From Natronomonas salina (GTDB lineage: Archaea > Halobacteriota > Halobacteria > Halobacteriales > Haloarculaceae), in assembly GCF_013391105.1 (NCBI RefSeq), contig NZ_CP058335.1:2542001-2606000 (forward strand): a DNA stretch of 64,000 bases, read 5' to 3'. Positions 1-64,000 of the stretch are shown here, in pieces. The notes beneath the pieces were generated by a model. It saw nothing but the letters and a program-made list of their open reading frames with translations. It ran no database searches and was not told the DNA's origin. The translations under genes and the position numbers were made by a program. Position 1 is the stretch's first letter, and every line of letters begins with the position of its first letter.

Positions 1-462
1 GTCGACGGTGCCGGCGGTGAACGATGCCGAGAGGTCCTCTTCGGTTAGCCGGAACGCGTTTTCGCGGCTTGCATCGATCTGATTTCCGCCACCGGTCTCG
101 TTGACGACGTACCAGCCCAGCGGGAGTGGTTCGCCTGAGACGTTGCCAGTGTCTATCGTCGCACTGGTCGAGCCCGATGTATCGAGGTGGGTTACAGGCT
201 CGCCCGCAGTGCCACTGTCGGGATCGAATGTTCGGAGGTCGTAATCGGCTCCGGACTCGAGACCGGTGACGGTCACGGTCTCGTTCCGGAACACCGGGTC
301 ATCCGCCGCAGGCGAGCGTTCATCACCGTCGACATGGTAGGTAATCGAGTTTGAACTCCCCTCCGCCATTGCCGGCGCCACGAACCCGGCCGCGCCGGCA
401 GCCAGCAGCGCCGCTGCGAGGAGGCCGGCGAGTGCGCCGCGGCTGGCTGTCGGGAGCGTCAT
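1..462 (-). CDS. Secreted surface protein, N-terminal part (cut by window edge)
   Basis: The frame runs from an ATG at 462 to the left edge without a stop, giving about 154 residues. Residues 1-31 form a signal peptide (basic start, a long Ala/Leu/Gly core, then a cleavage-like AMA/EG). The mature part is acidic and rich in Ser, Thr, Asp and Glu, and resembles the N-terminal Ig-like segment of haloarchaeal S-layer-type or BGTF-type surface proteins (x-V-F-R-N-E-T-V-T-V-T-G). I infer an exported cell-envelope protein. The C-terminus, where a sorting signal would lie, is outside the window, so the exact family is open. Confidence 0.72.
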   Translation of the reverse strand, partial: MTLPTASRGALAGLLAAALLAAGAAGFVAPAMAEGSSNSITYHVDGDERSPAADDPVFRNETVTVTGLESGADYDLRTFDPDSGTAGEPVTHLDTSGSTSATIDTGNVSGEPLPLGWYVVNETGGGNQIDASRENAFRLTEEDLSASFTAGTVD

Positions 463-581
463 CGGTCGCGCTTGGTATGCGTCCGCCCGACCGGTCGAAT
501 AGCGTTCGGTCGGTGTCGAGCCGCGATACGGTCGCCGACACCGCCGGGGCGTTTAGGAGGGTCGTCCGCGGACCCTGGTGT

Positions 582-965
582 ATGGCGGAGTGTCGGCACT
601 GCGGGGCCGAACTGCAGTCTCCCTACCGGTTCTGTCCGATGTGCGCGACCCCACAGACCGACGAGGCGAGGACGCGGTTCCGGGCCTACATCCAGCAGCA
701 GGCCAACGAGTTCGGCGCGGGCGGCGTCGCCGACTCCCTGGAGCACCGCGTCCGCTACGCGGCGGGGTACGTCGCCGTCGTCGCCGGGCTGGCGACGCTG
801 CTCGACGTCGCGGGGTTCTTCTTCCTGCTGGCCGGGCTGGCGGTGCTGCCGCCGGTCCAGGCGGTCGTCGAGGAGCAGCTCGACCAGCCGATCGGTTCGA
901 AACCGACCGCCGGGGCGGCCGGCGCGCTCGTGCTCCTCGGCGCGCTCGTCCTGGTGGTGGTGTGA
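582..965 (+). CDS. Zinc-ribbon membrane protein
   Basis: This 127-residue protein begins with a four-cysteine zinc ribbon (Cys4, Cys7, Cys18, Cys21; C-R-H-C and C-P-M-C knuckles), followed by a charged helix and two hydrophobic segments near 62-92 and 107-127. The ATG at 582 is chosen because the ribbon starts right after it; the upstream extension of the open frame is low-complexity. It is probably an integral membrane protein with a cytoplasmic zinc ribbon. The next gene starts 28 bases downstream and is also a membrane protein, so they may be co-transcribed. No specific function can be assigned. Confidence 0.75.
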   Translation: MAECRHCGAELQSPYRFCPMCATPQTDEARTRFRAYIQQQANEFGAGGVADSLEHRVRYAAGYVAVVAGLATLLDVAGFFFLLAGLAVLPPVQAVVEEQLDQPIGSKPTAGAAGALVLLGALVLVVV

Positions 966-992
966 CCGACCGGACCGGAGGCGGGGTGTAGC

Positions 993-1529
993 GTGGGGGT
1001 CAGCGACGCCGACGTCCTCGCCTTCGCCGTCGGCGGAATCGCGGTCGTCTTCTCGGGGTTCGTCCTCTCGTACTCGGCGGCCGGAGGCCTCGCAGTCGTC
1101 GCCGGCGGCGCGCTGGCGCTGGCGCTGCCGTTCCTCCGCGGCGAGGACTCGCGGGCGGTCGGCGCGCTCGCGTGGCTCGCCGTCGCGGCGCTGCTGGCGG
1201 CGGGGGTCGGCGGCTTCCTGGTCGGCTTCGGCGTCTTCGACGACCCGGACGTCTCCTGGGAGTCGGACGCGACGATGCACGACGCGGACTCCGAGCGCCC
1301 GACGGTCGTCGTGACCGGCGAGGTCACCAACGCCGGCGACGCGACGGCCGACGACGTGGTCGTCACGGCGACGCTGCTGGACGCCGAGGGCGAGGAGATC
1401 CGCAGCGAGTCGACCCGGCTCGCGCCGCTGCAGCCGGGCACCACACAGCTTTTCTTCCTCCGTTTCGAGGGTGGCGACGAGATGCGCCGGTTCGCCGACG
1501 CGGAGGTGCGGGTCGATACCTCGGAGTAG
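993..1529 (+). CDS. Membrane protein with C-terminal FxLYD-like domain
   Basis: A 178-residue protein with a GTG start. Residues 5-80 hold three or four hydrophobic segments. Residues about 85-178 form a soluble beta-domain (V-V-V-T-G-E-V-T-N-A-G-D then V-T-A-T-L-L-D-A-E-G) matching the FxLYD pattern of exported or membrane-anchored proteins. The domain probably faces outward. It follows the zinc-ribbon membrane gene closely and precedes another membrane gene that has its own TATA-like box. Role unknown. Confidence 0.75.
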   Translation: MGVSDADVLAFAVGGIAVVFSGFVLSYSAAGGLAVVAGGALALALPFLRGEDSRAVGALAWLAVAALLAAGVGGFLVGFGVFDDPDVSWESDATMHDADSERPTVVVTGEVTNAGDATADDVVVTATLLDAEGEEIRSESTRLAPLQPGTTQLFFLRFEGGDEMRRFADAEVRVDTSE

Positions 1530-1574
1530 TGTATCCGGCACGAGACTTATCTTGCTCCAGTATGAGTACGTGGT

Positions 1575-2246
1575 ATGGAACTGGTAACTATCGGGCTCGT
1601 GCTGGCCGGGCTGGTGCTGGTGTTCTTCGGCGCCGCCCTGTCGGTGTACGCCACGGCGCTGCTCGGCTGCATCATGGGCGCGGCCGGCGGCTACGTCCTC
1701 GGGCCGCAGTTGCTCGGCGCGTTCGGCGCCGGCGGCCTGCCCGCGCTCGCGGGGGTCGTCCTCGTCGGCGCAGCCCTGGGCGCCGCGCTGGCCTACGTCG
1801 CGCTGTCGTTCGCCACGTCCGTCCCGGCGTTCGTCGTCGGCGCCTACCTCGGGCTGTACGTCATCACGCCGATCTTCACCGACGGCGGGCTGATCAAGTA
1901 CCTCGTGATGATCGTCGCGGGCATCGCCGGCGCCGTCGTCGGCTTCGCGCTCACCAAGGTCGCACTGACGTTCGTCACCGCCTTCGTCGGGGCCACGCTG
2001 GCCTCCGGTGCGGTCGGACCGGGGAACCTCGCGGCCGCCCGCGACGCGCTCTCCCCGGACCCGATCCTCTTCGACCCGCTCGGGACGACGACCCTGCTCG
2101 GCGCCGACGTCCCGCTGTTCGGCGCGCTGTTCGTCCTGGGCGTCCTCTCGCAGATCGGCCTGTTCAAGCTGGGCTGGGTGACGCGGCTGGCCACCGTCGT
2201 CCCCGGCCTCGGGCGCGTCCTCGGCCGCAAGGGCAAGGAAGCCTGA
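1575..2246 (+). CDS. Multispanning membrane protein
   Basis: A 223-residue, strongly hydrophobic protein with about seven predicted membrane segments rich in Gly, Ala, Leu and Val, and a basic C-terminus (R-K-G-K-E-A). There is no recognisable catalytic motif; the Gly-rich repeats resemble DUF4203/TMEM198-like proteins, but this is only a pattern impression. The ATG at 1575 lies about 26 bases after a CTTATC element (1545-1550), which fits a leaderless transcript. Function unknown. Confidence 0.7.
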   Translation: MELVTIGLVLAGLVLVFFGAALSVYATALLGCIMGAAGGYVLGPQLLGAFGAGGLPALAGVVLVGAALGAALAYVALSFATSVPAFVVGAYLGLYVITPIFTDGGLIKYLVMIVAGIAGAVVGFALTKVALTFVTAFVGATLASGAVGPGNLAAARDALSPDPILFDPLGTTTLLGADVPLFGALFVLGVLSQIGLFKLGWVTRLATVVPGLGRVLGRKGKEA

Positions 2247-2303
2247 CAAACTCGTAGCCGTCCCGCCAGTCACCTTTTCTCGCTCCGCGTGCTACCCTCG
2301 GGC

Positions 2304-3296
2304 ATGCCCACCGTCTACGCCGCGATGCGGAACGGCCTGCTCGTCGTCCCCGAGGACGGCGAGGCGGCCGTCCGGCACCTCGACCGCGACGTCGAGTGCC
2401 TGGCCGCCCACCCCGAGGCGCCCGACCGGTTCTTCGTCGGGACGTTCGACGAGGGCCTCTACCGCTCGACCGACGGCGGCGACGGGCTCGACCGCGTCGG
2501 CCAGGACACCCTCGAGTCCGAGCGCGTGACGGCGGTCGCCGTCGACCACGCCGACCCCGACCTCGTCTGGGCCGGCACCGAGCCCAGCCAGGTCTACCGC
2601 TCGACCGATGGCGGCGAGACCTGGGAGCCCCGCCCCGGGATCCGGGACCTCCCCTCGGAGGACGACTGGTACTTCCCGCCGCGGCCGGACACCCACCACG
2701 TCCGGTGGATCGAGCCGGACCCCGCCGACCCGAACCGACTCTACGTCGGCGTCGAGGCGGGCGCGCTCCTCCGGACCGACGACGCCGGCGCCACCTGGCG
2801 GGACCGCCCCGAGGGCGCCCGCCGGGACAACCACTCGCTGGCGACGCACCCCGACGCGCCCGGCCGCGTCTACTCGGCCGCCGGCGACGGCTACGCGGAG
2901 TCCCGCGACGGCGGCGACACCTGGTCGTACCCCCAGGAGGGCCTCGGGCACACCTACTGCTGGAGCGTCGTCCCGGCGCCCGACGACCCCGACACCGTCG
3001 TGCTGTCGAGCGCCACCGGCCCGGGAGCCGCCCACTCCCCGCCAGACGCGACGTCGTACGTCTACCGCCGGGATGACCCCGACGGGGAGTGGGAACGGAG
3101 TATGGACGGCCTCCCCGGCCCCGACGGCATGGCCCGGGCGGTCCTCGACGTCGACGGCGAGACGGGGACCTACTACGCGCTGACGAACCGGGGGCTGTAC
3201 CGCTCCGGTGACGACGGCCGGTCGTGGACCGAGTGCGACGCCCCGTGGGACGAGGAGTTCGTCTCCCAGACGCCGCGCGGACTGGCCGTCCTGTAG
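2304..3296 (+). CDS. BNR/Asp-box beta-propeller protein
   Basis: This 330-residue protein carries five Asp-box (BNR) repeats of the form S/T-x-D-x-G-x-x-W or close variants, spaced along the chain (S-T-D-G-G-D, S-T-D-G-G-E-T-W, R-T-D-D-A-G-A-T-W, S-R-D-G-G-D-T-W, R-S-G-D-D-G-R-S-W). That pattern defines a beta-propeller of the sialidase/photosystem-stability-factor type. There is no signal peptide, so it is likely cytoplasmic. The ATG at 2304 is preferred over a GTG five codons earlier. Catalytic sialidase residues are not evident, so a binding or scaffold role is more likely than glycosidase activity. Confidence 0.8.
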   Translation: MPTVYAAMRNGLLVVPEDGEAAVRHLDRDVECLAAHPEAPDRFFVGTFDEGLYRSTDGGDGLDRVGQDTLESERVTAVAVDHADPDLVWAGTEPSQVYRSTDGGETWEPRPGIRDLPSEDDWYFPPRPDTHHVRWIEPDPADPNRLYVGVEAGALLRTDDAGATWRDRPEGARRDNHSLATHPDAPGRVYSAAGDGYAESRDGGDTWSYPQEGLGHTYCWSVVPAPDDPDTVVLSSATGPGAAHSPPDATSYVYRRDDPDGEWERSMDGLPGPDGMARAVLDVDGETGTYYALTNRGLYRSGDDGRSWTECDAPWDEEFVSQTPRGLAVL

Positions 3297-3371
3297 CGCG
3301 AGGTAGCCTCCGGGAGCCGGCGACGCGGCGGACCCAGAGAATATTTCCCCGCTGGCGTCCCTCCCACGAAC

Positions 3372-4535
3372 ATGTACGACTTCGTCGTGGTGGGGGCCGG
3401 CCCCGCGGGCTCGCGGTTCGCGCGCTCGGCGGCCGAGCGGGGCCGCGACGTGCTCGTCCTCGAGTCCGGCGAGATCGGCCGGCCGCTCGCCTGCTCGGGG
3501 CACGTCAGTCTGGATATCTGGGACTTCGTCCCGGGCGAGACCCGACCCGAGGGAGGGTCTCGGGACGAGCGAGCGGAGAGCGGCGCGCGAACCGAGCCGC
3601 GAGCCGCGAGCCGCGAGGTCCACGACGACCTCTTCCAGAACGCCATCTACGGCGCCCGGTTCCACCTCGGGGGCGCCGACAGCCGGGCCTACCCCTTCTA
3701 CAAGGACGAGCCGGTCTCGAACGCCATCGACCGGGTTGGTCTGGACAAGGCGCTCGCGCGGGCGGCCTCGGAGGCCGGCGCCGAGGTCCGCGACGGCCAC
3801 ACCGTCACCGGCGTCGACGAGAAACCGGGCGGCGTCGAGGTGACCGCCCGCGGCCCGGACGGCGTCCAGACGTTCGAGGCGCGGCTGGTCTGCGGCGCCG
3901 ACGGCCCGCGGTCGAAGGTCCGCGGCGAGGTCGGCCTGCCCGAGCCCGAGGAGCTGCTGCACGGCGTCCTGGGGTTCGACCCCGACCCCGACCACCAGGA
4001 CTTCGTCGACGTCCACCTCACCGTCCCGCGGTTCTTCGCGTGGCGCATCCCCCGCGGCAAGGCCGGCGTCGAATACGGCCTGGCGGTCGCGCCGGGCGAC
4101 GACGCGCCGAAGCGCTTCGACGAGTTGCTCGCGGACTACGACGTCGAGATCGAGAACCGCTGCTCGGGGGCCATCCCCATCGGCCCGCCGGACCGGACGG
4201 TCGGCAAGCGGAGCTTCCTGCTCGGCGACGCCGCCGCCCAGACGAAGCCGTTCACCGGCGGCGGCATCCTCTACGGGATGCGCGCGGCCGACGTCGCGGC
4301 CCGGGAGATCGACCCCGGGCAGCCGGCGACGCTGGACGACTACGAGCGCGCCTGGCGCGACGAGCTGTCCCGCGACCAGGCGCTCGGGACGCTCGTCCGG
4401 GCGGGTTACTCGCTGCCGCGGCCGGTCCAGCGGGCCGGGCTGCGCGCCTTCGCCGGCGAGATCGCCGTCCACATGGACCGGCCGACGTCGCTGTTCTCGC
4501 GGGCGCAGCTCCGGGCGATGCTTTCGTGGGAGTGA
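3372..4535 (+). CDS. Geranylgeranyl reductase family FAD-dependent oxidoreductase
   Basis: A 387-residue flavoprotein. Residues 1-35 give the dinucleotide-binding fold (G-A-G-P-A-G at 8-13 and an acidic residue ending the second strand). A C-S-G-H motif near 50 and a G-D-A-A motif with flanking Thr-Gly-Gly-Gly near 281-297 match geranylgeranyl/digeranylgeranylglycerophospholipid reductases, which saturate isoprenoid chains of archaeal lipids. Residues about 56-79 are an unusual hydrophilic insertion encoded by palindromic and repeated DNA (3536-3612). The enzyme is probably one of several reductase paralogues; the exact lipid or quinone substrate cannot be told. Confidence 0.85.
   Translation: MYDFVVVGAGPAGSRFARSAAERGRDVLVLESGEIGRPLACSGHVSLDIWDFVPGETRPEGGSRDERAESGARTEPRAASREVHDDLFQNAIYGARFHLGGADSRAYPFYKDEPVSNAIDRVGLDKALARAASEAGAEVRDGHTVTGVDEKPGGVEVTARGPDGVQTFEARLVCGADGPRSKVRGEVGLPEPEELLHGVLGFDPDPDHQDFVDVHLTVPRFFAWRIPRGKAGVEYGLAVAPGDDAPKRFDELLADYDVEIENRCSGAIPIGPPDRTVGKRSFLLGDAAAQTKPFTGGGILYGMRAADVAAREIDPGQPATLDDYERAWRDELSRDQALGTLVRAGYSLPRPVQRAGLRAFAGEIAVHMDRPTSLFSRAQLRAMLSWE
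3536..3612. repeat. Palindromic/GC repeat inserted in frame in a flavoprotein gene
   Basis: The segment contains an 8-bp inverted repeat (CGAGACCC at 3536-3543 and GGGTCTCG at 3555-3562), then a GAGCGAGCGGAGAGCGG tract and three tandem CCGCGAG units ending near 3617. It reads through in frame and codes for a low-complexity Arg/Glu/Ser/Ala-rich loop between two conserved parts of the reductase. Confidence 0.7.
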
Positions 4536-4560
4536 TACGGTCGGGCGGGCTACGGCCGAC

Positions 4561-5124
4561 ATGACCCCGAGGACGGACGGTCCCTTCCGCGTGCTGCCGG
4601 GCCGGACCGACGACGAGCGGCTGCTGCTGGACGTGCACTCGGCGGACCCCTTCTACGTCGACCGCGCGGCGCTGCCCGACGTCGACGTGGGCAACCGCGT
4701 CGACGCCGACCTCTCCTTCGAGGACGGCGAGCCGGTCGTCGACGCGCCGACCGTCGACCGCGAGACCACCTTCCGGTTCGTCCGCACCGACGAACCGATC
4801 TTCGAGGCCGCGAAGAACTGCTTCGAGGCCGCCCGCGCCGAGGGCGAGGCGATGAACTCGCGGGTGACCTACAGCACCGACAACGAGCCGAACGGCGTCG
4901 TCTACACGTTCGCCGACCAGCCCGGGAGCCGCGACCTCTTCGAGGAGTTCCGCGACGGCGGCAAGCCCCTGGACCCGCTCGTCGACCGCGCGGCCCAGCC
5001 CGAGGACGCGAACCCGCCGTTCTCGGTGTGGGTGATCGACTCCGAGGAGCCGTTCGTGCTCGTCTACATCGTCCTCGACCCCGACGGCCTCCTCGAGGAG
5101 ACGATGCGCGACGCGTACCTCTAG
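4561..5124 (+). CDS. Conserved haloarchaeal protein of unknown function
   Basis: A 187-residue acidic soluble protein without membrane segments. The N-terminal half is beta-rich; the middle has a helical stretch with the only cysteine (E-A-A-K-N-C-F-E-A-A-R-A-E-G-E), and the C-terminal part (S-V-W-V-I-D followed by V-L-V-Y-I-V-L-D-P-D-G-L-L) looks like a small alpha/beta domain. I recall related haloarchaeal DUF proteins but cannot confirm the family. It sits 25 bases after the flavoprotein gene in the same direction. Function unknown. Confidence 0.7.
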   Translation: MTPRTDGPFRVLPGRTDDERLLLDVHSADPFYVDRAALPDVDVGNRVDADLSFEDGEPVVDAPTVDRETTFRFVRTDEPIFEAAKNCFEAARAEGEAMNSRVTYSTDNEPNGVVYTFADQPGSRDLFEEFRDGGKPLDPLVDRAAQPEDANPPFSVWVIDSEEPFVLVYIVLDPDGLLEETMRDAYL

Positions 5125-5169
5125 GGGTGCGGGCGCAGGTTTATCCCCCGACGCCCCGGGGGGACTCGT

Positions 5170-5589
5170 ATGCACGAGGTCTTCGAGAACACGGTCCGCT
5201 TCGCGGAGACGGACGCCCAGGGCATCGTCTTCTACGGCAACTACGCGACCTACCAGGACGAGACGTTCACCGAGTTCATGGAGGCCGTCGGCTACCCATA
5301 CGACGAGGTCGAGGAGCAGGGCTGGGACGTCCACGTCGTCAACCTGGAGCTGAACTACCGCAAGCCCGCGGAGTTCCGCGACCGGCTGACCAACGCGATG
5401 CGCGTGACCGCGATAGAGGAGTCCAGCCTCGAGTTCGCCTACGAGTGCCGCAACGCCGACGGCGAACTGCTCGTCGAGGGGACGGTCGTCCACGTCGCCG
5501 TCGACGAGAGCGGGTCGCCGACGCGCGTCCCCGAGGAGTTCCGCGAGGCGGTCGTGGAGTTCCAGGACGAACCGCCGGAGCCGGTCTGA
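5170..5589 (+). CDS. Acyl-CoA thioesterase, 4HBT hot-dog fold
   Basis: This 139-residue protein matches the 4-hydroxybenzoyl-CoA thioesterase/YbgC family throughout. The N-terminus has V-R-F-A-E-T-D-A-Q-G-I-V-F-Y-G-N-Y, with the catalytic-type Asp of the family at position 17, then the hot-dog helix (F-T-E-F-M-E-A-V-G) and beta strands. Length is typical. It likely hydrolyses short or medium acyl-CoA in the cytoplasm; the physiological substrate is unknown. Confidence 0.87.
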   Translation: MHEVFENTVRFAETDAQGIVFYGNYATYQDETFTEFMEAVGYPYDEVEEQGWDVHVVNLELNYRKPAEFRDRLTNAMRVTAIEESSLEFAYECRNADGELLVEGTVVHVAVDESGSPTRVPEEFREAVVEFQDEPPEPV

Positions 5590-5632
5590 CCGACGGCGGC
5601 ACATTCTTCTCGCTCGCGGCGAATCGACGGGT

Positions 5633-6031
5633 ATGGCCGAGGTCGTCGACCGACTCGAGCGCAACCTGATGAGCCTCGGCGTCTACGTCGAGCGCCACGC
5701 CCGCCAGGCGGCGGGCGGCGGCGAGACGCTCCACGTCGAGTACGAGACGGCCGCCGCGGGCCTGACGCAGGGCGACGTCGGCAACGTCTGCACCGAACTC
5801 GTCGACGCCCACCAGGCGGGCTGGGAGCCGGAGGACTGCCACTTCTGGGTCTTCGAGACCGACGGCGGCTTCCTCGGCGAGTGGGAGGTCCGCGCCGGCT
5901 GGTTCCGCGCGCTGGACCGCGGCGACATCTCCCAGACCGACTTCTCGACGCTCGTCCTCTCGACGCGGCAGCCGGCCGAGGAGCCGCCCGCCGAGATGCC
6001 CGCCTGGGGCGCGACCGGAGACGTTCAGTAG
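5633..6031 (+). CDS. Conserved haloarchaeal protein of unknown function
   Basis: A 132-residue soluble protein with few hydrophobic stretches. It has an N-terminal helix (V-V-D-R-L-E-R-N-L-M-S-L-G-V-Y-V-E-R-H), a central E-D-C-H-F-W-V-F-E segment and several Trp residues. No catalytic motif is recognised. It is transcribed from the thioesterase side, 43 bases after that stop, and its 3' end overlaps by 7 bases the 3' end of an opposing 44-codon lipoprotein frame. Confidence 0.65.
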   Translation: MAEVVDRLERNLMSLGVYVERHARQAAGGGETLHVEYETAAAGLTQGDVGNVCTELVDAHQAGWEPEDCHFWVFETDGGFLGEWEVRAGWFRALDRGDISQTDFSTLVLSTRQPAEEPPAEMPAWGATGDVQ

Positions 6032-6159
6032 ACGCCGCCGTCGCCGTCCCCGTCGTCTCCGGGGTCGCTACAGCCGGCCAGCGCCGCCCCCGACGCGGCC
6101 GCCAGGCCGGCGGCGGCCGCCCGCAGGTAGCGCCGTCGGGTCGGGTTCGTTTCCCTCAT
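6025..6159 (-). CDS. 44-residue Tat-exported lipoprotein
   Basis: An intact small frame of 44 codons. Residues 7-10 give a twin-arginine motif (T-R-R-R-Y-L), residues 11-28 a hydrophobic Ala-rich core, and residues 27-30 a lipobox (L-A-G-C), after which only 15 acidic residues (D, G, S, P) follow. This is a complete haloarchaeal Tat lipoprotein signal with almost no mature domain. Either it is a genuine surface micro-lipoprotein, or the remnant of a longer lipoprotein whose body was lost. It converges on the upstream plus-strand gene with a 7-base overlap. Confidence 0.55.
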   Translation of the reverse strand: MRETNPTRRRYLRAAAAGLAAASGAALAGCSDPGDDGDGDGGVY

Positions 6160-6232
6160 ACCGGACTGTGGTAACTACTGGCACGTAGTCGTTGAGGGTG
6201 TCTGTTAACTGGCTGCACGACCGACGTTCGCC

Positions 6233-6631
6233 GTGACCGGCGCCGTCCGCGACCGACTGCTCGACGCCCACCGGCCGACCCTCGAGCGGGCGCTTTCCTG
6301 CGCCGACGCCGTCGCCGCGGGCTGGGAGGGCGAGGCGACGACCGACCGCGAGGCCGTGGTCGGCCCCTATCGCGCGCTCCTGGAGCGCGCCGGTCTGCTC
6401 GAGGCGCTCGCGGCGGCGCTGGTCGACGCCGTCGAGTCCGCAGGGTACGAACTGGCCGCGCAACCGGTGCCGGACGTCCCCTACCTCGCGGTGACCGGCC
6501 AGGGCGTCGTGCTCAGGGGGTCGACCGGCGACGGCCGCGTCGTCGTCACGCTCCGGGCGTTCGAGGTCGACCCCTACCGGCGCGGCCCCGGACTGCCGGC
6601 GGCGCTCGTCGTCGAGACGAAGGGGCGGTGA
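6233..6631 (+). CDS. Conserved haloarchaeal protein of unknown function
   Basis: A 132-residue protein with a GTG start, an N-terminal helical half (residues 1-70) and a C-terminal beta-rich half with P-Y-L-A-V-T-G and V-V-V-T-L-R-A-F-E-V-D. It lacks Cys-based metal motifs apart from one Cys near 23 and has no signal peptide. The gene converges with the peroxiredoxin gene, with six bases between stops. Function unknown. Confidence 0.65.
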   Translation: MTGAVRDRLLDAHRPTLERALSCADAVAAGWEGEATTDREAVVGPYRALLERAGLLEALAAALVDAVESAGYELAAQPVPDVPYLAVTGQGVVLRGSTGDGRVVVTLRAFEVDPYRRGPGLPAALVVETKGR

Positions 6632-6637
6632 CGGGCA

Positions 6638-7087
6638 TCAGTCGAGGTCGGCCAGGATCGCCTCGGCGTGGCCCTCCGGGTCGACGCCCTCGTAGACGGC
6701 CTCGACCGCGCCGTCGCCGATGACGTACGTGTTCCGGAAGACGCCGTCGAAGGTGTTCCCGAACATGTTCTTCTCGCCGTAGGAGTCGTACCGCGAGGCC
6801 ACCGCTCCGTCCTCGTCGGAGAGCAGTTCGACCGGGAGGTCGTACGCTTCGGCGAAATCCGCGAGGTCCGAGACGGGGTCGTCGCTGACACCGAGGACGG
6901 CGATGCCGCGCTCCTCGTAGGCCGCCCAGTTGTCGCGGAAGCCGCAGGCCTCCGTCGTGCAGCCGGGGGTGTCGGCCCGCGGGTAAAAGTACAGGACGAC
7001 CCGGCCCTCGAAGTCCGAGAGCCGCACCGTCTCGCCGTCCTGGTTCGGGAGTTCGAAGTCGGGCGCGTCGTCGCCGGGTTCGAGCAT
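6638..7087 (-). CDS. bcp: Thioredoxin-dependent peroxiredoxin, Bcp family
   Basis: A 149-residue protein with the full AhpC/TSA fold. The peroxidatic centre [10 protein letters not shown] has Cys43 with resolving Cys48, the spacing of atypical 2-Cys Bcp/PrxQ enzymes. F-Y-P near 35-37 and the later V-F-R-N-T-Y-V-I also fit. It reduces peroxides in the cytoplasm using thioredoxin-type donors. The ATG at 7087 is chosen because [11 protein letters not shown] is the family start; longer starts add an Arg-rich tail of no family resemblance. Confidence 0.92.
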
Positions 7088-7164
7088 GGCCGGGGGTCCG
7101 CGCCGCCCGACCATACCGGTTGCGGAGCGGCCGTCGCGACCACGCCGCCCCGTCGTTAGCTAGA

Positions 7165-7170
7165 TTTTAT
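7165..7170 (+). promoter_or_regulatory. TATA-like box of the SDR gene
   Basis: TTTTAT centred about 27 bases before the ATG at 7195, in an AT-rich patch between two divergent genes. The spacing implies a leaderless transcript and supports this start codon. Confidence 0.55.
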
Positions 7171-7194
7171 GTCGCACGCTACCATCGTACGGGT

Positions 7195-7956
7195 ATGCGC
7201 TTCGATAACGATACGGTGTTCATCACCGGCGCCGGTTCCGGGATCGGTCGCGCGACCGCGGTGGCGGTCGCCGAAGAGGGCGGGTTCGTCGTCGCGACGG
7301 ACGTCAACGAGGACGGCGGCCAGGAGACCGTCGACGCCGTCGAGGACGCCGGCGGCGAGGCCGTCTTCCACGAGCTCGACGTCACCGACGCCGAGGAGTT
7401 CGACGCCGTCGTCGAGACCGCCGTCGACGAGTACGGCCTCGACGTCCTGGTCAACAACGCCGGCGTCGGCCACCCGCCGGCCTACGCCGAGGACGTCACG
7501 GACGCCATGTTCGACTACGTCGTCGACGTGAACCTCAAGGGCGTCTGGCACGGCTGCCAGTCCGCGCTGCCGCACCTCAAGGACCAGGAGTCCGGCGCCA
7601 TCGTCAACGTCGGCTCGCTGGCGTCGTTCCTCGGCCTCCCGAAGCAGGCCGTCTACTCGCTGACCAAGGGCGCCGTGCTGAACCTCACCCGCGCGGTCGC
7701 CGCCGAGGCCGGCCCGAAGGGCGTCCGCGTCAACGCGGTCTGTCCGGGCTTCATCGAGACGCCGCTCGGCGACCAGTTCTTCGAGTCACAGAGCGACCCC
7801 GAGAAGGCCAAGGAGCGCACCGAGGAGCAGTACCCCCTGAAGCGCCTCGGCGAACCCGAGGAGGTCGCCGACGCCATCGCGTTCCTGGCCAGCGACGAGG
7901 CGTCGTTCGTGACCGGCCACGGCCTCGTGGTCGACGGCGGCTTCTCGACCAGCTGA
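7195..7956 (+). CDS. Short-chain dehydrogenase/reductase (FabG-like)
   Basis: A 253-residue classical SDR. The NAD(P) motif T-G-A-G-S-G-I-G is at 11-18, N-N-A-G at 87-90, catalytic Ser141, and Y-S-L-T-K with Tyr154 and Lys158. Asp36 after the second strand (A-T-D-V-N) suggests NAD(H) rather than NADP(H). The C-terminal D-G-G-F is typical. It likely oxidises or reduces an alcohol/ketone; the substrate is unknown. The ATG at 7195 fits the upstream TATA-like box. Confidence 0.9.
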
Positions 7957-8162
7957 GGCCGACCGGCACCCAACCGGAAACAACCTCCCACCGACCCGTC
8001 ACTATCTTTACCGAAAATCCGGGAGTCGTTCCGAACGGTGAACCCAGTGTCTCCGGATCGTCGAGCCCGAGCTACGGGTCCGTCGGCAGGTCGTATCGAC
8101 GCCAGCGCCGCCGCCGAACGGTCCGCTGTGAGAGAAGGCGACGCCCGGCGCGGAGGGCAGCG

Positions 8163-9332
8163 ATGAGGGCGCTCACCTGGCACGGCGAGGAGGACGTCCG
8201 GGTCTCCGAGGTGCCGGACCCGGAGATCGTCAACCCCCACGACGCGATCGTCGAGATCACCGCGACGGCGATCTGCGGCTCCGACCTCCACCTGTACAAC
8301 GGCTACATGCCGACGATGCGGGAGGGCGACATCCTCGGCCACGAGCCGATGGGCGAGGTCGTCGAGGTCGGCGACGCCGTCGAGAACCTCGAGGAGGGCG
8401 ACCGGGTGGTCGTCCCCTTCACCATCAGCTGTGGCTCCTGTGGGTTCTGCCAGGACGACCTCTACTCGCTGTGCGACAACTCCAACCCCAACGCGGAGAT
8501 GGCCCGGAAGGTGATGGGCCAGTCGCCGGCGGGGCTGTTCGGCTTCTCGCACATGCTCGGCGGCTACGCCGGCGGGCAGGCCGAGTACCTCCGGGTCCCC
8601 TACGCCGACGTCGGCCCCGTCAAGGTCGACTCCGACCTGCCGGACGAGCAGGTGCTGTTCCTCTCGGACATCTTCCCGACGGGCTACATGGCCGCGGAGA
8701 ACGCCGACATCGACGAGGGCGAGACGGTCGCCGTCTGGGGCTGCGGTCCCGTCGGCCAGTTCGCCATCCAGAGCGCCTGGATGCTCGGTGCCGGCCGCGT
8801 CGTCGCCATCGACCGGGTGCCGGAGCGCCTCGAGATGGCGCGACAGCACGGCGACGCCGAGACCATCGACTTCGAGGAGGAGGACGTCTACGACCGACTG
8901 ATGTCGATGACCGGCGGCCGCGGCCCGGACAGCTGCATCGACGCGGTCGGGTCGGAGGCCCACGGCACCGGCCTGATGGGCTTCGCGGACAAGGCGAAAC
9001 AGCAGCTGAAGCTGGAGGCCGACCGGCCGCACGTGCTCCGCCAGGCCATCCGGTGCTGTCGGAAGGGCGGGACCCTCTCGGTCCCCGGCGTCTACCTCGG
9101 CCACGTCGACAACTTCCCCGCCGGCCCGATGATGAACAAGGGGCTGACGGTGAAGACCGGCCAGACCCACGTCCAGCGCTACCTCGACCCGCTGCTGGAC
9201 CGCATCGAGTCCGGCGAGATCGACCCGTCGTTCATCGTCACGCACAGCGAGGACCTCGAAGCGGGCCCCGAACTCTACGAGAAGTTCCGCGACAAGGAGG
9301 ACGGCTGCGTCAAGGCCGTCCTGAACCCCTGA
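8163..9332 (+). CDS. Zinc-dependent alcohol dehydrogenase
   Basis: A 389-residue medium-chain dehydrogenase. The catalytic zinc site is C-G-S-D-L-H plus G-H-E (residues about 37-63); the structural zinc site is C-G-S-C-G-F-C and C about 83-104; the Rossmann motif G-C-G-P-V-G-Q is near 197. The long insert and the [11 protein letters not shown] segment resemble glutathione-independent formaldehyde dehydrogenase-like members. It is a cytoplasmic NAD(P)-linked oxidoreductase; substrate uncertain. A 206-base gap with no gene precedes it, although the upstream SDR has the same orientation. Confidence 0.88.
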
Positions 9333-9463
9333 GGCGGGCAGGACGACGGCTCTCGTGGCCCGCTGGAGCGGGCCATCGAGGGAGCCGGCCGCTCTTCATT
9401 CGGATCGAACTCCTCTAGCGGCTTCTAGCGCCCCTTTATTCACTCGCGGTACCAGCTACGAAT

Positions 9464-9508
9464 GAGGAGCCTTCCGTCATCCCGGGGTGGGGATGCACCC
9501 GGCTCCTC
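9464..9508 (+). other. Nested hairpin in the leader of a zinc-binding small protein gene
   Basis: An outer 8-bp stem (GAGGAGCC 9464-9471 with GGCTCCTC 9501-9508) encloses an inner 6-bp stem (CATCCC 9478-9483 with GGGATG 9490-9495). It lies 12 bases before the ATG at 9521 and after a CTTTATT element (9434-9440), so it would be in a 5' untranslated leader, unusual here since most genes look leaderless. Confidence 0.45.
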
Positions 9509-9520
9509 GTCCACCGTCAG

Positions 9521-9793
9521 ATGGAGGCGAACGGCCGGATACAATGTGGGTGCGGGTCGGAGCTGTCGTTCAGCGCCGCCGATAGCCGTCCGCGCTGCGA
9601 GTGCGGCGCGCTGTACGCGGTGACCGTCACGCAGTTGCTTGGGGAAGGCGACGTCCGGGCGTGCGCGAACTGCGGCGGCGGCGCCGATTCCAGGTGGTTC
9701 GTGTCGACCGAGGAGTGGCGACGCGAGATGGCGCTGTGCGATAGCTGCGCTACCGAGTTACGCGAGGAAGCAGGTATCGATGTCCCCGAGTGA
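9521..9793 (+). CDS. Small multi-zinc-knuckle protein
   Basis: This 90-residue protein has eight cysteines in pairs: C-G-C (9-11), C-E-C (26-28), C-A-N-C (48-51) and C-D-S-C (73-76). They suggest two zinc-binding units. There is no signal peptide or membrane segment. Such zinc-finger microproteins are common in haloarchaea and usually uncharacterised; regulatory or RNA/protein-binding roles are guesses. The 188 bases upstream contain a TATA-like element and a nested hairpin. Confidence 0.68.
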   Translation: MEANGRIQCGCGSELSFSAADSRPRCECGALYAVTVTQLLGEGDVRACANCGGGADSRWFVSTEEWRREMALCDSCATELREEAGIDVPE

Positions 9794-9875
9794 GACTTTT
9801 TCGGAGTACGGACCGGGACGTCCCGTTCGCACTGCCTGACACAGGGGTCGCGTACCGACCTACCGATCGCCTGTC

Positions 9876-10031
9876 TCAGATTCCCATCCGCTGGAAGTCG
9901 TCGCTCCCGCAGTTGCACTCGGCCACCCCGATCGGTCGGAGCGACCCGTCGGTGCGGAGCTTCGCCGGGAACACCTCGCCGCAGGAGCGGCACCTGGCAA
10001 CGCACTTCGACTCCGTTTCCGTCTTCGACAT
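9876..10031 (-). CDS. 51-residue zinc-ribbon protein
   Basis: A short frame with C-R-S-C (residues 14-17) and C-N-C (39-41), plus Cys10, giving a plausible four-cysteine zinc ribbon of the pattern C-x2-C ... C-x-C. The composition is haloarchaeal and the third positions are G/C-rich. It lies tail to tail with the plus-strand zinc-knuckle gene ending at 9793. Unknown function; likely a real microprotein because the cysteine pairs are intact. Confidence 0.6.
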   Translation of the reverse strand: MSKTETESKCVARCRSCGEVFPAKLRTDGSLRPIGVAECNCGSDDFQRMGI

Positions 10032-10121
10032 ACCAACAGATTCGGCGGAGGTGGGGATGATACTGCCTCCTATGATATTTGGGCCGAATCCAGCGCTGGT
10101 GGGACTCGGAGCGTCGCGGCC

Positions 10122-11471
10122 TCACCCGACGACGGCCGCCTCGAACTCCTCGCCGAAGACGAGGAACAGCGCGACGCCGAGCAGCCCGACGGCTGTCGCG
10201 ACGGTGAAGGCGGTCTCCGGGGAGACGGCGTAGATGGCGCCGCCGACGGCCGCCGAGGGGACGACGACGACGTTGCGGACGAGGTAGTACGACCCCGTCA
10301 CGCGCCCGCCCGCGCCGCGCTCCGCCGGCCCGACGACGAGCGCCTTGTGCGCGGGGAGGCCGGCGAACCGGAGCCCGGAGAAGGCGAACAGCAGCGCCAG
10401 GACGGTGGCGTCGGCGGGCGCGTAGATCAACAGCACCGGGAAGACCGCGTAGACGGCGAACCCGAGGGCGACGACGGGCTTGAGGCCGACGCGACGGGAG
10501 AGCCGCGAGACCGGGACCATCACGAGCAGCGCGACGAACATCTCGATGGCCAGCAGGACGCCGAAGTAGGCGTCCGGCGAGAGCGAGCCGACCACCGGGA
10601 GGTCGACGCCGACCGCCAGGAACTCGGTGACGACGATGACGAAGAAGACGTACACCATGCCGTTGGCGAACCGGACGAGCGTGTCGCCGAGCAAAAGCGG
10701 CCGGAGCTCGTCGGGCATCCCCCGGAGATCGTCGACGACCGACCGGACGCCCGCGAAGGACTTGCCGACGCTGTCGCCCGACGGGTCGTAGAGGACGTGC
10801 TGGACGACGGCCGCCACGAGGCCGACGACGGCGGCGACGGCGAGGACGACCCGGAAGCCGGTCTCGAAGGCGAACACGGAGAGGACGCCCGCGGCCAGCA
10901 GCGGTCCGAGGAGGAACGCCGTCCGGCGGAACGTCTCGGTGCTGGCGAAGCCGGTCGCCAGCTCCTCGGGTTCGACGGCCTGCTTGACGACGGCGAAGGT
11001 GGCCCCGAGGCCGAGGGACTTCCAGGCCTGCGCGAACAGGAGCCCGAGGAAGACGCCGACCGGGACCACGGCGGGCTCCAGCCAGCCGACGACCACCGAC
11101 CGTCCCGCGACCTCGAGGGTCGTCCCCACCGGCGGGACGACGACCGTCCCGAACAGGTCCGCGAAGAGCCACACGAGGAACCCGACCGTCGAGGCGAGGC
11201 CGAACAGCGTCAGCGCCCGTCGCGAGCCGATGCGGTCGGAGAGGGCGCCACCGGGGTACGGATACACCGCCGAGACGAGGTTGCTGGCGGTGCCGAACAG
11301 GCCGATGGCGACCGCGCCGGCACCGAGGGTCGACATGTACCGCGGGACGTAGCGGCTCGTCATCTGGAAGCCGAGGCTGAACGCGAACATGGCGACCGAC
11401 AGGACGAGCACGTCCCGCTCCAGGGCCAGCACCCGGCGAAGCGTCGCCCGGACCCCGTCGGCGTCGCTCAT
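10122..11471 (-). CDS. Major facilitator superfamily transporter
   Basis: A 449-residue protein with about twelve membrane segments and an N-terminal cytoplasmic stretch. The loop between TM2 and TM3 has the MFS motif A-like sequence G-A-L-S-D-R-I-G-S-R-R-A (about residues 75-86). The central cytoplasmic loop (about 220-245) is charged. It is likely a drug or metabolite exporter in the cytoplasmic membrane. The start at 11471 lies about 29 bases after a TTTATT box. Substrate unknown. Confidence 0.85.
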   Translation of the reverse strand: MSDADGVRATLRRVLALERDVLVLSVAMFAFSLGFQMTSRYVPRYMSTLGAGAVAIGLFGTASNLVSAVYPYPGGALSDRIGSRRALTLFGLASTVGFLVWLFADLFGTVVVPPVGTTLEVAGRSVVVGWLEPAVVPVGVFLGLLFAQAWKSLGLGATFAVVKQAVEPEELATGFASTETFRRTAFLLGPLLAAGVLSVFAFETGFRVVLAVAAVVGLVAAVVQHVLYDPSGDSVGKSFAGVRSVVDDLRGMPDELRPLLLGDTLVRFANGMVYVFFVIVVTEFLAVGVDLPVVGSLSPDAYFGVLLAIEMFVALLVMVPVSRLSRRVGLKPVVALGFAVYAVFPVLLIYAPADATVLALLFAFSGLRFAGLPAHKALVVGPAERGAGGRVTGSYYLVRNVVVVPSAAVGGAIYAVSPETAFTVATAVGLLGVALFLVFGEEFEAAVVG

Positions 11472-11516
11472 CGGTCGTGGTATCGACGGCGGGCAGAATA
11501 AAGTCGGGTGGCCCGG

Positions 11517-12722
11517 TCAGCGACGGGAAGCGAGCAGCACGGCACCGAGGACGCCGAGGACGGCCGCAGCGGGGCCGAAGCCTGGCAGGTCGGCCTCGGT
11601 CTCCGTCGGTCCCGGCTCCTCGGGCTGTCCGTCGTCGTCGGCGCCGGGGGTGATGCCCTCGATCGTGATCGGCGCGCTGTCGGCGTCGCCGGTGACCGCG
11701 CTGAACTCTTGGGCGCCCGCGGCCTCGATCGTGACGACGGCCTCGCCGCCGGCGTCGGTCTCGGCGACCGTCTCGCCCTGGTGGCGGATCTCGGCGCCCT
11801 CGACGGGTTCGCCGTAGGCGTTGACGACGGTCAGGCGCGTCTCCTCGCCGACGACGACGCGGGAGTTCTGCCGCTCGACGGTGAGGTTGGGGAGCCGCTG
11901 GGTGGCCGCCTCGACCGCGCGGTCGCTCTCGCGGACGGCGACCGTGGTCGTCTCCTGCACGTAGCCGTCCTTGAGGACGGTGAGGGTGTAGCGGTTGTTC
12001 ACGTCGACGCTGTGGGAACTGGAGCCGCCGGTGAGCCGGAAGGTGCCGTACTCGCCCTCGCTGTCGGAGAGCCGGACGCGGGCCTCCTCGAGGGCCCGCG
12101 GCGGGTCGAAGTGGTCGTCGACGACGGTGACGTCGAGGTAGACCGACCCGCGCTCCAGTTCGAAGGACTGCTCGGTGTCGAGGCCGACCCGGTAGCGCGC
12201 GGTCTCGCGCAGGTAGCCCGGCTTGACGGCGTGGACGTCGTAGTTGCCCTGCTCGACGACGCCGGTCTCGAAGACGCCGCTGCCGTTGGTCTCGCCCTCG
12301 AGGACCGTCCGGCCGTCCTGGCGGAACTGGACGGTGGCGTCGGCGAGCGGCTCGCCGTCCGTCCCCTCGACGGTGACGATGGAGTTGCCCTTCAGGGCGA
12401 CCCGGACGGTCACGTCCTGCTCCGCGGCGTCCTCGACCTCGACGGGTTCGTTGCGGACGAAGTCCTCGTGTTCGACGTCGACGGTGACGTCCGCGCCGGC
12501 GGGGACGTCGACGAAGGCCCGGCCGTTGCTCGCGGTCGTCGCGGTCGCCTCGCCGCCGTCCCACGAGGCGGTGATGTCGGCGCCGCCGACGGCGACGTCG
12601 CCCTGGTCGACCACCGAGACCGTGAGCGTGACCTGGGACCCGGTCGTTGCTGCGCCCGCCGGCGCGATACAGAGCCACCCGACCACACTGACGAGGAAAA
12701 GGAGGCGAAATACCCGTTGCAT
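11517..12722 (-). CDS. Secreted protein with carboxypeptidase-regulatory-like repeats and PGF-CTERM anchor
   Basis: A 401-residue exported protein. Residues 1-25 are a signal peptide ending A-G-A-A. The body consists of beta-sandwich repeats of the carboxypeptidase-regulatory/Ig type (patterns such as A-T-V-Q-F-R-Q-D-G-R-T-V-L-E-G-E-T-N-G-S-G). Close to the C-terminus a Pro/Glu/Asp/Thr linker is followed by L-P-G-F-G, a hydrophobic helix and a terminal R-R, the tripartite PGF-CTERM signal processed by ArtA with lipid attachment. It lies 45 bases from the MFS gene start on the same strand. A surface structural or adhesive role is inferred. Confidence 0.82.
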   Translation of the reverse strand: MQRVFRLLFLVSVVGWLCIAPAGAATTGSQVTLTVSVVDQGDVAVGGADITASWDGGEATATTASNGRAFVDVPAGADVTVDVEHEDFVRNEPVEVEDAAEQDVTVRVALKGNSIVTVEGTDGEPLADATVQFRQDGRTVLEGETNGSGVFETGVVEQGNYDVHAVKPGYLRETARYRVGLDTEQSFELERGSVYLDVTVVDDHFDPPRALEEARVRLSDSEGEYGTFRLTGGSSSHSVDVNNRYTLTVLKDGYVQETTTVAVRESDRAVEAATQRLPNLTVERQNSRVVVGEETRLTVVNAYGEPVEGAEIRHQGETVAETDAGGEAVVTIEAAGAQEFSAVTGDADSAPITIEGITPGADDDGQPEEPGPTETEADLPGFGPAAAVLGVLGAVLLASRR

Positions 12723-12834
12723 ACCCGTGGATGCAGATGATACCACTTAGTTGCGTCGCCGATATCGCAGCGGAATTCCGGCGCAAGCGACGCGTTCGGC
12801 GGCGTTTCCGGGCAGCGACGGGTCCGCTAACCGG

Positions 12835-14037
12835 CTACGGTCGTCGCGCCGCGATCAGCGCGGCCGCGAGCGCGGCGAGGGCGCCGAGGACGCCGAAGCC
12901 GGCCCCGTCGGCGTCGGTGTCGCCCGATCCGTCCGAGCCGTCGTCGCCCGAGCCGTCGTCGGTCTGCTGGCTCCCGTCGGCGCTCGAGAGGACGACGTTC
13001 CGCGCCGAGAAGTGGTCGATGCCGACGGCCACGTCGGTCGTGGCTTCGGCGCTGGAGGACTGCTCGACGTAGTAGCGCGGCTCGTCGCCCTCCCGGGCGG
13101 ACTGTTCGACCGCGCCGTAGGAGTCCGCCTGGGCGGCCGCCTCACCGTCGACGGTGACCTGGACGTCCTGGGCGTTCTCGAAGGCGGCCTCGGAGAGCGT
13201 CGCCAGGACGACCTTCCCCTGGCTCTGTGAGCGCTCCACCGTCACGTTGAGCCGGTCGCGGCTCCGGTCGGCCACCTCGACGGTCGTGTCCTGACCGTAC
13301 TTGACTGTCTGGACGGTCGCGTTCTGGCCGTCCTCGGCGGCGCTCTCGCCCTCGCTCTGGCCCGCCTGGACGTACACTTCCGCGGTCGCGGTCCCGTTCT
13401 CGATCATGCGCTCGGCCTCCTCGTCGCTGTCGCTGCGCTCCTCCTGGTACTGCCGGTAGACGAGCTGGCTGTCCTGCTTGATCTCCGCGGTGACGTCGCC
13501 GTTCTCGTCGACGACGACCTCGCCGTCGCCGACGACGATGAACGTCCCCTGGCTGCCGTCGTCGTTCGAGACGACCACGCGCTTGCCGTCGTCGCCCTCG
13601 GCGCTGGCCTCGCTGCCGTCGCCGAGGTCGGCCGTGACGACCTGGGCGCCGTCGCTGGCGCGGACCTGGAGGACGCCGCGGCTGTTGTCGTGGGCCTGCA
13701 TCTCGGCGCCGCTCTGGACCTCGACCGTCGCGCTGGCGCTCGCGCTGGAGGCCAACTGGAGGCCGGCGGCCCGGAAGTCGGTCGTCGACTCGAGGCTGGC
13801 GTCGAGGCCGACGCCGGCCTGGTTCCGCGCCTCGCTGGCGGACTGGACGCTCACGTTCTCGACGAGGACGTCGCCGCCGACGGCGTAGTCGGCGACGCTG
13901 CTGCCCGTCGTCCGGAACTCGACGTGTGTTCCCGCGTACGATTCCCCGTTCGCCTGCTGTCCTGCGGCCGGTGCCGCGACGCCCCCCACGAGGGAGAACG
14001 CCAGCAGCGCCGACAGCAACACTGCGCGGTGTCGCAT
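12835..14037 (-). CDS. Surface protein with PGF-CTERM-like anchor, tandem paralogue A
   Basis: A 400-residue secreted protein: signal peptide 1-27 (M-R-H-R start, cleavage near A-A-G-Q), a large acidic beta-rich body with repeated V-E-V-Q-S-G-A-E-M-Q-A-H-D type segments, a Ser/Gly/Asp linker and a C-terminal G-A-G-F-G, hydrophobic helix and Arg-Arg-Pro end. The next upstream gene is a close paralogue over nearly the whole length. The G-A-G-F-G core departs from the usual P-G-F, so processing by ArtA is uncertain. The start at 14037 follows a TTTATTTT box by about 28 bases. Function unknown. Confidence 0.8.
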   Translation of the reverse strand: MRHRAVLLSALLAFSLVGGVAAPAAGQQANGESYAGTHVEFRTTGSSVADYAVGGDVLVENVSVQSASEARNQAGVGLDASLESTTDFRAAGLQLASSASASATVEVQSGAEMQAHDNSRGVLQVRASDGAQVVTADLGDGSEASAEGDDGKRVVVSNDDGSQGTFIVVGDGEVVVDENGDVTAEIKQDSQLVYRQYQEERSDSDEEAERMIENGTATAEVYVQAGQSEGESAAEDGQNATVQTVKYGQDTTVEVADRSRDRLNVTVERSQSQGKVVLATLSEAAFENAQDVQVTVDGEAAAQADSYGAVEQSAREGDEPRYYVEQSSSAEATTDVAVGIDHFSARNVVLSSADGSQQTDDGSGDDGSDGSGDTDADGAGFGVLGALAALAAALIAARRP

Positions 14038-14121
14038 GTCCGGAACGTACGGGTCAACCAAAATAAACTTCTTGGCCAGTAGCGGCCGACGGCGGCGCCG
14101 TCGCAGCTCCCGAACCGGCCG

Positions 14122-15291
14122 TTATCGACGCCGTGCGGCGACCAGCGCGGCCGCGAGCGCGGCGAGGGCGCCGAGGACGCCGAAGCCGGCCCCGTCGGCG
14201 AACGACCCGCCGTCGCCGCTGCCGCCCTCGCCGTCGCTCTGCATCCGGACGGACCGCGCCGAGAAGCTGTCGATGCCGACCGCCACGTCGGTCGTGGCTT
14301 CGGCGCTGGAGGACTGTTCGACGTAGTAGCGCGGCTCGTCGCCGTCCTGAGCCGACTGTTCGACCGCGCCGTAGGAGTCCGCCTGAGCGGCCGCCTCGCC
14401 GTCGACGAACACCTCGGTGCTCTCGGCGTTGTCGAAGGCGGCCTCGGAGAGCGTCGCCAGGACGACCTTCCCCTGGCTCTCGCTGCGGTCGACGGTCATG
14501 TTGACCGTATCGCGGCTCCGGTCGGTGACCTCGACGCTGGTGTTCTGTCCGTACTCGACGGCGTGGACGGCGGTCTCCTGGCCGTCCTCGGCGCTATCCT
14601 CGCCCTCGCTCCGGCCTTCCTGGACGTACACCTCGGCCGTCGCGGTGCCCTCCTCGATCATGCGCTCGGCCTCCTCGTCGCTGTCGCTGCGCTCTTCCTG
14701 GTACTGCCGGTAGACGAGCTGGCCGCCCTGTGCGACCTCGGCGGTGACGTCGCCGTGCTGGTCGACGACGACCTCGCCGTCGCCGATCACGATGAACGCC
14801 CCTTGGCCGCCGTCCTCCTGGGAGACGACGACGCGCTTGTCGCTGCTGCCCTCCGAGCGGGCGTCGACGCTGTCGTTCAGCTCCGCCCGGACGATCTGGT
14901 CGTCGTCGCTGGCGCGGACCTGGAAGACGCCGCGCTGGGTGTCGTGGGCCTGGAGTTCGGCGCCGCTCTGGACCTCGACCGTCGCGCTGACGTTCGCGCT
15001 GGAGGCCAACTGGAGGCCGGCACCCCGGAAGTCGGTCGTCGACTCGAGGCCGGCGCCGACCTCGACGCCGGCCTGGTTCCGCGCCTCGCTGGCGGACTGG
15101 ACGCTCACGTTCTCGACGAGCACCTCGTCGTTCACGGCGTACCCGGAGATGGCGTTGCTCGCCGTGTCGAACTGGACGTGGGTCCCGCTGTAGGCCTCGG
15201 CCTCGCCCTGCTGGGCGACGACCGGCGAGGCCGCTCCGCCGATCACCGAGACGACTAGGACTACTGCGATGGCTACTGGGCTCGTTCGCAT
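14122..15291 (-). CDS. Surface protein with PGF-CTERM-like anchor, tandem paralogue B
   Basis: A 389-residue protein, paralogous to the gene immediately downstream: both share the Y-S/A-G-T-H-V start of the mature part, a V-L-V-E-N-V-S-V-Q-S-A-S-E-A-R-N-Q-A-G-V block, a R-Q-Y-Q-E-E-R-S-D-S-D-E-E-A block and the same C-terminal anchor. Signal peptide 1-26. An in-place duplication is inferred; they diverge in the first third and in loops. A TTTATA box (15318-15323) lies about 28 bases before the start. The protein is probably anchored on the cell surface; no enzyme motif was seen. Confidence 0.8.
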   Translation of the reverse strand: MRTSPVAIAVVLVVSVIGGAASPVVAQQGEAEAYSGTHVQFDTASNAISGYAVNDEVLVENVSVQSASEARNQAGVEVGAGLESTTDFRGAGLQLASSANVSATVEVQSGAELQAHDTQRGVFQVRASDDDQIVRAELNDSVDARSEGSSDKRVVVSQEDGGQGAFIVIGDGEVVVDQHGDVTAEVAQGGQLVYRQYQEERSDSDEEAERMIEEGTATAEVYVQEGRSEGEDSAEDGQETAVHAVEYGQNTSVEVTDRSRDTVNMTVDRSESQGKVVLATLSEAAFDNAESTEVFVDGEAAAQADSYGAVEQSAQDGDEPRYYVEQSSSAEATTDVAVGIDSFSARSVRMQSDGEGGSGDGGSFADGAGFGVLGALAALAAALVAARRR

Positions 15292-15400
15292 GACAGACCC
15301 TCGACAGCCATGGGGTATAAATTTCGTGGCTTCCGACAGGACATATTGACGCGGCCGTAGCCGGCCTCAGGCGCCGTGCTCCCGCGGGAAACCCGAACCG

Positions 15401-15428
15401 TTATTGCCCCTGACTGACTGGTTAGTCA
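15401..15428 (+). promoter_or_regulatory. TATA box and inverted-repeat operator of the tetR-like gene
   Basis: TTATTG (15401-15406) lies about 30 bases before the ATG at 15433, and TGACT-GGTT-AGTCA (15415-15428) sits between them, over the expected transcription start. Bound regulator would block initiation, as expected for autorepression of the tetR-like gene and its partner transporter. Confidence 0.6.
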
Positions 15429-15432
15429 ACAG

Positions 15433-16020
15433 ATGGTCGAGGAGACGCGCGAGCGCATCATGGACGCCACCTACCGTGCCCTCTGCGAGCACGGGTACGC
15501 CTCGCTGACGATGCAGGACATCGCCGACGAGTGCGACTGCAGCAAGTCGCTGCTGCACTACCACTTCGACACGAAGGAGGAGCTGCTGGTCGCGCTGCTG
15601 GCTCATCTCATCGACCGCTTCGAGGAGCGCGTCTCGCCCGACGGCGCGGACCCCCGGGACCAGCTGGTCGACCTGATCGACCGGTTCTGCTTCGGCGACG
15701 ACCGCAGCCGCGAGGAGCACCGCGCCTTCCACGCCGCCCTGCTCGAACTCCGCGCGCAGGCGCCGCACAACGAGACCTTCCGCGACCAGCTCGAGGCGAA
15801 CGACGCCCGCGTGCACGCGACGGTCACGGCCCTGATCGAACGCGGCGTCGACGAGGGGGCGTTCCGCCCGGTCGACGCCGAGCGGACGGCCGCCCACGTC
15901 CTGGCGGCCATCCAGGGGGCGCGCATCCGGTGGGTCACCCTCGGCCACGAGGCCGCGGTCGACTCGGTCCGCGAGGCCCTGGTCGGCGACGTCGTCGACG
16001 GCTGGCTGGTGACGGCGTGA
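15433..16020 (+). CDS. TetR/AcrR family transcriptional regulator
   Basis: A 195-residue protein. Residues 5-52 are the TetR HTH (R-E-R-I-M-D-A-T ... L-T-M-Q-D-I-A-D-E-C-D-C-S-K-S-L-L-H-Y-H-F) followed by an all-helical ligand domain. It precedes a MATE efflux gene whose GTG start overlaps its stop codon by two bases, so it most likely represses that transporter and itself. The inverted repeat just before the ATG is a good operator candidate. The inducer is unknown. Confidence 0.88.
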   Translation: MVEETRERIMDATYRALCEHGYASLTMQDIADECDCSKSLLHYHFDTKEELLVALLAHLIDRFEERVSPDGADPRDQLVDLIDRFCFGDDRSREEHRAFHAALLELRAQAPHNETFRDQLEANDARVHATVTALIERGVDEGAFRPVDAERTAAHVLAAIQGARIRWVTLGHEAAVDSVREALVGDVVDGWLVTA

Positions 16021-17498
16021 CCGACCGGTCGGTCGACGTCACCGACGGCGACCTGTTCAGGCCGCTGCTCGTCCTCTCGGCGCCCATCGTCGCCTCGCAG
16101 GTGCTGCAGGTCGCCTACAACCTCGCCGACACCTTCTGGGTCGGCCGCCTCGGCGCCGACGCCGTCGCCGCCCTCTCGTACGCCTGGGCCATCGTCTTCC
16201 TGATGGTCTCGGTCGGCGGCGGCCTCACCGTCGCCGGCACCGTCCTCGTCTCCCAGCACAAGGGGTCGGGCGACTTCCGGCACTCCCACCACGTCGCCGG
16301 CCAGACCGTCTCGTTCGTCACCCTGATCGCCCTCGCGTTCGCCGTCCTCGGCTACGTCGCCGCCCCCACGCTGCTCGCCCTCGTCGGCGCCACCCCGGGG
16401 ACCGACCCCCACACCTTCGCGACCGACTACACCCGCGTCATCTTCCTCGGCGTCGTCTTCATGTTCTGGTTCTTCATCTTCGACGCGCTGCTGCGCGGGT
16501 GGGGCGACACCCGCACGTCGCTGTACCTGATGGCCGGCAGCGTCGCGCTCAACGTCGTCCTCGACCCGTTTCTCGTCCTCGGGTTCGCCGACAATCCCCT
16601 GTTCGCGTGGGTCGGCCTGGAGGGGATGGGAACCCAGCTCTACACGCTCACCGGCTTCGAGGGGTACGGCGTCACCGGCGCCGCCGTCGCGACGGTCGTC
16701 GCGCGCTTCTTCCCCGCCGCCATCGGCATGTACCTCCTGCTGTCCGGCGGGGTCGGTCTGTCGCCGGAACCCCGCGACTTCGTCCCCGAACTCGCGACCG
16801 TCCGGCGCATCCTCGACGTCGGCGCCCCCATCGGCGCCGAGCAGGGCCTCCGGGCCGGCGGCGTCGCGGCCATGACCGCCGTCATCGCCCTCGCCGGCGA
16901 CGACGCGGTCGCCGCCTACGGCATCGTCAACCGCCTGGCCTCGCTGCTCTTCCTGCCCGCCCTCGGGTTCGCCCGCGGCACCGAGACGGTCGTCGGCCAG
17001 AACCTCGGCGCCGGCCAGCCCGACCGCGCCCGCCGGGCCGTCTACCTGGCGAGTGCGACCGTCGCCGGCGGCTTCCTCGTCCTCGTCGCGCTCGCCTACC
17101 CCTTCGCCGAGGCCATCACCGGCGCGTTCCTGCCGCCCGGGGAGACCGCCTCGTCGACCGTCGTCGAGTACGGCGCCGCCTACGTCCGCATCGCCGGCCC
17201 GGCGTACGTCTTCCTCGGCGTCTTCCAGGTCACTCTGGGTGGCTTCCGCGGCTCCGGGTCGACCCGGACGGCGATGCTGCTGTCCGTCCAGGAGCTGTGG
17301 GTGTTCCGCATCCCGCTGTCGTTCGTCTTCCTCACCGTCCTCGGCTGGGGCGTCGTCGGCGTCTGGTGGGCCGTCGCCGTCTCCTTCGTCGCCAGCGCGC
17401 TCACGACCGGGGCGTGGTTCCTGCGCGGCACCTGGACCGACGGCATCGTCGACCCCGAGGAGCTCGACGCTCCCGGCGAGATGGACGTCGCCGACTAG
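16017..17498 (+). CDS. MATE family efflux transporter
   Basis: A 493-residue integral membrane protein with about twelve segments, matching MATE/NorM carriers (N-terminal L-S-A-P-I-V-A-S-Q-V-L-Q-V-A-Y-N-L-A-D-T-F-W-V-G-R-L-G). It starts with GTG inside the stop of the tetR-like gene (GTGA overlap), so translation is coupled. It exports cationic or toxic compounds using Na+ or H+; substrate unknown. The upstream in-frame extension within the regulator gene is not part of it. Confidence 0.88.
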   Translation: MTDRSVDVTDGDLFRPLLVLSAPIVASQVLQVAYNLADTFWVGRLGADAVAALSYAWAIVFLMVSVGGGLTVAGTVLVSQHKGSGDFRHSHHVAGQTVSFVTLIALAFAVLGYVAAPTLLALVGATPGTDPHTFATDYTRVIFLGVVFMFWFFIFDALLRGWGDTRTSLYLMAGSVALNVVLDPFLVLGFADNPLFAWVGLEGMGTQLYTLTGFEGYGVTGAAVATVVARFFPAAIGMYLLLSGGVGLSPEPRDFVPELATVRRILDVGAPIGAEQGLRAGGVAAMTAVIALAGDDAVAAYGIVNRLASLLFLPALGFARGTETVVGQNLGAGQPDRARRAVYLASATVAGGFLVLVALAYPFAEAITGAFLPPGETASSTVVEYGAAYVRIAGPAYVFLGVFQVTLGGFRGSGSTRTAMLLSVQELWVFRIPLSFVFLTVLGWGVVGVWWAVAVSFVASALTTGAWFLRGTWTDGIVDPEELDAPGEMDVAD

Positions 17499-17545
17499 TC
17501 GGGAACGCCGTCTCCGGCGGTCCCGAGACAGACAGCTCTCCCGCT

Positions 17546-17986
17546 TCAGCCGTTCGCCCCGTCGGCGTCCGGCAAGCGGGCCTGCACCGACCCCGTCGCT
17601 ATCTCCGCTTCCAGGTCGAGGAGTCGCCGCTTCGTCGCGACGCCGTCGGCCGCCGAGTACCCCTTCAGCCCCCCGTCGCTGCCGACGACGCGGTGGCAGG
17701 GGACGACCACCGGGACGGGGTTGCGCCCGCAGGCGTTGCCGACGGCGATCGGCGCGGTGTCGAGGTCGGCGGCGAGGTCGCCGTACGTCCGCGTCTCGCC
17801 GTAGGGTATCGCCGACATAGCGCGCATCACCTCGCCCACCGAGCCGTCGGGGAACGAGACCGACAGGTCGAACGACCGCCGGTCGCCCTCGGCGTACTCG
17901 CGGATCTGCGCTCGAATCTCGTCCTGGGACTCGTCGACGAACGACTCGTCGACCTCGATGGTCGTCCCGAGGAGCCGCACCTTCAT
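17546..17986 (-). CDS. ogt: Methylated-DNA--protein-cysteine methyltransferase
   Basis: A 146-residue alkyltransferase. The active-site P-C-H-R-V (Cys97) and the preceding N-A-C-G-R-N-P-V-P of the asparagine hinge are intact, and the wing region V-G-S-D-G-G-L-K-G-Y is present. It removes alkyl groups from O6-guanine by self-alkylation. It begins 15 bases after the stop of mutL on the same strand, indicating a mutL-ogt repair operon. The start at 17986 gives the normal family N-terminus. Confidence 0.92.
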   Translation of the reverse strand: MKVRLLGTTIEVDESFVDESQDEIRAQIREYAEGDRRSFDLSVSFPDGSVGEVMRAMSAIPYGETRTYGDLAADLDTAPIAVGNACGRNPVPVVVPCHRVVGSDGGLKGYSAADGVATKRRLLDLEAEIATGSVQARLPDADGANG

Positions 17987-18001
17987 CGGCCGGGCTCCGG
18001 G

Positions 18002-19975
18002 TCACTCACGCCGACCACCGTGGCCCGGGTAGTCGCGCTCGAAGCGCTCGGCGATCTCGTCCCGCGAGAGCTCGATGACCGTCGGCCGGCCGTGCGGGCA
18101 GGCGTAGGGGTTCTCGCAGCCGTCCAACGCCGAAAGCAGTTCGGCGACGCTCCCCTCGCGGAGCGAGGTGTTGCCCTTGATGGAGGGGTGGCAGGCCAGG
18201 TCGCCGAGCAGGTCGTCGACGACCGCCTCGACGGTGCCGGTCGGGTCGCCGTCGACGAACTCCGAGAGCAGGTCGCGGGCGAGTTCGGGGGCGTCGCCGC
18301 CGACGCGCTCGACGACGAGCGCCGGCACGGTCGTCACCGCGACGGTCCGCTCGTCGGGTCGCTGGACCCGGAAGCCGAGCCGCGAGAGCGCCTCGCCGCG
18401 GTCGTCGACCAGCGTCGCCTCGCGGGCGGTGAGCTCGAGTTCGACGGGCTCGGCGAGCGCCTGCGTGGTCACGTCGCCTGCGAACGCCTCGCGCAGCCGC
18501 TCGTAGTTCACCCGCTCGTCGGCCGCGTGCTGGTCGACCAGGACCAGGCCGTCGTCGGTCTCCGCGACGACGTAGGTGTCGTCGAACTGCCCGAGGACGT
18601 CCATCGCGGGCAGTCGGTCGAGGCCGTCGGGCGTCCCGGTCGTCTCGTCGCCTGCGAGGGTCCGCTGGGCGGGCGCGTCGCGGAACTTCCGGTCGGCCGC
18701 CGCCTCGTCTCGCCGGGCGTCGTCGGCTCGCTCCGCCCCGTTCTCGGCGGCGTCCGAGCGGGTCGGCTCGCGCCAGGCGGGCCGCGACTCGTCGGACTGC
18801 TCCGGGGCCTCCGTCTCTGTCGCGCTTCCGGAATCGGTCTGTGCAGTCGTTCGCGCCCCGTGTCTGGATTCGGTGGCTTGCGGGTCGGCATCTGTCTCCG
18901 CCCCGTCGTCCGACTCGATCTCGGTCTGCTCGGCCGCCGATCGCCCCCGCGGCGCCCGCGTCCGGAGCAGCCCCTCCTCGAGCAGCGCCGACTCGACGGC
19001 GTCCTCGACCTGCTCGCGGACGCCCTCGTCGTCGGCGAACAGCACCTCCAGCTTCCGGGGGTGGACGTTCACGTCGACGCCGCCGGGCGGGACCGCGACG
19101 TCGAGGACGGCGAAGGGGTAGCGGTCCGGCGCCAGCTGCGTCCCGTAGGCGTCGACGACGGCGTCGCGGACGACGCTCGCGGTGACGTACCGACCGTTCA
19201 CGAGCGTCGTGACGTACTCGCTACCCGCGCGGTTCGTCTCGGGGTGGCTGACCAGCCCCTCGACGCCCGCGAGGGGGCCCTCGGCGTCCGCGTCGGCCGA
19301 GACGTCGATCATCGACGCCGCGACCTCGCGGCCGTAGACGGCCATGACGGCGCTCCGGCGGTCGCCGTCGCCGGTCGTCGAGAACGCCTCCCGGCCGTCG
19401 TGTTCGAGGGTGACGGCAACGTCGGGCGAGGCGAGCGCGTAGCCCGCGACGACCTGCTGGACGTGGGCGAACTCCGTCGCGTCCGTCTTGAGGTACTTCC
19501 GGCGGGCGGGGACGTTCCCGAAGAGGTCGGTCACCTCGACGGTGGTCCCCTCCGGGCAGCCGACGGGCCCGCAGGCGACGACCTCGCCGCCCTCGACGAC
19601 GAGCTTCGTCCCGCGGGTACCGCTGCGGGGCTTCGTCCGGATCTCGAGGTGGGCCACGGCGCCGATGGCGTGCAGCGCCTCGCCGCGGAAGCCGAGCGTC
19701 CCGATGGACTCCAGGTCGTCGATGTCGCGGAGCTTGCTCGTTGTGTGCTCGCGGACGGCCTTGCGGGCCTCGGACTCCGACATCCCGACGCCGTCGTCGG
19801 AGACGACGATGCGCTCCGTGCCGCCGGCCTCGACCGCGACGCCGACCCGCGAGGCGTCGGCGTCCAGCGCGTTCTCCAGCAGCTCCTTGACCACCGAGGC
19901 GGGGCGTTCGACCACCTCGCCGGCGGCGATCCGGTCGCGCGTGTCGGCGTCGAGTTCCCTGATGTCCGGGCTCAT
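18002..19975 (-). CDS. mutL: DNA mismatch repair protein MutL
   Basis: A 657-residue MutL. The N-terminal GHKL ATPase has E-L-L-E-N-A-L-D-A near 34, D-D-G-V-G-M and G-F-R-G-E-A-L. Residues about 350-450 are an acidic low-complexity linker. The C-terminal endonuclease domain keeps D-Q-H-A-A-D-E-R-V-N-Y-E, C-H-P and A-C-P-H-G-R-P, so nicking activity is expected. It works with MutS in mismatch repair. The start at 19975 (M-S-P-D-I-R-E-L-D) is preferred over longer Arg-rich extensions. ogt follows directly. Confidence 0.93.
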   Translation of the reverse strand: MSPDIRELDADTRDRIAAGEVVERPASVVKELLENALDADASRVGVAVEAGGTERIVVSDDGVGMSESEARKAVREHTTSKLRDIDDLESIGTLGFRGEALHAIGAVAHLEIRTKPRSGTRGTKLVVEGGEVVACGPVGCPEGTTVEVTDLFGNVPARRKYLKTDATEFAHVQQVVAGYALASPDVAVTLEHDGREAFSTTGDGDRRSAVMAVYGREVAASMIDVSADADAEGPLAGVEGLVSHPETNRAGSEYVTTLVNGRYVTASVVRDAVVDAYGTQLAPDRYPFAVLDVAVPPGGVDVNVHPRKLEVLFADDEGVREQVEDAVESALLEEGLLRTRAPRGRSAAEQTEIESDDGAETDADPQATESRHGARTTAQTDSGSATETEAPEQSDESRPAWREPTRSDAAENGAERADDARRDEAAADRKFRDAPAQRTLAGDETTGTPDGLDRLPAMDVLGQFDDTYVVAETDDGLVLVDQHAADERVNYERLREAFAGDVTTQALAEPVELELTAREATLVDDRGEALSRLGFRVQRPDERTVAVTTVPALVVERVGGDAPELARDLLSEFVDGDPTGTVEAVVDDLLGDLACHPSIKGNTSLREGSVAELLSALDGCENPYACPHGRPTVIELSRDEIAERFERDYPGHGGRRE

Positions 19976-20087
19976 GTAGCGGCGTTGCCGTGGCTGTCGG
20001 CCCCCGGAACCTAACTCTTTCCGCCCCCGATTACAGCGACCGAGGGCGACCGAACCCATTAGTCAGCAGGGTGTGTATCCGGATGCC

Positions 20088-21935
20088 ATGGAGGACGCCG
20101 CGTCGGTCCGACTGCTGGTCGCGGGAACGGACCGCCAGCGCGCGTCCGCGGTCGCCGGGGCCATCGAGGCGTCCGGCGAGCGGTTCGAGGTGCGGACCGC
20201 GGCGTCGGACGGCGTCCGCGAGGCGCTGACGGCCTTCGACGCGGACTGCGTGGCGGGCGACGCCGCCGACGCAGCAGCGATTCTAGATATCCTCGCCGCG
20301 GAGCGGCCGGAACTGCCGGTCGTGCTGTTCTACGGGGCGAGCAGGGCGGCGGACGGCGACGCCACGGCGGCCGACGCCGGGGGACAGGTCGTCGACGTCG
20401 TTCGCGTGCCCGACGTCACGTCCGGGGCCGCCGACCCCGGCGGGTCTGGTGCCACGGCGGACGGCGCCGTGGCGGACCTCCTCGACAGCGTCGAGTCGGC
20501 GGTCGACCGGCGGGACCGGAAGTGGTACCGGTCGCTGCTCGACTCCACGTCCGACGTCATCGCGGTGCTCGGCTCCGGCGGCGAGTTCCAGTACGTCAAC
20601 CGGACCGTCGAGCCGATGCTCGGCTACGAGCCCGCGGAGCTGGTGGGGCGTTCGGCCTTCGAGTTCATCCACGAGGACGACCGGGAGGCCGTCCTCGAGC
20701 GGTTCTTCGACTTCACCGCAGAGCGGGGGCCGGCGAACCCGACGGAGACGTTCCGGATCGAGGACGCCGACGGTCGCTGGCGGTACGTCGAGAGCACCGG
20801 CCAGAGCCGGTTCAGCGACGACGGGATGGAGGGGTACGTCATCTGCGCCCGCGAGGTCTCCGAGCGCCGCCGCCGCGAACAGGAGCTGGCGCGGTTCGAG
20901 ACCATCGTCGAGACGGCGCCGGTCGGGCTGTTCGTCCTCGACGAGGACGGCGTCATCACGTGGGCCAACCGGGACTACGCCGAGACCCTGGCCATCCCCA
21001 GGGCGGAGCTCGTCGGCACGCCGTTCCCCGACCTCGTCGCGGCGGGGTACTACGACGAGTCGGTCCCCGAGGAGTACCTCGAGGCGGCCCGGACGCTCCT
21101 CTCCAGCGGGAACGACGTGGACGAGGTCTCCTACCCCGTCGAGACGTACCGCGGCGAGGGCGAGCCGCGGCTCCACGACGCCCACATCACCCTGCTCCCG
21201 CTGGAGGACGGGGAGTTCCGCGGCACGGTCGTCGCCTACCGCGACGTGACGAAGCAGCGGGAGTACGAGGCCGAACTCGAGCGGCAGAACGAGCGGCTCG
21301 ACCGCTTCGCGTCGACGGTGAGCCACGACCTCCGGAACCCGCTGTCGGTCGCGAAGGGCCGGGTCCAGTTGGCCCGCGAGACGGGCGACCTCGAGCACCT
21401 CGACCACGTCGCGGAGGCCCACGACCGCATGGAGTCGCTGGTCGAGGGGCTGCTGTCGCTCGCACGCGACGAGGGGCGCGGCGACGAGTCAGAGCCGGTG
21501 TCGCTGGCGGAGACCGCAGCGAGCGCGTGGGAGTCGATCGACGACGCGGCGGCGTCGCTGTCGACCGCCGCCGACGTCACGGTCGTCGCCGACCCGAGCC
21601 GCCTCCGACAGCTCTTCGAGAACCTCTTCCGCAACTCGGTCGAACACGGCGCCGTCGACGGCGAACCGGTCTCGGTCACCGTCGGCCCGCTCGACGACCG
21701 CGAGGGCTTCTACGTCGCCGACGACGGCCGCGGCATCCCGCCGGCGGACCGCGACCGCGTCTTCGACCACGGCTACACGACGGTCGAGAGCGGCACCGGG
21801 TTCGGCCTCGGCATCGTCCGGACCGTCGCCGAGGACCACGGCTGGACGGTGTCGTTGGCCGAGAGCGACGGCGGCGGCGCCCGGTTCGAGGTCGAGACGG
21901 GCGGCGACAGCGGGGCCGATCCCTTCGAGCGGTGA
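20088..21935 (+). CDS. PAS-domain sensor histidine kinase
   Basis: A 615-residue soluble kinase. Residues 1-140 form a degenerate receiver-like domain (no clear Lys or phosphoacceptor cluster). Two PAS domains follow (about 145-265 and 270-395), then the H-box S-H-D-L-R-N-P (His near 412) and the catalytic ATPase with D-D-G-R-G-I-P and G-T-G-F-G-L-G-I. No membrane segment is present, so it senses an intracellular signal such as redox, light or ligand. The ATG at 20088 was chosen; a GTG at 20073 is possible. No response regulator gene adjoins it, an orphan arrangement. Confidence 0.9.
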   Translation: MEDAASVRLLVAGTDRQRASAVAGAIEASGERFEVRTAASDGVREALTAFDADCVAGDAADAAAILDILAAERPELPVVLFYGASRAADGDATAADAGGQVVDVVRVPDVTSGAADPGGSGATADGAVADLLDSVESAVDRRDRKWYRSLLDSTSDVIAVLGSGGEFQYVNRTVEPMLGYEPAELVGRSAFEFIHEDDREAVLERFFDFTAERGPANPTETFRIEDADGRWRYVESTGQSRFSDDGMEGYVICAREVSERRRREQELARFETIVETAPVGLFVLDEDGVITWANRDYAETLAIPRAELVGTPFPDLVAAGYYDESVPEEYLEAARTLLSSGNDVDEVSYPVETYRGEGEPRLHDAHITLLPLEDGEFRGTVVAYRDVTKQREYEAELERQNERLDRFASTVSHDLRNPLSVAKGRVQLARETGDLEHLDHVAEAHDRMESLVEGLLSLARDEGRGDESEPVSLAETAASAWESIDDAAASLSTAADVTVVADPSRLRQLFENLFRNSVEHGAVDGEPVSVTVGPLDDREGFYVADDGRGIPPADRDRVFDHGYTTVESGTGFGLGIVRTVAEDHGWTVSLAESDGGGARFEVETGGDSGADPFER

Positions 21936-21977
21936 CCGGACGAAGGCTTTTGAGGGTGGTCGCCGTCGACTCCAGGT

Positions 21978-22280
21978 ATGATAGTGATGCACGCGACGCT
22001 GCCCGTCGACCCCGACGACCGAGAGGCCGCCCTCGACCTCGCCCGCGACCTCGCCGAGGCCTCCCGCGAGGAGCCGGGCGTCGTCGACTACCGCGTGGCC
22101 ACGGACGCGGACGACCCCGACACCGTCCGCATCTTCGAGCAGTACGAGGACGGCGACGCCGTCGAGGCGCACATGAACAGCGACCACTTCCAGTCCTTCC
22201 AGGGCGAGATCGCCGCCCACCTCGCCGGCGAACCCACGCTGTACCGCTTCGACGTCGAGTCGAAGACGCAGGTGATGTGA
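21978..22280 (+). CDS. Antibiotic biosynthesis monooxygenase (ABM) domain protein
   Basis: A 100-residue single-domain ABM/YgiN-like protein. The pattern A-T-L-P-V ... E-A-S-R-E-E-P-G-V-V-D-Y-R, I-F-E-Q-Y-E and H-M-N-S-D-H-F-Q matches the dimeric alpha+beta barrel family, which includes quinol monooxygenases and stress-related proteins. It lies 42 bases after the sensor kinase on the same strand. Biochemical role uncertain. Confidence 0.83.
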   Translation: MIVMHATLPVDPDDREAALDLARDLAEASREEPGVVDYRVATDADDPDTVRIFEQYEDGDAVEAHMNSDHFQSFQGEIAAHLAGEPTLYRFDVESKTQVM

Positions 22281-22363
22281 GCTCGGGGGCAGAGGCGCGG
22301 ATCGGCTGACGCTCGGCTGTACCCGGTCCTCGTCCCGCGCTGGCCTGTCGGTCCGGCGGCGAG

Positions 22364-23581
22364 CTATTTGTCGGGCTCGGGGGCGTACCACGCCAGGAGC
22401 GCCCCGAGGGCGCCGAGTCCGCCGGCGACGGCGAAGGCGACGCCGTACCCCGCCGCTGCGACGAGACTCCCGCCCGCGATGGGCGCGACGAACGCGCCCG
22501 CGAGGCCGACGCTCGTCAGGAAGGCGACGGCCGTGGCGGCGACGGCCGGGTCGACGAGTTCGCGGACGTAGGCGAAGACGAGCCCGAGGCAGAGCTGGAC
22601 CGCGAAGCCGGCGACGAGCAGCGCCGCGACGACGACTGGGACGGTCCGGAGCAGCGTGAACCCGGCGACGACCGGGGCGGCGACGAGGAACGACAGCAGG
22701 ACGACGGGCCGGCGCCGGCCGTCGAAGAGGGTGTCCGAGAGGAGGCCGCCGGTCACCCGGGCCAGCACGCCGACGGCGGGGAACAGCGCGACGAGCGCGC
22801 CGCTGCGGCCCAGCGAGAGGCCCAGCTGTTCGGTGAGGTACGACGGCGCCCAGCTGTTGACGAACAGGTACACCGAGTAGCCGAGGAACCCCAGGAGGCC
22901 GACGATCCAGACCCGTCGGCTGGTGACCACGCCGCCGAGGTCCGAGCGGGTGGGCGCCCGCGTCCCGGTGGCGCGCCCGCTGCCGCGGCTCGGCAGCCAG
23001 AACGCCGCGAGGCCGACGCAGGCGACGGCGGTGTACGCCGGGAAGATGGCCGGCCAGCCGAAGGCGTCGGCGACGACCGGTCCGGTCGCCTGCCCGACGG
23101 CGAACCCGACGGGGCCGCTGGCGGTGAACGTCGCCACGGCCGTCCCCTGGCGGGCGGCCTCGAAGGACCGGCCGACGATGTCGATGCCGGCGTTCCAGAC
23201 GACGACGTAGGCGACGCCGCCGAGGACGCGGGAACCGACCAGCGACCAGAAGGCGCCGGCGGTGGCGGCCCGCCAGCCCCACGCGCCCGCGACGACCAGC
23301 AGGCCGACCGCCGCCGCGACGGCGTACCGGGAGTTCGTCCGGTCGAGGGCGACGCCGGCGGGGATGCTGGCGACCACCGCCGTCCCGAACATCACGCTGA
23401 CGAGGAGGCCCGCCCGGGAAGGTCCGACGCCGAGGGAGGCGCGTATCAGGGGCGTGACGCTCGCCGGGACGAGTTCGTAGGCGCCGAGCGCGGCGGACAT
23501 GAGGCTCGCGCCCGCGAGCAGTCCCCACCGCGCTCGCTCGCTCGCGACGGCCGGCCCGGACGACGACTCGGCGTTCGACAC
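22364..23581 (-). CDS. Major facilitator superfamily transporter
   Basis: A 405-residue protein with twelve membrane segments. A motif A-like loop with G-V-A-L-D-R-T-N-S-R (about residues 77-86) follows TM2, and the second half repeats G-G-L-L-S-D-T. It resembles the CP/NarK/OFA-type MFS group but has no substrate-specific motif. Cytoplasmic membrane location. Its stop converges with the ABM gene end. Confidence 0.83.
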   Translation of the reverse strand: MSNAESSSGPAVASERARWGLLAGASLMSAALGAYELVPASVTPLIRASLGVGPSRAGLLVSVMFGTAVVASIPAGVALDRTNSRYAVAAAVGLLVVAGAWGWRAATAGAFWSLVGSRVLGGVAYVVVWNAGIDIVGRSFEAARQGTAVATFTASGPVGFAVGQATGPVVADAFGWPAIFPAYTAVACVGLAAFWLPSRGSGRATGTRAPTRSDLGGVVTSRRVWIVGLLGFLGYSVYLFVNSWAPSYLTEQLGLSLGRSGALVALFPAVGVLARVTGGLLSDTLFDGRRRPVVLLSFLVAAPVVAGFTLLRTVPVVVAALLVAGFAVQLCLGLVFAYVRELVDPAVAATAVAFLTSVGLAGAFVAPIAGGSLVAAAGYGVAFAVAGGLGALGALLAWYAPEPDK

Positions 23582-23654
23582 GCCGCGGGTGTTCTCCGGG
23601 GGGTCGTATCAACCTGCCGCGGACCGGGTCGTCGGTCAGTCGGGGGAGACCCGC

Positions 23655-24716
23655 TCACTTGTCGATGGGGTCCTCGATGTCGCCCATGACCGCCTCGAAC
23701 AGGTCGGTGACGGTCACCATCCCGACGACCTCGCCGTCCTCGATGACGAGCGCGAGCTCCTGGTTCTCCGCCTGGAACTGGTCGACGGCGTCGCTGACGT
23801 CGACGTCCGGCGACAGCGTCATCGGCGGGGCCGCCAGCTCCTCGAAGTCGATATCGCCCGACGCGAGCTCCTCGCGGTACTGGGCCAGGACGGGCGAGTA
23901 GACGATGCCGCGGAAGTCCGTCAGTTCCTCGCCGACGAGGGGGTAGCGGGTGTGGGGGTGGGTCTCCATCCGACGGAGGTTCTCCTCCGCGTCGTCGGCC
24001 GTCGACAGCGCGACGACGTCGTCGGCGGGAATCAGCACCTCCCGGATCGGCTGCTCGCCGATCGCGAGGGCGTTCATCACCTCCTCGTGGCGCTCCTCTG
24101 AGAGGTCGCTCTCCTCGAGGGCGGAGCCGAGCCGGTTGCGCAGGTCGGCCCGCGACTCGATGACGTCCTCCTCGGTCTCGAGCCACGCGCCGGTCATCTC
24201 GACGCCGAACAGCTTCAGCGTCAGCTTGGCGATCCAGTCCCCGAACGTGATGATCGGCGAGATCAGCCGGTAGAACCAGTACAGCGGCGGCGCGCCGTAC
24301 CGGCACACCGTCCGGGAGCGCTCGACGCCGAGGTACGTCGGCGTCTGCTCGCCGTGGGTCAGGTGGACGAGGTTGATGACGAGGAACGCCAGGACGGCGC
24401 CGCCGCCGACGGTCGCCAGGCGGCTGCCCGCGAACAGGGGCTCGAACAGCGCTGCCAGCGCCGGCTCGGCGACGATACCGACCGCGATGCTCGAGGCCGT
24501 GATGCCGACCTGGCAGGTCGTGAGGTACAGCTCCAGGTCGCTGGTCATCTCCCAGGCCCGCCGCAGCCCGCCGGACCCGCCGCTCTCGCCGAGGAACTCC
24601 GACTCGGTGTACTGTCGGGCCCGCGTCAGCCCGAACTCGATGGCGACGAAGAACCCGTTCGCGAGGATGAGCAGCGTCCCGGCGACGAGCCGGAAGGATA
24701 CCTCCAGGGGTGTCAT
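23655..24716 (-). CDS. CNNM/CorC-type transporter with CBS domains
   Basis: A 353-residue protein. Residues about 1-185 form the DUF21 transmembrane domain (four segments, with A-N-G-F-F-V-A-I-E-F-G-L-T-R-A-R in the first), and residues about 200-350 carry two CBS motifs (I-R-E-V-L-I-P-A-D-D-V and the A-P-P-M-T-L-S-P-D-V-D-V-S-D-A-V block) that bind ATP-Mg in relatives. The family moves Mg2+ or other divalent cations or exports Na+. The start at 24716 follows a GTTTTAC box by about 28 bases, so it has its own promoter 80 bases downstream of mutS. Confidence 0.87.
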   Translation of the reverse strand: MTPLEVSFRLVAGTLLILANGFFVAIEFGLTRARQYTESEFLGESGGSGGLRRAWEMTSDLELYLTTCQVGITASSIAVGIVAEPALAALFEPLFAGSRLATVGGGAVLAFLVINLVHLTHGEQTPTYLGVERSRTVCRYGAPPLYWFYRLISPIITFGDWIAKLTLKLFGVEMTGAWLETEEDVIESRADLRNRLGSALEESDLSEERHEEVMNALAIGEQPIREVLIPADDVVALSTADDAEENLRRMETHPHTRYPLVGEELTDFRGIVYSPVLAQYREELASGDIDFEELAAPPMTLSPDVDVSDAVDQFQAENQELALVIEDGEVVGMVTVTDLFEAVMGDIEDPIDK

Positions 24717-24796
24717 CGTCGACGATTCGTCCGCCCGTCGTAAAACGGCGGTGGGCCCGCGGCGTGGGCGCCCGGAGCCGTCGCTGGCGACCGGTG

Positions 24797-27463
24797 CTAC
24801 TCGTCCAGCCGTCGCTGCCACTCCTGGACGCGGCTCAGCAGCTCGACTGGCGGAACCTCGTTCACGTCGGTGTCGTGGAGCTCCTCGAGGACCGATTCGG
24901 TGGCCGGGTCGAGCGGTTCTTTCTCTCCTCCGTCAGAGGAGGCCGTCCCCCTGAACTGCCCCGACCCGAGGTCGAAGACGGCCTGCTTCGTGCCGCCCGA
25001 GCCGCCGCGGACGTCCAGGGCCTTGTCCTCGCGCAGCCGGTCGAGGACGTCCCGCGCGCGGTCGACGACCGGGTCGGGGACGCCGGCGAGGTCGGCGACG
25101 TGGACGCCGTAGGAGCGGTCCGTGGGGCCCTCCTCGACGGTCCGGAGGAAGGTCACCTCCCCGTCGCGCTCCTCCGCCGCGACGTGGACGTTGGCGACGC
25201 CGGGGAGCTCGTCGGCCAGCTGGGTCAGCTCGTGGTAGTGGGTCGCGAACAGCGTGCGCGCGCCGACGCTGTTGGCGACGTACTCGGTGGCGGCCCAGGC
25301 GATGGAGATGCCGTCGTAGGTGGCCGTCCCCCGGCCCACCTCGTCGAGCACCACGAGGGAGTCCTCGGTCGCGCTGTGGAGGATGTTGCTCAGCTCCTGC
25401 ATCTCGACCATGAACGTCGAGCGGCCCTGCGCGAGTTCGTCGAGGGCGCCCACGCGGGTGTAGATGGCGTCGACGAGCCCCACGGTCGCGTCGTCGGCGG
25501 GCACGAAGCTGCCGACCTGCGCCAGCAGCGTGATCAGCGCCGCCTGGCGCATGTACGTCGACTTCCCGGACATGTTGGGGCCGGTGACGAGCAGGAACCG
25601 GCGGTCGTCGGCCGCGTGCCCGCCGGCGCCCCGTTCCTGACCGGCGGCAGCCGCCCCGTCGAGCAGGAGGTCGTTCGGGACGAACTCCACGTCCGTCTCG
25701 ACGACGGGGTGGCGGCCGGCCGTCACGTCAAGGACCCGCTCGTCGGTCAGCTCCGGTCGTGTCCACCCCTGCTTCGCCGCGTGGGTCGCCAGCGAGCAGA
25801 ACACGTCCAGTTCGGCCAGCGTGCGGCCGACCCGCTGGAGCAACTCGGCGCGGTCGGCGACCGACTCCCGGAGCCGGCGGAACGCCTCGTACTCGCGGTC
25901 GCCGCGCTCCTCCTCGAGTCGCAGCACCTCGCGTTCCTTCTCGCGGAGCTCGTCGAAGACGTACCGCTCGGAGCTCTTCAGCGTCTTGACGTTCTCGTAG
26001 TGGTCCGGCACGCCGTCGGCCGCGGACTTGCCGACCTGGACGTAGTAGCCGTCGGTCTTGTTCCGGTCGACGGTGACGTGCGAGAGGCCGTGCTCGCGCT
26101 TTTCGCGCTCGGCGAGCGTCTCGAACCACTCGACGGCGGCCTCGTGGCGTTCGACGAGGTCGTCCAGCTCGTCGTCGTACCCGCGCTCGATGAGGCCGCC
26201 CTCGTGGAGCGTCTTCGGCGGGTCGTCGGCGAGCGCCGCCAGTTCTTCTCGGATGGCGGCGATCCCCTCGCTGTCCAGGTCGGCCAGCAGGTCCGTCACC
26301 GGCGAGTCGGCCAGCCGCGGCGACCCATCAATCCGCTCGGCGAGTTCGGGGACGAGCGCGAGCGTCTCGCGGGCTCGAAGCAGCGCGTCGGCGTCGGCGC
26401 TGCCCGAGACGGCGCGGCTCGCCACCCGCTCAAGGTCGTAGGCGTCGGCGAGCAGCTCGCGCAGCCCCTCGCGAACGAGCGCGTCGTCGGCCAGCGCCGC
26501 GACGGCCGACTGCCGCCGCCGGAGCTCGCCGCGCTGCCGCAGCGGTCGCGTCAGCCACTCGCGGAGCAGCCGGCCGCCGGCGCTCGTCCCGGTGTGGTCG
26601 ACCGTCTCGAAGAGGCTCCGACCCTGCCCGGTCATCGTCTCGGTCAACTCGAGGTTGCGCTGGGTGGTGGCGTCCAGCGCGACGTGGTCGTCCGGCGCGT
26701 ACGCCTGCAGCCGCGTGATCGAGGCCAGCGCGCCGACGCCCGTCTCGGCGACGTAGTCGACGACGGCGCCGGCGGCGGCCACCGCGGCGTCGCTCTCGAG
26801 GCCGACGGTGTCGACCGCGTCGCCGAACTGCTCGCGGAGCGCGTGGCGGGCGCGGCCGGGCGCGAAGGCCTCGGTGTCGTGCAGCGTTAGCCTCGCGTCG
26901 ACGCGCTCGCGCAGCCGCCCGAGCAGGTCGTCGTCGGTGCGCACCTCGGGGCCGGGCAGTATCTCGACCGGCGCGAACCGGTACAGCTCCGTCAGCGCGC
27001 GCCCGACCGCGTCGGTTCCCGAGACGGCGGTCGTCCGGAACGCGCCGGTCGTGACGTCGCAGAACGCGAGGCCGTACTCGTCGCCGCGGCCGCCGCTCTC
27101 GACGACGGCGGCCAGGTACTGCGCGTCCTCGTCGTCGGTCTCCAGCAGCGTTCCGGGCGTGACGAGCCGGGTGAGTTCGCGGGTCGTGTCGCCGTCTTCG
27201 TCGCGCTGGTCGGCGACGGCGACGCGGTAGCCGCGCTCGACCAGAGCCGTCAGGTACGGCGTGACGTCGTCGACCGGGACGCCGGCCATCTCGTAGGTCT
27301 CGCCGCCGGCCGACCGCTCGGAGACCTTCAGGTCCAACTCTTCGCCGACGGTGACGGCGTCCTCGCCGAAGAACTCGTAGAAGTCGCCCATCTGCATCGC
27401 CAGCAGGTCCGCCTCGCTGTCTTCCTTGAGCGCGAGGTACTCGCCGACGATGCCGGAGGCCAT
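24797..27463 (-). CDS. mutS: DNA mismatch repair protein MutS
   Basis: An 888-residue MutS1. The mismatch-reading domain has G-D-F-Y-E-F-F (residues 26-32; the F-x-E type wedge). Core, lever and clamp domains follow, and the ABC ATPase has T-G-P-N-M-S-G-K-S-T near 628, a Walker B D-E-V-G-R-G-T and T-H-Y-H-E. The C-terminal tail is acidic. It recognises mispairs and recruits MutL; mutL lies 5 kb away. A TTTTAC box (27493-27498, minus strand) supports the start at 27463. Confidence 0.94.
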   Translation of the reverse strand: MASGIVGEYLALKEDSEADLLAMQMGDFYEFFGEDAVTVGEELDLKVSERSAGGETYEMAGVPVDDVTPYLTALVERGYRVAVADQRDEDGDTTRELTRLVTPGTLLETDDEDAQYLAAVVESGGRGDEYGLAFCDVTTGAFRTTAVSGTDAVGRALTELYRFAPVEILPGPEVRTDDDLLGRLRERVDARLTLHDTEAFAPGRARHALREQFGDAVDTVGLESDAAVAAAGAVVDYVAETGVGALASITRLQAYAPDDHVALDATTQRNLELTETMTGQGRSLFETVDHTGTSAGGRLLREWLTRPLRQRGELRRRQSAVAALADDALVREGLRELLADAYDLERVASRAVSGSADADALLRARETLALVPELAERIDGSPRLADSPVTDLLADLDSEGIAAIREELAALADDPPKTLHEGGLIERGYDDELDDLVERHEAAVEWFETLAEREKREHGLSHVTVDRNKTDGYYVQVGKSAADGVPDHYENVKTLKSSERYVFDELREKEREVLRLEEERGDREYEAFRRLRESVADRAELLQRVGRTLAELDVFCSLATHAAKQGWTRPELTDERVLDVTAGRHPVVETDVEFVPNDLLLDGAAAAGQERGAGGHAADDRRFLLVTGPNMSGKSTYMRQAALITLLAQVGSFVPADDATVGLVDAIYTRVGALDELAQGRSTFMVEMQELSNILHSATEDSLVVLDEVGRGTATYDGISIAWAATEYVANSVGARTLFATHYHELTQLADELPGVANVHVAAEERDGEVTFLRTVEEGPTDRSYGVHVADLAGVPDPVVDRARDVLDRLREDKALDVRGGSGGTKQAVFDLGSGQFRGTASSDGGEKEPLDPATESVLEELHDTDVNEVPPVELLSRVQEWQRRLDE

Positions 27464-27492
27464 GTACGTCGCTACCCGGGGCGGCCGGGCGG

Positions 27493-27498
27493 TAAAAC
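27493..27498 (-). promoter_or_regulatory. TATA-like box of mutS
   Basis: GTTTTA on the minus strand about 32 bases before the ATG at 27463, giving a leaderless or near-leaderless start. Confidence 0.45.
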
Positions 27499-27571
27499 GT
27501 GTCGGAACCCCGGTGGAAGTGGTCGGGCGGAGTCGGGCGAGCGCGCGGATCGCGTTCCTGGCCCCCGGCGA

Positions 27572-30292
27572 TCAGGTCGCCGGCACGGACGAATCAGCCG
27601 GGCTCTCGACCTCCTCGTCGGCCCGGCGCCGGTTCTTGACGACGAGTCCGCCGAGCAGGACCGCACCCGCGACGCGGACGGCCACGTCGATGGGGACCGT
27701 GTACAGCGTCGCCTGGATGCCGACCATCCCGACGACGGTCTCGGCCGGCATGAGGAGCACCCCCGGGACCGAGAGGAACAGCGCGGCGAGGGTGAACGCG
27801 ACCCGCTCCGCGCGGCTGACGTACGTCCGGTAGTAGCCGATGATGGCCGGCCCGAGCGCGTAGACGCCGGCGAACATCCCGAGGATGGGCACGACCACCT
27901 CCGGGAGGAAGTAGCCGACGTCGGCGACGTCGGACGCCGTCAGCACGGCGAAGTCCTGGACGGAGTCGACGCGGATGAGCATGATGCCGGGCGCGAAGAT
28001 GAACGCGAACGGCACCATGATCTTGTTGAGAGACAGCAGGAACGCCTGTCTCCCCGTCTCGAAGGCGTCGGACTTCGCGATCCCGGAGGCGGCGTAGGCC
28101 GCGACGGCGACCGGCGGCGTCACGTCGGCCATCAGGCCGAGGTAGAGGACGAAGAGGTGCGCCCCGATCATCGCGACGCCGAACTCGGGGAGCGTCGGGC
28201 TGAGCAGCGTGATGATGATGATGTACATCACGGTGGTCGGCATCCCCATGCCGACGATGATGGCCGCGACCCCGGTCAGCAGCAGCAGGACGACGAGCGA
28301 GTCGCCGGCGACCGAGACGATGAGCGACCGGAGGCTCCCGCCGAGCCCGGTGATGTTGATGATGCCGGGGATGATGCCGGCCGCGGCGACCGCCACGACG
28401 ACGACCGTCGCCGTCCGGGCGCCGTTGTCGAGGGACTTCAGGACGAACGTCCCGAAGGTGCCGGCCCGGCTCGTCGCGAAGTCGCTCCGGACGTGGTCGT
28501 CGATGGCTGCGGCGGCGTCGGTCACCGTGTCGTCCAGCTCCAGCAGCGGCGAGTCGCCGCGCGGTCGCGCCAGCAGCACGGGGATGGAGACGGCCGCGAT
28601 GATGAGATCGAGCTGGGAGAGCGCCGCGCGGAGGGCGGCCGCCGGTGCGAGGCCGGCGCCGCCGTCGCCGAGGAGGAACCCGATCACCGACGCGCCCGCG
28701 AGGTAGTGGGTGACCGCCGTCGCGACGAACAGCCCGCCGACCCCGCCGGCCAGTACCGGCCCGGTCTTTCGGTTGTACGCCGAGACGAGCGCGATGAGCG
28801 CGACGGTCGCGACGATGGTGAGCCAGCCGGCGCGACCGATCGAGCGCTGGGCGATGATGATGTAGTACAGCAGCAGCCCCAGCGGCACGAGGTAGAACCA
28901 CCCGTGTTTCATGTGCGGCGTGATGTCGAGCAGTTCCGAGCGGTCGAGCCCGCCGATGCCGTGCTTGGCGGCCTCGAGGTGGACCATCATCCACATCCCG
29001 AAGAAGAAGGCGATGGCTGGCAGCGTCGCGGCGATGATGACCGTCCGGTAGGGGATGGCGAGGTACTCGACGATGAGGAACGCCGCCGCGCCCATGACCG
29101 GCGGGAGGATCTGGCCGCCCGAAGAGACGGAGGACTCGACGGCGCCGGAGAACTCCGGCGAGTAGCCCGACCGCTTCATCAGCGGGATGGTCAGCGCGCC
29201 GGTCGTGACCGTGTTGGCGACCGAGGACCCGGAGATCATCCCCATGAACCCGGAGGAGACGACGCTGGCCTTCGCCGGGCCGCCGGTGCGGGTGCCGGTC
29301 AGCGAGTACGCGAGGTCGATGAACCACTTGCCCGCCCCCGACATCTCCAGGAACGCGCCGAAGAGGATGAAGATGTAGATGAACTGGACGCTGACCGCCA
29401 CCGGGATCCCCAGGATGCCCTCGACGGTGTACCAGAGGTTCTGGACGACCTGGTCCCAGCGGAGTTCGCTGGTCGCCAGCAGGCCGACGCCGGGCGCGTC
29501 GCGGGGGATGAGGTACCCGAACCGACCGTAGAGGATGAACAGGGTCACGAGCCCCGTCAACAGGAGGCCCAGCGCTCGCCGGGTGGCCTCCAGGACCAGC
29601 AGGATGGCGAGGACGGCCACCAGGTACGCGAAGGGCCGCGTCGCCAGCGGCCCCACCGCGATGGGTTCCAGGACGGGGTAGACCTCCCCGAGCGGCGCGG
29701 CCTGCCGGAGGCCGAACAGCCGGATGACGTTCGTGATCTCCCCGTCGAACTCGGTCAGGTAGTAGATGGTCGGCGCGAGCGACAGGGCGATGAGGACGAG
29801 GTCGACGGGCGTCACCCGGTCGAGCGACTCGTCGACGAACAGCCACCGGACGGCGTCCTGGAGGGTCTCCGTCCCGCGGGTGACCGGATGGTCACCCAGC
29901 CGGTCGCGGACCGCGATCGGGATCCGTCCGAGGTTCCGCGCCACGACGCCGTGGCCGTCGGACGTCGGATACAGCAGGAACGCCATTATCAGCGCGAAGT
30001 TGACGTGGATGGCCCGGACCTGCAGGTTCTGGAGGGACCCGATCCGTATCGTCTCCGGGACGGTCACCGTCTGTCCCAGTACGCTGAACGTGAAGGACAC
30101 CGGCAGGTTCACCTCGAAGATGAACCCGCGGGCGGCGAGCCATATCTGGAACAGCGAGAAGGTGATGCCGACGGCCGCGAGTGCGACGAGGGTCGCGCCC
30201 GTCAGCGACCGCTTCCGTTCGATCTCCTCGAGGACCTTGTCCGGGTCCTCGGCGCTCATCTCGTCCGTCGTATTCGCGGGGTCGTCTGGCAT
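27572..30292 (-). CDS. TRAP transporter fused permease (DctQ-DctM type, TAXI system)
   Basis: A 906-residue integral membrane protein with about 18-20 segments. It combines a small 4-TM part (N-terminal, near 40-200) and a large 12-TM DctM-like part, with the conserved S-G-S-S-V-A-N-T-V-T-T-G and M-G-M-P-T-T-V-M-Y motifs of 4TM/12TM fusion permeases. It imports organic acids or amino acids driven by Na+. The upstream DUF1850 and TAXI binding protein genes complete the system; its start lies two bases after the DUF1850 stop. Confidence 0.92.
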   Translation of the reverse strand: MPDDPANTTDEMSAEDPDKVLEEIERKRSLTGATLVALAAVGITFSLFQIWLAARGFIFEVNLPVSFTFSVLGQTVTVPETIRIGSLQNLQVRAIHVNFALIMAFLLYPTSDGHGVVARNLGRIPIAVRDRLGDHPVTRGTETLQDAVRWLFVDESLDRVTPVDLVLIALSLAPTIYYLTEFDGEITNVIRLFGLRQAAPLGEVYPVLEPIAVGPLATRPFAYLVAVLAILLVLEATRRALGLLLTGLVTLFILYGRFGYLIPRDAPGVGLLATSELRWDQVVQNLWYTVEGILGIPVAVSVQFIYIFILFGAFLEMSGAGKWFIDLAYSLTGTRTGGPAKASVVSSGFMGMISGSSVANTVTTGALTIPLMKRSGYSPEFSGAVESSVSSGGQILPPVMGAAAFLIVEYLAIPYRTVIIAATLPAIAFFFGMWMMVHLEAAKHGIGGLDRSELLDITPHMKHGWFYLVPLGLLLYYIIIAQRSIGRAGWLTIVATVALIALVSAYNRKTGPVLAGGVGGLFVATAVTHYLAGASVIGFLLGDGGAGLAPAAALRAALSQLDLIIAAVSIPVLLARPRGDSPLLELDDTVTDAAAAIDDHVRSDFATSRAGTFGTFVLKSLDNGARTATVVVVAVAAAGIIPGIINITGLGGSLRSLIVSVAGDSLVVLLLLTGVAAIIVGMGMPTTVMYIIIITLLSPTLPEFGVAMIGAHLFVLYLGLMADVTPPVAVAAYAASGIAKSDAFETGRQAFLLSLNKIMVPFAFIFAPGIMLIRVDSVQDFAVLTASDVADVGYFLPEVVVPILGMFAGVYALGPAIIGYYRTYVSRAERVAFTLAALFLSVPGVLLMPAETVVGMVGIQATLYTVPIDVAVRVAGAVLLGGLVVKNRRRADEEVESPADSSVPAT

Positions 30293-30294
30293 TG

Positions 30295-30768
30295 TCAGAG
30301 TCTGAACCGCGTCTCGATGCGTAGTTCGACGGTACCGCCGTCGGCGATCTCGGCGATGTCGTAGCGCTCGTCACCGACGACGAGGTCGTGGTCGGCGACG
30401 TGGCCGGTGGTGACCCGCAGCGGGTCGTAGCCCCGCTCGGGTGGGTAGTAGACGTACCGCCCGTCGACCTCGGTGACGTTCACCGTCGACGGTAGTCCGG
30501 CGCCGTAGGAGCTGAACTCCATCCGGGTCATCACCAGCTGTCCGTCTTCGGCGACGTAGACGTCTCGTACGAGCGTCTTCTCGACGCTGTGGGTGTACTC
30601 GACGATTATCTCGTCGTCCTCAGCGACGGGCGTGACCAGCAGTTCTTCTCCCTCGTCGTCCGTGACCACGAGGACGGTCTCGGTCGCCGCGACCGTCACG
30701 GCCCCGGTCGTGAGGACGCCGGCGCAGACGATCACGACCGCGATGACGAGCCACGCCCGGCGGGTCAC
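30295..30768 (-). CDS. DUF1850 domain protein of the TAXI-TRAP operon
   Basis: A 157-residue protein with one N-terminal membrane or signal segment (residues 4-28). The exported part has the DUF1850 pattern: V-E-Y-T-H-S-V-E-K-T (about 58-67), an E-F-S-S-Y-G-A-G-L-P block, and a positively charged tail. DUF1850 genes usually sit between TAXI binding proteins and TRAP permeases, as here (one base after the binding protein stop, two bases before the permease). An accessory function is inferred. Confidence 0.88.
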   Translation of the reverse strand: MTRRAWLVIAVVIVCAGVLTTGAVTVAATETVLVVTDDEGEELLVTPVAEDDEIIVEYTHSVEKTLVRDVYVAEDGQLVMTRMEFSSYGAGLPSTVNVTEVDGRYVYYPPERGYDPLRVTTGHVADHDLVVGDERYDIAEIADGGTVELRIETRFRL

Positions 30769-30769
30769 A

Positions 30770-31780
30770 CTACTCGAAGTAGGCGGCCGCGCCCTCGTGG
30801 AGCTCGATGGACATGCCGTCCTGGGCCGAGTCCTTGCTGATGAAGTCGGTCTTGATCGACAGGGCGTCGACGTTCTCGAAGATGGCCGTCGTGACGTCCT
30901 CGACGGCCTGGGCGTCGTACTCCGCGCGCGTGGCGATCATCGCCTGGACCGAGACGGTCGTGACGTCCTCCTCGATGCCCTCGTAGGTCCCCGCCGGGAT
31001 CGTGTCGTCGGCGAACCAGGAGGCGTCGTCCTTGGCGGCCTGCCGTTCCTCGTCGGACATCGACAGGACGTCCATGTCGGCGTTCTGCGCGAGGTCCTCG
31101 ATGGCGCCGACCGGCCAGCCGCCGACGACGAACGCCGCGTCGATGTCGCCGTTCTGGATCTGGTCGGCCGCCTGCGTGAAGTCGCTGTTCTGCTGGTCGA
31201 AGTCGTCCGGGGTGAGGCCGCCCGCGGACTCGAGGATCTGCAGGGCGTTGACCTGCGTCCCGCTGCCGAGGTCGCCCGTGTTGACCCGCATCCCCTCCAT
31301 GTCCGAGACGGACTCGATGCCCGCGTCGGGGCGGGTGACGATGTGGATGGTCTCCGGGTACAGCGTCGCCACGCCCTGGAGGTTGTCCACGGCGTTGCCC
31401 TGGAAGGCCTCGATACCCTCGCCGTTCTTCGCGAAGTAGGCGATGTCGTTCTGGATGAGCGCGAAGTCGGCGTCCCCGCTGGCCAGACTGCCGACGTTCT
31501 CGACGGACGCGCCCGTCGCGGAGACCTCCATGTTGTAGTCGGTCTCGTCCTCGACGACGGTCTCGAACTCCCCGGAGAGCGGGAAGTACGTCCCGCCGGT
31601 CCCGCCGGCGTGCCAGCGGATGGTGTTGCCGCCGCCGCCGTTGCCGCCGCCGTCGCTGTTGTTCCCGTTACCGCCGTCCCCGTTGCCGTTACCGGTACAG
31701 CCGGCGAGTCCGACCACACCGATTCCGGCAACCCCTTTCACGACATCCCGACGTCCGATGAACCGCTTGTCTCTCGACAT
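30770..31780 (-). CDS. TAXI family TRAP substrate-binding lipoprotein
   Basis: A 336-residue protein. A Tat signal (G-R-R-D-V-V-K-G at 9-16) and lipobox (L-A-G-C, Cys28) are followed by an Asn/Gly linker and a periplasmic-binding fold with G-G-T-G-G-T-Y-F-P-L-S-G and T-G-A-S-V-E-N-V, typical of TAXI (TRAP-associated extracytoplasmic immunogenic) proteins. Ligand unknown; family members bind glutamate, glutamine or other acids. It heads the operon with DUF1850 and the fused permease. A TTTTTATG box lies about 28 bases upstream. Confidence 0.92.
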   Translation of the reverse strand: MSRDKRFIGRRDVVKGVAGIGVVGLAGCTGNGNGDGGNGNNSDGGGNGGGGNTIRWHAGGTGGTYFPLSGEFETVVEDETDYNMEVSATGASVENVGSLASGDADFALIQNDIAYFAKNGEGIEAFQGNAVDNLQGVATLYPETIHIVTRPDAGIESVSDMEGMRVNTGDLGSGTQVNALQILESAGGLTPDDFDQQNSDFTQAADQIQNGDIDAAFVVGGWPVGAIEDLAQNADMDVLSMSDEERQAAKDDASWFADDTIPAGTYEGIEEDVTTVSVQAMIATRAEYDAQAVEDVTTAIFENVDALSIKTDFISKDSAQDGMSIELHEGAAAYFE

Positions 31781-31804
31781 ACGGCGATTATTGCCGCCCG
31801 CCGC

Positions 31805-31811
31805 ATAAAAA
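31805..31811 (-). promoter_or_regulatory. TATA-like box of the TAXI-TRAP operon
   Basis: TTTTTAT on the minus strand, about 28 bases before the ATG at 31780; supports a leaderless operon transcript. Confidence 0.55.
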
Positions 31812-31942
31812 GTTACTTAATACTCGGTCGTAGGTCGGTAGTTGAGTGCCGGTACCGGCGTTTTAGTTGAACCATTGGCACTTAGCGGTCGGTGGTCGGA
31901 CGGCGACCGGCCGGCGACCCGTCGAGGCGGCGGTCGGACCGC

Positions 31943-33322
31943 TCACTCGAGGGCCGACAGCAGTTCGACGGCGCGCTCGCCGAGCGCCTGCGGGGTCTCG
32001 GCGACGAGCTTCACGATGGCCTCCCGGCCGACCTCCCCGCGGTCGACGACGGCCGCCGGCCGGTCGCCGCCGGAGAAGACCTGCCGGGCGCCCCACTGCA
32101 TCGTGCTTCCCTCCCGGCGCTTGACGTCCTCCGGTTCGGCGTCGCGGTCGTACTCGGCGACCGCCCACTCCACGGCGTCGAGGGCGCTCTCGACGTCGTC
32201 GTCGAACCGGCAGTTGACGGCGAAGCGGAGTTCGGGGTGGAACTCGCGGGCCTCGAGCAGGAACCGGGCGACGTGGCTGGAGGCGCCGAAGCGGACGCCG
32301 CGGTTCGGCTGGACGCCGCCGACGGTCTTCGTGATGCGCCCCTCGACGGCCGCCGTCTCGTCGACGGCCTCGGCGTACCGCGTCGCGCCGACGACGTTCA
32401 TCCCCACCTCGGGGACGAGCGGGCGGACGTTCTCGGCGACGAACCACTCGACGACGTCGTGGACCGACTCCGCAGTGTCGTCCCGGCCGACCTCGTTCCG
32501 CAGCGCGGCGAGGTGGTGGACGGCGCCGGGCCCCTCGCCGACGTCGTGGTGGTACCGGACCGCCCGCTCCATGAACGCGACGCTGCGGCCGACGGCGTCG
32601 ACCAGCGGTTCGCCGTGCGCCAGGCGGGTGGCGATGGCCGACGAGAGCGTACAGCCCGAGCCGTGTGTCGCGTCGGTGTCGACGCGCGGGTGGCGGGCCG
32701 CCTCGATGGTGTCGGGCGTCACCAGCAGGTCCAGCACCTCGTCGCCGGGGACGTGGCCGCCGGTCACGAGCGCCGCGTCGGCGCCCATCGCGAGGAGGCG
32801 CTGGCCGGCGAGGCGGGCACCGGCCTCGTCCGGGTGGCCACTGCCACCTGCGTCGACGTCGGTGAGGACCGCCGCCTCGTCGGCGTTCGGGGTCACCAGC
32901 GTCGCCTCGGCGACCAGGTCCTCGTAGGCCGCCTCGGCCTCGCCGGCGAGCAGTCGGTCCCCCGACTCGGCGACCATCACCGGGTCGACCACCACCGGAC
33001 AGTCGAAGTCGGCGGCGTACGCCGCGACCGTCTCGACTACCTCGCTCGTCGCCAGCATCCCGGTCTTCACCGCCCGGACGTCGAAGTCCGACCGGACGGC
33101 CTCGATCTGGGCCTCGAGCTCGGCGACCGGGAGGACGTGACTCGACTCGACGCCCGTCGTGTTCTGGGCGGTCACGGCCGTGATCGCCGACGTGCCGAAG
33201 CCGCCCGTCGCCTCGATCGTCTTCAGGTCGGCCTGGATCCCGGCGCCGCCGCCGGAGTCGCTGCCCGCGATGGTGAGGACGACCGGCTTCGAGACCGGCG
33301 CCGGGGTGCGCGTCTCGCTCAT
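31943..33322 (-). CDS. thiDN: Bifunctional HMP/HMP-P kinase and ThiN thiamine-phosphate synthase
   Basis: A 459-residue fusion. Residues 10-265 are ThiD ([16 protein letters not shown] near 18, the anion-hole G-S-G-C-T-L-S-S near 230), which phosphorylates hydroxymethylpyrimidine twice. Residues about 290-455 are ThiN ([28 protein letters not shown]), the archaeal thiamine-phosphate synthase that replaces ThiE. Start at 33322 follows a TTTGTATTC element. I saw no TPP riboswitch. Upstream gene is divergent. Confidence 0.93.
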
Positions 33323-33412
33323 ACCTGGGGATATTCCTTGTGAATACAAATCGGTGGTGGTCGGTGTGCGGTCGTCGCAACGCCTTCACGGGCGCCCGAC
33401 GTAGGGGGAGGC

Positions 33413-33589
33413 ATGTACCGCGCCATCCTCCCGAACGGACAGCTGAAGTGCGACGACTACGAGCGCGGCGAGCGGGGCGTCGAACTGTACCGCGGGGACG
33501 GCGAGCTACTGGCGTTCGTACCGTACGAGAACCTGGAGGCGCTGCTCACCGAGGCGGCGTACGCCGGGGACGAGCCGTCGGTGCAGTAG
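33413..33589 (+). CDS. 58-residue conserved-type small protein
   Basis: An intact short frame with strong G/C third positions: M-Y-R-A-I-L-P-N-G ... V-E-L-Y-R-G-D-G-E-L-L-A-F-V-P-Y-E-N-L. The pattern suggests a small beta-sheet fold ending in a helix. It is divergent from thiDN and its stop codon abuts directly the stop of the next, opposing gene. Function unknown; I judge it real from composition and placement. Confidence 0.6.
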   Translation: MYRAILPNGQLKCDDYERGERGVELYRGDGELLAFVPYENLEALLTEAAYAGDEPSVQ

Positions 33590-33982
33590 TCAGACGTTGT
33601 CGGGCTTGTCCGCGTCGTCCTCGACGGCGCGCTTCATCGACTCGCGGCGCGACTTCGCGTCCCGGCCCGTACACTCGAGCAGGAAGTCGTTCTTCGCGTC
33701 GTTGGCGTCGCCCGCGGCGTCGACGTCGCCCGTCTCCATCAGCTCCTCGAGTTCGCGCTCGTGGAACTCGACGGCGAGCTTGTCCTTCTTGCCGGAGTAC
33801 TCGACGGCGCCGGCGACGATACGGTCGAACACGGGGTTCTTCGGCTCCTCGACGACGTAGAGGTCGCTGCCCTTGAACTCCTCCGTGGCGGTGATGGGGC
33901 CGAAGTAGTCCTCGATGGTTCCTTCCAGGTCGGGGACGCGTTCTTCGAGGTACTCCCCGCGGCGCATCTTGTACTCTTCCAT
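33590..33982 (-). CDS. DUF5611 family haloarchaeal protein
   Basis: A 130-residue protein starting M-E-E-Y-K-M-R-R-G-E-Y-L, as in DUF5611 proteins of haloarchaea (from memory). A beta-rich N-terminal half is followed by a charged C-terminal helix region with a single Cys. There are no membrane segments. It ends with zero gap against the 58-residue gene. Possible nucleic-acid or stress role is unknown. The longer upstream extension is rejected because the family start is clear. Confidence 0.78.
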   Translation of the reverse strand: MEEYKMRRGEYLEERVPDLEGTIEDYFGPITATEEFKGSDLYVVEEPKNPVFDRIVAGAVEYSGKKDKLAVEFHERELEELMETGDVDAAGDANDAKNDFLLECTGRDAKSRRESMKRAVEDDADKPDNV

Positions 33983-34111
33983 GGAGGAGATATTGGGACC
34001 CGGTGGTTTACAATAGTTTCGAGGGACTCGTGCCGGCACGTCGCGTTCCGGCCGGCCCGAGGTGCCCGCCGGCACGAAGTGCGCCCGCCGGCAGGTCGCG
34101 TCCCCGGCGAC

Positions 34112-34864
34112 TCACTCCGAGACGGTGGTCAGCCACGCCCCGCACTTCGGGCAGGGGTCGCCGTCGCGGTACGACGACTCGGCGTCCACCTCGAAGCCGC
34201 ACTCCGGACAGACGATCCGCCCCTCGGGGACGGTGATCCCCGACAGCGAATCGTCGTCGACCCCCTCCCCGAGCCCGGCCCGCTCCTCGGCGTCGGCCAC
34301 CGGCGCTCCGTCGTCGCTACCCGGGACGTCGGGGGCGTCCTCGGGGTCGTCCGCCAGCCCCTCGCCCTCCTCGTGGTCGTCGGGCCACTCGCCCGGGTCG
34401 CGCCCGCCGTCGTCGTCGTCCGTGAGGATCTCGGCGTCCTCCTCCTCGGGGTCGCGCTCCTCGAAGGCCTCGTCGGGTTCCTCGGCCAGTTCGTCGACCG
34501 CGGCCGCGGCCTCGTCGGCCGCCGCCCGGGCCGCCGGGTCGTCCGCGCCGGCCGGTTCGGGCCCCTCTTCGAGGGTCTCCGCGCCGTCGTTGTCACCGCC
34601 CTCGTCCATCGCGCGGTCGACGGCGCCGCCGAAGCCGCCGGTCCCGCCGGCCGCCGCGCCCTCGTCGATGTCCGCCTCGACCTCGCCGGCGTCGACGACG
34701 GTGGTCACCTCGGTGCTCTCGGAGACGACGCGCTCCTCCCCGCAGCGGCGGCACTGCTCGAGTTCCTTGACGACGGTCACGACCTCGCTTCCCTGTTCCT
34801 CGCGGTCGCGCTCGACCCCGGCGTCCTCGAAGGAGTGACCGAGGAACGAACATTTCAGTCCCAT
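34112..34864 (-). CDS. Haloarchaeal zinc-ribbon protein with long acidic linker
   Basis: A 250-residue protein. The N-terminal part (M-G-L-K-C-S-F-L-G-H) has a C-R-R-C knuckle (residues about 38-41). Residues about 60-210 are an acidic Asp/Glu/Ala/Gly linker. The C-terminal C-P-E-C-G-F and C-P-K-C-G form a second zinc ribbon. This architecture is common in haloarchaea but uncharacterised. The start is set by a TATAAA box (34890-34895, read as TTTATA on the minus strand) 28 bases upstream. Confidence 0.78.
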   Translation of the reverse strand: MGLKCSFLGHSFEDAGVERDREEQGSEVVTVVKELEQCRRCGEERVVSESTEVTTVVDAGEVEADIDEGAAAGGTGGFGGAVDRAMDEGGDNDGAETLEEGPEPAGADDPAARAAADEAAAAVDELAEEPDEAFEERDPEEEDAEILTDDDDGGRDPGEWPDDHEEGEGLADDPEDAPDVPGSDDGAPVADAEERAGLGEGVDDDSLSGITVPEGRIVCPECGFEVDAESSYRDGDPCPKCGAWLTTVSE

Positions 34865-34889
34865 TATCACGGTGTGTCGGTGTCGAAGG

Positions 34890-34895
34890 TATAAA
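34890..34895 (-). promoter_or_regulatory. TATA box of the acidic zinc-ribbon gene
   Basis: TTTATA on the minus strand about 28 bases before the ATG at 34864; fits a leaderless start. Confidence 0.55.
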
Positions 34896-35051
34896 TGTTC
34901 AGTTGAAAACGGACGGCGGCGCGGCCGAAACCGCCTCGTCGACCCCTTCGAACGGGTCGAACGGGGGTCGCGTGGTCTCTCTGTGGTCGCATATCTGCCG
35001 TGTGAGCGGACGCGCGCGCTGCTGCTCGGGACTCCCTTGCCGCTCGGTTTT

Positions 35052-35223
35052 CGAGGGTCTCGCTCGTTCCGGTCGCTCCGACCCTCGCTGCTCACGGCTC
35101 CCTTCGGTCGCCGTTCGCACGTTCCGAGGCCTCCCTTCGGTCGGCCTCGCTATACCTCGCGGTTCACTCCGTTCACCGCTCGGCACCTCGAGGGTTCGCT
35201 CCCTGCGGTCGCTCCGACCCTCG
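35052..35223. repeat. Cluster of five palindromic repeat units
   Basis: The intergenic 403 bases hold no gene. Five imperfect units are visible: CGAGGGT/ACCCTCG (35052-35087), ACGGC/GCCGT (35094-35114), CGAGGCC/GGCCTCG (35125-35149), GCGGT/ACCGC (35159-35179) and CGAGGGT/ACCCTCG (35189-35223). The three short units have an 11-base loop: TCCCTTCGGTC in two, TCACTCCGTTC in the third. The two outer units share most of their loop (GGTCGCTCCG). They look like a haloarchaeal intergenic palindrome family. Confidence 0.65.
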
Positions 35224-35267
35224 CGCTCCTCGAACAGTTAAGGCCACCCCCGGGCGAACGGGTACGT

Positions 35268-35570
35268 ATGCAGGCGAAGCCGGAGTACCGCGACCGCGAC
35301 GACACGGAGGTGGCGGTGCTCGACGCGCTCGTCGACCGGACCGAGGAGGGCATGACGGTGTTCGAACTGCGGTCCGGCGTCGAGACGGACATCGACGACC
35401 TCGAGGCGGCGCTGGCGGACCTCAAGGAGGAGGGCCTCATCACCGTCGAGAACGAGGAGGAGCCGATGCGCATCTACCCCGACGACCGGGTCGTCCCCGC
35501 CCACGAGACCGACGACGGGGAGGGCGGCGGCTCGCTGTTCGACCGACTCCGCGAGCGACTCGGCCTGTAG
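35268..35570 (+). CDS. Winged-helix-like small protein
   Basis: A 100-residue acidic protein. The pattern V-A-V-L-D-A-L-V-D-R-T-E-E-G-M-T-V-F-E-L-R, D-I-D-D-L-E-A-A-L-A-D-L-K-E-E-G-L-I-T-V is a helix-turn-helix plus wing, like small haloarchaeal winged-helix proteins (the DUF6432 group from memory). The C-terminal S-L-F-D-R-L-R-E-R-L-G-L may be an amphipathic helix. It may be a regulator, but no target is known. It lies 45 bases before the YgfZ-like gene. Confidence 0.75.
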   Translation: MQAKPEYRDRDDTEVAVLDALVDRTEEGMTVFELRSGVETDIDDLEAALADLKEEGLITVENEEEPMRIYPDDRVVPAHETDDGEGGGSLFDRLRERLGL

Positions 35571-35585
35571 GCGGAGTCGCGGCTG

Positions 35586-35590
35586 TTTTA
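35586..35590 (+). promoter_or_regulatory. TATA-like box of the YgfZ/GcvT-like gene
   Basis: TTTTA about 28 bases before the ATG at 35616; implies a separate leaderless start although a gene ends just upstream. Confidence 0.45.
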
Positions 35591-35615
35591 CCTCCCCGAC
35601 CCCTTTCGACCCACA

Positions 35616-36698
35616 ATGACTGTCGTCGCGGACCTCCAGGAAGACCACGGCGCGACGTTCACCGAGCGCGGCGGCCGCCAGGTCGTCGACCACTACGGCC
35701 GACCCGAGCGGGTCCACCGCGCCGTCCGGAACGTCGTCGGGGTGATCGAGATGGGGTACGGGGTCGTCGAGGTGACCGGCGACGACCGCGTCGAGTTCGT
35801 CGACAACGCCGTCTCCAACCGCGTCCCCGCCGAGGACGGCTGGGGCGTCTACGCGCTCCTGCTCGACCCGCAGGGCGGCATCGAGACGGACCTCTACGTC
35901 TTCAACGCGGGCGAGCGCCTGCTCTGCTTCGTCCCGCCGCAGCGGGCCGCCGACCTCGCCGAGGACTGGAGCGAGAAGACGTTCATCCAGGACGTCGAGG
36001 TGCGGGCCGCAACCGATGACTTCGGCGTGTTCGGCATCCACGGGCCGAAGGCCACCGAGAAGATCGCCTCGGTGCTCACCGGCCCCGGGTCGCCCGACGA
36101 GTCGCTGTCGTTCGTCCGCGGCACCGTCGGCGACTGGGGCGTCACTGTAATCCGCACCGACGACCTCACGGGCGAGGAGGGTTACGAGGTCGTCTGCGCG
36201 GCCGAGGACGCCGCGGAGGTCTTCGACGCGCTCGTCAACCACGGCCTCAACGCCGCGCCGTTCGGCTACCGGACGTTCGACTACCTGACCCTGGAGGCCG
36301 GGACGCCGATGTTCGAGACGGAACTGGAGGGGAACGTCCCGAACGTCCTCGGCCTCCGGAACGCCCTGGACTTCGAGAAGGGCTGCTACGTGGGCCAGGA
36401 GGTCGTCTCGAAGATCGAGAACCGCGGTCAGCCCTCCCGTCGACTCGTCGGACTCCGCCCCGAGTCGGTACCGACCCGCGGCTCCGCGGTCTTCGCCGGC
36501 GACGAGCACGTCGGCGAGGTCACGCGCGCCGACCGCAGTCCCGCCCTCGATGCGCCCGCCGCGATGGCGCTGGTCGACTACGACCTCGCCGCCGACGAAC
36601 TGACCGTCCGCGTCGACGGCGAGGACGTCCCGGCGGAACTCGCCGACCTGCCGTTCGTCGAGGGTTCGGCGCGGTCCCGGCGTTTGCCGCAGTACTGA
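35616..36698 (+). CDS. YgfZ/GcvT-like folate-binding protein
   Basis: A 360-residue protein of the aminomethyltransferase fold. The K-G-C-Y-V-G-Q-E motif (near 255) is the signature of YgfZ/IbaF57 proteins, which help maintain Fe-S enzymes with tetrahydrofolate or a related pterin; plain GcvT enzymes lack the Cys. The N-terminal part has the GcvT start R-N-V-V-G-V-I-E-M-G-Y-G. It could alternatively be a GcvT-like enzyme of other function. Cytoplasmic. It converges with nadE. Confidence 0.85.
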   Translation: MTVVADLQEDHGATFTERGGRQVVDHYGRPERVHRAVRNVVGVIEMGYGVVEVTGDDRVEFVDNAVSNRVPAEDGWGVYALLLDPQGGIETDLYVFNAGERLLCFVPPQRAADLAEDWSEKTFIQDVEVRAATDDFGVFGIHGPKATEKIASVLTGPGSPDESLSFVRGTVGDWGVTVIRTDDLTGEEGYEVVCAAEDAAEVFDALVNHGLNAAPFGYRTFDYLTLEAGTPMFETELEGNVPNVLGLRNALDFEKGCYVGQEVVSKIENRGQPSRRLVGLRPESVPTRGSAVFAGDEHVGEVTRADRSPALDAPAAMALVDYDLAADELTVRVDGEDVPAELADLPFVEGSARSRRLPQY

Positions 36699-36726
36699 CC
36701 TGGAGGGTTCGGTCTGCTGTCCTTGT

Positions 36727-37575
36727 TTACGCCCGGTCCTCGGGCGTCGGCGCGAACGTCCGCTTGTGTCCGGTCGCCTCGTAGTAGTCGAGTATCCGGT
36801 CGATAGCGTCCGGATCGGCGTCGAGTTCGGCCCGGACCGCCGGGCGGCCGAGGCCGGCCTCGACGTGGAGGGCCAGCACCGCGTCGATGACCTCGTAGGA
36901 GGCTCCCAGGTCGCGCTCGTCGGTCTGGCCGGGCCAGAACCCCGCCGTCGGCGGCTTCTCGACGACGAACTCGGGGACGTCGAGTTCCTCGGCCAGCTCG
37001 ACGACCTCGGTCTTGTAACGGTCGCCGAGCGGCAGCAGGTCCGCGGCGCCGTCGCCGTACTTCGTGAAGTACCCCAGCAGCAGCTCGCTGCGGTTCGTCG
37101 TGCCGGCGACGAGCCGCCCCGAGTCGTTGGCCACCAGGTACGCCAGCGCCATCCGGAGCCGGGCGACGAGGTTGCCCCGGAGGACCGGGTCGCCGTGGAG
37201 GTCGACGCACGACGGCGCGACGTCGGCCAGCTGGGCCAGCAGCGGCTGGACCTGCAGGGTATCGTAGTCGATGCCGAGCACGTCGGCGACGGCCTCGGCG
37301 TCGCGGGCCCCCGCACCGCCGAGTTTGCTGCTCGGGAGGACGAGACCGTAGACCGAGTCGGCCCCCAGCGCCTCGACCGCGAGCGTCACCGTGACCGACG
37401 AGTCGAGGCCGCCACTGAGGTTGACCACGACGCCGTCGGCGTCCGCTCGGTCGACGTAGTCGGCGACGAACGACGTGATCCGCTCGCCGGCGGCCGACGG
37501 ATCTACGGTCTCGTTGGGCGGGTGGGCGGGCGATTCTCCGGAATCCGGCGGGCTACCCGACGCGCCGCCGCTCAT
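36727..37575 (-). CDS. nadE: NAD+ synthetase, copy 1
   Basis: A 282-residue NH3-dependent NAD synthetase. The ATP pyrophosphatase motif S-G-G-L-D-S-S is at 54-60, and Y-F-T-K-Y-G-D-G, K-T-E-V and K-P-P-T-A-G-F-W-P-G-Q-T-D-E follow. There is no glutaminase domain. It amidates nicotinic acid adenine dinucleotide. The gene starts 28 bases after a second nadE-like gene, apparently in one operon. Both copies keep the core motifs. The N-terminus up to residue 28 is Pro/Ser-rich and less conserved. Confidence 0.9.
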   Translation of the reverse strand: MSGGASGSPPDSGESPAHPPNETVDPSAAGERITSFVADYVDRADADGVVVNLSGGLDSSVTVTLAVEALGADSVYGLVLPSSKLGGAGARDAEAVADVLGIDYDTLQVQPLLAQLADVAPSCVDLHGDPVLRGNLVARLRMALAYLVANDSGRLVAGTTNRSELLLGYFTKYGDGAADLLPLGDRYKTEVVELAEELDVPEFVVEKPPTAGFWPGQTDERDLGASYEVIDAVLALHVEAGLGRPAVRAELDADPDAIDRILDYYEATGHKRTFAPTPEDRA

Positions 37576-37603
37576 CGCTGCCCTCGATGTCGCGACCACA
37601 TCG

Positions 37604-38509
37604 TCAGCTGAAGTGCGTCCCGGGCGTCGGCGGGACGTCGCGTTTGTGCGCGGCCGCGCGGTACATCTCCTCGAACTCGGCGACGAGTTCTGGGTCGAGG
37701 CCGAGCTCCGCGGCCGTCCGCTCGACACTGCAGCCCTCGTCGACCAGCTTCCGGAGGACCGCGTCGATGGTCTCGTAGGGAGCGCCCAGTTCGTCGGCGT
37801 CGGTCTGGCCCGCCCAGAGTCCGGCGGTGGGCTGCTTCTCGACGATGTCCTCGGGGACGCCCAGGTGTCGGGCGAGCCGCCGGACCTCCGTCTTGTAGAG
37901 GTCGCCCAGCGGCAGGAGGTCGACGCCGCCGTCGCCGTACTTGGTGAAGTAGCCCAGCGACAGTTCGGTCCGGTTGCCGGTGCCGAGGACCAGGCGGTCT
38001 CGGAGGTTCGCCTCGAAGTACGTCGCCATCATCCGGGCGCGGGCGGTGGCGTTGCCGACGGCCTCGGTGTAGCCGTCGCGGTCCTCGATCGGATCGCAGA
38101 GCTGCACCGCCTCGCCGGACCCGAAGGACAGCGCCGCCATCTTCCGAAACCAGTACTCCTGCTCCATCGTGTCGGTGAGCGCGTCGACGACGGGCTGGAC
38201 GTCGACAGTCCGGAAGCTGATCCCCAGCTCGAAGGCGACGTCCTGGGCGTCCGTGATGTTCGACTCGTCGCTCGCGTCCGCCGGGATGACGAGCCCGTAC
38301 ACCGAGTCGGCCCCCAGGGCCTCGACGGCGACCGAGGCGGCCGTGGTCGAGTCGATGCCGCCGCTCAGCGCGACGACGACGCCGTCGGCGCCCGCGTCCT
38401 TGACGACCGATCTGACGAAGGCGGTGCACTCCTGCTCCATCGTCTCGACGTCCGTGCGGAACGTGTCCGGCTCCTGTACGACACCGCGGTCCAGTTCTTT
38501 GATCGACAT
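37604..38509 (-). CDS. nadE: NAD+ synthetase, copy 2 (divergent paralogue)
   Basis: A 301-residue paralogue of the next gene downstream. S-G-G-I-D-S-T is at 49-55, and G-Y-F-T-K-Y-G-D-G and K-Q-P-T-A-G-L-W-A-G-Q-T-D-A are intact. It has a different middle (E-Q-E-Y-W-F-R-K-M-A-A-L-S-F-G), suggesting different substrate or partner contacts. Two NAD synthetases in tandem could reflect salt-dependent isoforms or a related amidase-like role; no evidence separates these. A small zinc-finger gene precedes it. Confidence 0.87.
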   Translation of the reverse strand: MSIKELDRGVVQEPDTFRTDVETMEQECTAFVRSVVKDAGADGVVVALSGGIDSTTAASVAVEALGADSVYGLVIPADASDESNITDAQDVAFELGISFRTVDVQPVVDALTDTMEQEYWFRKMAALSFGSGEAVQLCDPIEDRDGYTEAVGNATARARMMATYFEANLRDRLVLGTGNRTELSLGYFTKYGDGGVDLLPLGDLYKTEVRRLARHLGVPEDIVEKQPTAGLWAGQTDADELGAPYETIDAVLRKLVDEGCSVERTAAELGLDPELVAEFEEMYRAAAHKRDVPPTPGTHFS

Positions 38510-38547
38510 GTATTGTAGCTCGTGCGGCGACCGATTCGCCGCGGGTT

Positions 38548-38670
38548 TCACTCGCAGACGATGCAGCTCGATTCGGCCCGTTCCGTATCCCAGGTGAGCG
38601 CTCCTTCGTGGCAGCGGGGACAGGGCGCGAAGCTCGCTGAACGAACGTACGATGGTTGTTTTGCGTCCAT
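38548..38670 (-). CDS. 40-residue zinc-finger microprotein
   Basis: A short frame with C-P-R-C-H (17-21) and C-I-V-C (36-39), giving a full C4 zinc finger in 40 residues. It lies 38 bases before the nadE pair and behind a good TATA box (38696-38701), so it probably leads the operon transcript. Haloarchaeal genomes carry many such zinc-finger microproteins, some involved in biofilm or stress; function here unknown. Confidence 0.6.
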   Translation of the reverse strand: MDAKQPSYVRSASFAPCPRCHEGALTWDTERAESSCIVCE

Positions 38671-38694
38671 ACTCAACAGACAACTACTGATGTG

Positions 38695-38944
38695 GCATAA
38701 ATCTTCGCGAAGTAGAATATAGAACAGTATAAGGAGTATGGGTGTTCAAGAAATAGTGGAAATAGGTAGGGAATGGAATTTCTACCACCTCCCGTCGCGA
38801 GATCCTCTTGACCTGTAGGGAGAGGCGTTCTGAAGGACGCCCCTTCGAGATTTACGTGATGGATGAATGGAGCATCACGATATGGGTTAGAACCTGAACG
38901 TACACCTAAAATCGAATTAGGTGCATGATAGCGAAGATTTATGC
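38695..38944. repeat. AT-rich segment bounded by a perfect 14-bp inverted repeat
   Basis: GCATAAATCTTCGC (38695-38708) recurs inverted at 38931-38944. Each copy holds a TATA-like element facing outward: the left copy serves the zinc-finger/nadE genes, the right copy would fire rightwards. The 222 bases between are clearly lower in GC than all neighbours and have hairpins (38824-38841 and CACCTAA/TTAGGTG at 38903-38923). No gene is seen in it. It may be a MITE-like element or a duplicated promoter. Confidence 0.6.
38696..38701 (-). promoter_or_regulatory. TATA box of the zinc-finger/nadE operon
   Basis: TTTATG on the minus strand about 29 bases before the ATG at 38670; leaderless spacing. The same sequence context is copied in inverted orientation at 38931-38944. 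Confidence 0.5.
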
Positions 38945-38970
38945 GCTAACGGTGAACAGATGGGGATGCA

Positions 38971-39209
38971 ATGTTCGCAGGATACTCGAAGCGCGTCGGT
39001 CCAGCCCCCGACGCGTCTCGTCGCGACGCTTCAGGTGGGTTCGCGCGACGGCTTCCTGTCGAAGCACCGAGCGGACACCGGAGGTGGAAGAGGATGCTGT
39101 GAACGCCGCTCCGGTTCGCTCTGGCACCTGCCATCTTACGATGTCGGTCCTGGCTGGACTCCGGTCCAGCGTTCCTGCCACACGCCCGCCCCGAATCCCG
39201 GGGCGGGCG
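38971..39209 (+). ncRNA. Candidate structured RNA (or short 43-codon gene) downstream of the right promoter copy
   Basis: This is part of a 660-base stretch without a convincing gene. From the outward TATA at 38936-38943, transcription would begin near 38967. Downstream come two tight hairpins: GCTGGAC/GTCCAGC (39153-39170, 4-base loop) and an 11-bp perfect stem CGCCCGCCCCG/CGGGGCGGGCG with a 5-base loop (39183-39209). A 43-codon frame starts at 38971 with leaderless spacing, but its codon use is not convincing. Tentative. Confidence 0.25.
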
Positions 39210-39296
39210 GCTCCGTTCTGCAGTCGTCGTCGCGTCCCGCTGCTCGTCCCCGAGTCCGTCCCACACGCCACATCGAGATCGAATTCCGTCCGACGG

Positions 39297-39303
39297 TTTT
39301 TAG
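39297..39303 (+). promoter_or_regulatory. TATA-like box of the MinD-like gene
   Basis: TTTTTAG about 31 bases before the ATG at 39331; leaderless spacing. Confidence 0.45.
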
Positions 39304-39330
39304 CTTGGGAGGGTGAGTCGTAACTGAACC

Positions 39331-40314
39331 ATGAGCGGCGACGTCGTCACAGTGACCAGCGGGAAAGGCGGCGTCGGGAAGACGACCACGGCGGTCAACC
39401 TCGCGGTGGCGCTCAGACAGCGCGGCCACTCGGTCGTCGTCCTCGACGCCGACCTCGGGATGCCGAACGTCGAGGGGTTCTTCGACCTCGACACCGACCT
39501 GTCGGTCCACGACGTGCTCGCGGGCGAGGTCGACGTCGACGAGGCCGTCCACGAACTGGCCGAGGGGCTGGCCGTCCTGGCGGGCGACCGCTCGCTCGAC
39601 GGCTTCGCCGACGCCGACCCCGCGGAGCTGGAGGCCGTCGTCGAGGCGCTCGCCGACCGCTACCGCTACGTCGTCGTCGACACGGGCGGGGGCCTGACCT
39701 ACGAGGGCCTCCTCCCGCTGGAGCTCGGCGACGAGGCGATCCTCGTCACCTCGCCGGACCCCGCGGCGATGGGCGACACCACGAAGAGCAAGCAGCTCGC
39801 CGAACGCCTCGACGTCCCCGTCTGGGGCGTCGTCGTCACGCACGCCACCGACGAGACCGACGCCGATGCCGTCGCGAGCGACCTCGGCGTCGACCTGATG
39901 GGGTCCGTCCCGCAGGAGGCGGCCGTCTCCGAGAGCACCGCGACGGGCATCCCCGTCGCCGCCTACGCCCCGGAGAGCCGGGCGGCGGTCGCATACGACG
40001 CCATCGCGGCCGGGATGACCGACGACGCCGAGGTGACGCTGGAACCGCTCGACTCGAAGGCGCGGAAGCCAGACGCCTCTGCCGGGGAGGACGCCGAGGA
40101 CGAACGGGAACGCGAGTCGCCCGACGCGGACGCCGACCCTCCTATCGAGGAGGCCGAGACCGCGCAGGCGACCGACGGCGGTCCCGAGGCAGCAGCCGAC
40201 CGGGACGACGACTCAGAGACAGCGGACGCCGAGACCGAAGATTCGGCGGACGAGACGGAATCGGATGAGAAATCTGGCGGCTTCTTCTCGCGGCTGACCG
40301 GCATCTTCGGATAG
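39331..40314 (+). CDS. MinD/ParA-like P-loop ATPase with acidic tail
   Basis: A 327-residue ATPase. The deviant Walker A motif G-K-G-G-V-G-K-T-T (11-19, signature Lys12 and Lys17) and D-A-D-L-G-M-P-N-V are those of MinD. Residues 1-235 are the ATPase. Residues about 240-313 are an acidic Asp/Glu/Ala tail, followed by a terminal S-G-G-F-F-S-R-L-T-G-I-F-G, which looks like an amphipathic membrane-targeting tail as in MinD. Haloarchaeal MinD paralogues position polar machinery rather than the division ring; which paralogue this is cannot be told. Confidence 0.88.
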   Translation: MSGDVVTVTSGKGGVGKTTTAVNLAVALRQRGHSVVVLDADLGMPNVEGFFDLDTDLSVHDVLAGEVDVDEAVHELAEGLAVLAGDRSLDGFADADPAELEAVVEALADRYRYVVVDTGGGLTYEGLLPLELGDEAILVTSPDPAAMGDTTKSKQLAERLDVPVWGVVVTHATDETDADAVASDLGVDLMGSVPQEAAVSESTATGIPVAAYAPESRAAVAYDAIAAGMTDDAEVTLEPLDSKARKPDASAGEDAEDERERESPDADADPPIEEAETAQATDGGPEAAADRDDDSETADAETEDSADETESDEKSGGFFSRLTGIFG

Positions 40315-40365
40315 GCGGATTCGAAGCTTCCGGGAATCGAGACGACGACCGGCGGCGCCGGATCG

Positions 40366-41631
40366 CTACTCTTGCGGGTCGCCGACGCCCTGGAAGACGC
40401 CCGACAGCCGCTCCTTGAACTCGTCGAACTCGTCGAGCCGTTCGTCGACGGTCGCCAGTTCGTCCTCCAGTCGGTCGAGGCGGGCCTCGAGGTCGTCCTG
40501 TCCGTCGCGGAGGTCGCCCTGGCCGTCCCGAAGGTCCGCGACGTCGGTCTGCAGTTCGCCGACGTCCTCGTTGACGGAGTCCGAGATGTCGTCGAGTTCC
40601 GACCGGACCGACGCGAGTTCGTCGTCCAGCGACGACACCTGCTCGTCGACGCCGCCGACCGCGTCGTCGAGCGTCCCGTGCTCGTCGACGAAGCCGTCGA
40701 GCATCTCGACGTAGGCGGCGAACTCGGCGACCTCGCTCTGGAGGTGCTTGATGCGGACGTCCCGGCTCCGGCCGGGTTCCAGCTCCGCCCGGAGCTCCTC
40801 GCGGGTCTCCTCGTCGACGTGGCCCTCTCGGAGCTCCTTCAGCAGCAGGCGGGCGATGCCGCCGGACGGCGTCGCCGCCAGCGAGGCGGTCAGGTCGTCG
40901 TCCGGCGTCTGCCCGTGGGCCTGGTCGCGTGCGCCGTCGGTCGGCTCGTCAGCTTCGACGGGCTCGGCCGCCTCGACCGCCGGGTCGCTCGGCGCCGCGT
41001 CGCCGTCCGCCGAACCGTCCATCGACGGCACGCCGACCGAGATGTCCTCTGGTTCGGTATCGACCGGGATCTCGTCGGCCGACGAGTCTTCGGCGGGACC
41101 ACCCGAGGAGGCCGTCGCGGTGGGGACGACATCCTCGGCTTCGCCGTCGGGGTCGGACTCGGTCTCGAAGGAGAGGTCGACGCCCCCTGCGCCCGGCGCG
41201 GCGAGGAGTGACTCGCGTTCGCCCGCGACGAGCGCGCGGACGGCGTCGGAGTCGTCGCGGCTGACCAGGTCGTCGATCGACCCGCCGGCGGCCACGACGG
41301 GGCCCTCGTCGAGCGCCTCGAAGCGGTCCGCGTCGACGCCCGCGACGCGGTAGACGACCTCGCTGGTCTCGCCGCCGGCGAACTCGCGTTCGAAGGTCGC
41401 CTCGTCGCCGATCTGCCAGTGCTCGGCGCCGTGGTCGGTGTGCAGTTCGATCTCGTCGCGGGGGACGGCCCCCAGCGCGGATTCGGTGATGCGGACCGTC
41501 GTCGGTTCGGTGTGCTCGACGGCGACGTTGAGCGTCACGACGGCGGTCTCCTCGGGTCCCGTGTCGATGGTCTTCCGAACCCGCACGCCGTCCGCGACGG
41601 CGGTCCGGGTGGTCTCGATACCGTCTGCCAT
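40366..41631 (-). CDS. Haloarchaeal protein with C-terminal coiled coil
   Basis: A 421-residue acidic protein. The N-terminal 100 residues are beta-rich (V-R-V-R-K-T-I-D-T, V-T-L-N-V-A-V-E-H) like a small Ig-like domain. Residues about 150-260 are low complexity Asp/Glu/Ala/Ser. A helical part then leads to a heptad-rich coiled coil near 325-410 (L-R-D-G-Q repeats, D-D-L-E-A-R-L-D-R-L-E-D-E-L). It is convergent with the MinD-like gene. A TTTATA box (41653-41658) lies 24 bases upstream of the ATG. A structural or positioning role is a guess. Confidence 0.7.
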   Translation of the reverse strand: MADGIETTRTAVADGVRVRKTIDTGPEETAVVTLNVAVEHTEPTTVRITESALGAVPRDEIELHTDHGAEHWQIGDEATFEREFAGGETSEVVYRVAGVDADRFEALDEGPVVAAGGSIDDLVSRDDSDAVRALVAGERESLLAAPGAGGVDLSFETESDPDGEAEDVVPTATASSGGPAEDSSADEIPVDTEPEDISVGVPSMDGSADGDAAPSDPAVEAAEPVEADEPTDGARDQAHGQTPDDDLTASLAATPSGGIARLLLKELREGHVDEETREELRAELEPGRSRDVRIKHLQSEVAEFAAYVEMLDGFVDEHGTLDDAVGGVDEQVSSLDDELASVRSELDDISDSVNEDVGELQTDVADLRDGQGDLRDGQDDLEARLDRLEDELATVDERLDEFDEFKERLSGVFQGVGDPQE

Positions 41632-41724
41632 ACCTCCAGGTGGCGGTCCCGCTATAAATGGGTCGGGACCGAAACGACAGCGGAAACGCGGCGTCCGTCC
41701 ACTTCCGGCAGCGCCGCCCCGGCG

Positions 41725-43284
41725 CTACGCCCGCCCGCTCTCGAGTTCGACGTCGAGGTCCTCGAGCAGCTCCCGGGCCTCCTCGCGCTTCTCCTGGTGC
41801 TCCTCGAGGAACTCGGCCATCAGCTCGGCGGCCTGCTCCTTGCAGCTACCGCAGAGCCGCTCGCCCGTGACGCACTCCTCGTAGACCTCGGCGGCGAACT
41901 CGTCGTCGTCGCCCGACAGCAGGTAGGCGTACAGCTCGTAGACGGGACACTCGTCGGCCTTCCCGCCGAGTTCGCGCTGCTCCTCGGCGGTCTCGCGGCC
42001 GCCGGTGGTCGCTGCCTTCACCTTGTCGTAGCCGTCCTCGGGGTCGTCGAGGAGGCTGATGTGGCTGGCCGGCTCCGAGGACGACATCTTGCCGCCGGTC
42101 AGGCCGGTCATGAACCGGTGGTAGATCGACGACGGCGGGACGAACCCGTAGCCGCCGTTCTCGACCTCGACCTCGCGGGCCAGCTCCTCGGCCGCCTCGC
42201 GGTCGAGGTCGAAGCTGTCGACGTGGCCCTCGTAGACGCGCTTCTCGCCCTCGACGGCCTCGATGAGCGCCTCGAAGGCCTCGTCGGTCGCGTTCCGGTC
42301 GAAGAACCGCACGCGGGGCCGGAGCGGCTCCTTGCCGCCGGCGCGCAGCGTCTCGACGGCGTCCCACAGCGCCGTCGACTCGGGGGCCTCTTCCTCGAGC
42401 CAGTCGGCGGCCTCGGCACACCGCACGTCGGTCTCGCCGTCGTCCTCATCGGCCAACGCCTCGTACGCGTGGGCGACGAGTTCGCGCTCGGCGTCGTCGA
42501 GCTCGAAGCTCGCGTACGCCTCGGTCACCTTGAAGAACCGCATCCGGGTCGCGAGGTCGCGGGCCAGCCGGACGTGGGGATCCTGGTCCGGCCCGACGGG
42601 GATGACCGTCGGCTTCGGCTCGTCGAGTTGCGGGTAGAGGATGTCGGCCATCTGGGTGACGACCGACTGCATGTGCGAGACGCTGGTCTCGCCGTCGAAG
42701 CCGTAGATCGCCTCGAACTCCGAGAACCGCGCCTTCGACCCCAGCTCGAAGGCGAGGTCCTGCAGCTCCTGGTTCTCGCTCTGGCGGTACAGCTCGCCCT
42801 CCTCGGGGTCGAAGCCCAGCGCCAGCAGGCTGAGCAGGTAGCTCTCGGCGTGCTCGTCGATCTCGTCCCACGTCATCCCGCGGGCCGAGTGGGCCTCCAG
42901 GTCCGCGATGAGGCCGTAGACGTCGCCGCCGCGCTCCTGGTGCCAGATCAGCTCGTCGAAGACCAGCTTGTGGCCGATGTGGGGGTCGCCGGTCGGCATG
43001 AACCCCGACAGCGCGGCGAACTCCTCGCCCTCCCGCATCGCCTCGGCGACCGGCCGGTAGTCGCGGTGGCCGAAGATGACGCCGCGGCGCATCAGGTAGT
43101 GGGGGATGGGCACCTCCCCGAGGACGTCGTCGAACTCCTCGATGCCGAACTCCTCGAAGAGCTTGCGGTAGTCGTCGACCGTCGAGGAGCCCCACGGGTC
43201 GAGGGCCACGTCGTCGGCTCCCTTCGCGCCGCCGTCCGCGGCGGGCGCGCCCGCGTCCTCTGCGTGGGGCTCGTCGTCTGCCAT
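41725..43284 (-). CDS. trpS: Tryptophanyl-tRNA synthetase
   Basis: A 519-residue class I synthetase of archaeal/eukaryotic type. The HIGH equivalent is P-T-G-D-P-H-I-G-H-K near 97-107, and K-M-S-S-S near 398. A C-x2-C (C-G-S-C) follows near the C-terminus. It charges tRNA-Trp. It sits 83 bases downstream of endA on the same strand; EndA excises the intron of tRNA-Trp in haloarchaea, so the linkage makes functional sense. The start at 43284 begins M-A-D-D-E-P; a longer Arg-rich extension was rejected. Confidence 0.93.
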   Translation of the reverse strand: MADDEPHAEDAGAPAADGGAKGADDVALDPWGSSTVDDYRKLFEEFGIEEFDDVLGEVPIPHYLMRRGVIFGHRDYRPVAEAMREGEEFAALSGFMPTGDPHIGHKLVFDELIWHQERGGDVYGLIADLEAHSARGMTWDEIDEHAESYLLSLLALGFDPEEGELYRQSENQELQDLAFELGSKARFSEFEAIYGFDGETSVSHMQSVVTQMADILYPQLDEPKPTVIPVGPDQDPHVRLARDLATRMRFFKVTEAYASFELDDAERELVAHAYEALADEDDGETDVRCAEAADWLEEEAPESTALWDAVETLRAGGKEPLRPRVRFFDRNATDEAFEALIEAVEGEKRVYEGHVDSFDLDREAAEELAREVEVENGGYGFVPPSSIYHRFMTGLTGGKMSSSEPASHISLLDDPEDGYDKVKAATTGGRETAEEQRELGGKADECPVYELYAYLLSGDDDEFAAEVYEECVTGERLCGSCKEQAAELMAEFLEEHQEKREEARELLEDLDVELESGRA

Positions 43285-43367
43285 GCCTCCACGTCGGAGA
43301 GGTTCGCCCAAAAACCGTTCGCTTGGCCGGGACGGCCGGCGTGGCAGTCGACCGGCTCCGGGTCCCC

Positions 43368-44375
43368 TTACGGCGTCAGCCTCGAGACCGAGAGCCACCG
43401 GACCTCGCTCCCTTCGACCAGCGCGAAGACCATCCGCTTCCGGACGCCGTGGGCGAGCCGGACGTCCAGCGCCAGGTCCCGCGGGGAGCGGTCGGTGCCC
43501 GTCGGCAGCACCCGCACGAGCAGTTCGGAGTGGCCCAGGTCGTCGACGCTCTCGACGTCGGCGTAGGTGCGGAAGTCGGCGCCGAACTTGAATCCGGTCT
43601 TGGGGACGACGCCGCGGTCCCGGAGTTCGCGGTAGACGGCGAGCCGGCGGTCGAAGCGCTCGCCCTCGACCTCGCGGCCGCGGTCGACCAGCGCATCGAC
43701 GCCGCCCTGCAGGTCGAGCTGGCCCTCCTCGGCGAGGTAGGCGGCCTCCAGGAGCGACAGCTGGAGGGTGTCGTCGTCGCGGTCCATCCGCTGGCCGTAG
43801 AAGTCCGACTCGTAGAGCTCGGCCGGCGGGTCCCAGCAGAGCACCCGGTCCTCGAGCAGTCGGCCGGCGGTGCGGCCGTCGAAGGCCATCTCGCTCGTCC
43901 CCGAGACGTCGGGCCGGCCGGTCTCGAGGTAGGTGATCTCGCTCTCCTCGTCGACGACCGCGAGGACGACGTCTCCGAGCGACTCGAGGGGGACCGACGC
44001 GCGCTCGCCCACGACGCGGACGCGGTGTTCTGTGGTGCCGTCCCAGGGGCCGTCCCCGCGCGGGTGGACGACGAAGTCGGCGCCCGCGGGGTCGTCGACC
44101 CAGCCCTCGCGGGCGGGCGAGACGTAGAAGCCGCGGTCCCGGAGGTCCTTGTAGACGAGGAAGCGGACCGTGACGTCGGCGTTCGCTGCGAGGAAGTCGG
44201 CGAAGCCCTGGCCGTCGACGGCATCGAGGTCGCCGCGGTGGAGGAGGTGGGCGGCCTCGACCCGCGAGAGGACGACCCCCGAGCCCCGGGGACGGCCGTA
44301 GCCGCTGGAGTCGTAGTAGCGCTCGCGGCCGTTGGCGCCGACCTCGACGACGCCGTCGGTCAGGTGGCCCTGCAT
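43368..44375 (-). CDS. endA: tRNA-intron endonuclease
   Basis: A 335-residue protein made of two tandem EndA-like units, the fused-dimer form of haloarchaea. The active C-terminal unit has the catalytic triad: Tyr in F-G-A-D-F-R-T-Y near 270, His in L-G-H-S-E-L-L-V-R-V near 280, and Lys in G-V-R-K-R-M near 312. The N-terminal unit is the inactive half (F-V-V-H-P). It cleaves bulge-helix-bulge introns in tRNA and rRNA precursors. Likely co-transcribed with trpS. Confidence 0.93.
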   Translation of the reverse strand: MQGHLTDGVVEVGANGRERYYDSSGYGRPRGSGVVLSRVEAAHLLHRGDLDAVDGQGFADFLAANADVTVRFLVYKDLRDRGFYVSPAREGWVDDPAGADFVVHPRGDGPWDGTTEHRVRVVGERASVPLESLGDVVLAVVDEESEITYLETGRPDVSGTSEMAFDGRTAGRLLEDRVLCWDPPAELYESDFYGQRMDRDDDTLQLSLLEAAYLAEEGQLDLQGGVDALVDRGREVEGERFDRRLAVYRELRDRGVVPKTGFKFGADFRTYADVESVDDLGHSELLVRVLPTGTDRSPRDLALDVRLAHGVRKRMVFALVEGSEVRWLSVSRLTP

Positions 44376-44439
44376 CGTGTTCGTCTTCGAATCGCGCGCG
44401 TGGGCGTATAGCCGCTACGGTCGGGCTGCCCCGAGGGGC

Positions 44440-44853
44440 CTACGGGACGCCCTCGCGGTACAGCGCGTAGCCGACGAGCGCGGCCGCGGCGACGAACACC
44501 GGCGCGAGCGCGGTCGTCATCGAGAACGCATTGCCGAGGTTGTACGCGAGGACGAGCCCCTGGACGTAGGCGATCAGTCCGCCGACGAAGACGACCGAGA
44601 CCGCCAGGACCCGCGGGTCCGCGGTCGGGTCGGCCCGTTCGGCGTACCGGACGATACCGACGGCGACCAGGCCGATGGCCGGCGCGAGGAGGACGCCGAC
44701 CGGCTTCGAGACGTAGTTGTCGGGCGTCCCGCTCGCGTCGAAGTGGACCGCTATCTCGGCCGGCAGCCGCGGCCAGAGGGCGACGCCGGCGACGACCGCG
44801 AGGGCGAGCGCAGCGAGGGCCAGGAGGTAGCTCCACCGGAAGCGGAGGGGCAT
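44440..44853 (-). CDS. DUF1648-like membrane protein
   Basis: A 137-residue membrane protein with four hydrophobic segments. The loop after TM1 has L-P-A-E-I-A-V-H-F-D-A-S-G-T-P-D-N-Y-V-S-K, the DUF1648 signature also found in SdpI-type immunity proteins. It may be a SdpI-like membrane component; function unknown. The ATG at 44853 gives the typical short N-terminal tail before TM1. Confidence 0.82.
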   Translation of the reverse strand: MPLRFRWSYLLALAALALAVVAGVALWPRLPAEIAVHFDASGTPDNYVSKPVGVLLAPAIGLVAVGIVRYAERADPTADPRVLAVSVVFVGGLIAYVQGLVLAYNLGNAFSMTTALAPVFVAAAALVGYALYREGVP

Positions 44854-44918
44854 ACGCCGGGGGTCGGTACCCGGCGGCGAAAAACCTTCCCCGCTCGGAC
44901 TCCGTCGGAAGCCCCGTT

Positions 44919-45632
44919 TCACCCCTCGCACCCGGTATCGAGGCACCGCTCGCCGCCGCCGGTCTCGAACCGCGGGAGGCCGCAGTCGCACTCGCCGACG
45001 ACGGTCCCGTCGGGGACGGCGAAGCCGGTCTCGCAGTCGGGATAGTGCTCGCAGCCCGCCAGCAGGCCGCCGCGCTGCAGGATCTCGAGGTCGCCGTCGC
45101 AGTCCGGACAGTCCCACTCGCCGCCGAGCCGCTCGCGGACGGCCTCGACCAGCGACCCGCAGTCGTAGTCGAGACAGAGCTCGAACGTCTCACCGCGGTC
45201 GACCCGGAACTGCGGGAGGCCGCAGTCGCAGGTCGATTCGAGGACCGCCGCGCCGCCGGGGAGTGGGTAGCGGTCGTCGCACTCGATGCAGACGACGGCG
45301 CCGCCGGCGCGGACGAGCGGCCCGCCGCAGCGGCAGTCGCCGACCGGGACGCCCGCCTCGCCGACGTCGTGGTCGGTCACGGCCACCGCGTCGTTGGCCG
45401 CCTCGACGCGGAGGGTCTCGTCGCCGTCGACGGCGACCAGCCACAGCGGGTCGCGGGTCAGCGACAGTTCTTCCGGCCGGGTGAGCCAGGCGACGGGCTG
45501 GTACCCGTCGGCGTCGTGGACGAGGACGGTGTTGTCCGGTTTGACGACCACGAGGACGCGGCCACGGAGGTGGCGGTCGCGGGAGCCGTCGAAGCGCACG
45601 ATGCAGTCGCCGGCGATGGTTCGCGTCGGCAT
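44919..45632 (-). CDS. NucS-N-domain protein fused to zinc ribbons
   Basis: A 237-residue protein. Residues about 5-70 match the N-terminal DNA-binding domain of NucS (R-V-L-V-V-V-K-P-D-N-T-V-L-V-H and P-V-A-W-L), also present in the true nucS at 48202-48987. Instead of the nuclease domain, residues about 95-237 carry several cysteine knuckles (C-R-C-G, C-I-E-C, C-D-C-G, C-P-D-C and C-E-H-Y-P-D-C), partly topoisomerase-type C4 ribbons. No D-x-E-x-K nuclease motif is present. A DNA-binding accessory protein is inferred. Confidence 0.75.
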   Translation of the reverse strand: MPTRTIAGDCIVRFDGSRDRHLRGRVLVVVKPDNTVLVHDADGYQPVAWLTRPEELSLTRDPLWLVAVDGDETLRVEAANDAVAVTDHDVGEAGVPVGDCRCGGPLVRAGGAVVCIECDDRYPLPGGAAVLESTCDCGLPQFRVDRGETFELCLDYDCGSLVEAVRERLGGEWDCPDCDGDLEILQRGGLLAGCEHYPDCETGFAVPDGTVVGECDCGLPRFETGGGERCLDTGCEG

Positions 45633-45745
45633 GGGGCCGGTGGTCCCGTCCTCGTACTTGAACGTCCGGCCGTCCCGCCGCCGAGGATTAAAGCCCGTCC
45701 ATCGACGCCGGAACCCTCAGGTGTGGTGGCGTCTACCGTGCCTCC

Positions 45746-46930
45746 ATGAACGACTACGGGGCCTACCGGAGGGCCTTCGAGGGCCGCGAGCTGCCGCTGG
45801 CCTTCCTCGACCGGCCGGCGCTGGAGCGGAACGTCGAGCTGACGGCCACCCGCGCCGGCTCGCTGCAGGTCCGCGTCGCCTCGAAGTCCGTCCGCTGCCG
45901 GGCCGTCCTCGAGCGACTCCTCGAGGAACCGGGCTTCGAGGGCCTGCTGTGCTACACCGGCCACGAGGCCGCCGACCTCGCGGCGGCGGGGTTCGACGAC
46001 CTGCTCGTCGCCTACCCGGTCGTCGGCCGCGAGGAGCTCCGCCGGGTCGCTCAGGCCGTCGACGAGGGGAGCGAGATCGCGCTGATGGTCGACGACGCCG
46101 AGCACGTCGAACGCGCCGGCGAGGTGGCGAGCGAGGTCGGCGCCGACGTGCCGCTCTGCGTCGACCTCGACTGCTCGACGGAGCACCTGAGCGTCTACTT
46201 CGGCGTCCAGCGCTCGCCGCTCCGGACGCCCGACGACGTGCTGGCCGTCGCCGAGTCCATCGCCGAGACGCCCGGCGTCCACCTCTCGGGGCTGATGGGC
46301 TACGAGGCCCAGCTCGCCGGCCTGCCGGACCGCAACCCCGCCAACTCGGGCGTCGAGAACGCGGTCATCCGGCGGCTCAAGGAGCGCTCGAAGCCCCGCG
46401 TCCGGGAGCGACGGACGGCGGCCGTCGAGGCGCTGGCTGCGGAGTACGGCCTCGAGTTCGTCAACGGCGGCGGCACCGGCAGCGTCGAGTTCACCCGGAG
46501 CGACCCCTCGGTGACGGAGGTGACGGTCGGGTCGGCGTTCTACGCCCCGCGGCAGTTCGACTGGTACGACGCCTTCGAGTACGAACCCGCCGCGGGCTAC
46601 GCCATCGAGGTGGCACGAAAGCCGGCCGACGGCGTCCACACCTGCCGGGGCGGGGGGTACGTCGCCTCCGGCCCCGTCGGCGAGGACAAGGCGCCGAAGC
46701 CGCACCTCCCGGAGGGCGCCACATTGCGGGACGACGAGGGCGCCGGCGAGGTCCAGACGCCGATACTGTACGACGGCTCGCGCGACCTCGCCGTCGGCGA
46801 CCCGGTCGTGATTCGGCACGGAAAGGCCGGCGAGCTCTGTCGCTTCTTCGAGGAACTCGCCGTCGTCGACGGCGACGAAGTGGTCGAGACCCACCCGACA
46901 TACAGGGGGGAGGGCCGATGCTACATCTGA
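45746..46930 (+). CDS. PLP fold-type III enzyme, D-threonine aldolase/alanine racemase-like
   Basis: A 394-residue enzyme. The PLP lysine is in V-A-S-K-S (Lys47), followed by a TIM-barrel with V-D-L-D and G-L-M-G-Y-E segments, and a C-terminal beta domain with T-C-R-G-G-G-Y-V-A-S-G. The family includes D-threonine aldolases, D-serine dehydratases and amino-acid racemases. Its stop overlaps the start of the downstream FAD oxidase by 13 bases, so the two form an operon and may act on the same substrate. Confidence 0.85.
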   Translation: MNDYGAYRRAFEGRELPLAFLDRPALERNVELTATRAGSLQVRVASKSVRCRAVLERLLEEPGFEGLLCYTGHEAADLAAAGFDDLLVAYPVVGREELRRVAQAVDEGSEIALMVDDAEHVERAGEVASEVGADVPLCVDLDCSTEHLSVYFGVQRSPLRTPDDVLAVAESIAETPGVHLSGLMGYEAQLAGLPDRNPANSGVENAVIRRLKERSKPRVRERRTAAVEALAAEYGLEFVNGGGTGSVEFTRSDPSVTEVTVGSAFYAPRQFDWYDAFEYEPAAGYAIEVARKPADGVHTCRGGGYVASGPVGEDKAPKPHLPEGATLRDDEGAGEVQTPILYDGSRDLAVGDPVVIRHGKAGELCRFFEELAVVDGDEVVETHPTYRGEGRCYI

Positions 46931-48195
46931 CCGAGGGCACCTGGGAGAACTGGTCGGGCAGCGTCCGGGCCCGGCCGCGGAGCGTCCACTACCCGGAGAC
47001 CGAGGCGGAACTCCGGACCGTCGTCGAGCGGGCCGACGGCACGCTCCGGGTCGCGGGGGCCGGCCACTCCTTCCCGCCCGTCGCGAAGTCCGACGAGACG
47101 TTCGTCTCGCTGGAGCGGTACACCGGACTCGTCGACGTCGACCGCGAGGCCCGGCGGGTGACCGTCCGCGCGGGCACGCCGCTCTCGGCGCTGACCGCCG
47201 CGCTCGCGGACCACGGCCTGATGCTGGAGAACATGGGCGACATCGACGACCAGTCGGTCGCCGGCGCGCTCTCGACCGGCACCCACGGCACCGGGACGGA
47301 CTTCGGCGTCATGTCGACGCAGGCCGCCGGGATGCGGCTCGTCACGGCCGACGGCGAGACGCTGGAACTCGAGGCCGGCGACGACCGCTTCCCGTTCGCG
47401 CAGGTCTCGCTCGGATCGCTCGGTGTCGTCAGCACCGTCACCCTCGACGTCGCCGCCGACTACCGCCTCCGCGAGCGGAAGTTCCCCGCGCCCGTCGACG
47501 ACGTGCTGGCGAACCTCGAGAGCTACCGCGACCACCGCAACTTCGAGTTCTGGTGGTTCCCGCACACCGACACCGCGCTCGTGAAGATCCTCGAGGAGAC
47601 CGACGCCCCCGGCCGCCCGGGCCGCCGCGACGCCGTCGAGGAGCGACTCGAGAACCTCGCCTGGGAGGGGCTCTGCCGCGCGGGATACCGGGTCCGGTCG
47701 GCCGCCCCTCTCCTCAACCGCTTCACCGCCGCCACGTTCTCCGAGTCCGAGCGCGTCGGCCCGGCCCGCGAGATCTACCCGACGACCCGCGCCGTCCGAT
47801 TTAACGAGACGGAGTACGGCGTCCCGCGTTCGGACGCCGCGGCGGTCCTCGAGGACCTTCGCGGCGTCGTCGAGCCCCACGACGTCATGTTCCCGGTGGA
47901 GTTCCGGGACGTGGCGGCGGACTCCATTCCGATCTCCCCCGCCTACGGTCGCGACTCCGCGTTCGTCGCCGTCCACGCCTACCACCGCCGGGACCAGGAG
48001 GGACTGCTCCGGGACGCCGAGGCGGTCTTCGACCGCCACGACGGCCGGCCCCACTGGGGGAAGCACCACACGAAGACCGCCTCGGACTTCGAGGCGCTCT
48101 ACCCCCGCTGGGGCGAGTTCTGCGAGGTCCGCGAGGAGCTGGACCCCGAGGGACTGTTCCTCAACGACCACCTGCGGGACGTCTTCGAGGGCTGA
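46918..48195 (+). CDS. FAD-dependent oxidase, L-gulonolactone/alditol oxidase-like
   Basis: A 425-residue VAO-type flavoenzyme. The FAD-binding loop has R-V-A-G-A-G-H-S (His50 is the conserved histidine that can bond FAD covalently), then V-A-G-A-L-S-T-G-T-H-G-T-G. The C-terminal H-W-G-K-H-H-T matches the ALO family (D-arabinono-lactone/L-gulonolactone and alditol oxidases). It oxidises a sugar lactone or polyol with O2. It starts within the 3' end of the PLP gene and ends just before the opposing nucS. Confidence 0.87.
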   Translation: MLHLTEGTWENWSGSVRARPRSVHYPETEAELRTVVERADGTLRVAGAGHSFPPVAKSDETFVSLERYTGLVDVDREARRVTVRAGTPLSALTAALADHGLMLENMGDIDDQSVAGALSTGTHGTGTDFGVMSTQAAGMRLVTADGETLELEAGDDRFPFAQVSLGSLGVVSTVTLDVAADYRLRERKFPAPVDDVLANLESYRDHRNFEFWWFPHTDTALVKILEETDAPGRPGRRDAVEERLENLAWEGLCRAGYRVRSAAPLLNRFTAATFSESERVGPAREIYPTTRAVRFNETEYGVPRSDAAAVLEDLRGVVEPHDVMFPVEFRDVAADSIPISPAYGRDSAFVAVHAYHRRDQEGLLRDAEAVFDRHDGRPHWGKHHTKTASDFEALYPRWGEFCEVREELDPEGLFLNDHLRDVFEG

Positions 48196-48201
48196 GCAGG
48201 G

Positions 48202-48987
48202 CTACGAGTCGCCTTGGGGGGTGAGCGAGACGAACTCGAGACCCTTCTCCGCGAGCAGCGCCTCGGCGCGCTCGGTCACTGAGGGCGCGACGAGCACCCC
48301 CCGGACCTCGGCGTCGGCGTGGAGGTCCCGCTCCAGGGCCTCGACGTAGCGGTGGAGCTGGCCGACGGCGTCCGGGCCGACGCGGCGTCGCTTCAGCTCG
48401 AGGACCACCGTCCGGCCCTCGCGGTCCTCGCCGTAGACGTCGACGGCGCCGGCGGGCGTCTCTCGCTCGGTGGCCAGCGGCGCGAAGCCCGGCTCCACCA
48501 GGTCGGGTTCGGCGAGGACGCGCTCCTTGAGGTCGGCCTCGGTGCCGACGACCTCCGGGGTGTCGCTCTCCGCCTCGCCGACGGGGAAGGCCGCGGCGTG
48601 GACGACCGCCGAGAACCGGACCACCAGCGACTCCTCGGGGGCGCTCCGCCGGCTCTCGATAACGAGCGAGCCGCCACCGTCCGACGACGCTTCCCCGCCG
48701 ACGTCGACGTCGGCCGGCGGCGGCATCCAGTTCACCGGCTGCTGGCCCGCCTCCGCGTGGACGAGCGTCGTCCCGTCGGGCTTGACCACGAGGAGGCGGT
48801 CGCCGGGGCCGAGTTCGGACGCCGCCCGCCCGTCGTAGTCGACCGTACACCGGCCGAAGACGGTCACGAGGTCGCCGACGTCGACCGCCCCTGCGAGGAA
48901 CTCGGTCGCGGTGTCGGGGTCCGGATCCGAGAGCACGCGCTCTCGTTCGGCCGCCGAACCGCCGTACCCATCGCCGCCGTCGTTCAC
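48202..48987 (-). CDS. nucS: Endonuclease NucS
   Basis: A 261-residue NucS (EndoMS). The N-terminal half (to about 135) is the DNA-binding/dimer domain with L-L-V-V-K-P-D-G-T-T-L-V-H. The C-terminal RecB-like nuclease has G-A-V-D-V-Y-G and V-L-E-L-K (Asp and Glu-x-Lys of the D-ExK site) and Q-L-H-R-Y. It cuts mismatched or branched DNA and is an alternative mismatch repair factor in archaea. It is convergent with the FAD oxidase gene. Confidence 0.92.
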   Translation of the reverse strand: MNDGGDGYGGSAAERERVLSDPDPDTATEFLAGAVDVGDLVTVFGRCTVDYDGRAASELGPGDRLLVVKPDGTTLVHAEAGQQPVNWMPPPADVDVGGEASSDGGGSLVIESRRSAPEESLVVRFSAVVHAAAFPVGEAESDTPEVVGTEADLKERVLAEPDLVEPGFAPLATERETPAGAVDVYGEDREGRTVVLELKRRRVGPDAVGQLHRYVEALERDLHADAEVRGVLVAPSVTERAEALLAEKGLEFVSLTPQGDS

Positions 48988-49047
48988 GGGTCCCCGTAGT
49001 CCGGTCGGCGGCTTAAGACGCCCGAACGACCTCCGGCGAGGGTCGTC

Positions 49048-49470
49048 CTACTCGACGCCCTGCTCTCTGGCCCGCTCGCGGATTGTCGTCGCGCGGTCCC
49101 GGACCCAGGAGACGTACCGGTCGACCTCGACCCGGTCGACCCCGAGGAACGAGGCGACCCAGTTCACGTCGACGCCGGGTCGCGTCAGCAGGTACGCCGC
49201 GAGGGTGTCCTTGCCGCCCTGGAAGATCTCGGGCGGGACGCCGTGTTCGCCGGTGCCCTCCTCCCGGAAGCCGTTGACGTCGAAGTAGACGTCGGCGTAG
49301 ATGCGCGCGGTGTCGAGGTCGTCGAAAGCCACCGGCTCGTGGAGCGGGGCTTCGAATCGGTAGCGGGGGTCCTCGCCACCGGTCCCGACGATACGGACGT
49401 CCTTGATGTACGTCTCGACGGTGTTCTCGAGCCCCTCGCCGGCCGCGTCGCGGTCGTCAGGTCGTGACAT
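49048..49470 (-). CDS. Haloarchaeal protein of unknown function
   Basis: A 140-residue acidic soluble protein. The first 75 residues are beta-rich (F-E-A-P-L-H-E-P-V, A-R-I-Y-A-D-V-Y-F-D-V-N-G-F), and the C-terminal half looks helical with a possible HTH (V-N-W-V-A-S-F-L-G-V-D-R-V-E-V-D-R-Y-V). A DNA-binding role is possible but not shown. It lies upstream of nucS on the same strand with 60 bases between, so co-transcription is plausible. Confidence 0.65.
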   Translation of the reverse strand: MSRPDDRDAAGEGLENTVETYIKDVRIVGTGGEDPRYRFEAPLHEPVAFDDLDTARIYADVYFDVNGFREEGTGEHGVPPEIFQGGKDTLAAYLLTRPGVDVNWVASFLGVDRVEVDRYVSWVRDRATTIRERAREQGVE

Positions 49471-49529
49471 GGCCGACGTGCCGGCGAGCGACCCCTTTAC
49501 GGTGTGTAATTGGGCTCCGTGAGCGCCGG

Positions 49530-49718
49530 TACTGGTACGAAGGGCTCGGTAGTCCTCGCGAACGTTCCCCTCCCATCGTTCACCGCCTGGAACTCCGACT
49601 GGAGCGGTACGTACCGCTATATATCGAAATATATACTCTCGTACCAGTATCGCTATCTATGCGTCAAACTATAGGGGGATAGCCCGAGATATATACAAAT
49701 TAGCACGGTATTTATACC
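49530..49718. promoter_or_regulatory. Cluster of inverted GGTAC-type sites and TATA box before pstS
   Basis: Between the opposing genes lies an AT-rich control region. It contains TACTGGTACGA (49530-49540) and its exact inverse TCGTACCAGTA (49639-49649), a perfect 16-bp palindrome AGCGGTACGTACCGCT (49603-49618), and GGTAT-TT-ATACC (49707-49718), which overlaps the TATA box (49711-49716), 27 bases before the ATG of pstS. These are good candidates for phosphate-dependent operator sites. Confidence 0.6.
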
Positions 49719-49739
49719 AACTCCGGGTAGCCGCTGGTG

Positions 49740-50765
49740 ATGGTTTCCGAACCAGAGACCGACGGAAGCAGGGTGGAATCGAGTTCGCGACGCGCGTTCA
49801 TCGCCGGCGGCGCCGCACTCGGCGGGGCGCTGGTCGCCGGCTGCACGGAGACTGGCGGGAACGACGACGGCAACAACAGCACGGGCGGCGACGGGAACGG
49901 CGGCTCCGGCGACCTCTCCGGGGAGATCGTCATCACCGGGAGCAGTACGGTGTTCCCCGTCTCCGACGCGATGGCCGAGGAGTTCATGAAGCAGCACTCC
50001 GGGGTGGACATCCCGGTCGACTCGACCGGCACCGGCGGCGGGTTCGAGAACCACTTCTGCCCGGGGAACTCCGACATCAACGGCGCCTCCCGGCCCATCA
50101 AGGACTCGGAACTGGAGCAGTGCCAGTCGAACGACGTCGAACCGGTCGAGTTCCAGGTCGCCAGCGACGCGCTGACGGTGGCCGTCAACAACGACGCCGA
50201 CTGGGTCGACTGCATGACCTTCGACGAGCTGTCCCAGATCTGGCGGGAGGACGGCGCCCAGCAGTGGTCCGACGTCCGCGACGACTGGCCCGACGAGGAC
50301 ATCGAGCTGTTCGGCCCGGCCTCCACCTCGGGGACGTACGACTGGTTCAACGAGAACGTCGTCGGCGAGGACCACGGCCACACGGCCCAGCACGAGCCGA
50401 CCGAGGAGGACAACCTCATCGTCCAGGGCATCCGCGACAGCCCGTACGCGATGGGCTACTTCGGATTCGCGTACTACCAGTCGAACTCCGACCAGGTGAA
50501 GGCCGTCGAGGTCAAGACCGAGGAGAGCGGCAGTTGCACGCCGCCCAGCCTCGAGAACGCGAAGGACGGCTCCTACCCGCTGGCCCGCCCGCTGTTCATC
50601 TACCCCAACGAGTCGGCCGTCCAGCAGAAGCACGTCTACGAGTTCCTGAAGTTCTACTTCCAGAAGGCCGAGACGGACATGGTCTCCGACATCGGCTACG
50701 TCCCCTCCAGCACCGACCTCCGGGACGAGAACCTCGGCAAGCTCGACGAGCTCGCGGGTAACTGA
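49740..50765 (+). CDS. pstS: Phosphate ABC transporter substrate-binding lipoprotein
   Basis: A 341-residue binding protein. A Tat motif (S-R-R-A-F-I-A-G, 16-23) and lipobox (V-A-G-C, Cys35) are followed by a Gly/Asn/Asp linker, then the PstS fold with I-T-G-S-S-T-V-F-P-V-S and S-T-G-T-G-G-G-F. It captures inorganic phosphate outside the membrane. It leads the pst operon pstS-pstC-pstA-pstB-phoU, 23 bases before pstC. The ATG at 49740 is chosen over the GTG just before it because it fits leaderless spacing from the TATA box. Confidence 0.94.
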   Translation: MVSEPETDGSRVESSSRRAFIAGGAALGGALVAGCTETGGNDDGNNSTGGDGNGGSGDLSGEIVITGSSTVFPVSDAMAEEFMKQHSGVDIPVDSTGTGGGFENHFCPGNSDINGASRPIKDSELEQCQSNDVEPVEFQVASDALTVAVNNDADWVDCMTFDELSQIWREDGAQQWSDVRDDWPDEDIELFGPASTSGTYDWFNENVVGEDHGHTAQHEPTEEDNLIVQGIRDSPYAMGYFGFAYYQSNSDQVKAVEVKTEESGSCTPPSLENAKDGSYPLARPLFIYPNESAVQQKHVYEFLKFYFQKAETDMVSDIGYVPSSTDLRDENLGKLDELAGN

Positions 50766-50787
50766 ACAGCCGTACTCTCCATCCCTC

Positions 50788-51750
50788 ATGGGCACCGAAT
50801 CGAACTCGTTGCAGCTGACCGGCGGCCAGCGCAGCCGGAGCGCCCGCGAACGGCTCTACCGGTGGCTGCTGTTCCTCTGCGCCGCGGTATCGGTACTCGT
50901 CACCGCCGGCATCGTCGCCGCGCTCGCCGTCGACGCCGTCCAGTTCTTCCTGATGGTCCCACCCATCGAGTTCTACACGGGGACGTCGTGGGTCACCGCC
51001 AGGGAGGAGTTCGGCGCGCTGCCGCTCATCTTCGGGACGCTCGCGGTGACCGTCATCGCGGCGCTGGTGGCCATCCCGACGGGCGTCGCGGCCGCGGTGT
51101 ACCTCAGCGAGTACGCCTCCGAGCGGGTCCGCGCCGTCCTCAAGCCCGGCCTGGAGATCCTCGCCGGGATTCCGACGGTCGTCTACGGTTACCTCGCGCT
51201 CGTGTACCTCACCCCATTCCTGCGCCGGTTCGGCCTGGACCTGGGGACGTTCAACATCCTGAGCGCCTCCATCATGGTCGGGATCCTCATCATCCCGATG
51301 GTCTCGTCGCTCTCCGAGGACGCGATGAGCGCCGTCCCGGAGTCCCTGCGGCAGGCCGGCTACGGCCTCGGCGCGACCAAGTTCGACGTCTCGACCGTCA
51401 TCGTCATCCCGGCGGCGACGTCCGGCATCTTCGCGTCGTTCATCCTCGCGCTCTCGCGGGCCATCGGGGAGACGATGGTCGTCGTCATGGCGATGGGGCT
51501 GCGACCCAGGATGCCGGCCGTCCAGACGGGGCTCTTCGGCATCCCCTACGTCGACCCGGCGGCGACGGTCTCGAACTCCGGGCAGACGATGACCTCGGCG
51601 ATGGTGCAGGCGGTGACGAGCGACGTCAGCGCCGCCTCGCCGACGTACAAGAGCATGTTCGCGCTCGGACTGACGCTGTTCGCCATCACGTTCTGCATGA
51701 ACTACCTCAGCAACCGCATCGCGGACCGGTACCGGGAGGAGTACGAATGA
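50788..51750 (+). CDS. pstC: Phosphate ABC transporter permease PstC
   Basis: A 320-residue permease with six membrane segments. The EAA-type loop is E-S-L-R-Q-A-G-Y-G-L-G-A-T-K (about 184-197), and G-I-P-T-V-V-Y-G-Y (127-135) is the PstC pattern. It forms the channel with PstA. The length is typical. It lies 23 bases after pstS and 16 bases before pstA. Confidence 0.93.
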   Translation: MGTESNSLQLTGGQRSRSARERLYRWLLFLCAAVSVLVTAGIVAALAVDAVQFFLMVPPIEFYTGTSWVTAREEFGALPLIFGTLAVTVIAALVAIPTGVAAAVYLSEYASERVRAVLKPGLEILAGIPTVVYGYLALVYLTPFLRRFGLDLGTFNILSASIMVGILIIPMVSSLSEDAMSAVPESLRQAGYGLGATKFDVSTVIVIPAATSGIFASFILALSRAIGETMVVVMAMGLRPRMPAVQTGLFGIPYVDPAATVSNSGQTMTSAMVQAVTSDVSAASPTYKSMFALGLTLFAITFCMNYLSNRIADRYREEYE

Positions 51751-51766
51751 ACGGGGTGATCGGCTG

Positions 51767-53485
51767 ATGGCGGGCGAACCCGCCGACACCCCCGTCTCGA
51801 TCGAGTCGCCGTCGGAGACGGAGTCGGTGAGCCGGTTCCGCGGCCTCGTCTTCGAGGCCGTCTGCGCCCTCGCAACCGTCTTCGGCATCGCCGTGGTCGC
51901 CGCGCTGCTGGTGTACGTCGCGAACGACGCCTTCCGGCCGTTCTCGGCGGACCCCCGCTGGCACGCCGTCTTCCTCGCCACGCTCGTGGCCCCGGTCCTG
52001 GCGCTGTCCGGCTACTACGCCGTCCGGGACCGGGCGAGCGGCGCGGTCGCGTTCACGAGCCTCGGCGTCCCGGTCGTCGGCCTGCTCGGCGGCGGCGGCC
52101 TCCTGATCATCTTCCGGGAACTGATCGGCCCCCAGGAGTGGCTGGCGACCGTCGTCGCCCTCCTGGTCGCTGCCGGCGCCGTGGAACTGCACCGCCGTCG
52201 CCGTTCGCAGGCCGCCCTTGAGCGGCTGCTCGTGCTTCTCGCCGCCCCCGTCCTGTCGCTGTTCGGTGTCCCGGCCCTCTCCGTCCACTGGACGTTCGCG
52301 ACCCCGCTGACCGGCACCGAACTGTTCACCGTCTCGCTGGCGACGCCGGAACTCCTGCCGAGCGTCCGCGAACTCCTGCTGCTCGTGCCCGTGTTGCCGG
52401 TGGGGTGGATACTGCTCGTCGCGACCGTCGCGGTCCCGACCGGGCTCGGCTTCGGGCTCGCCGTCTCGCGGCGCCGCGACGACGAACGCGGGCTGAAGGA
52501 GTTCACCGCGGGGGCCGCCCTCGTCGGCGTCGTCGGCGCCGTCGGTGCGATGCTGGCCGGCGCTGCGCCGAACGCGGGCGTCCTCCTCGCGACCGCGGTC
52601 GTCGTCCCGATGGCCTTCTACCTCGAGGGCGTCGCTCGCCGGGGCGAGGGCCTGCAGGGACTGCCGTTCCCCGTGGTCGTCGTGGCGGGGTTGCTCGCCG
52701 GCGTCGCCGTCACGAACGCCCTCGGGTTCGCCGGCCCGGACCCCTGGCTCGACTGGAGCTTCCTGACGAGCGCGACGTCCCGGACGCCCACCAGGGCCGG
52801 CATCTACCCGGCGCTGGTGGGGTCGGTGCTCATCGTCGTCGTCATCGCGCTGACGGCGTTCCCGGTCGGGGTCGGCGCCGCCATCTACCTCGAGGAGTAC
52901 GCGCCGAACTCGGGGCGGATGGGGCGGCTCGTCGACCTCATCGAGATCAACATCGGGAACCTCGCCGGCGTCCCCTCCGTCGTCTACGGGCTGCTGGGGC
53001 TGGCGCTGTTCGTCCAGGGGATCGGCCTCCGGGCGGGCATCGTCGTCGTGGGCGGGCTCACGGTCGGGCTGCTCATCCTCCCGATCGTCATCATCTCCGC
53101 CCAGGAGTCGATCCGCGCCGTTCCCGGCTCGATGCGGCAGGCCTCCTACGGGATGGGGGCGACGCGCTGGCAGACGACCAAGAAGGTCGTGCTGCCGGAG
53201 GCGATGCCCGGCATCCTCACCGGCACCATCCTTGCACTCGGCCGCGCCATCGGCGAGACCGCGCCGCTATTGATGATCGGGGTCGCCTCGAGCGTCCGGT
53301 CGACGCCCCAGGGGTTCTTCGACAAGACCGGCGCGATGCCGCGGCAGATCTTCTCGTGGTCCTCCGAGATCCAGCCCGAGTTCCGGTACGGGGTGCTGGC
53401 GGCCGGCGTCGTCACGCTGCTGGTCGTGCTGCTGATGAACGGCACGGCGATCGTCCTGCGGAACCGCTACCAGCGGAGCGAGTAA
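51767..53485 (+). CDS. pstA: Phosphate ABC transporter permease PstA, extended form
   Basis: A 572-residue protein, nearly twice the usual length. The C-terminal 240 residues are the normal PstA permease domain (A-G-V-P-S-V-V-Y-G and the EAA loop S-M-R-Q-A-S-Y-G-M-G-A-T-R-W). The N-terminal 330 residues hold about eight extra hydrophobic segments without a known motif. Haloarchaeal PstA proteins can be longer, but the function of the added part is unknown. It sits between pstC and the frameshifted pstB. Confidence 0.9.
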   Translation: MAGEPADTPVSIESPSETESVSRFRGLVFEAVCALATVFGIAVVAALLVYVANDAFRPFSADPRWHAVFLATLVAPVLALSGYYAVRDRASGAVAFTSLGVPVVGLLGGGGLLIIFRELIGPQEWLATVVALLVAAGAVELHRRRRSQAALERLLVLLAAPVLSLFGVPALSVHWTFATPLTGTELFTVSLATPELLPSVRELLLLVPVLPVGWILLVATVAVPTGLGFGLAVSRRRDDERGLKEFTAGAALVGVVGAVGAMLAGAAPNAGVLLATAVVVPMAFYLEGVARRGEGLQGLPFPVVVVAGLLAGVAVTNALGFAGPDPWLDWSFLTSATSRTPTRAGIYPALVGSVLIVVVIALTAFPVGVGAAIYLEEYAPNSGRMGRLVDLIEINIGNLAGVPSVVYGLLGLALFVQGIGLRAGIVVVGGLTVGLLILPIVIISAQESIRAVPGSMRQASYGMGATRWQTTKKVVLPEAMPGILTGTILALGRAIGETAPLLMIGVASSVRSTPQGFFDKTGAMPRQIFSWSSEIQPEFRYGVLAAGVVTLLVVLLMNGTAIVLRNRYQRSE

Positions 53486-53488
53486 CCC

Positions 53489-54353
53489 ATGTCACGAAAC
53501 CGATCGGACTCGACGGCAGCCGAACAGCCTACGAACGACGAAGGCGGCGGACTGGTCCAGACCGAGGTGACCGCCGACCCCGGCGGGGCCGCCGGCCCGG
53601 CCGACGTCGTGGTCTCGACGCGGGACCTCGACGTCTACTACGGGGACCAGCGGGCCTTACAGAGCGTCTCGCTGGACATCCCCGAGGAGCGGGTGACCGC
53701 GCTCATCGGGCCCTCGGGGGTGCGGGAAGTCGACGTTCCTCCGGTGTCTCAACCGGATGAACGACCTCATCGGCGCCGCCCGGGTGGACGGGACGGTCGA
53801 ACTCGGGGGCAAGAACGTCTACGACGAGGACGTCGACCCCGTCGCGCTCAGACGGCGGATCGGGATGGTCTTCCAGACGCCGAACCCGTTCCCGAAGTCC
53901 ATCTACGACAACGTCGCCTACGGACTCCGGGTCCAGGGCTTCGACGGCGACGTCGACGAGCGCGTCGAGTCGGCCCTCCGCCGGGCGGCCCTCTGGGACG
54001 AGGTCGAGGGGCGGCTGGACCGCTCTGCGCTGGACCTCTCCGGCGGCCAGCAACAGCGGGTCTGCATCGCCCGCGCCATCGCGCCCGACCCCGAGGTCGT
54101 CCTGATGGACGAACCCGCGTCGGCGCTCGACCCGATCGCGACCTCGAAGGTCGAGGACCTCATCGCCGACCTCGCCGAGGAGTACACCGTCGTCATCGTC
54201 ACCCACAACATGCAGCAGGCGGCCCGCATCTCCGACCGGACGGCGGTGTTCCTCACCGGCGGCGAACTCGTCGAGGTCGACGACACCGAGACGGTCTTCG
54301 AGAACCCGGACGACCAGCGCGTCGAGGACTACATCACGGGGAAGTTCGGATAA
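53489..54353 (+). pseudogene. pstB: Phosphate ABC transporter ATPase PstB, frameshifted
   Basis: The gene is read in two frames. Codons from 53489 give the N-terminus and the strand before Walker A (A-L-I-G-P-S-G). After the five-G run at 53716-53720 the frame shifts; the continuation, starting C-G-K-S-T-F-L-R at 53721, runs to 54353 with D-L-S-G-G-Q-Q-Q-R and V-L-M-D-E-P. One base too many in the run (four expected) breaks the P-loop and would abolish ATP binding. Either a sequencing error or a genuine inactivation. The rest is intact, about 287 residues. It sits between pstA and phoU. Confidence 0.9.
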
Positions 54354-54355
54354 CC

Positions 54356-55033
54356 ATGCCCCGGGAATCCTACCAGCGCCGGCTGGCCGCGCTCCGCGAC
54401 CGCGTCGTCGAGATGGCCGACCTGGTCGTCCAGCGGCTACGGCTGGCCCTCGAGACCCTCGAGTCCGGCGACAGGCGGCTGGCCCGCGAGGTCGTCGAGG
54501 GCGACCACGAGATCAACGAGCTGTACCTCGACCTCGAGTCCGAGTGCATCGACCTGTTCGCCCTCGAGCAGCCCGTCGCCGGCGACCTCCGCTTCGTCGC
54601 CGCGTCGTTCAAGATCATCACCGACCTCGAGCGGATCGGCGACCTCGCGACCAACCTCGCGGCCTACGCCGCCGAGGTCGGCGGCGGCGTCTACGCGGAG
54701 GTGGACGTCCGCCGGATCGGCGCGCTGACGGCCGAGATGGTCGAGGACGCTATCGACGCGTTCGACCGCGGCGACGCCGCCGCCTGCTTCGAGATCGACC
54801 GCCGGGACGACGAGGTCGACACGCACTGCGAACAGGCCGGCGAGGTCGTCGTCCGGGACCTCATCACGCGGGAGCACGGCGACCTCTCCGAGTCGCGGGT
54901 GGAGGCCATCATGGACGAGGTGTCGCTCGTGTTGCTGATGATCCGTGACCTCGAGCGGGTCGGCGACCACGCCGTGAACATCGCCGCGCGGACGCTCTAC
55001 ATGGAGGAGAACGACGATGAGCTCCTCTATTGA
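54356..55033 (+). CDS. phoU: Phosphate signalling regulator PhoU
   Basis: A 225-residue PhoU with two three-helix repeats. Each repeat has an E/D-x-x-x-D metal-binding pattern ([13 protein letters not shown] near 86 and [13 protein letters not shown] near 200). PhoU couples Pst activity to phosphate control. It starts two bases after the pstB stop and overlaps by 17 bases the start of the AbrB-PhoU gene. Confidence 0.93.
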
Positions 55034-56021
55034 CGGCCCCAGCGAGCGGAAGGTCCAGCTGACCGGCGGCTCGACGTACACCGTCTCGCTGCCGAAGGAG
55101 TGGGCCGACGACAACGGCGTCGCCGTCGGGACGCGGCTCTACCTCTACCCCCACCGCGACCGGTCGCTGGTCGTCCGCCCGGTCGACGACGGCGACAACC
55201 TGGGCCGGAAGCGCATCGACGCCTACGGCGTCGACGAGGCGGCGCTGTGGGACCGCGTCACGGCGGCGTACCTCGCCGGCAACGACGCCATCGAGATCCG
55301 GGCGAACGGCGGCATCGAGCCGGTCCACCGGCGGGTCGCCCGCCGCGCGAGCACCCAGCTGGCCGGCCTCGAGGTCCTCGAGGAGAGCGACAGCCACGTC
55401 GAGCTCTACGACGTCCTCGAGACCGAGCAGGTGTCGCTGTCGGACGCCGTCGAGCAGTGCCTCACCGTGACGCTGTCGATGCACGAGGAGGCCGTCGAGA
55501 CCGTCGTCGAGGCCGACGCCGACCGCGCGTCGCTGGTCCGGGACGTCGACGACGACGTCGACCGGCTGTTCGCGCTCGTGGCCCGCAACTTCCGGCGGTC
55601 GCTGGCCGACATCGAGGAGCTGCACCGCCTCGGCGTCAGCCGCGAGGCCGCCTTCGCCTCCTACATGTGCGCCCGGCAGCTCGAGCGGGTCGGCGACCAC
55701 GCCGAGCGCATCGCCGCGGTGGCCGGGCGGCTCTCGGCGCCACCCGCCGAGGACCTGGCCGAACGGATCACCGATCTCGGCGGTCGCACCCGGGCGGTCG
55801 TCGACGGCACGGTCGGCGGCGTCCTCGAGGAGGACGGGACCCGGATCGAGCGCGCGCGCAGCCAGGCCGACGCGCTCGACGCGGACCTCGAGGCCCTCGA
55901 CCGCGACCTCTACGAGGAGCGCGCCGACGAGGACGCCTACCTCCTCTCGGACGTCCACGACGCTCTCGTGCGGACGGCCGCCCACGGGCGGAACGTCGCC
56001 GAGCTCGCGCAGCGTCGCTGA
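55017..56021 (+). CDS. AbrB/SpoVT-type DNA-binding plus PhoU-domain regulator
   Basis: A 334-residue protein. Residues 10-55 are an AbrB-like swapped-hairpin domain ([18 protein letters not shown]), and the rest is one or two PhoU-like helical repeats ([15 protein letters not shown]). The domain order suits a phosphate-responsive transcription regulator. It overlaps phoU and is likely the operon's last gene. It may bind the inverted sites upstream of pstS, which is inference. Confidence 0.87.
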
Positions 56022-56076
56022 CCGGCGCGGTCGGCGACTCCATCCTCGCTCCAGCCGGCGTCGGTGCCCGACCTCT

Positions 56077-56502
56077 TCAGGCGAGCTCGTCGAACAGCTG
56101 GGCGACCCGTCGTCGAATCTCGTCCCGTATCGCGGCGACCGCCGCGGGGGGACGTCCGTCCGGGTCGTCCAGATCCCAGTCGCGGTTCTCCCCGCCCCAC
56201 CCGGCCGGGCAGACGTCGTCCGCCGAACAGCCCATCGTGACCACCAGGTCGCTGCGCCGGAGTTCCTCGACGGTCACCTCCCTCGGGGTGCGGTCGGAGA
56301 CGTCGATCCCGATCTCTTCCATCGCCGCGACAACCTCCGGGTGCACCTCGTCGGCCGGCCGCGTCCCGCCGGTCACCAGCGAGACGTCGCCCTCGAGGCC
56401 CCCCGCGTCGAGTTCCCGCCGCGCGAAGGCGTACGCCATTTGCGACCGGCCGGCGTTCTGGACGCAGACGAACGCCACCGTCGTGGGGTCGCTCTCGGTC
56501 AC
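56077..56502 (-). CDS. arsC: Arsenate reductase, low-molecular-weight phosphatase type
   Basis: A 141-residue LMW-PTP fold protein. The P-loop C-V-Q-N-A-G-R-S (Cys13, Arg19) is the CX5R phosphatase motif; later Cys residues near M-G-C-S-A-D-D-V-C-P (about 95-102) are the shuttle cysteines of thioredoxin-coupled ArsC. It reduces arsenate to arsenite. It is the third gene of arsR-acr3-arsC, six bases after the acr3 stop. Confidence 0.9.
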   Translation of the reverse strand: MTESDPTTVAFVCVQNAGRSQMAYAFARRELDAGGLEGDVSLVTGGTRPADEVHPEVVAAMEEIGIDVSDRTPREVTVEELRRSDLVVTMGCSADDVCPAGWGGENRDWDLDDPDGRPPAAVAAIRDEIRRRVAQLFDELA

Positions 56503-56508
56503 GGTCGG

Positions 56509-57672
56509 TCAGTCGTCGTCCGTCGTCGGCTCCGCGGTCGATTCGCCGCGTCCGGTCGCGGTCCGGCCGGTCCACTCGAACCGCCGCTGGAAGTACAGCG
56601 CGACGTGGACGAGCGCCAGGAGGACGGGCACCTCGATGAGCGGCCCGACGACGGTCGCGAAGGCGACGCTCGAGCCGACGCCGAAGACCGCGACGGCGAC
56701 GGCGATGGCGAGCTCGAAGTTGTTCGAGGCCGCGGTGAACCCGATGGCGGTGGTCGTCGAGTAGTCGGCGCCGACCCCCCGGCCCATCCCGAAGCTCACG
56801 AGGAACATGACGACGAAGTAGATCGTCAGCGGGACCGCGATGAGCAGCACGTCGGTCGGCGCGGCGACGATGCGGCCGCCCTGCGTGGCGAACATCACGA
56901 CGACCGTGAACAGCAGCGCGACGAGGGTCAGCGGGTCGACCGCCGGGACGAACGTCTCGTCGTACCACGCCTCGCCCTTCCGCCGGGTGCCGACGTAGCG
57001 GGAGAGGAAGCCCGCGGCGAAGGGGACGCCGAGGAAGACGACGATGGCCTCGAACACCTGCACCGGCGAGACGTCGAAGGTCGTGACGCCGGCGACGAGC
57101 GACTCCATCCCGAGCATCGGCGGCAGGACGAGCGCGAAGAACCAGACGTAGACGCCGTACGTGACGATCTGGAAGAGGCTGTTGAACGCGACCAGCCCGG
57201 TGACGTACTCGGGGGAGCCCTCCGCCAGCTCGTTCCAGACCAGGACCATCGCGATGCAGCGGGCCATCCCGATGAAGACGAGCCCGAGGAAGTACTCGGG
57301 GCGGGCCGGCAGCCCTGGGACGACGCCGCCGAAGAAGACGACGGCCAGCGCGAACATCAGCGTCGGGCCGACGAGCCAGTTCTGGACGAGGCTCAGCCCC
57401 AGGACGCGCCAGTTGCGGAACACGGTCGGGAGCCGCGAGTAGTCCGCCTTCGCCAGCGGCGGGTACATCATCAGGACCAGGCCGAGTTCGACGAGGTGGT
57501 ACTCGCGGATCGGCTCGGTCACCGACTGCGCGACGGAACCGAGCCCGACGCCCACCGCCATCGCGGCGAAGATCCAGACGGTGAGGTAGCGGTCCAGGAA
57601 GTCCATCGACCGTGGGTCCCCGCAGCTCTCGCAGCCGCAGTCGGGGCCGTGCTCGCGGGCGACCTCACTCAC
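56509..57672 (-). CDS. acr3: Arsenite efflux transporter, ACR3 family
   Basis: A 387-residue membrane protein with ten segments. The conserved A-R-C-I-A-M-V-L-V-W-N (active Cys) is present near 140, and an N-terminal C-G-C-E-S-C-G cluster (residues 12-18) precedes TM1 and may bind As(III). It expels arsenite. Its start overlaps arsR by 8 bases, and arsC follows. Confidence 0.93.
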   Translation of the reverse strand: MSEVAREHGPDCGCESCGDPRSMDFLDRYLTVWIFAAMAVGVGLGSVAQSVTEPIREYHLVELGLVLMMYPPLAKADYSRLPTVFRNWRVLGLSLVQNWLVGPTLMFALAVVFFGGVVPGLPARPEYFLGLVFIGMARCIAMVLVWNELAEGSPEYVTGLVAFNSLFQIVTYGVYVWFFALVLPPMLGMESLVAGVTTFDVSPVQVFEAIVVFLGVPFAAGFLSRYVGTRRKGEAWYDETFVPAVDPLTLVALLFTVVVMFATQGGRIVAAPTDVLLIAVPLTIYFVVMFLVSFGMGRGVGADYSTTTAIGFTAASNNFELAIAVAVAVFGVGSSVAFATVVGPLIEVPVLLALVHVALYFQRRFEWTGRTATGRGESTAEPTTDDD

Positions 57673-58063
57673 CGTCGACGCACCCCTCCAGGACCGTCAC
57701 GAGCGCGACCGCGCGGTTCGTCGCGCGGTACTTCTTCCAGCGGCCGTCCTTGCGTCCCTCGACGAGCCCCGCGTCGACGAGCGCCGACAGCGCGTGGCTG
57801 AGCCCGCTGTCGGAGACGTCGACGACCGCGCTGAGTTCGCAGACACAGAGCTCCTCGCCGGCGGCGACGAGCACGCGGACGAGCCGATAGCGCGTCTCGC
57901 TGGCCAGCGCCGAGAGGACGTCCAGTTCCGCGGCGAGCCGGCCGCCCCCGAGCGCCGACTCCAGGTCCTCCAACTCCGAGATGCGACGGTCGACGTCCTC
58001 GCTGCGGCACTCCTCGAGTTCGTCGTCGAGATACCGCCGGATGCGTTCCTGTGACTCTGCCAT
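57665..58063 (-). CDS. arsR: ArsR family arsenic-responsive repressor
   Basis: A 132-residue winged-helix regulator. It has the metalloid site E-L-C-V-C-E-L (near 70-76), the position of ArsR Cys ligands, then S-H-A-L-S-A-L-V-D-A-G-L-V and the wing R-K-D-G-R-W-K-K-Y-R. It would repress the ars operon until arsenite binds. Start chosen at 58063 because the upstream extension has no family resemblance; a TTAATT element (58090-58095) lies about 30 bases upstream. Confidence 0.92.
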   Translation of the reverse strand: MAESQERIRRYLDDELEECRSEDVDRRISELEDLESALGGGRLAAELDVLSALASETRYRLVRVLVAAGEELCVCELSAVVDVSDSGLSHALSALVDAGLVEGRKDGRWKKYRATNRAVALVTVLEGCVDGE

Positions 58064-58110
58064 TGGCCAACGCTTGAACGACCTCTCAATTAATGGTTCC
58101 GATGGATCGT
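58063..58110 (-). promoter_or_regulatory. arsR control region
   Basis: Includes the perfect 8-bp palindrome TTGGCCAA at 58064-58071, next to the start codon, TTGA...TCAA half sites (58074-58090) and the TTAATT box. These are plausible operator and promoter elements for ArsR autoregulation. The 197-base gap to the next gene otherwise holds no gene. Confidence 0.4.
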
Positions 58111-58225
58111 GACAGAAGAAGTTGGAAACCCAGATATGCGCTGATTCCGGCTGTACATGGGTGATAAGCCTCTCCTTGGTATATCGGGCTATTGAGAGAG
58201 TATTCAACTGTAATCCGCGTCGGGT

Positions 58226-58250
58226 CGACCCCCGATTCGTTGGGGGGTCG
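58226..58250 (-). terminator. Hairpin after the C2H2-like zinc-finger gene
   Basis: CGACCCCC (58226-58233) pairs with GGGGGTCG (58243-58250) around a 9-base loop, 10 bases after the stop of the small zinc-finger gene on the minus strand. It may be a terminator or an mRNA 3'-end structure; archaeal termination normally relies on T tracts, which are absent, so this is tentative. Confidence 0.35.
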
Positions 58251-58260
58251 GTCTCGTCGA

Positions 58261-58521
58261 TCAGAGACGATCCAGGAGCATCGAGCTGATCGTGCTCTTC
58301 CGGTGGGCCGTCATCAGGTGGACGTAGACGTCGTCGTACTCCGGGCTGGCGAACTCACAGACCGGACAGCAGCGGTACTCCGTCTCGTCGCTCGGGGCGA
58401 GCGCGGGCTCCTCCAGGCTGCTGCCGCGCTGGTCGTCGACGCGTTCGACGGCACCCGCTGCGGTTCCGGCGGTCGACGGCAGTCGGTTCCGCGACGTCAG
58501 TTCGTTCTGGTCCAGCATCAT
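58261..58521 (-). CDS. C2H2-like zinc-finger small protein
   Basis: An 86-residue protein. The C-terminal part has C-P-V-C-E-F-A-S-P-E-Y-D-D-V-Y-V-H-L-M-T-A-H (about 52-73), a C2H2-like zinc finger. The first 45 residues are low-complexity Ser/Thr/Ala/Arg. It might bind DNA. The 227-base gap on its upstream side holds the hairpin GGAGCCGT/ACGGCTCC (58558-58577) and no gene. The start could also be two methionines in (58518). Confidence 0.65.
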   Translation of the reverse strand: MMLDQNELTSRNRLPSTAGTAAGAVERVDDQRGSSLEEPALAPSDETEYRCCPVCEFASPEYDDVYVHLMTAHRKSTISSMLLDRL

Positions 58522-58748
58522 GTGTCAGTCGTCCCCGTGGTGCAAAGACGGTTGCTAGGAGCCGTACGGACGGCTCCGTGGCCCTCAGTTGCAGTATCCC
58601 ATCGCCCGTTCGACGGTGGACCGCGTCGTATTCTCGACCCCATCGAGTAGATTTGGTTCGATTGTCGCTGCTCGCCGCCGACGTCTTCTCGAAGAAAGAG
58701 GTGGGTCGTTCGGGTTCCTCGACGGGAGTTCGGCCGACAGAGCGCCGC

Positions 58749-60839
58749 TCAGCAGCCCCTGCCCCGACCGCGGCCGGGGTTGTCCTCGTCGGCCCCCTCG
58801 TCGTTGCCGTGCCCGCGGTCCCCGTCGCCGTCCTCGGGTTCGTACACCCAGAGGCCGTCGTTGGGGTAGGTCCGGTTGTACTGGGAGGCGTCCTCGCAGA
58901 GGAGGACGCGGCCGTCCTCGAGGACGAGGACGTTGTCGATGTTGATGGGCACGTCGTCGATGACCTGCGGCGGGTCGGAGGCGTCGGCGCCGACGACCAC
59001 GGGCTCCAGCGTCGAGACGTCGTAGTCCTCGTCGAGTTCGGCGCGGTAGACGACGCCGCCGTCGACGCGCTGGATCCGGAGGTCGCCCTCGTCGTCGGAC
59101 ATCCCGTCGTTGAGCTCCGAGATGCCCACGTAGAGGTGGTCACCGGCCGTCGCGTCGTCGATGCTGTCGACGCCCTCGGCCTTCCGGAACTCGACGGTGG
59201 CGTCGATCTCCTTGGCCGCGGCGCGGGTCTCGAGGAACGGGACCTTCCGGAGTTCCTCGTCGACCCCGTCGGGGCCGTGTGCCTCGTACTGCTCGGCCCA
59301 CTCGAGGATCTCCTCGTCGGTGATCAGGTCGCGGTTGCCGCCGCGGGCGACCGCCTCGTCGGCCTCCCGGAGCGCGGCCTCGAGGTCGTCCTCCCAGTCG
59401 GTGTCGGCGTGGGTCTCGAGGTAGTCGCGCTGGGTGAGGTCGTCGTACTCGGCGATCCACGACTCCACCTCGGCGTTGCTCACGTGGCCGAGTTCGACCC
59501 ACTCGACCTCGAGGTCGACCTCGGCGGGCGGGTGGCTCTTCGCGGCTTCGTCGTTGGTCACCTCCGCGACGTGGAGCGTGCCCGCGACGTCGCCGGCGTC
59601 CTCGTAGCTGTGGATCGGCCGGTCGGCGACGAACTTGTAGACCCCCTTGTTCTCGCCGTCGGAGGTGAGGTAGACGGTCTTCCGGTCGGCCTGGACGTCC
59701 GGGGCCTCGAAGGCCGCCCGACCCATCGCCCAGTGCTTGACGGGCGTCGGCTCGTCGGCGGTCGGGTCCCGGATCTCGACGATGTAGCCGTAGCGGTAGG
59801 GGTTCGGGTACCCCTCGCCGATCGGTTCGAGGGTGTTCTCGCCGTCGGCCTGGTCGACCGGGTCGGCGCCGAGGTAGTAGGCGAGCATCTCGACGCCGCC
59901 GAGGGCCCACGACCCCTGGAGGCTCCAGGACTCGTCGCCGAAGACGTCGTCGATCGCCTCCTGGGCGTCCATCGGATTCGGCCGGTTCCAGAACGCGGCG
60001 GCGCCGCGGCGCCCGACGCCGTCGCCCCGCTCGACGACGTCGCTGACGGTCGCGGGGCCGGCCACACGGGGGTGGGCGTAGTTCTCCTCGGCGGACAGCG
60101 GCGTCTCCCACGGGCTGAGGTCCCCGTAGCAGTTGATGCGCGTCCCGCCGATGGCACGGAAGGCCGCGGCGTTCTCGAGGTTCTCCGTGTTCTCGAGGTC
60201 GGCGTGCCAGCCGCCGTCGTCGTCGCGTTCGATCGGCATCCGGGTGATGCTCCCCGGGCTGGTCTCGACGTTGGTGAAGAGGTAGCCCGCGGTGCCGTCG
60301 TCCGCCGTGGCGACGAACTGGTTCATGTCCTGGTTGTAGCCGACGTCGCCGTACCGGCTGCCAGCGAACTCGGCGACGTCGGTCCCGTCCGGCGTCGTCG
60401 GGTGGCCGAACCGCTCGTCGCCGCCGTCGATGGGGTCGCCCTCCTGAACGAGGAGCTCGTACTCGCCGTCGGCGACGCGGACCCGTCCCTGCTCCTCGTC
60501 GGTTCGCGGCGCCGCGAGCTCCTCGAAGTCGTCGTTCGTCCCGTCCTGCTGGAACTGGAACCCCTCGACGACGCCGACGCCGCCCCTGTCGAACGGCTCG
60601 GGGTTGTCGCGGCTCGGGTGCTGGAGGCTGAAGATCAGTTCGTCCGTCTCGGTGACGAAGGGCCCGGTCACCTCGGCGCCGAAGGCGGTCGTCGCGAACC
60701 GCTTGAGGTCGCCGTCGACCCAGGGGGCGTTCCGCGTGTCGCCGTCTCCGTCCTGTGCGCTCGTCAGTCCCATCGTGGCCGCCCCGGCGGCGGCCGCCAC
60801 CGACGTGGCCATCAGGGACCGGCGGTCGAGTCGTACCAT
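58749..60839 (-). CDS. phoX: PhoX-like alkaline phosphatase family protein (DUF839), Tat-exported
   Basis: A 696-residue exported protein. R-R-S-L-M-A-T near 6-12 and an Ala-rich core to about 26 form a Tat-type signal ending before D-G-D-G-D. The rest fits the PhoX/DUF839 beta-propeller, with Y-G-D-L-S-P-W-E-T-P (about 239-248) and other conserved blocks. PhoX releases phosphate from organic esters using Ca2+ and Fe3+. Its position near the pst operon fits phosphate scavenging. A TATTATAAA element is 38-45 bases before the start, so a short leader is likely. Confidence 0.85.
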   Translation of the reverse strand: MVRLDRRSLMATSVAAAAGAATMGLTSAQDGDGDTRNAPWVDGDLKRFATTAFGAEVTGPFVTETDELIFSLQHPSRDNPEPFDRGGVGVVEGFQFQQDGTNDDFEELAAPRTDEEQGRVRVADGEYELLVQEGDPIDGGDERFGHPTTPDGTDVAEFAGSRYGDVGYNQDMNQFVATADDGTAGYLFTNVETSPGSITRMPIERDDDGGWHADLENTENLENAAAFRAIGGTRINCYGDLSPWETPLSAEENYAHPRVAGPATVSDVVERGDGVGRRGAAAFWNRPNPMDAQEAIDDVFGDESWSLQGSWALGGVEMLAYYLGADPVDQADGENTLEPIGEGYPNPYRYGYIVEIRDPTADEPTPVKHWAMGRAAFEAPDVQADRKTVYLTSDGENKGVYKFVADRPIHSYEDAGDVAGTLHVAEVTNDEAAKSHPPAEVDLEVEWVELGHVSNAEVESWIAEYDDLTQRDYLETHADTDWEDDLEAALREADEAVARGGNRDLITDEEILEWAEQYEAHGPDGVDEELRKVPFLETRAAAKEIDATVEFRKAEGVDSIDDATAGDHLYVGISELNDGMSDDEGDLRIQRVDGGVVYRAELDEDYDVSTLEPVVVGADASDPPQVIDDVPINIDNVLVLEDGRVLLCEDASQYNRTYPNDGLWVYEPEDGDGDRGHGNDEGADEDNPGRGRGRGC

Positions 60840-60951
60840 GCAGGCGGGGAGTCGCCCAGCCGGCGAAAGGCGCTTTATAATAGGTCTACGTCCCCCCGCT
60901 GGGCTGTACTGGCCCGCCCATGCCGGTAAATACCCGCCCGTAACTCGGCGC

Positions 60952-62367
60952 TCAGATCCCCGACGGCGCCACGTCCCGGACGTCACGGAACGCGCCCTGG
61001 ACGACCTCCGAGAGCGCGGGGTGGACGTGGATGGTCTCCGCGACGGTCGTCGCGTCGGCGCCGGCCGCCACCGCCGTGCTCACCTCGTGGATCAGCGTCG
61101 AGGCCTCCGGCCCGACCACGTGACAGCCGAGCACCGCGTCGTCCTCGGCGACGAGGACCTTCGCGAAGCCGCCCTGTTCGAGGGCGGACCCGAGTGCGGT
61201 CTCGTCGTACTCGCAGGTCCCGACCTCGTAGCGCCCGTCCTCGAGGTCGGCCTCCGTCTCGCCGAGGCTGGCGACCTGCGGCGAGCCGAAGACGGCGTGG
61301 GCCATCCCCGGGTACTCGACGGCGACCTCGTTCCCGCGGACCGCGTTCTCGACGACGTACTTCGCCTCCTTGTCGCCGGAGTGCTTGAACATGTGATTCC
61401 CGGCGATGTCGCCGATGGCGTAGACGCCGTCCGCGGAGGTGCGCAGGTACTCGTCGGTCTCGACGAACCCCTTCTCCGTGGTCTCGATCCCGGCCGCCGA
61501 GACGTTCCAGGTGTCCGAGTTCGGCTGCCGCCCGGTCGCCAGCAGCAGTCGGTCGCCGGCGACCTCGATTCCCTCGCCGTCGTCGCTCTCGGCGGTGACC
61601 ACCTTCTCGCCGCCGGCCTCCTCGATGGCCGTCGCGCTGTACCCGAGGTGGAGTTCGTGCTTCTCCTCGTAGGCCCCGGTGAGTCGCTCGGCGACGTCCC
61701 GGTCCTCCTCGTCGAGGAGGCGTTCGCCGCGGCCGACGACGACCACCTCGGTTCCCATCTGAGAGAAGAAGTGACACATCTCGACGGCGATGTAGCCGCC
61801 GCCGACGACCACGAGGCGGTCCGGCCGCTCGGAGAGCCACAGCGCGTCGTCGCTCGTGAGGAACTCCGTCGCGTCGGTACCGTCGATGGGGTCGGGGACC
61901 ATCGGTCGGGAGCCGCCGGCGAGGACGACCCGCTCGGCGGTGAGCCGGTCGCTGTCCCCGCTGTCGTCCGCGCCGTCGCCATCGCTGGCTTCGCCGTCGA
62001 CCGCCACCGTCCGCTCGTCGACGAACTGCCCCTCGCACTGGTACAGGGAGATACCGTCGCGCTCGCGCGCTCGCTCCGTCTTCGCCTCGGCCGCCTCCCG
62101 TATCGTCGTCCGGACCTCGTCGACGATACCCTGGTAGTCGACGTCGTCCACCGAGGCCTCGATGCCGAGAGCCTCGGCGCTCCGCACCGTCTCGGCGACG
62201 TCCGCCCGGTGGATGAGCTTCTTCGTCGGGTTGCACCCGCGGTTGAGGCAGGTCCCGCCGAGTCGGCCGCGCTCGACGAGCGCGACGTCCATCCCCGCCT
62301 CGGCGGCCGCCGAGGCGACGATGTTGCCCGTACCACCGCCGAGGACGACGAGATCGAACTCTGGCAT
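60952..62367 (-). CDS. Pyridine nucleotide-disulfide oxidoreductase (bis-gamma-glutamylcystine or mycothione reductase-like)
   Basis: A 471-residue FAD protein of the lipoamide dehydrogenase family. G-G-G-T-G-N at 10-15, the redox-active C-L-N-R-G-C (Cys40, Cys45), the NAD motif G-G-G-Y-I-A, Y-A-I-G-D near 325 and the C-terminal H-V-H-P-A-L-S-E (His near 449, Glu near 454) are intact. The G-x-G-N start resembles mycothione reductases and haloarchaeal gamma-glutamylcysteine disulfide reductase more than canonical Lpd; mercuric reductase is less likely, since there is no C-terminal Cys pair. It would keep low-molecular thiols reduced. Confidence 0.85.
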   Translation of the reverse strand: MPEFDLVVLGGGTGNIVASAAAEAGMDVALVERGRLGGTCLNRGCNPTKKLIHRADVAETVRSAEALGIEASVDDVDYQGIVDEVRTTIREAAEAKTERARERDGISLYQCEGQFVDERTVAVDGEASDGDGADDSGDSDRLTAERVVLAGGSRPMVPDPIDGTDATEFLTSDDALWLSERPDRLVVVGGGYIAVEMCHFFSQMGTEVVVVGRGERLLDEEDRDVAERLTGAYEEKHELHLGYSATAIEEAGGEKVVTAESDDGEGIEVAGDRLLLATGRQPNSDTWNVSAAGIETTEKGFVETDEYLRTSADGVYAIGDIAGNHMFKHSGDKEAKYVVENAVRGNEVAVEYPGMAHAVFGSPQVASLGETEADLEDGRYEVGTCEYDETALGSALEQGGFAKVLVAEDDAVLGCHVVGPEASTLIHEVSTAVAAGADATTVAETIHVHPALSEVVQGAFRDVRDVAPSGI

Positions 62368-62402
62368 CTGGATGCCCGGGACTACGCCGGGCGCACCCTT
62401 GG

Positions 62403-62966
62403 CTATTGGGTGGCGTCGGCCCCGGACTCGTCGTCGGTCCGCGCTCGGTCCAGGTAGACGAGCGTCCCGCGGTCGGCGTCGAGCCAGCGGAGCGCCCGGA
62501 CGACGGCGCCGTCCTCGAGCGCGTGGACGTCGCGGACCGACCGGGCGCCGGCCAGCCACCCGCGGAGGTAGGTCGCGTCGCGCTCGCCGTCGTACCCGAC
62601 CAGCGCGGCGGTCGGCCGGTGGTCGTCGCCCGGCCCGCGCAGCGCGAGGACGAGGTACGTCCGGACGGCGAAGTCACGGTCGACGACGTACAGCGCCTCG
62701 TGGATCAGCGGGTCCACGCGCTCGCAGACCTCGACGAAGGACAGGCCCGTCGCCACCGGATCGGGATCGACCGCCGTCTCGTGGTCGCCGGTGAGGTAGC
62801 CGCCCGCCGGGTCGAGCAGTTCGTCGGCGCACTCGCCGGCCCACCCGTCGTCCGGCGGTCCGCCGAACGGCGTCTCCGGGGTGAGGGCGTCGGAGTCGAC
62901 GCCCCAGTGCGAGTAGTGGAGGTCGTAGCCAGCGCGGTCGTAGGCGACGAGCGTCCGGTGGCCCAT
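62403..62966 (-). CDS. Haloarchaeal protein of unknown function
   Basis: A 187-residue acidic protein starting M-G-H-R-T-L-V-A-Y-D-R-A-G-Y-D-L-H-Y-S-H-W-G-V, as in a DUF6735-like haloarchaeal family (recalled, not checked). No signal or membrane segment. It precedes the disulfide reductase gene on the same strand by 35 bases, so an operon is likely. Function unknown. Confidence 0.7.
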   Translation of the reverse strand: MGHRTLVAYDRAGYDLHYSHWGVDSDALTPETPFGGPPDDGWAGECADELLDPAGGYLTGDHETAVDPDPVATGLSFVEVCERVDPLIHEALYVVDRDFAVRTYLVLALRGPGDDHRPTAALVGYDGERDATYLRGWLAGARSVRDVHALEDGAVVRALRWLDADRGTLVYLDRARTDDESGADATQ

Positions 62967-63033
62967 GGCCTCCTCTGGCCGCGCCTTCGTTCATAAACCT
63001 CGGCGCGGCGGCCGGGTCGGGTGGGCGGCCGGC

Positions 63034-64000
63034 TCAGGCGTATCCGTCGGGGGCGTCGAGCCCGCGGTTCCGTCCCAGCCCCTGCAGCACCTCGATGGCG
63101 GTGACGAAGTCCGCCGACGTAATCTGACCGACGAACCGCCCGCGCTCGGTGACGAGCAGTCGGTCGCCCCGCGACTCGCTGAGCGCCCGGAGGGCCTCGA
63201 AGGCGTCGGCGTCGGGGGCGACCGTCGGGGGCGCCGCGCCCATCACGTCCGCGACGGTCGTCGAGTCGCGCCGCTCGCGGGGTACGGTCCGGACGACGTC
63301 GAGGGTCACCAGTCCGGTGACGGTCTCGCCGTCCATCACGGGGTAGGCGACCGTCCGCTCGGTGACGACGCGCTCGAGGAACTCCGCGACGGTCGCCCCC
63401 GGCGCGACCGTCCGGACGTCGCTGGACATCAGTTCGCGGGCGGTCATGCCCCGCAGCAGGTCGCGGATGACGGTGGCGCGGGACTCCGCGCCCGCGGCGA
63501 CGTAGACGAACATCGCGACCAGCAGCATCAGCGGTGCCAGCAGCAGAACGGCGACGACCGCCAGCAGGACGGCCATCCCCTTGCCGACGGCGGCGGCGGT
63601 CCGTGTCGCCTCGGCGTACGGGCGCTCCCGCGCCAGCAGCGCCCGGAGGACGCGCCCGCCGTCCATCGGGAACGCCGGGAGCATGTTGAACGCCGCGAGC
63701 GTGAGGTTGATGACCGCGAGCCAGCCCACCAAGAACAGCAGCGCCGGCTCCGGCGGGACGACGAACAGCAGCGCGTAGCAGCCGACGCCGACGAGGACGC
63801 TCATCGCCGGGCCAGCCAGCGCGACGTAGAACTCGACGTTCCAGTCCTCAGGGAGGTCCTCCATGCGGGCGAGGCCGCCGAAGATCCACAGCGTGATCGA
63901 GGTGATGGTGATGTCGTAGCGACGGGCCGTCCAGGAGTGGCCCAGCTCGTGCAGCAGGACGCCGACGAAGAGGCCGACCGCGGCGGCGACGCCGATCAGC
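63034..64000 (-). CDS. Site-2 protease (M50) with CBS pair, edge-cut
   Basis: The frame continues past the right edge; 321 codons are present. Read from the edge: a membrane segment with the zinc motif H-E-L-G-H (at about 63947-63935), further hydrophobic segments with N-M-L-P-A-F-P-M-D-G-G-R (the M50 second motif N-x-x-P-x-x-P-x-D-G), and two CBS motifs (M-T-A-R-E-L-M and V-A-D-V-M-G near the C-terminus). It is a rhomboid-free intramembrane metalloprotease that cleaves membrane-bound regulators; CBS domains may sense energy state. The N-terminus is missing. Confidence 0.9.
   Translation of the reverse strand, partial: LIGVAAAVGLFVGVLLHELGHSWTARRYDITITSITLWIFGGLARMEDLPEDWNVEFYVALAGPAMSVLVGVGCYALLFVVPPEPALLFLVGWLAVINLTLAAFNMLPAFPMDGGRVLRALLARERPYAEATRTAAAVGKGMAVLLAVVAVLLLAPLMLLVAMFVYVAAGAESRATVIRDLLRGMTARELMSSDVRTVAPGATVAEFLERVVTERTVAYPVMDGETVTGLVTLDVVRTVPRERRDSTTVADVMGAAPPTVAPDADAFEALRALSESRGDRLLVTERGRFVGQITSADFVTAIEVLQGLGRNRGLDAPDGYA

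Follow-up and report, generated by a model that had tools for sequence, protein, structure and literature searches.

In Halobacterium salinarum, an intergenic inverted repeat overlaps the promoters of the two divergent genes brz and brp, and regulation of brz through this repeat was proposed by the authors of that work (PMC2253796). By analogy, brz-brp is the closest precedent for the locus considered here, an AT-rich island within a 64,000-nucleotide stretch of the Natronomonas salina genome (hereafter the window), in that brz, which leads bop, is a small CPxCG zinc-finger gene leading a metabolic gene, with a repeat lying over divergent promoters (PMC2253796). The two loci differ in the repeat, which is imperfect at brz-brp and perfect in the window, and in the divergent partner: brp is no relative of brz, whereas the partner in the window is a Cys-less unit and both units share one promoter family.

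Haloarchaea hold dozens of zinc-finger micro-proteins, the roles of which are mostly obscure. In Haloferax volcanii, 49 CPxCG zinc-finger members have been predicted, and of the zinc sites predicted for HVO_2753 one proved to be metal-free (PMC11241148, PMC6562870). The left unit of our locus resembles these genes in consisting of a small ORF with two CPxC/CxxC knuckles, whereas the right unit differs from them in having no cysteine at all; the available text of the two reports describes neither a shared promoter family nor Cys-less transcript relatives for the H. volcanii genes (PMC11241148, PMC6562870). As far as the available part of its description goes, haloarchaeal sRNA132 (PMC6560208) is comparable to our right unit in being short, intergenic and transcribed from a promoter of its own, although the transcript in the window is only predicted and, unlike sRNA132, is apparently linked to a zinc-finger gene family. 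A BRE of the form 'CGAAA', a TATA motif 'TTWT' and a 72% share of leaderless transcripts are established in H. volcanii (PMC4983044).

Results

The inverted repeat and its AT-rich interior

The 14-mer GCATAAATCTTCGC is found at 38695-38708 and recurs as an exact inverted copy at 38931-38944, as the initial annotation had reported. These are the only two exact copies in the whole 3.75-Mb genome, which holds one further copy with a single mismatch. The low GC content ascribed to the interior was borne out: the spacer between the arms (38709..38930, no strand assigned) has a GC content of 46%, whereas the window averages 71%, and the island is the lowest-GC 200 bp, and the most AT-rich region, of the window. 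The interior hairpins noted earlier are also present, with folding z-scores for the 250-nt island of -4.3 (plus strand) and -5.6 (minus strand), both of which include arm-to-arm pairing. The middle of the spacer is not conserved, and its alignment to the homologous locus of a second genome of the genus (G004) is no better than that of shuffled sequences.

It should be noted that the length of the repeat is by itself weak evidence, because 0.86 perfect 14-bp inverted repeats with 60-300 bp spacing are expected per shuffled window; several others are present in the actual window. Shuffling at the local AT-rich composition produced such a repeat in 0 of 5000 trials. What counts is the position of the repeat on two core promoters.

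Core promoters at the two arms

The left arm (38695..38708, minus strand) is an exact copy of the 14-mer and contains a BRE (CGAAG) and a TATA box (ATTTAT), placed 24 nt upstream of the zinc-finger ATG at 38670, in agreement with the earlier assignment of this box to the zinc-finger/nadE genes. The right arm (38931..38944, plus strand) carries the same BRE and TATA elements as a predicted rightward promoter; it faces outward, and its distance of 26 nt to the ATG at 38971 is, as had been noted, comparable to the leaderless spacing on the left. The BRE and TATA box of both arms match the H. volcanii motifs (PMC4983044).

A promoter family was defined in the present analysis from 11 units, which align almost without gaps from position -40 of the TATA box through the start codon (alignment A5), and the consensus of which reads CCTAATAC-N-GTATTAGG, 18 nt, TTTAT, about 28 nt, and the start GTGTAATGTNCGCAAG. 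Model and motif definitions were adjusted with the data already in view, although they were checked by leave-one-out and out-of-training tests. In a leave-one-out position weight matrix (PWM) scan the left arm was the top match, and no other of the 127,914 window positions scored as high as the two arms, which kept this rank when they themselves were left unscored and only the 28 nt upstream of them contributed. Both arms display the upstream element, BRE, TATA box and start codon in register. On the left, the upstream element CCTTATACTGTTCTATA (38718..38734, minus strand) lies 18 nt upstream of TTTAT, and 14 of 15 nt are conserved in G004. Its counterpart on the right, CCTAAAATCGAATTAGG (38905..38921, plus strand), was located through the near-gapless 11-unit alignment; it is more degenerate than the left element, matches the L162 and Z318b promoters and is also one of the interior hairpins. 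Across 20 genomes of the genus there are three instances of ATACWGTTNTA-N17-19-TTTAT, namely at the left promoter in the window and at both promoters of a divergent pair in G004, while reversed-pattern controls gave 0 occurrences.

A promoter-only model (R3) was then searched against 146 genomes of the family. The right arm scored 70 bits (E = 3.1e-19), a value to be read with the arm being a training member of R3, and 21 newly recovered loci outside the training set were examined. A small CxxC...CxxC ORF follows directly on the promoter at 9 of these 21 loci, against 27 of 1200 control positions (2%), and for this reason the family, judged from sequence, is the promoter of haloarchaeal 40-50-aa zinc-finger micro-protein genes. 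Units of the family were also seen in tandem (L157:1430-1923 in G318, and L171 in G415), a zinc-finger gene there being followed within about 300-400 bp by a unit with a similar promoter.

Divergent promoters or a mobile element

The initial annotation had left three options for the island: a MITE, a solo remnant of a mobile element, or a two-headed promoter with the nadE group on one side and an unannotated transcript on the other. By comparison between loci the last is strongly supported, on the strength of the G004 layout, the PWM scan and the 11-unit alignment, whereas the first two did not stand. MITEs have been reviewed for prokaryotes (PMC10969869) and reported for a haloarchaeon (PMC3119063), and the island resembles them in being short, AT-rich and bounded by inverted repeats, yet it differs from them in having neither copies nor a target duplication and in having promoter cores as its ends.

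A remnant with 14-bp terminal inverted repeats would account for the perfect repeats, the AT-rich interior and the small size, and the larger block around the island is an insertion relative to three relatives. Against this, the 250-bp segment is single-copy in its own genome; plasmids, phages and 392 genomes of the order yielded no relatives of the island, and searching the order at the DNA level with 38690-39300 as query brought up nothing beyond short, weak, GC-rich matches outside the island. The flanks (...CTGATGTG and GCTAACGG...) share no target-site duplication. The homologous G004 locus carries not an empty site but a spacer of similar size, the two ends of which are not copies of each other, so that the perfect repeat is not kept. 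We therefore rejected the MITE or solo-remnant reading, which we consider very unlikely. No more credence is due to an invertible promoter switch, in which the arms would be recombination sites flipping the 222-bp core: perfect inverted repeats do surround a promoter-bearing segment, but the arms are core promoters of a kind shared by a large family, G004 lacks the perfect repeat, and no recombinase was found among the neighbouring ORFs that were looked at in the annotated flanks.

The 14-bp inverted repeat is thus best described, on sequence comparison, as the BRE/TATA core of two related promoters and not as a transposon end, and the island is very probably the intergenic region between head-to-head units served by one zinc-finger micro-gene promoter family.

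The left unit and its genomic setting

The first gene of the left unit (38548..38670, minus strand) encodes a zinc-finger micro-protein of 40 aa with a CPxC...CxxC arrangement; as a protein of <70 aa with two Cys knuckles (MDAKQPSYVRSASFAPCPRCHEGALTWDTERAESSCIVCE) it conforms to the CPxCG type. Its match to Pfam Zn_Ribbon_TF (E = 3.9e-4) is below the curated cutoff, and homologues were found in 20 of 392 genomes. Two NAD+ synthase genes follow on the same strand, nadE2 (37604..38509; Pfam PF02540, E = 3.9e-75; NCBIfam NAD+ synthase) and nadE1 (36727..37575; PF02540, E = 4.2e-69). That the left arm drives this leftward zinc finger-nadE2-nadE1 operon is strongly supported by its predicted promoter elements.

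The whole block of nadE1, nadE2, zinc-finger gene, island and right unit spans 2.6 kb (36699..39285, no strand assigned) and, with its two tandem NAD+ synthase genes, lies between gcvT and minD. The block is absent in three relatives of the genus, in which gcvT is directly followed by minD or vice versa, about 50-70 bp apart; the locus as a whole has therefore been gained, lost in those relatives, or moved. Nothing implicates the repeats as agents of this, and no direct repeats of at least 9 nt were found at the edges of the block. No nadE2 relatives were found in the scanned genome contigs and viral contigs. A second nadE2-nadE1 pair lies elsewhere in the same genome (L044:3831-5607, at 1.744 Mb), beside urease accessory-like genes. 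Its nadE2 has about 90% DNA identity to that of the window over 807 nt while the surroundings differ, which suggests a recent duplication or gene conversion.

The right unit

Rightward of the island lies a 43-codon leaderless-type ORF (MFAGYSKRV...KRML; 38971..39102, plus strand), of which the start block TGTTCGCAG and the stop codon are conserved. It contains no cysteine and hence lacks the two knuckles of the CPxCG type. A protein-family search with it gave no match, its similarity to zinc-finger proteins is not significant (z = 1.8), and no nucleotide similarity was detected between the left zinc-finger coding sequence and the right unit (z = 0). We nevertheless infer a zinc-finger origin because the promoter and the 3' tail match those of zinc-finger units, and presumably the ORF either is what remains of a zinc-finger micro-ORF or belongs to a small RNA.

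The zinc-finger-nadE2 locus of G004 has the same divergent layout as the window, and its right unit is homologous (local alignment score 186.5 against a shuffle maximum of 104). The two right units are 55% identical overall, compared with 49% at nadE2 fourfold sites, whereas three blocks of 9-13 nt (TGTTCGCAG, GGAGGTGGAA and CTCTGGCACCTGC) are perfectly kept; outside these blocks the unit diverges nearly at the neutral rate. The second block, GGAGGTGGAA (39080..39089, plus strand), and the third, CTCTGGCACCTGC (39119..39131, plus strand), which follows the stop codon, are identical in G004 and recur with one substitution each in L044, as GGAGGTGTAA and CTCTGGTACCTGC, and the spacing between them is 29-30 nt in the window, G004 and L044. 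In zinc-finger units of G002 and G016 the 3' block takes the form CTCTGGCA(A)TCTGCC. As a specificity control, the combination GGAGGTGNAA...CTCTGGNACCTGC, present at all three nadE2 loci examined, gave only two matches in about 257 Gb of other genomes, both in unrelated bacteria.

Further downstream lies a stem-loop with a UNCG-type loop (GCTGGAC-UCCG-GUCCAGC; 39153..39170, plus strand); in L162, a copy elsewhere in the same genome, an A-U pair has become G-C by compensatory change (GCTGGGC-TCCG-GCCCAGC). Folding gave, beyond it, a strong, terminator-like hairpin (GCCCGCCCCG-AATCC-CGGGGCGGGC; 39184..39208, plus strand), which is likely the 3' end of the right transcript. Hairpins occur at the matching place in G004 and in zinc-finger units; consensus folding of three units yielded few compensatory pairs, and Rfam searches over the window, also at permissive cut-offs, returned nothing real.

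Could the right promoter make a genuine leaderless 43-aa protein of new function rather than an RNA? Start and stop codons are in frame in the window, G004 and L162 despite indels, with ORFs of 43, 42 and 40 codons, respectively. On the other hand, no amino-acid conservation is seen among these three ORFs, the best conserved block falls after the stop codon and the L044 copy stops at 37 codons, so that a protein product appears improbable to us.

Related units at other loci

Two more right-like units are located in the same genome, at 1,743,132 (L044), upstream of the nadE2 paralogue, and at 1,859,698 (L162). Searches with a two-sequence model of the right unit (R1) and with its five-sequence successor (R2) led to these two and, in G002, G003 and G016, to zinc-finger genes whose 3' tail is similar. 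Beside a gene that we take to encode an M29-type aminopeptidase-like protein, four genomes (G002, G003, G016 and G409) have the unit as a zinc-finger gene, whereas in five others (G000, G005, G008, G318 and G416) its ORF is devoid of the finger. The loci observed with this aminopeptidase-like flank are L113, L114, L089, L181, L162, L157, L170, L173 and L175. Zinc-finger relics are visible in the Cys-less units L170 (z = 5.8) and L173 (z = 4.4). Because the finger is thus kept or lost at one syntenic locus and has left relics in L170 and L173, the simplest history that these sequences suggest is one in which zinc-finger units lose the protein and keep the transcription unit.

These relics also speak for a rival view of the right unit as a mere pseudogene, the decaying copy of an old head-to-head duplication with a promoter not yet lost, and the nearly neutral divergence of most of the unit and the frame-disrupting indels between the window and G004 point in that direction too. 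Between species whose neutral divergence is saturated, however, the promoter, start block and 3' blocks are conserved; independent Cys-less units keep them as well, and a 3' hairpin has undergone a compensatory change. We regard decay as a serious contender, if somewhat short of an even chance; it concerns the right transcript only, and the two-promoter reading of the repeat holds under it as well.

Discussion

Two points go beyond the initial annotation: both arms belong, on the present comparison, to one zinc-finger-gene promoter family, and the right unit is a Cys-less unit with conserved 5' and 3' blocks. Most likely the two units form a co-regulated head-to-head pair, and the right transcript would be either a decaying gene or a small RNA. 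Since both cores carry an upstream element 18 nt further out, a single DNA-binding regulator acting on both elements probably controls both units, and the CCTAATACNGTATTAGG element is a candidate site for it. Both promoters would be active: leftward, two NAD+ synthase genes would be expressed behind a leaderless zinc-finger gene, and rightward a leaderless transcript of about 240 nt, from 38970 to about 39210. This transcript is predicted to keep the start block, stop codon, 3' block, UNCG hairpin and terminator-like hairpin, with a small ORF devoid of a zinc finger, and we infer that it may be no decaying gene but an RNA with a regulatory or dual function. More tentatively, and at less than an even chance, haloarchaeal zinc-finger micro-genes may repeatedly become finger-less transcripts in which the regulated promoter, start block, stop and 3' element persist, in which case the product of the family could be partly RNA, with a coding and a non-coding member paired here over NAD synthesis genes.

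The locus and its relatives provide a shared promoter signature for one zinc-finger micro-protein family, and loci at the same position that keep or lose the finger make it testable whether protein, RNA or regulated promoter is under selection. The locus also illustrates that, where an archaeal genome is compact, perfectly matched inverted repeats can be a pair of promoters and not a transposon. Of the units encountered, one in G016 (L160:1501-1685) is a partial zinc-finger unit copy comprising the second half of the ORF and the 3' tail; it adjoins a tyrosine-recombinase-like ORF (L160:140-1210), an arrangement that looks as though the unit's 3' end had been used as a site of integration.
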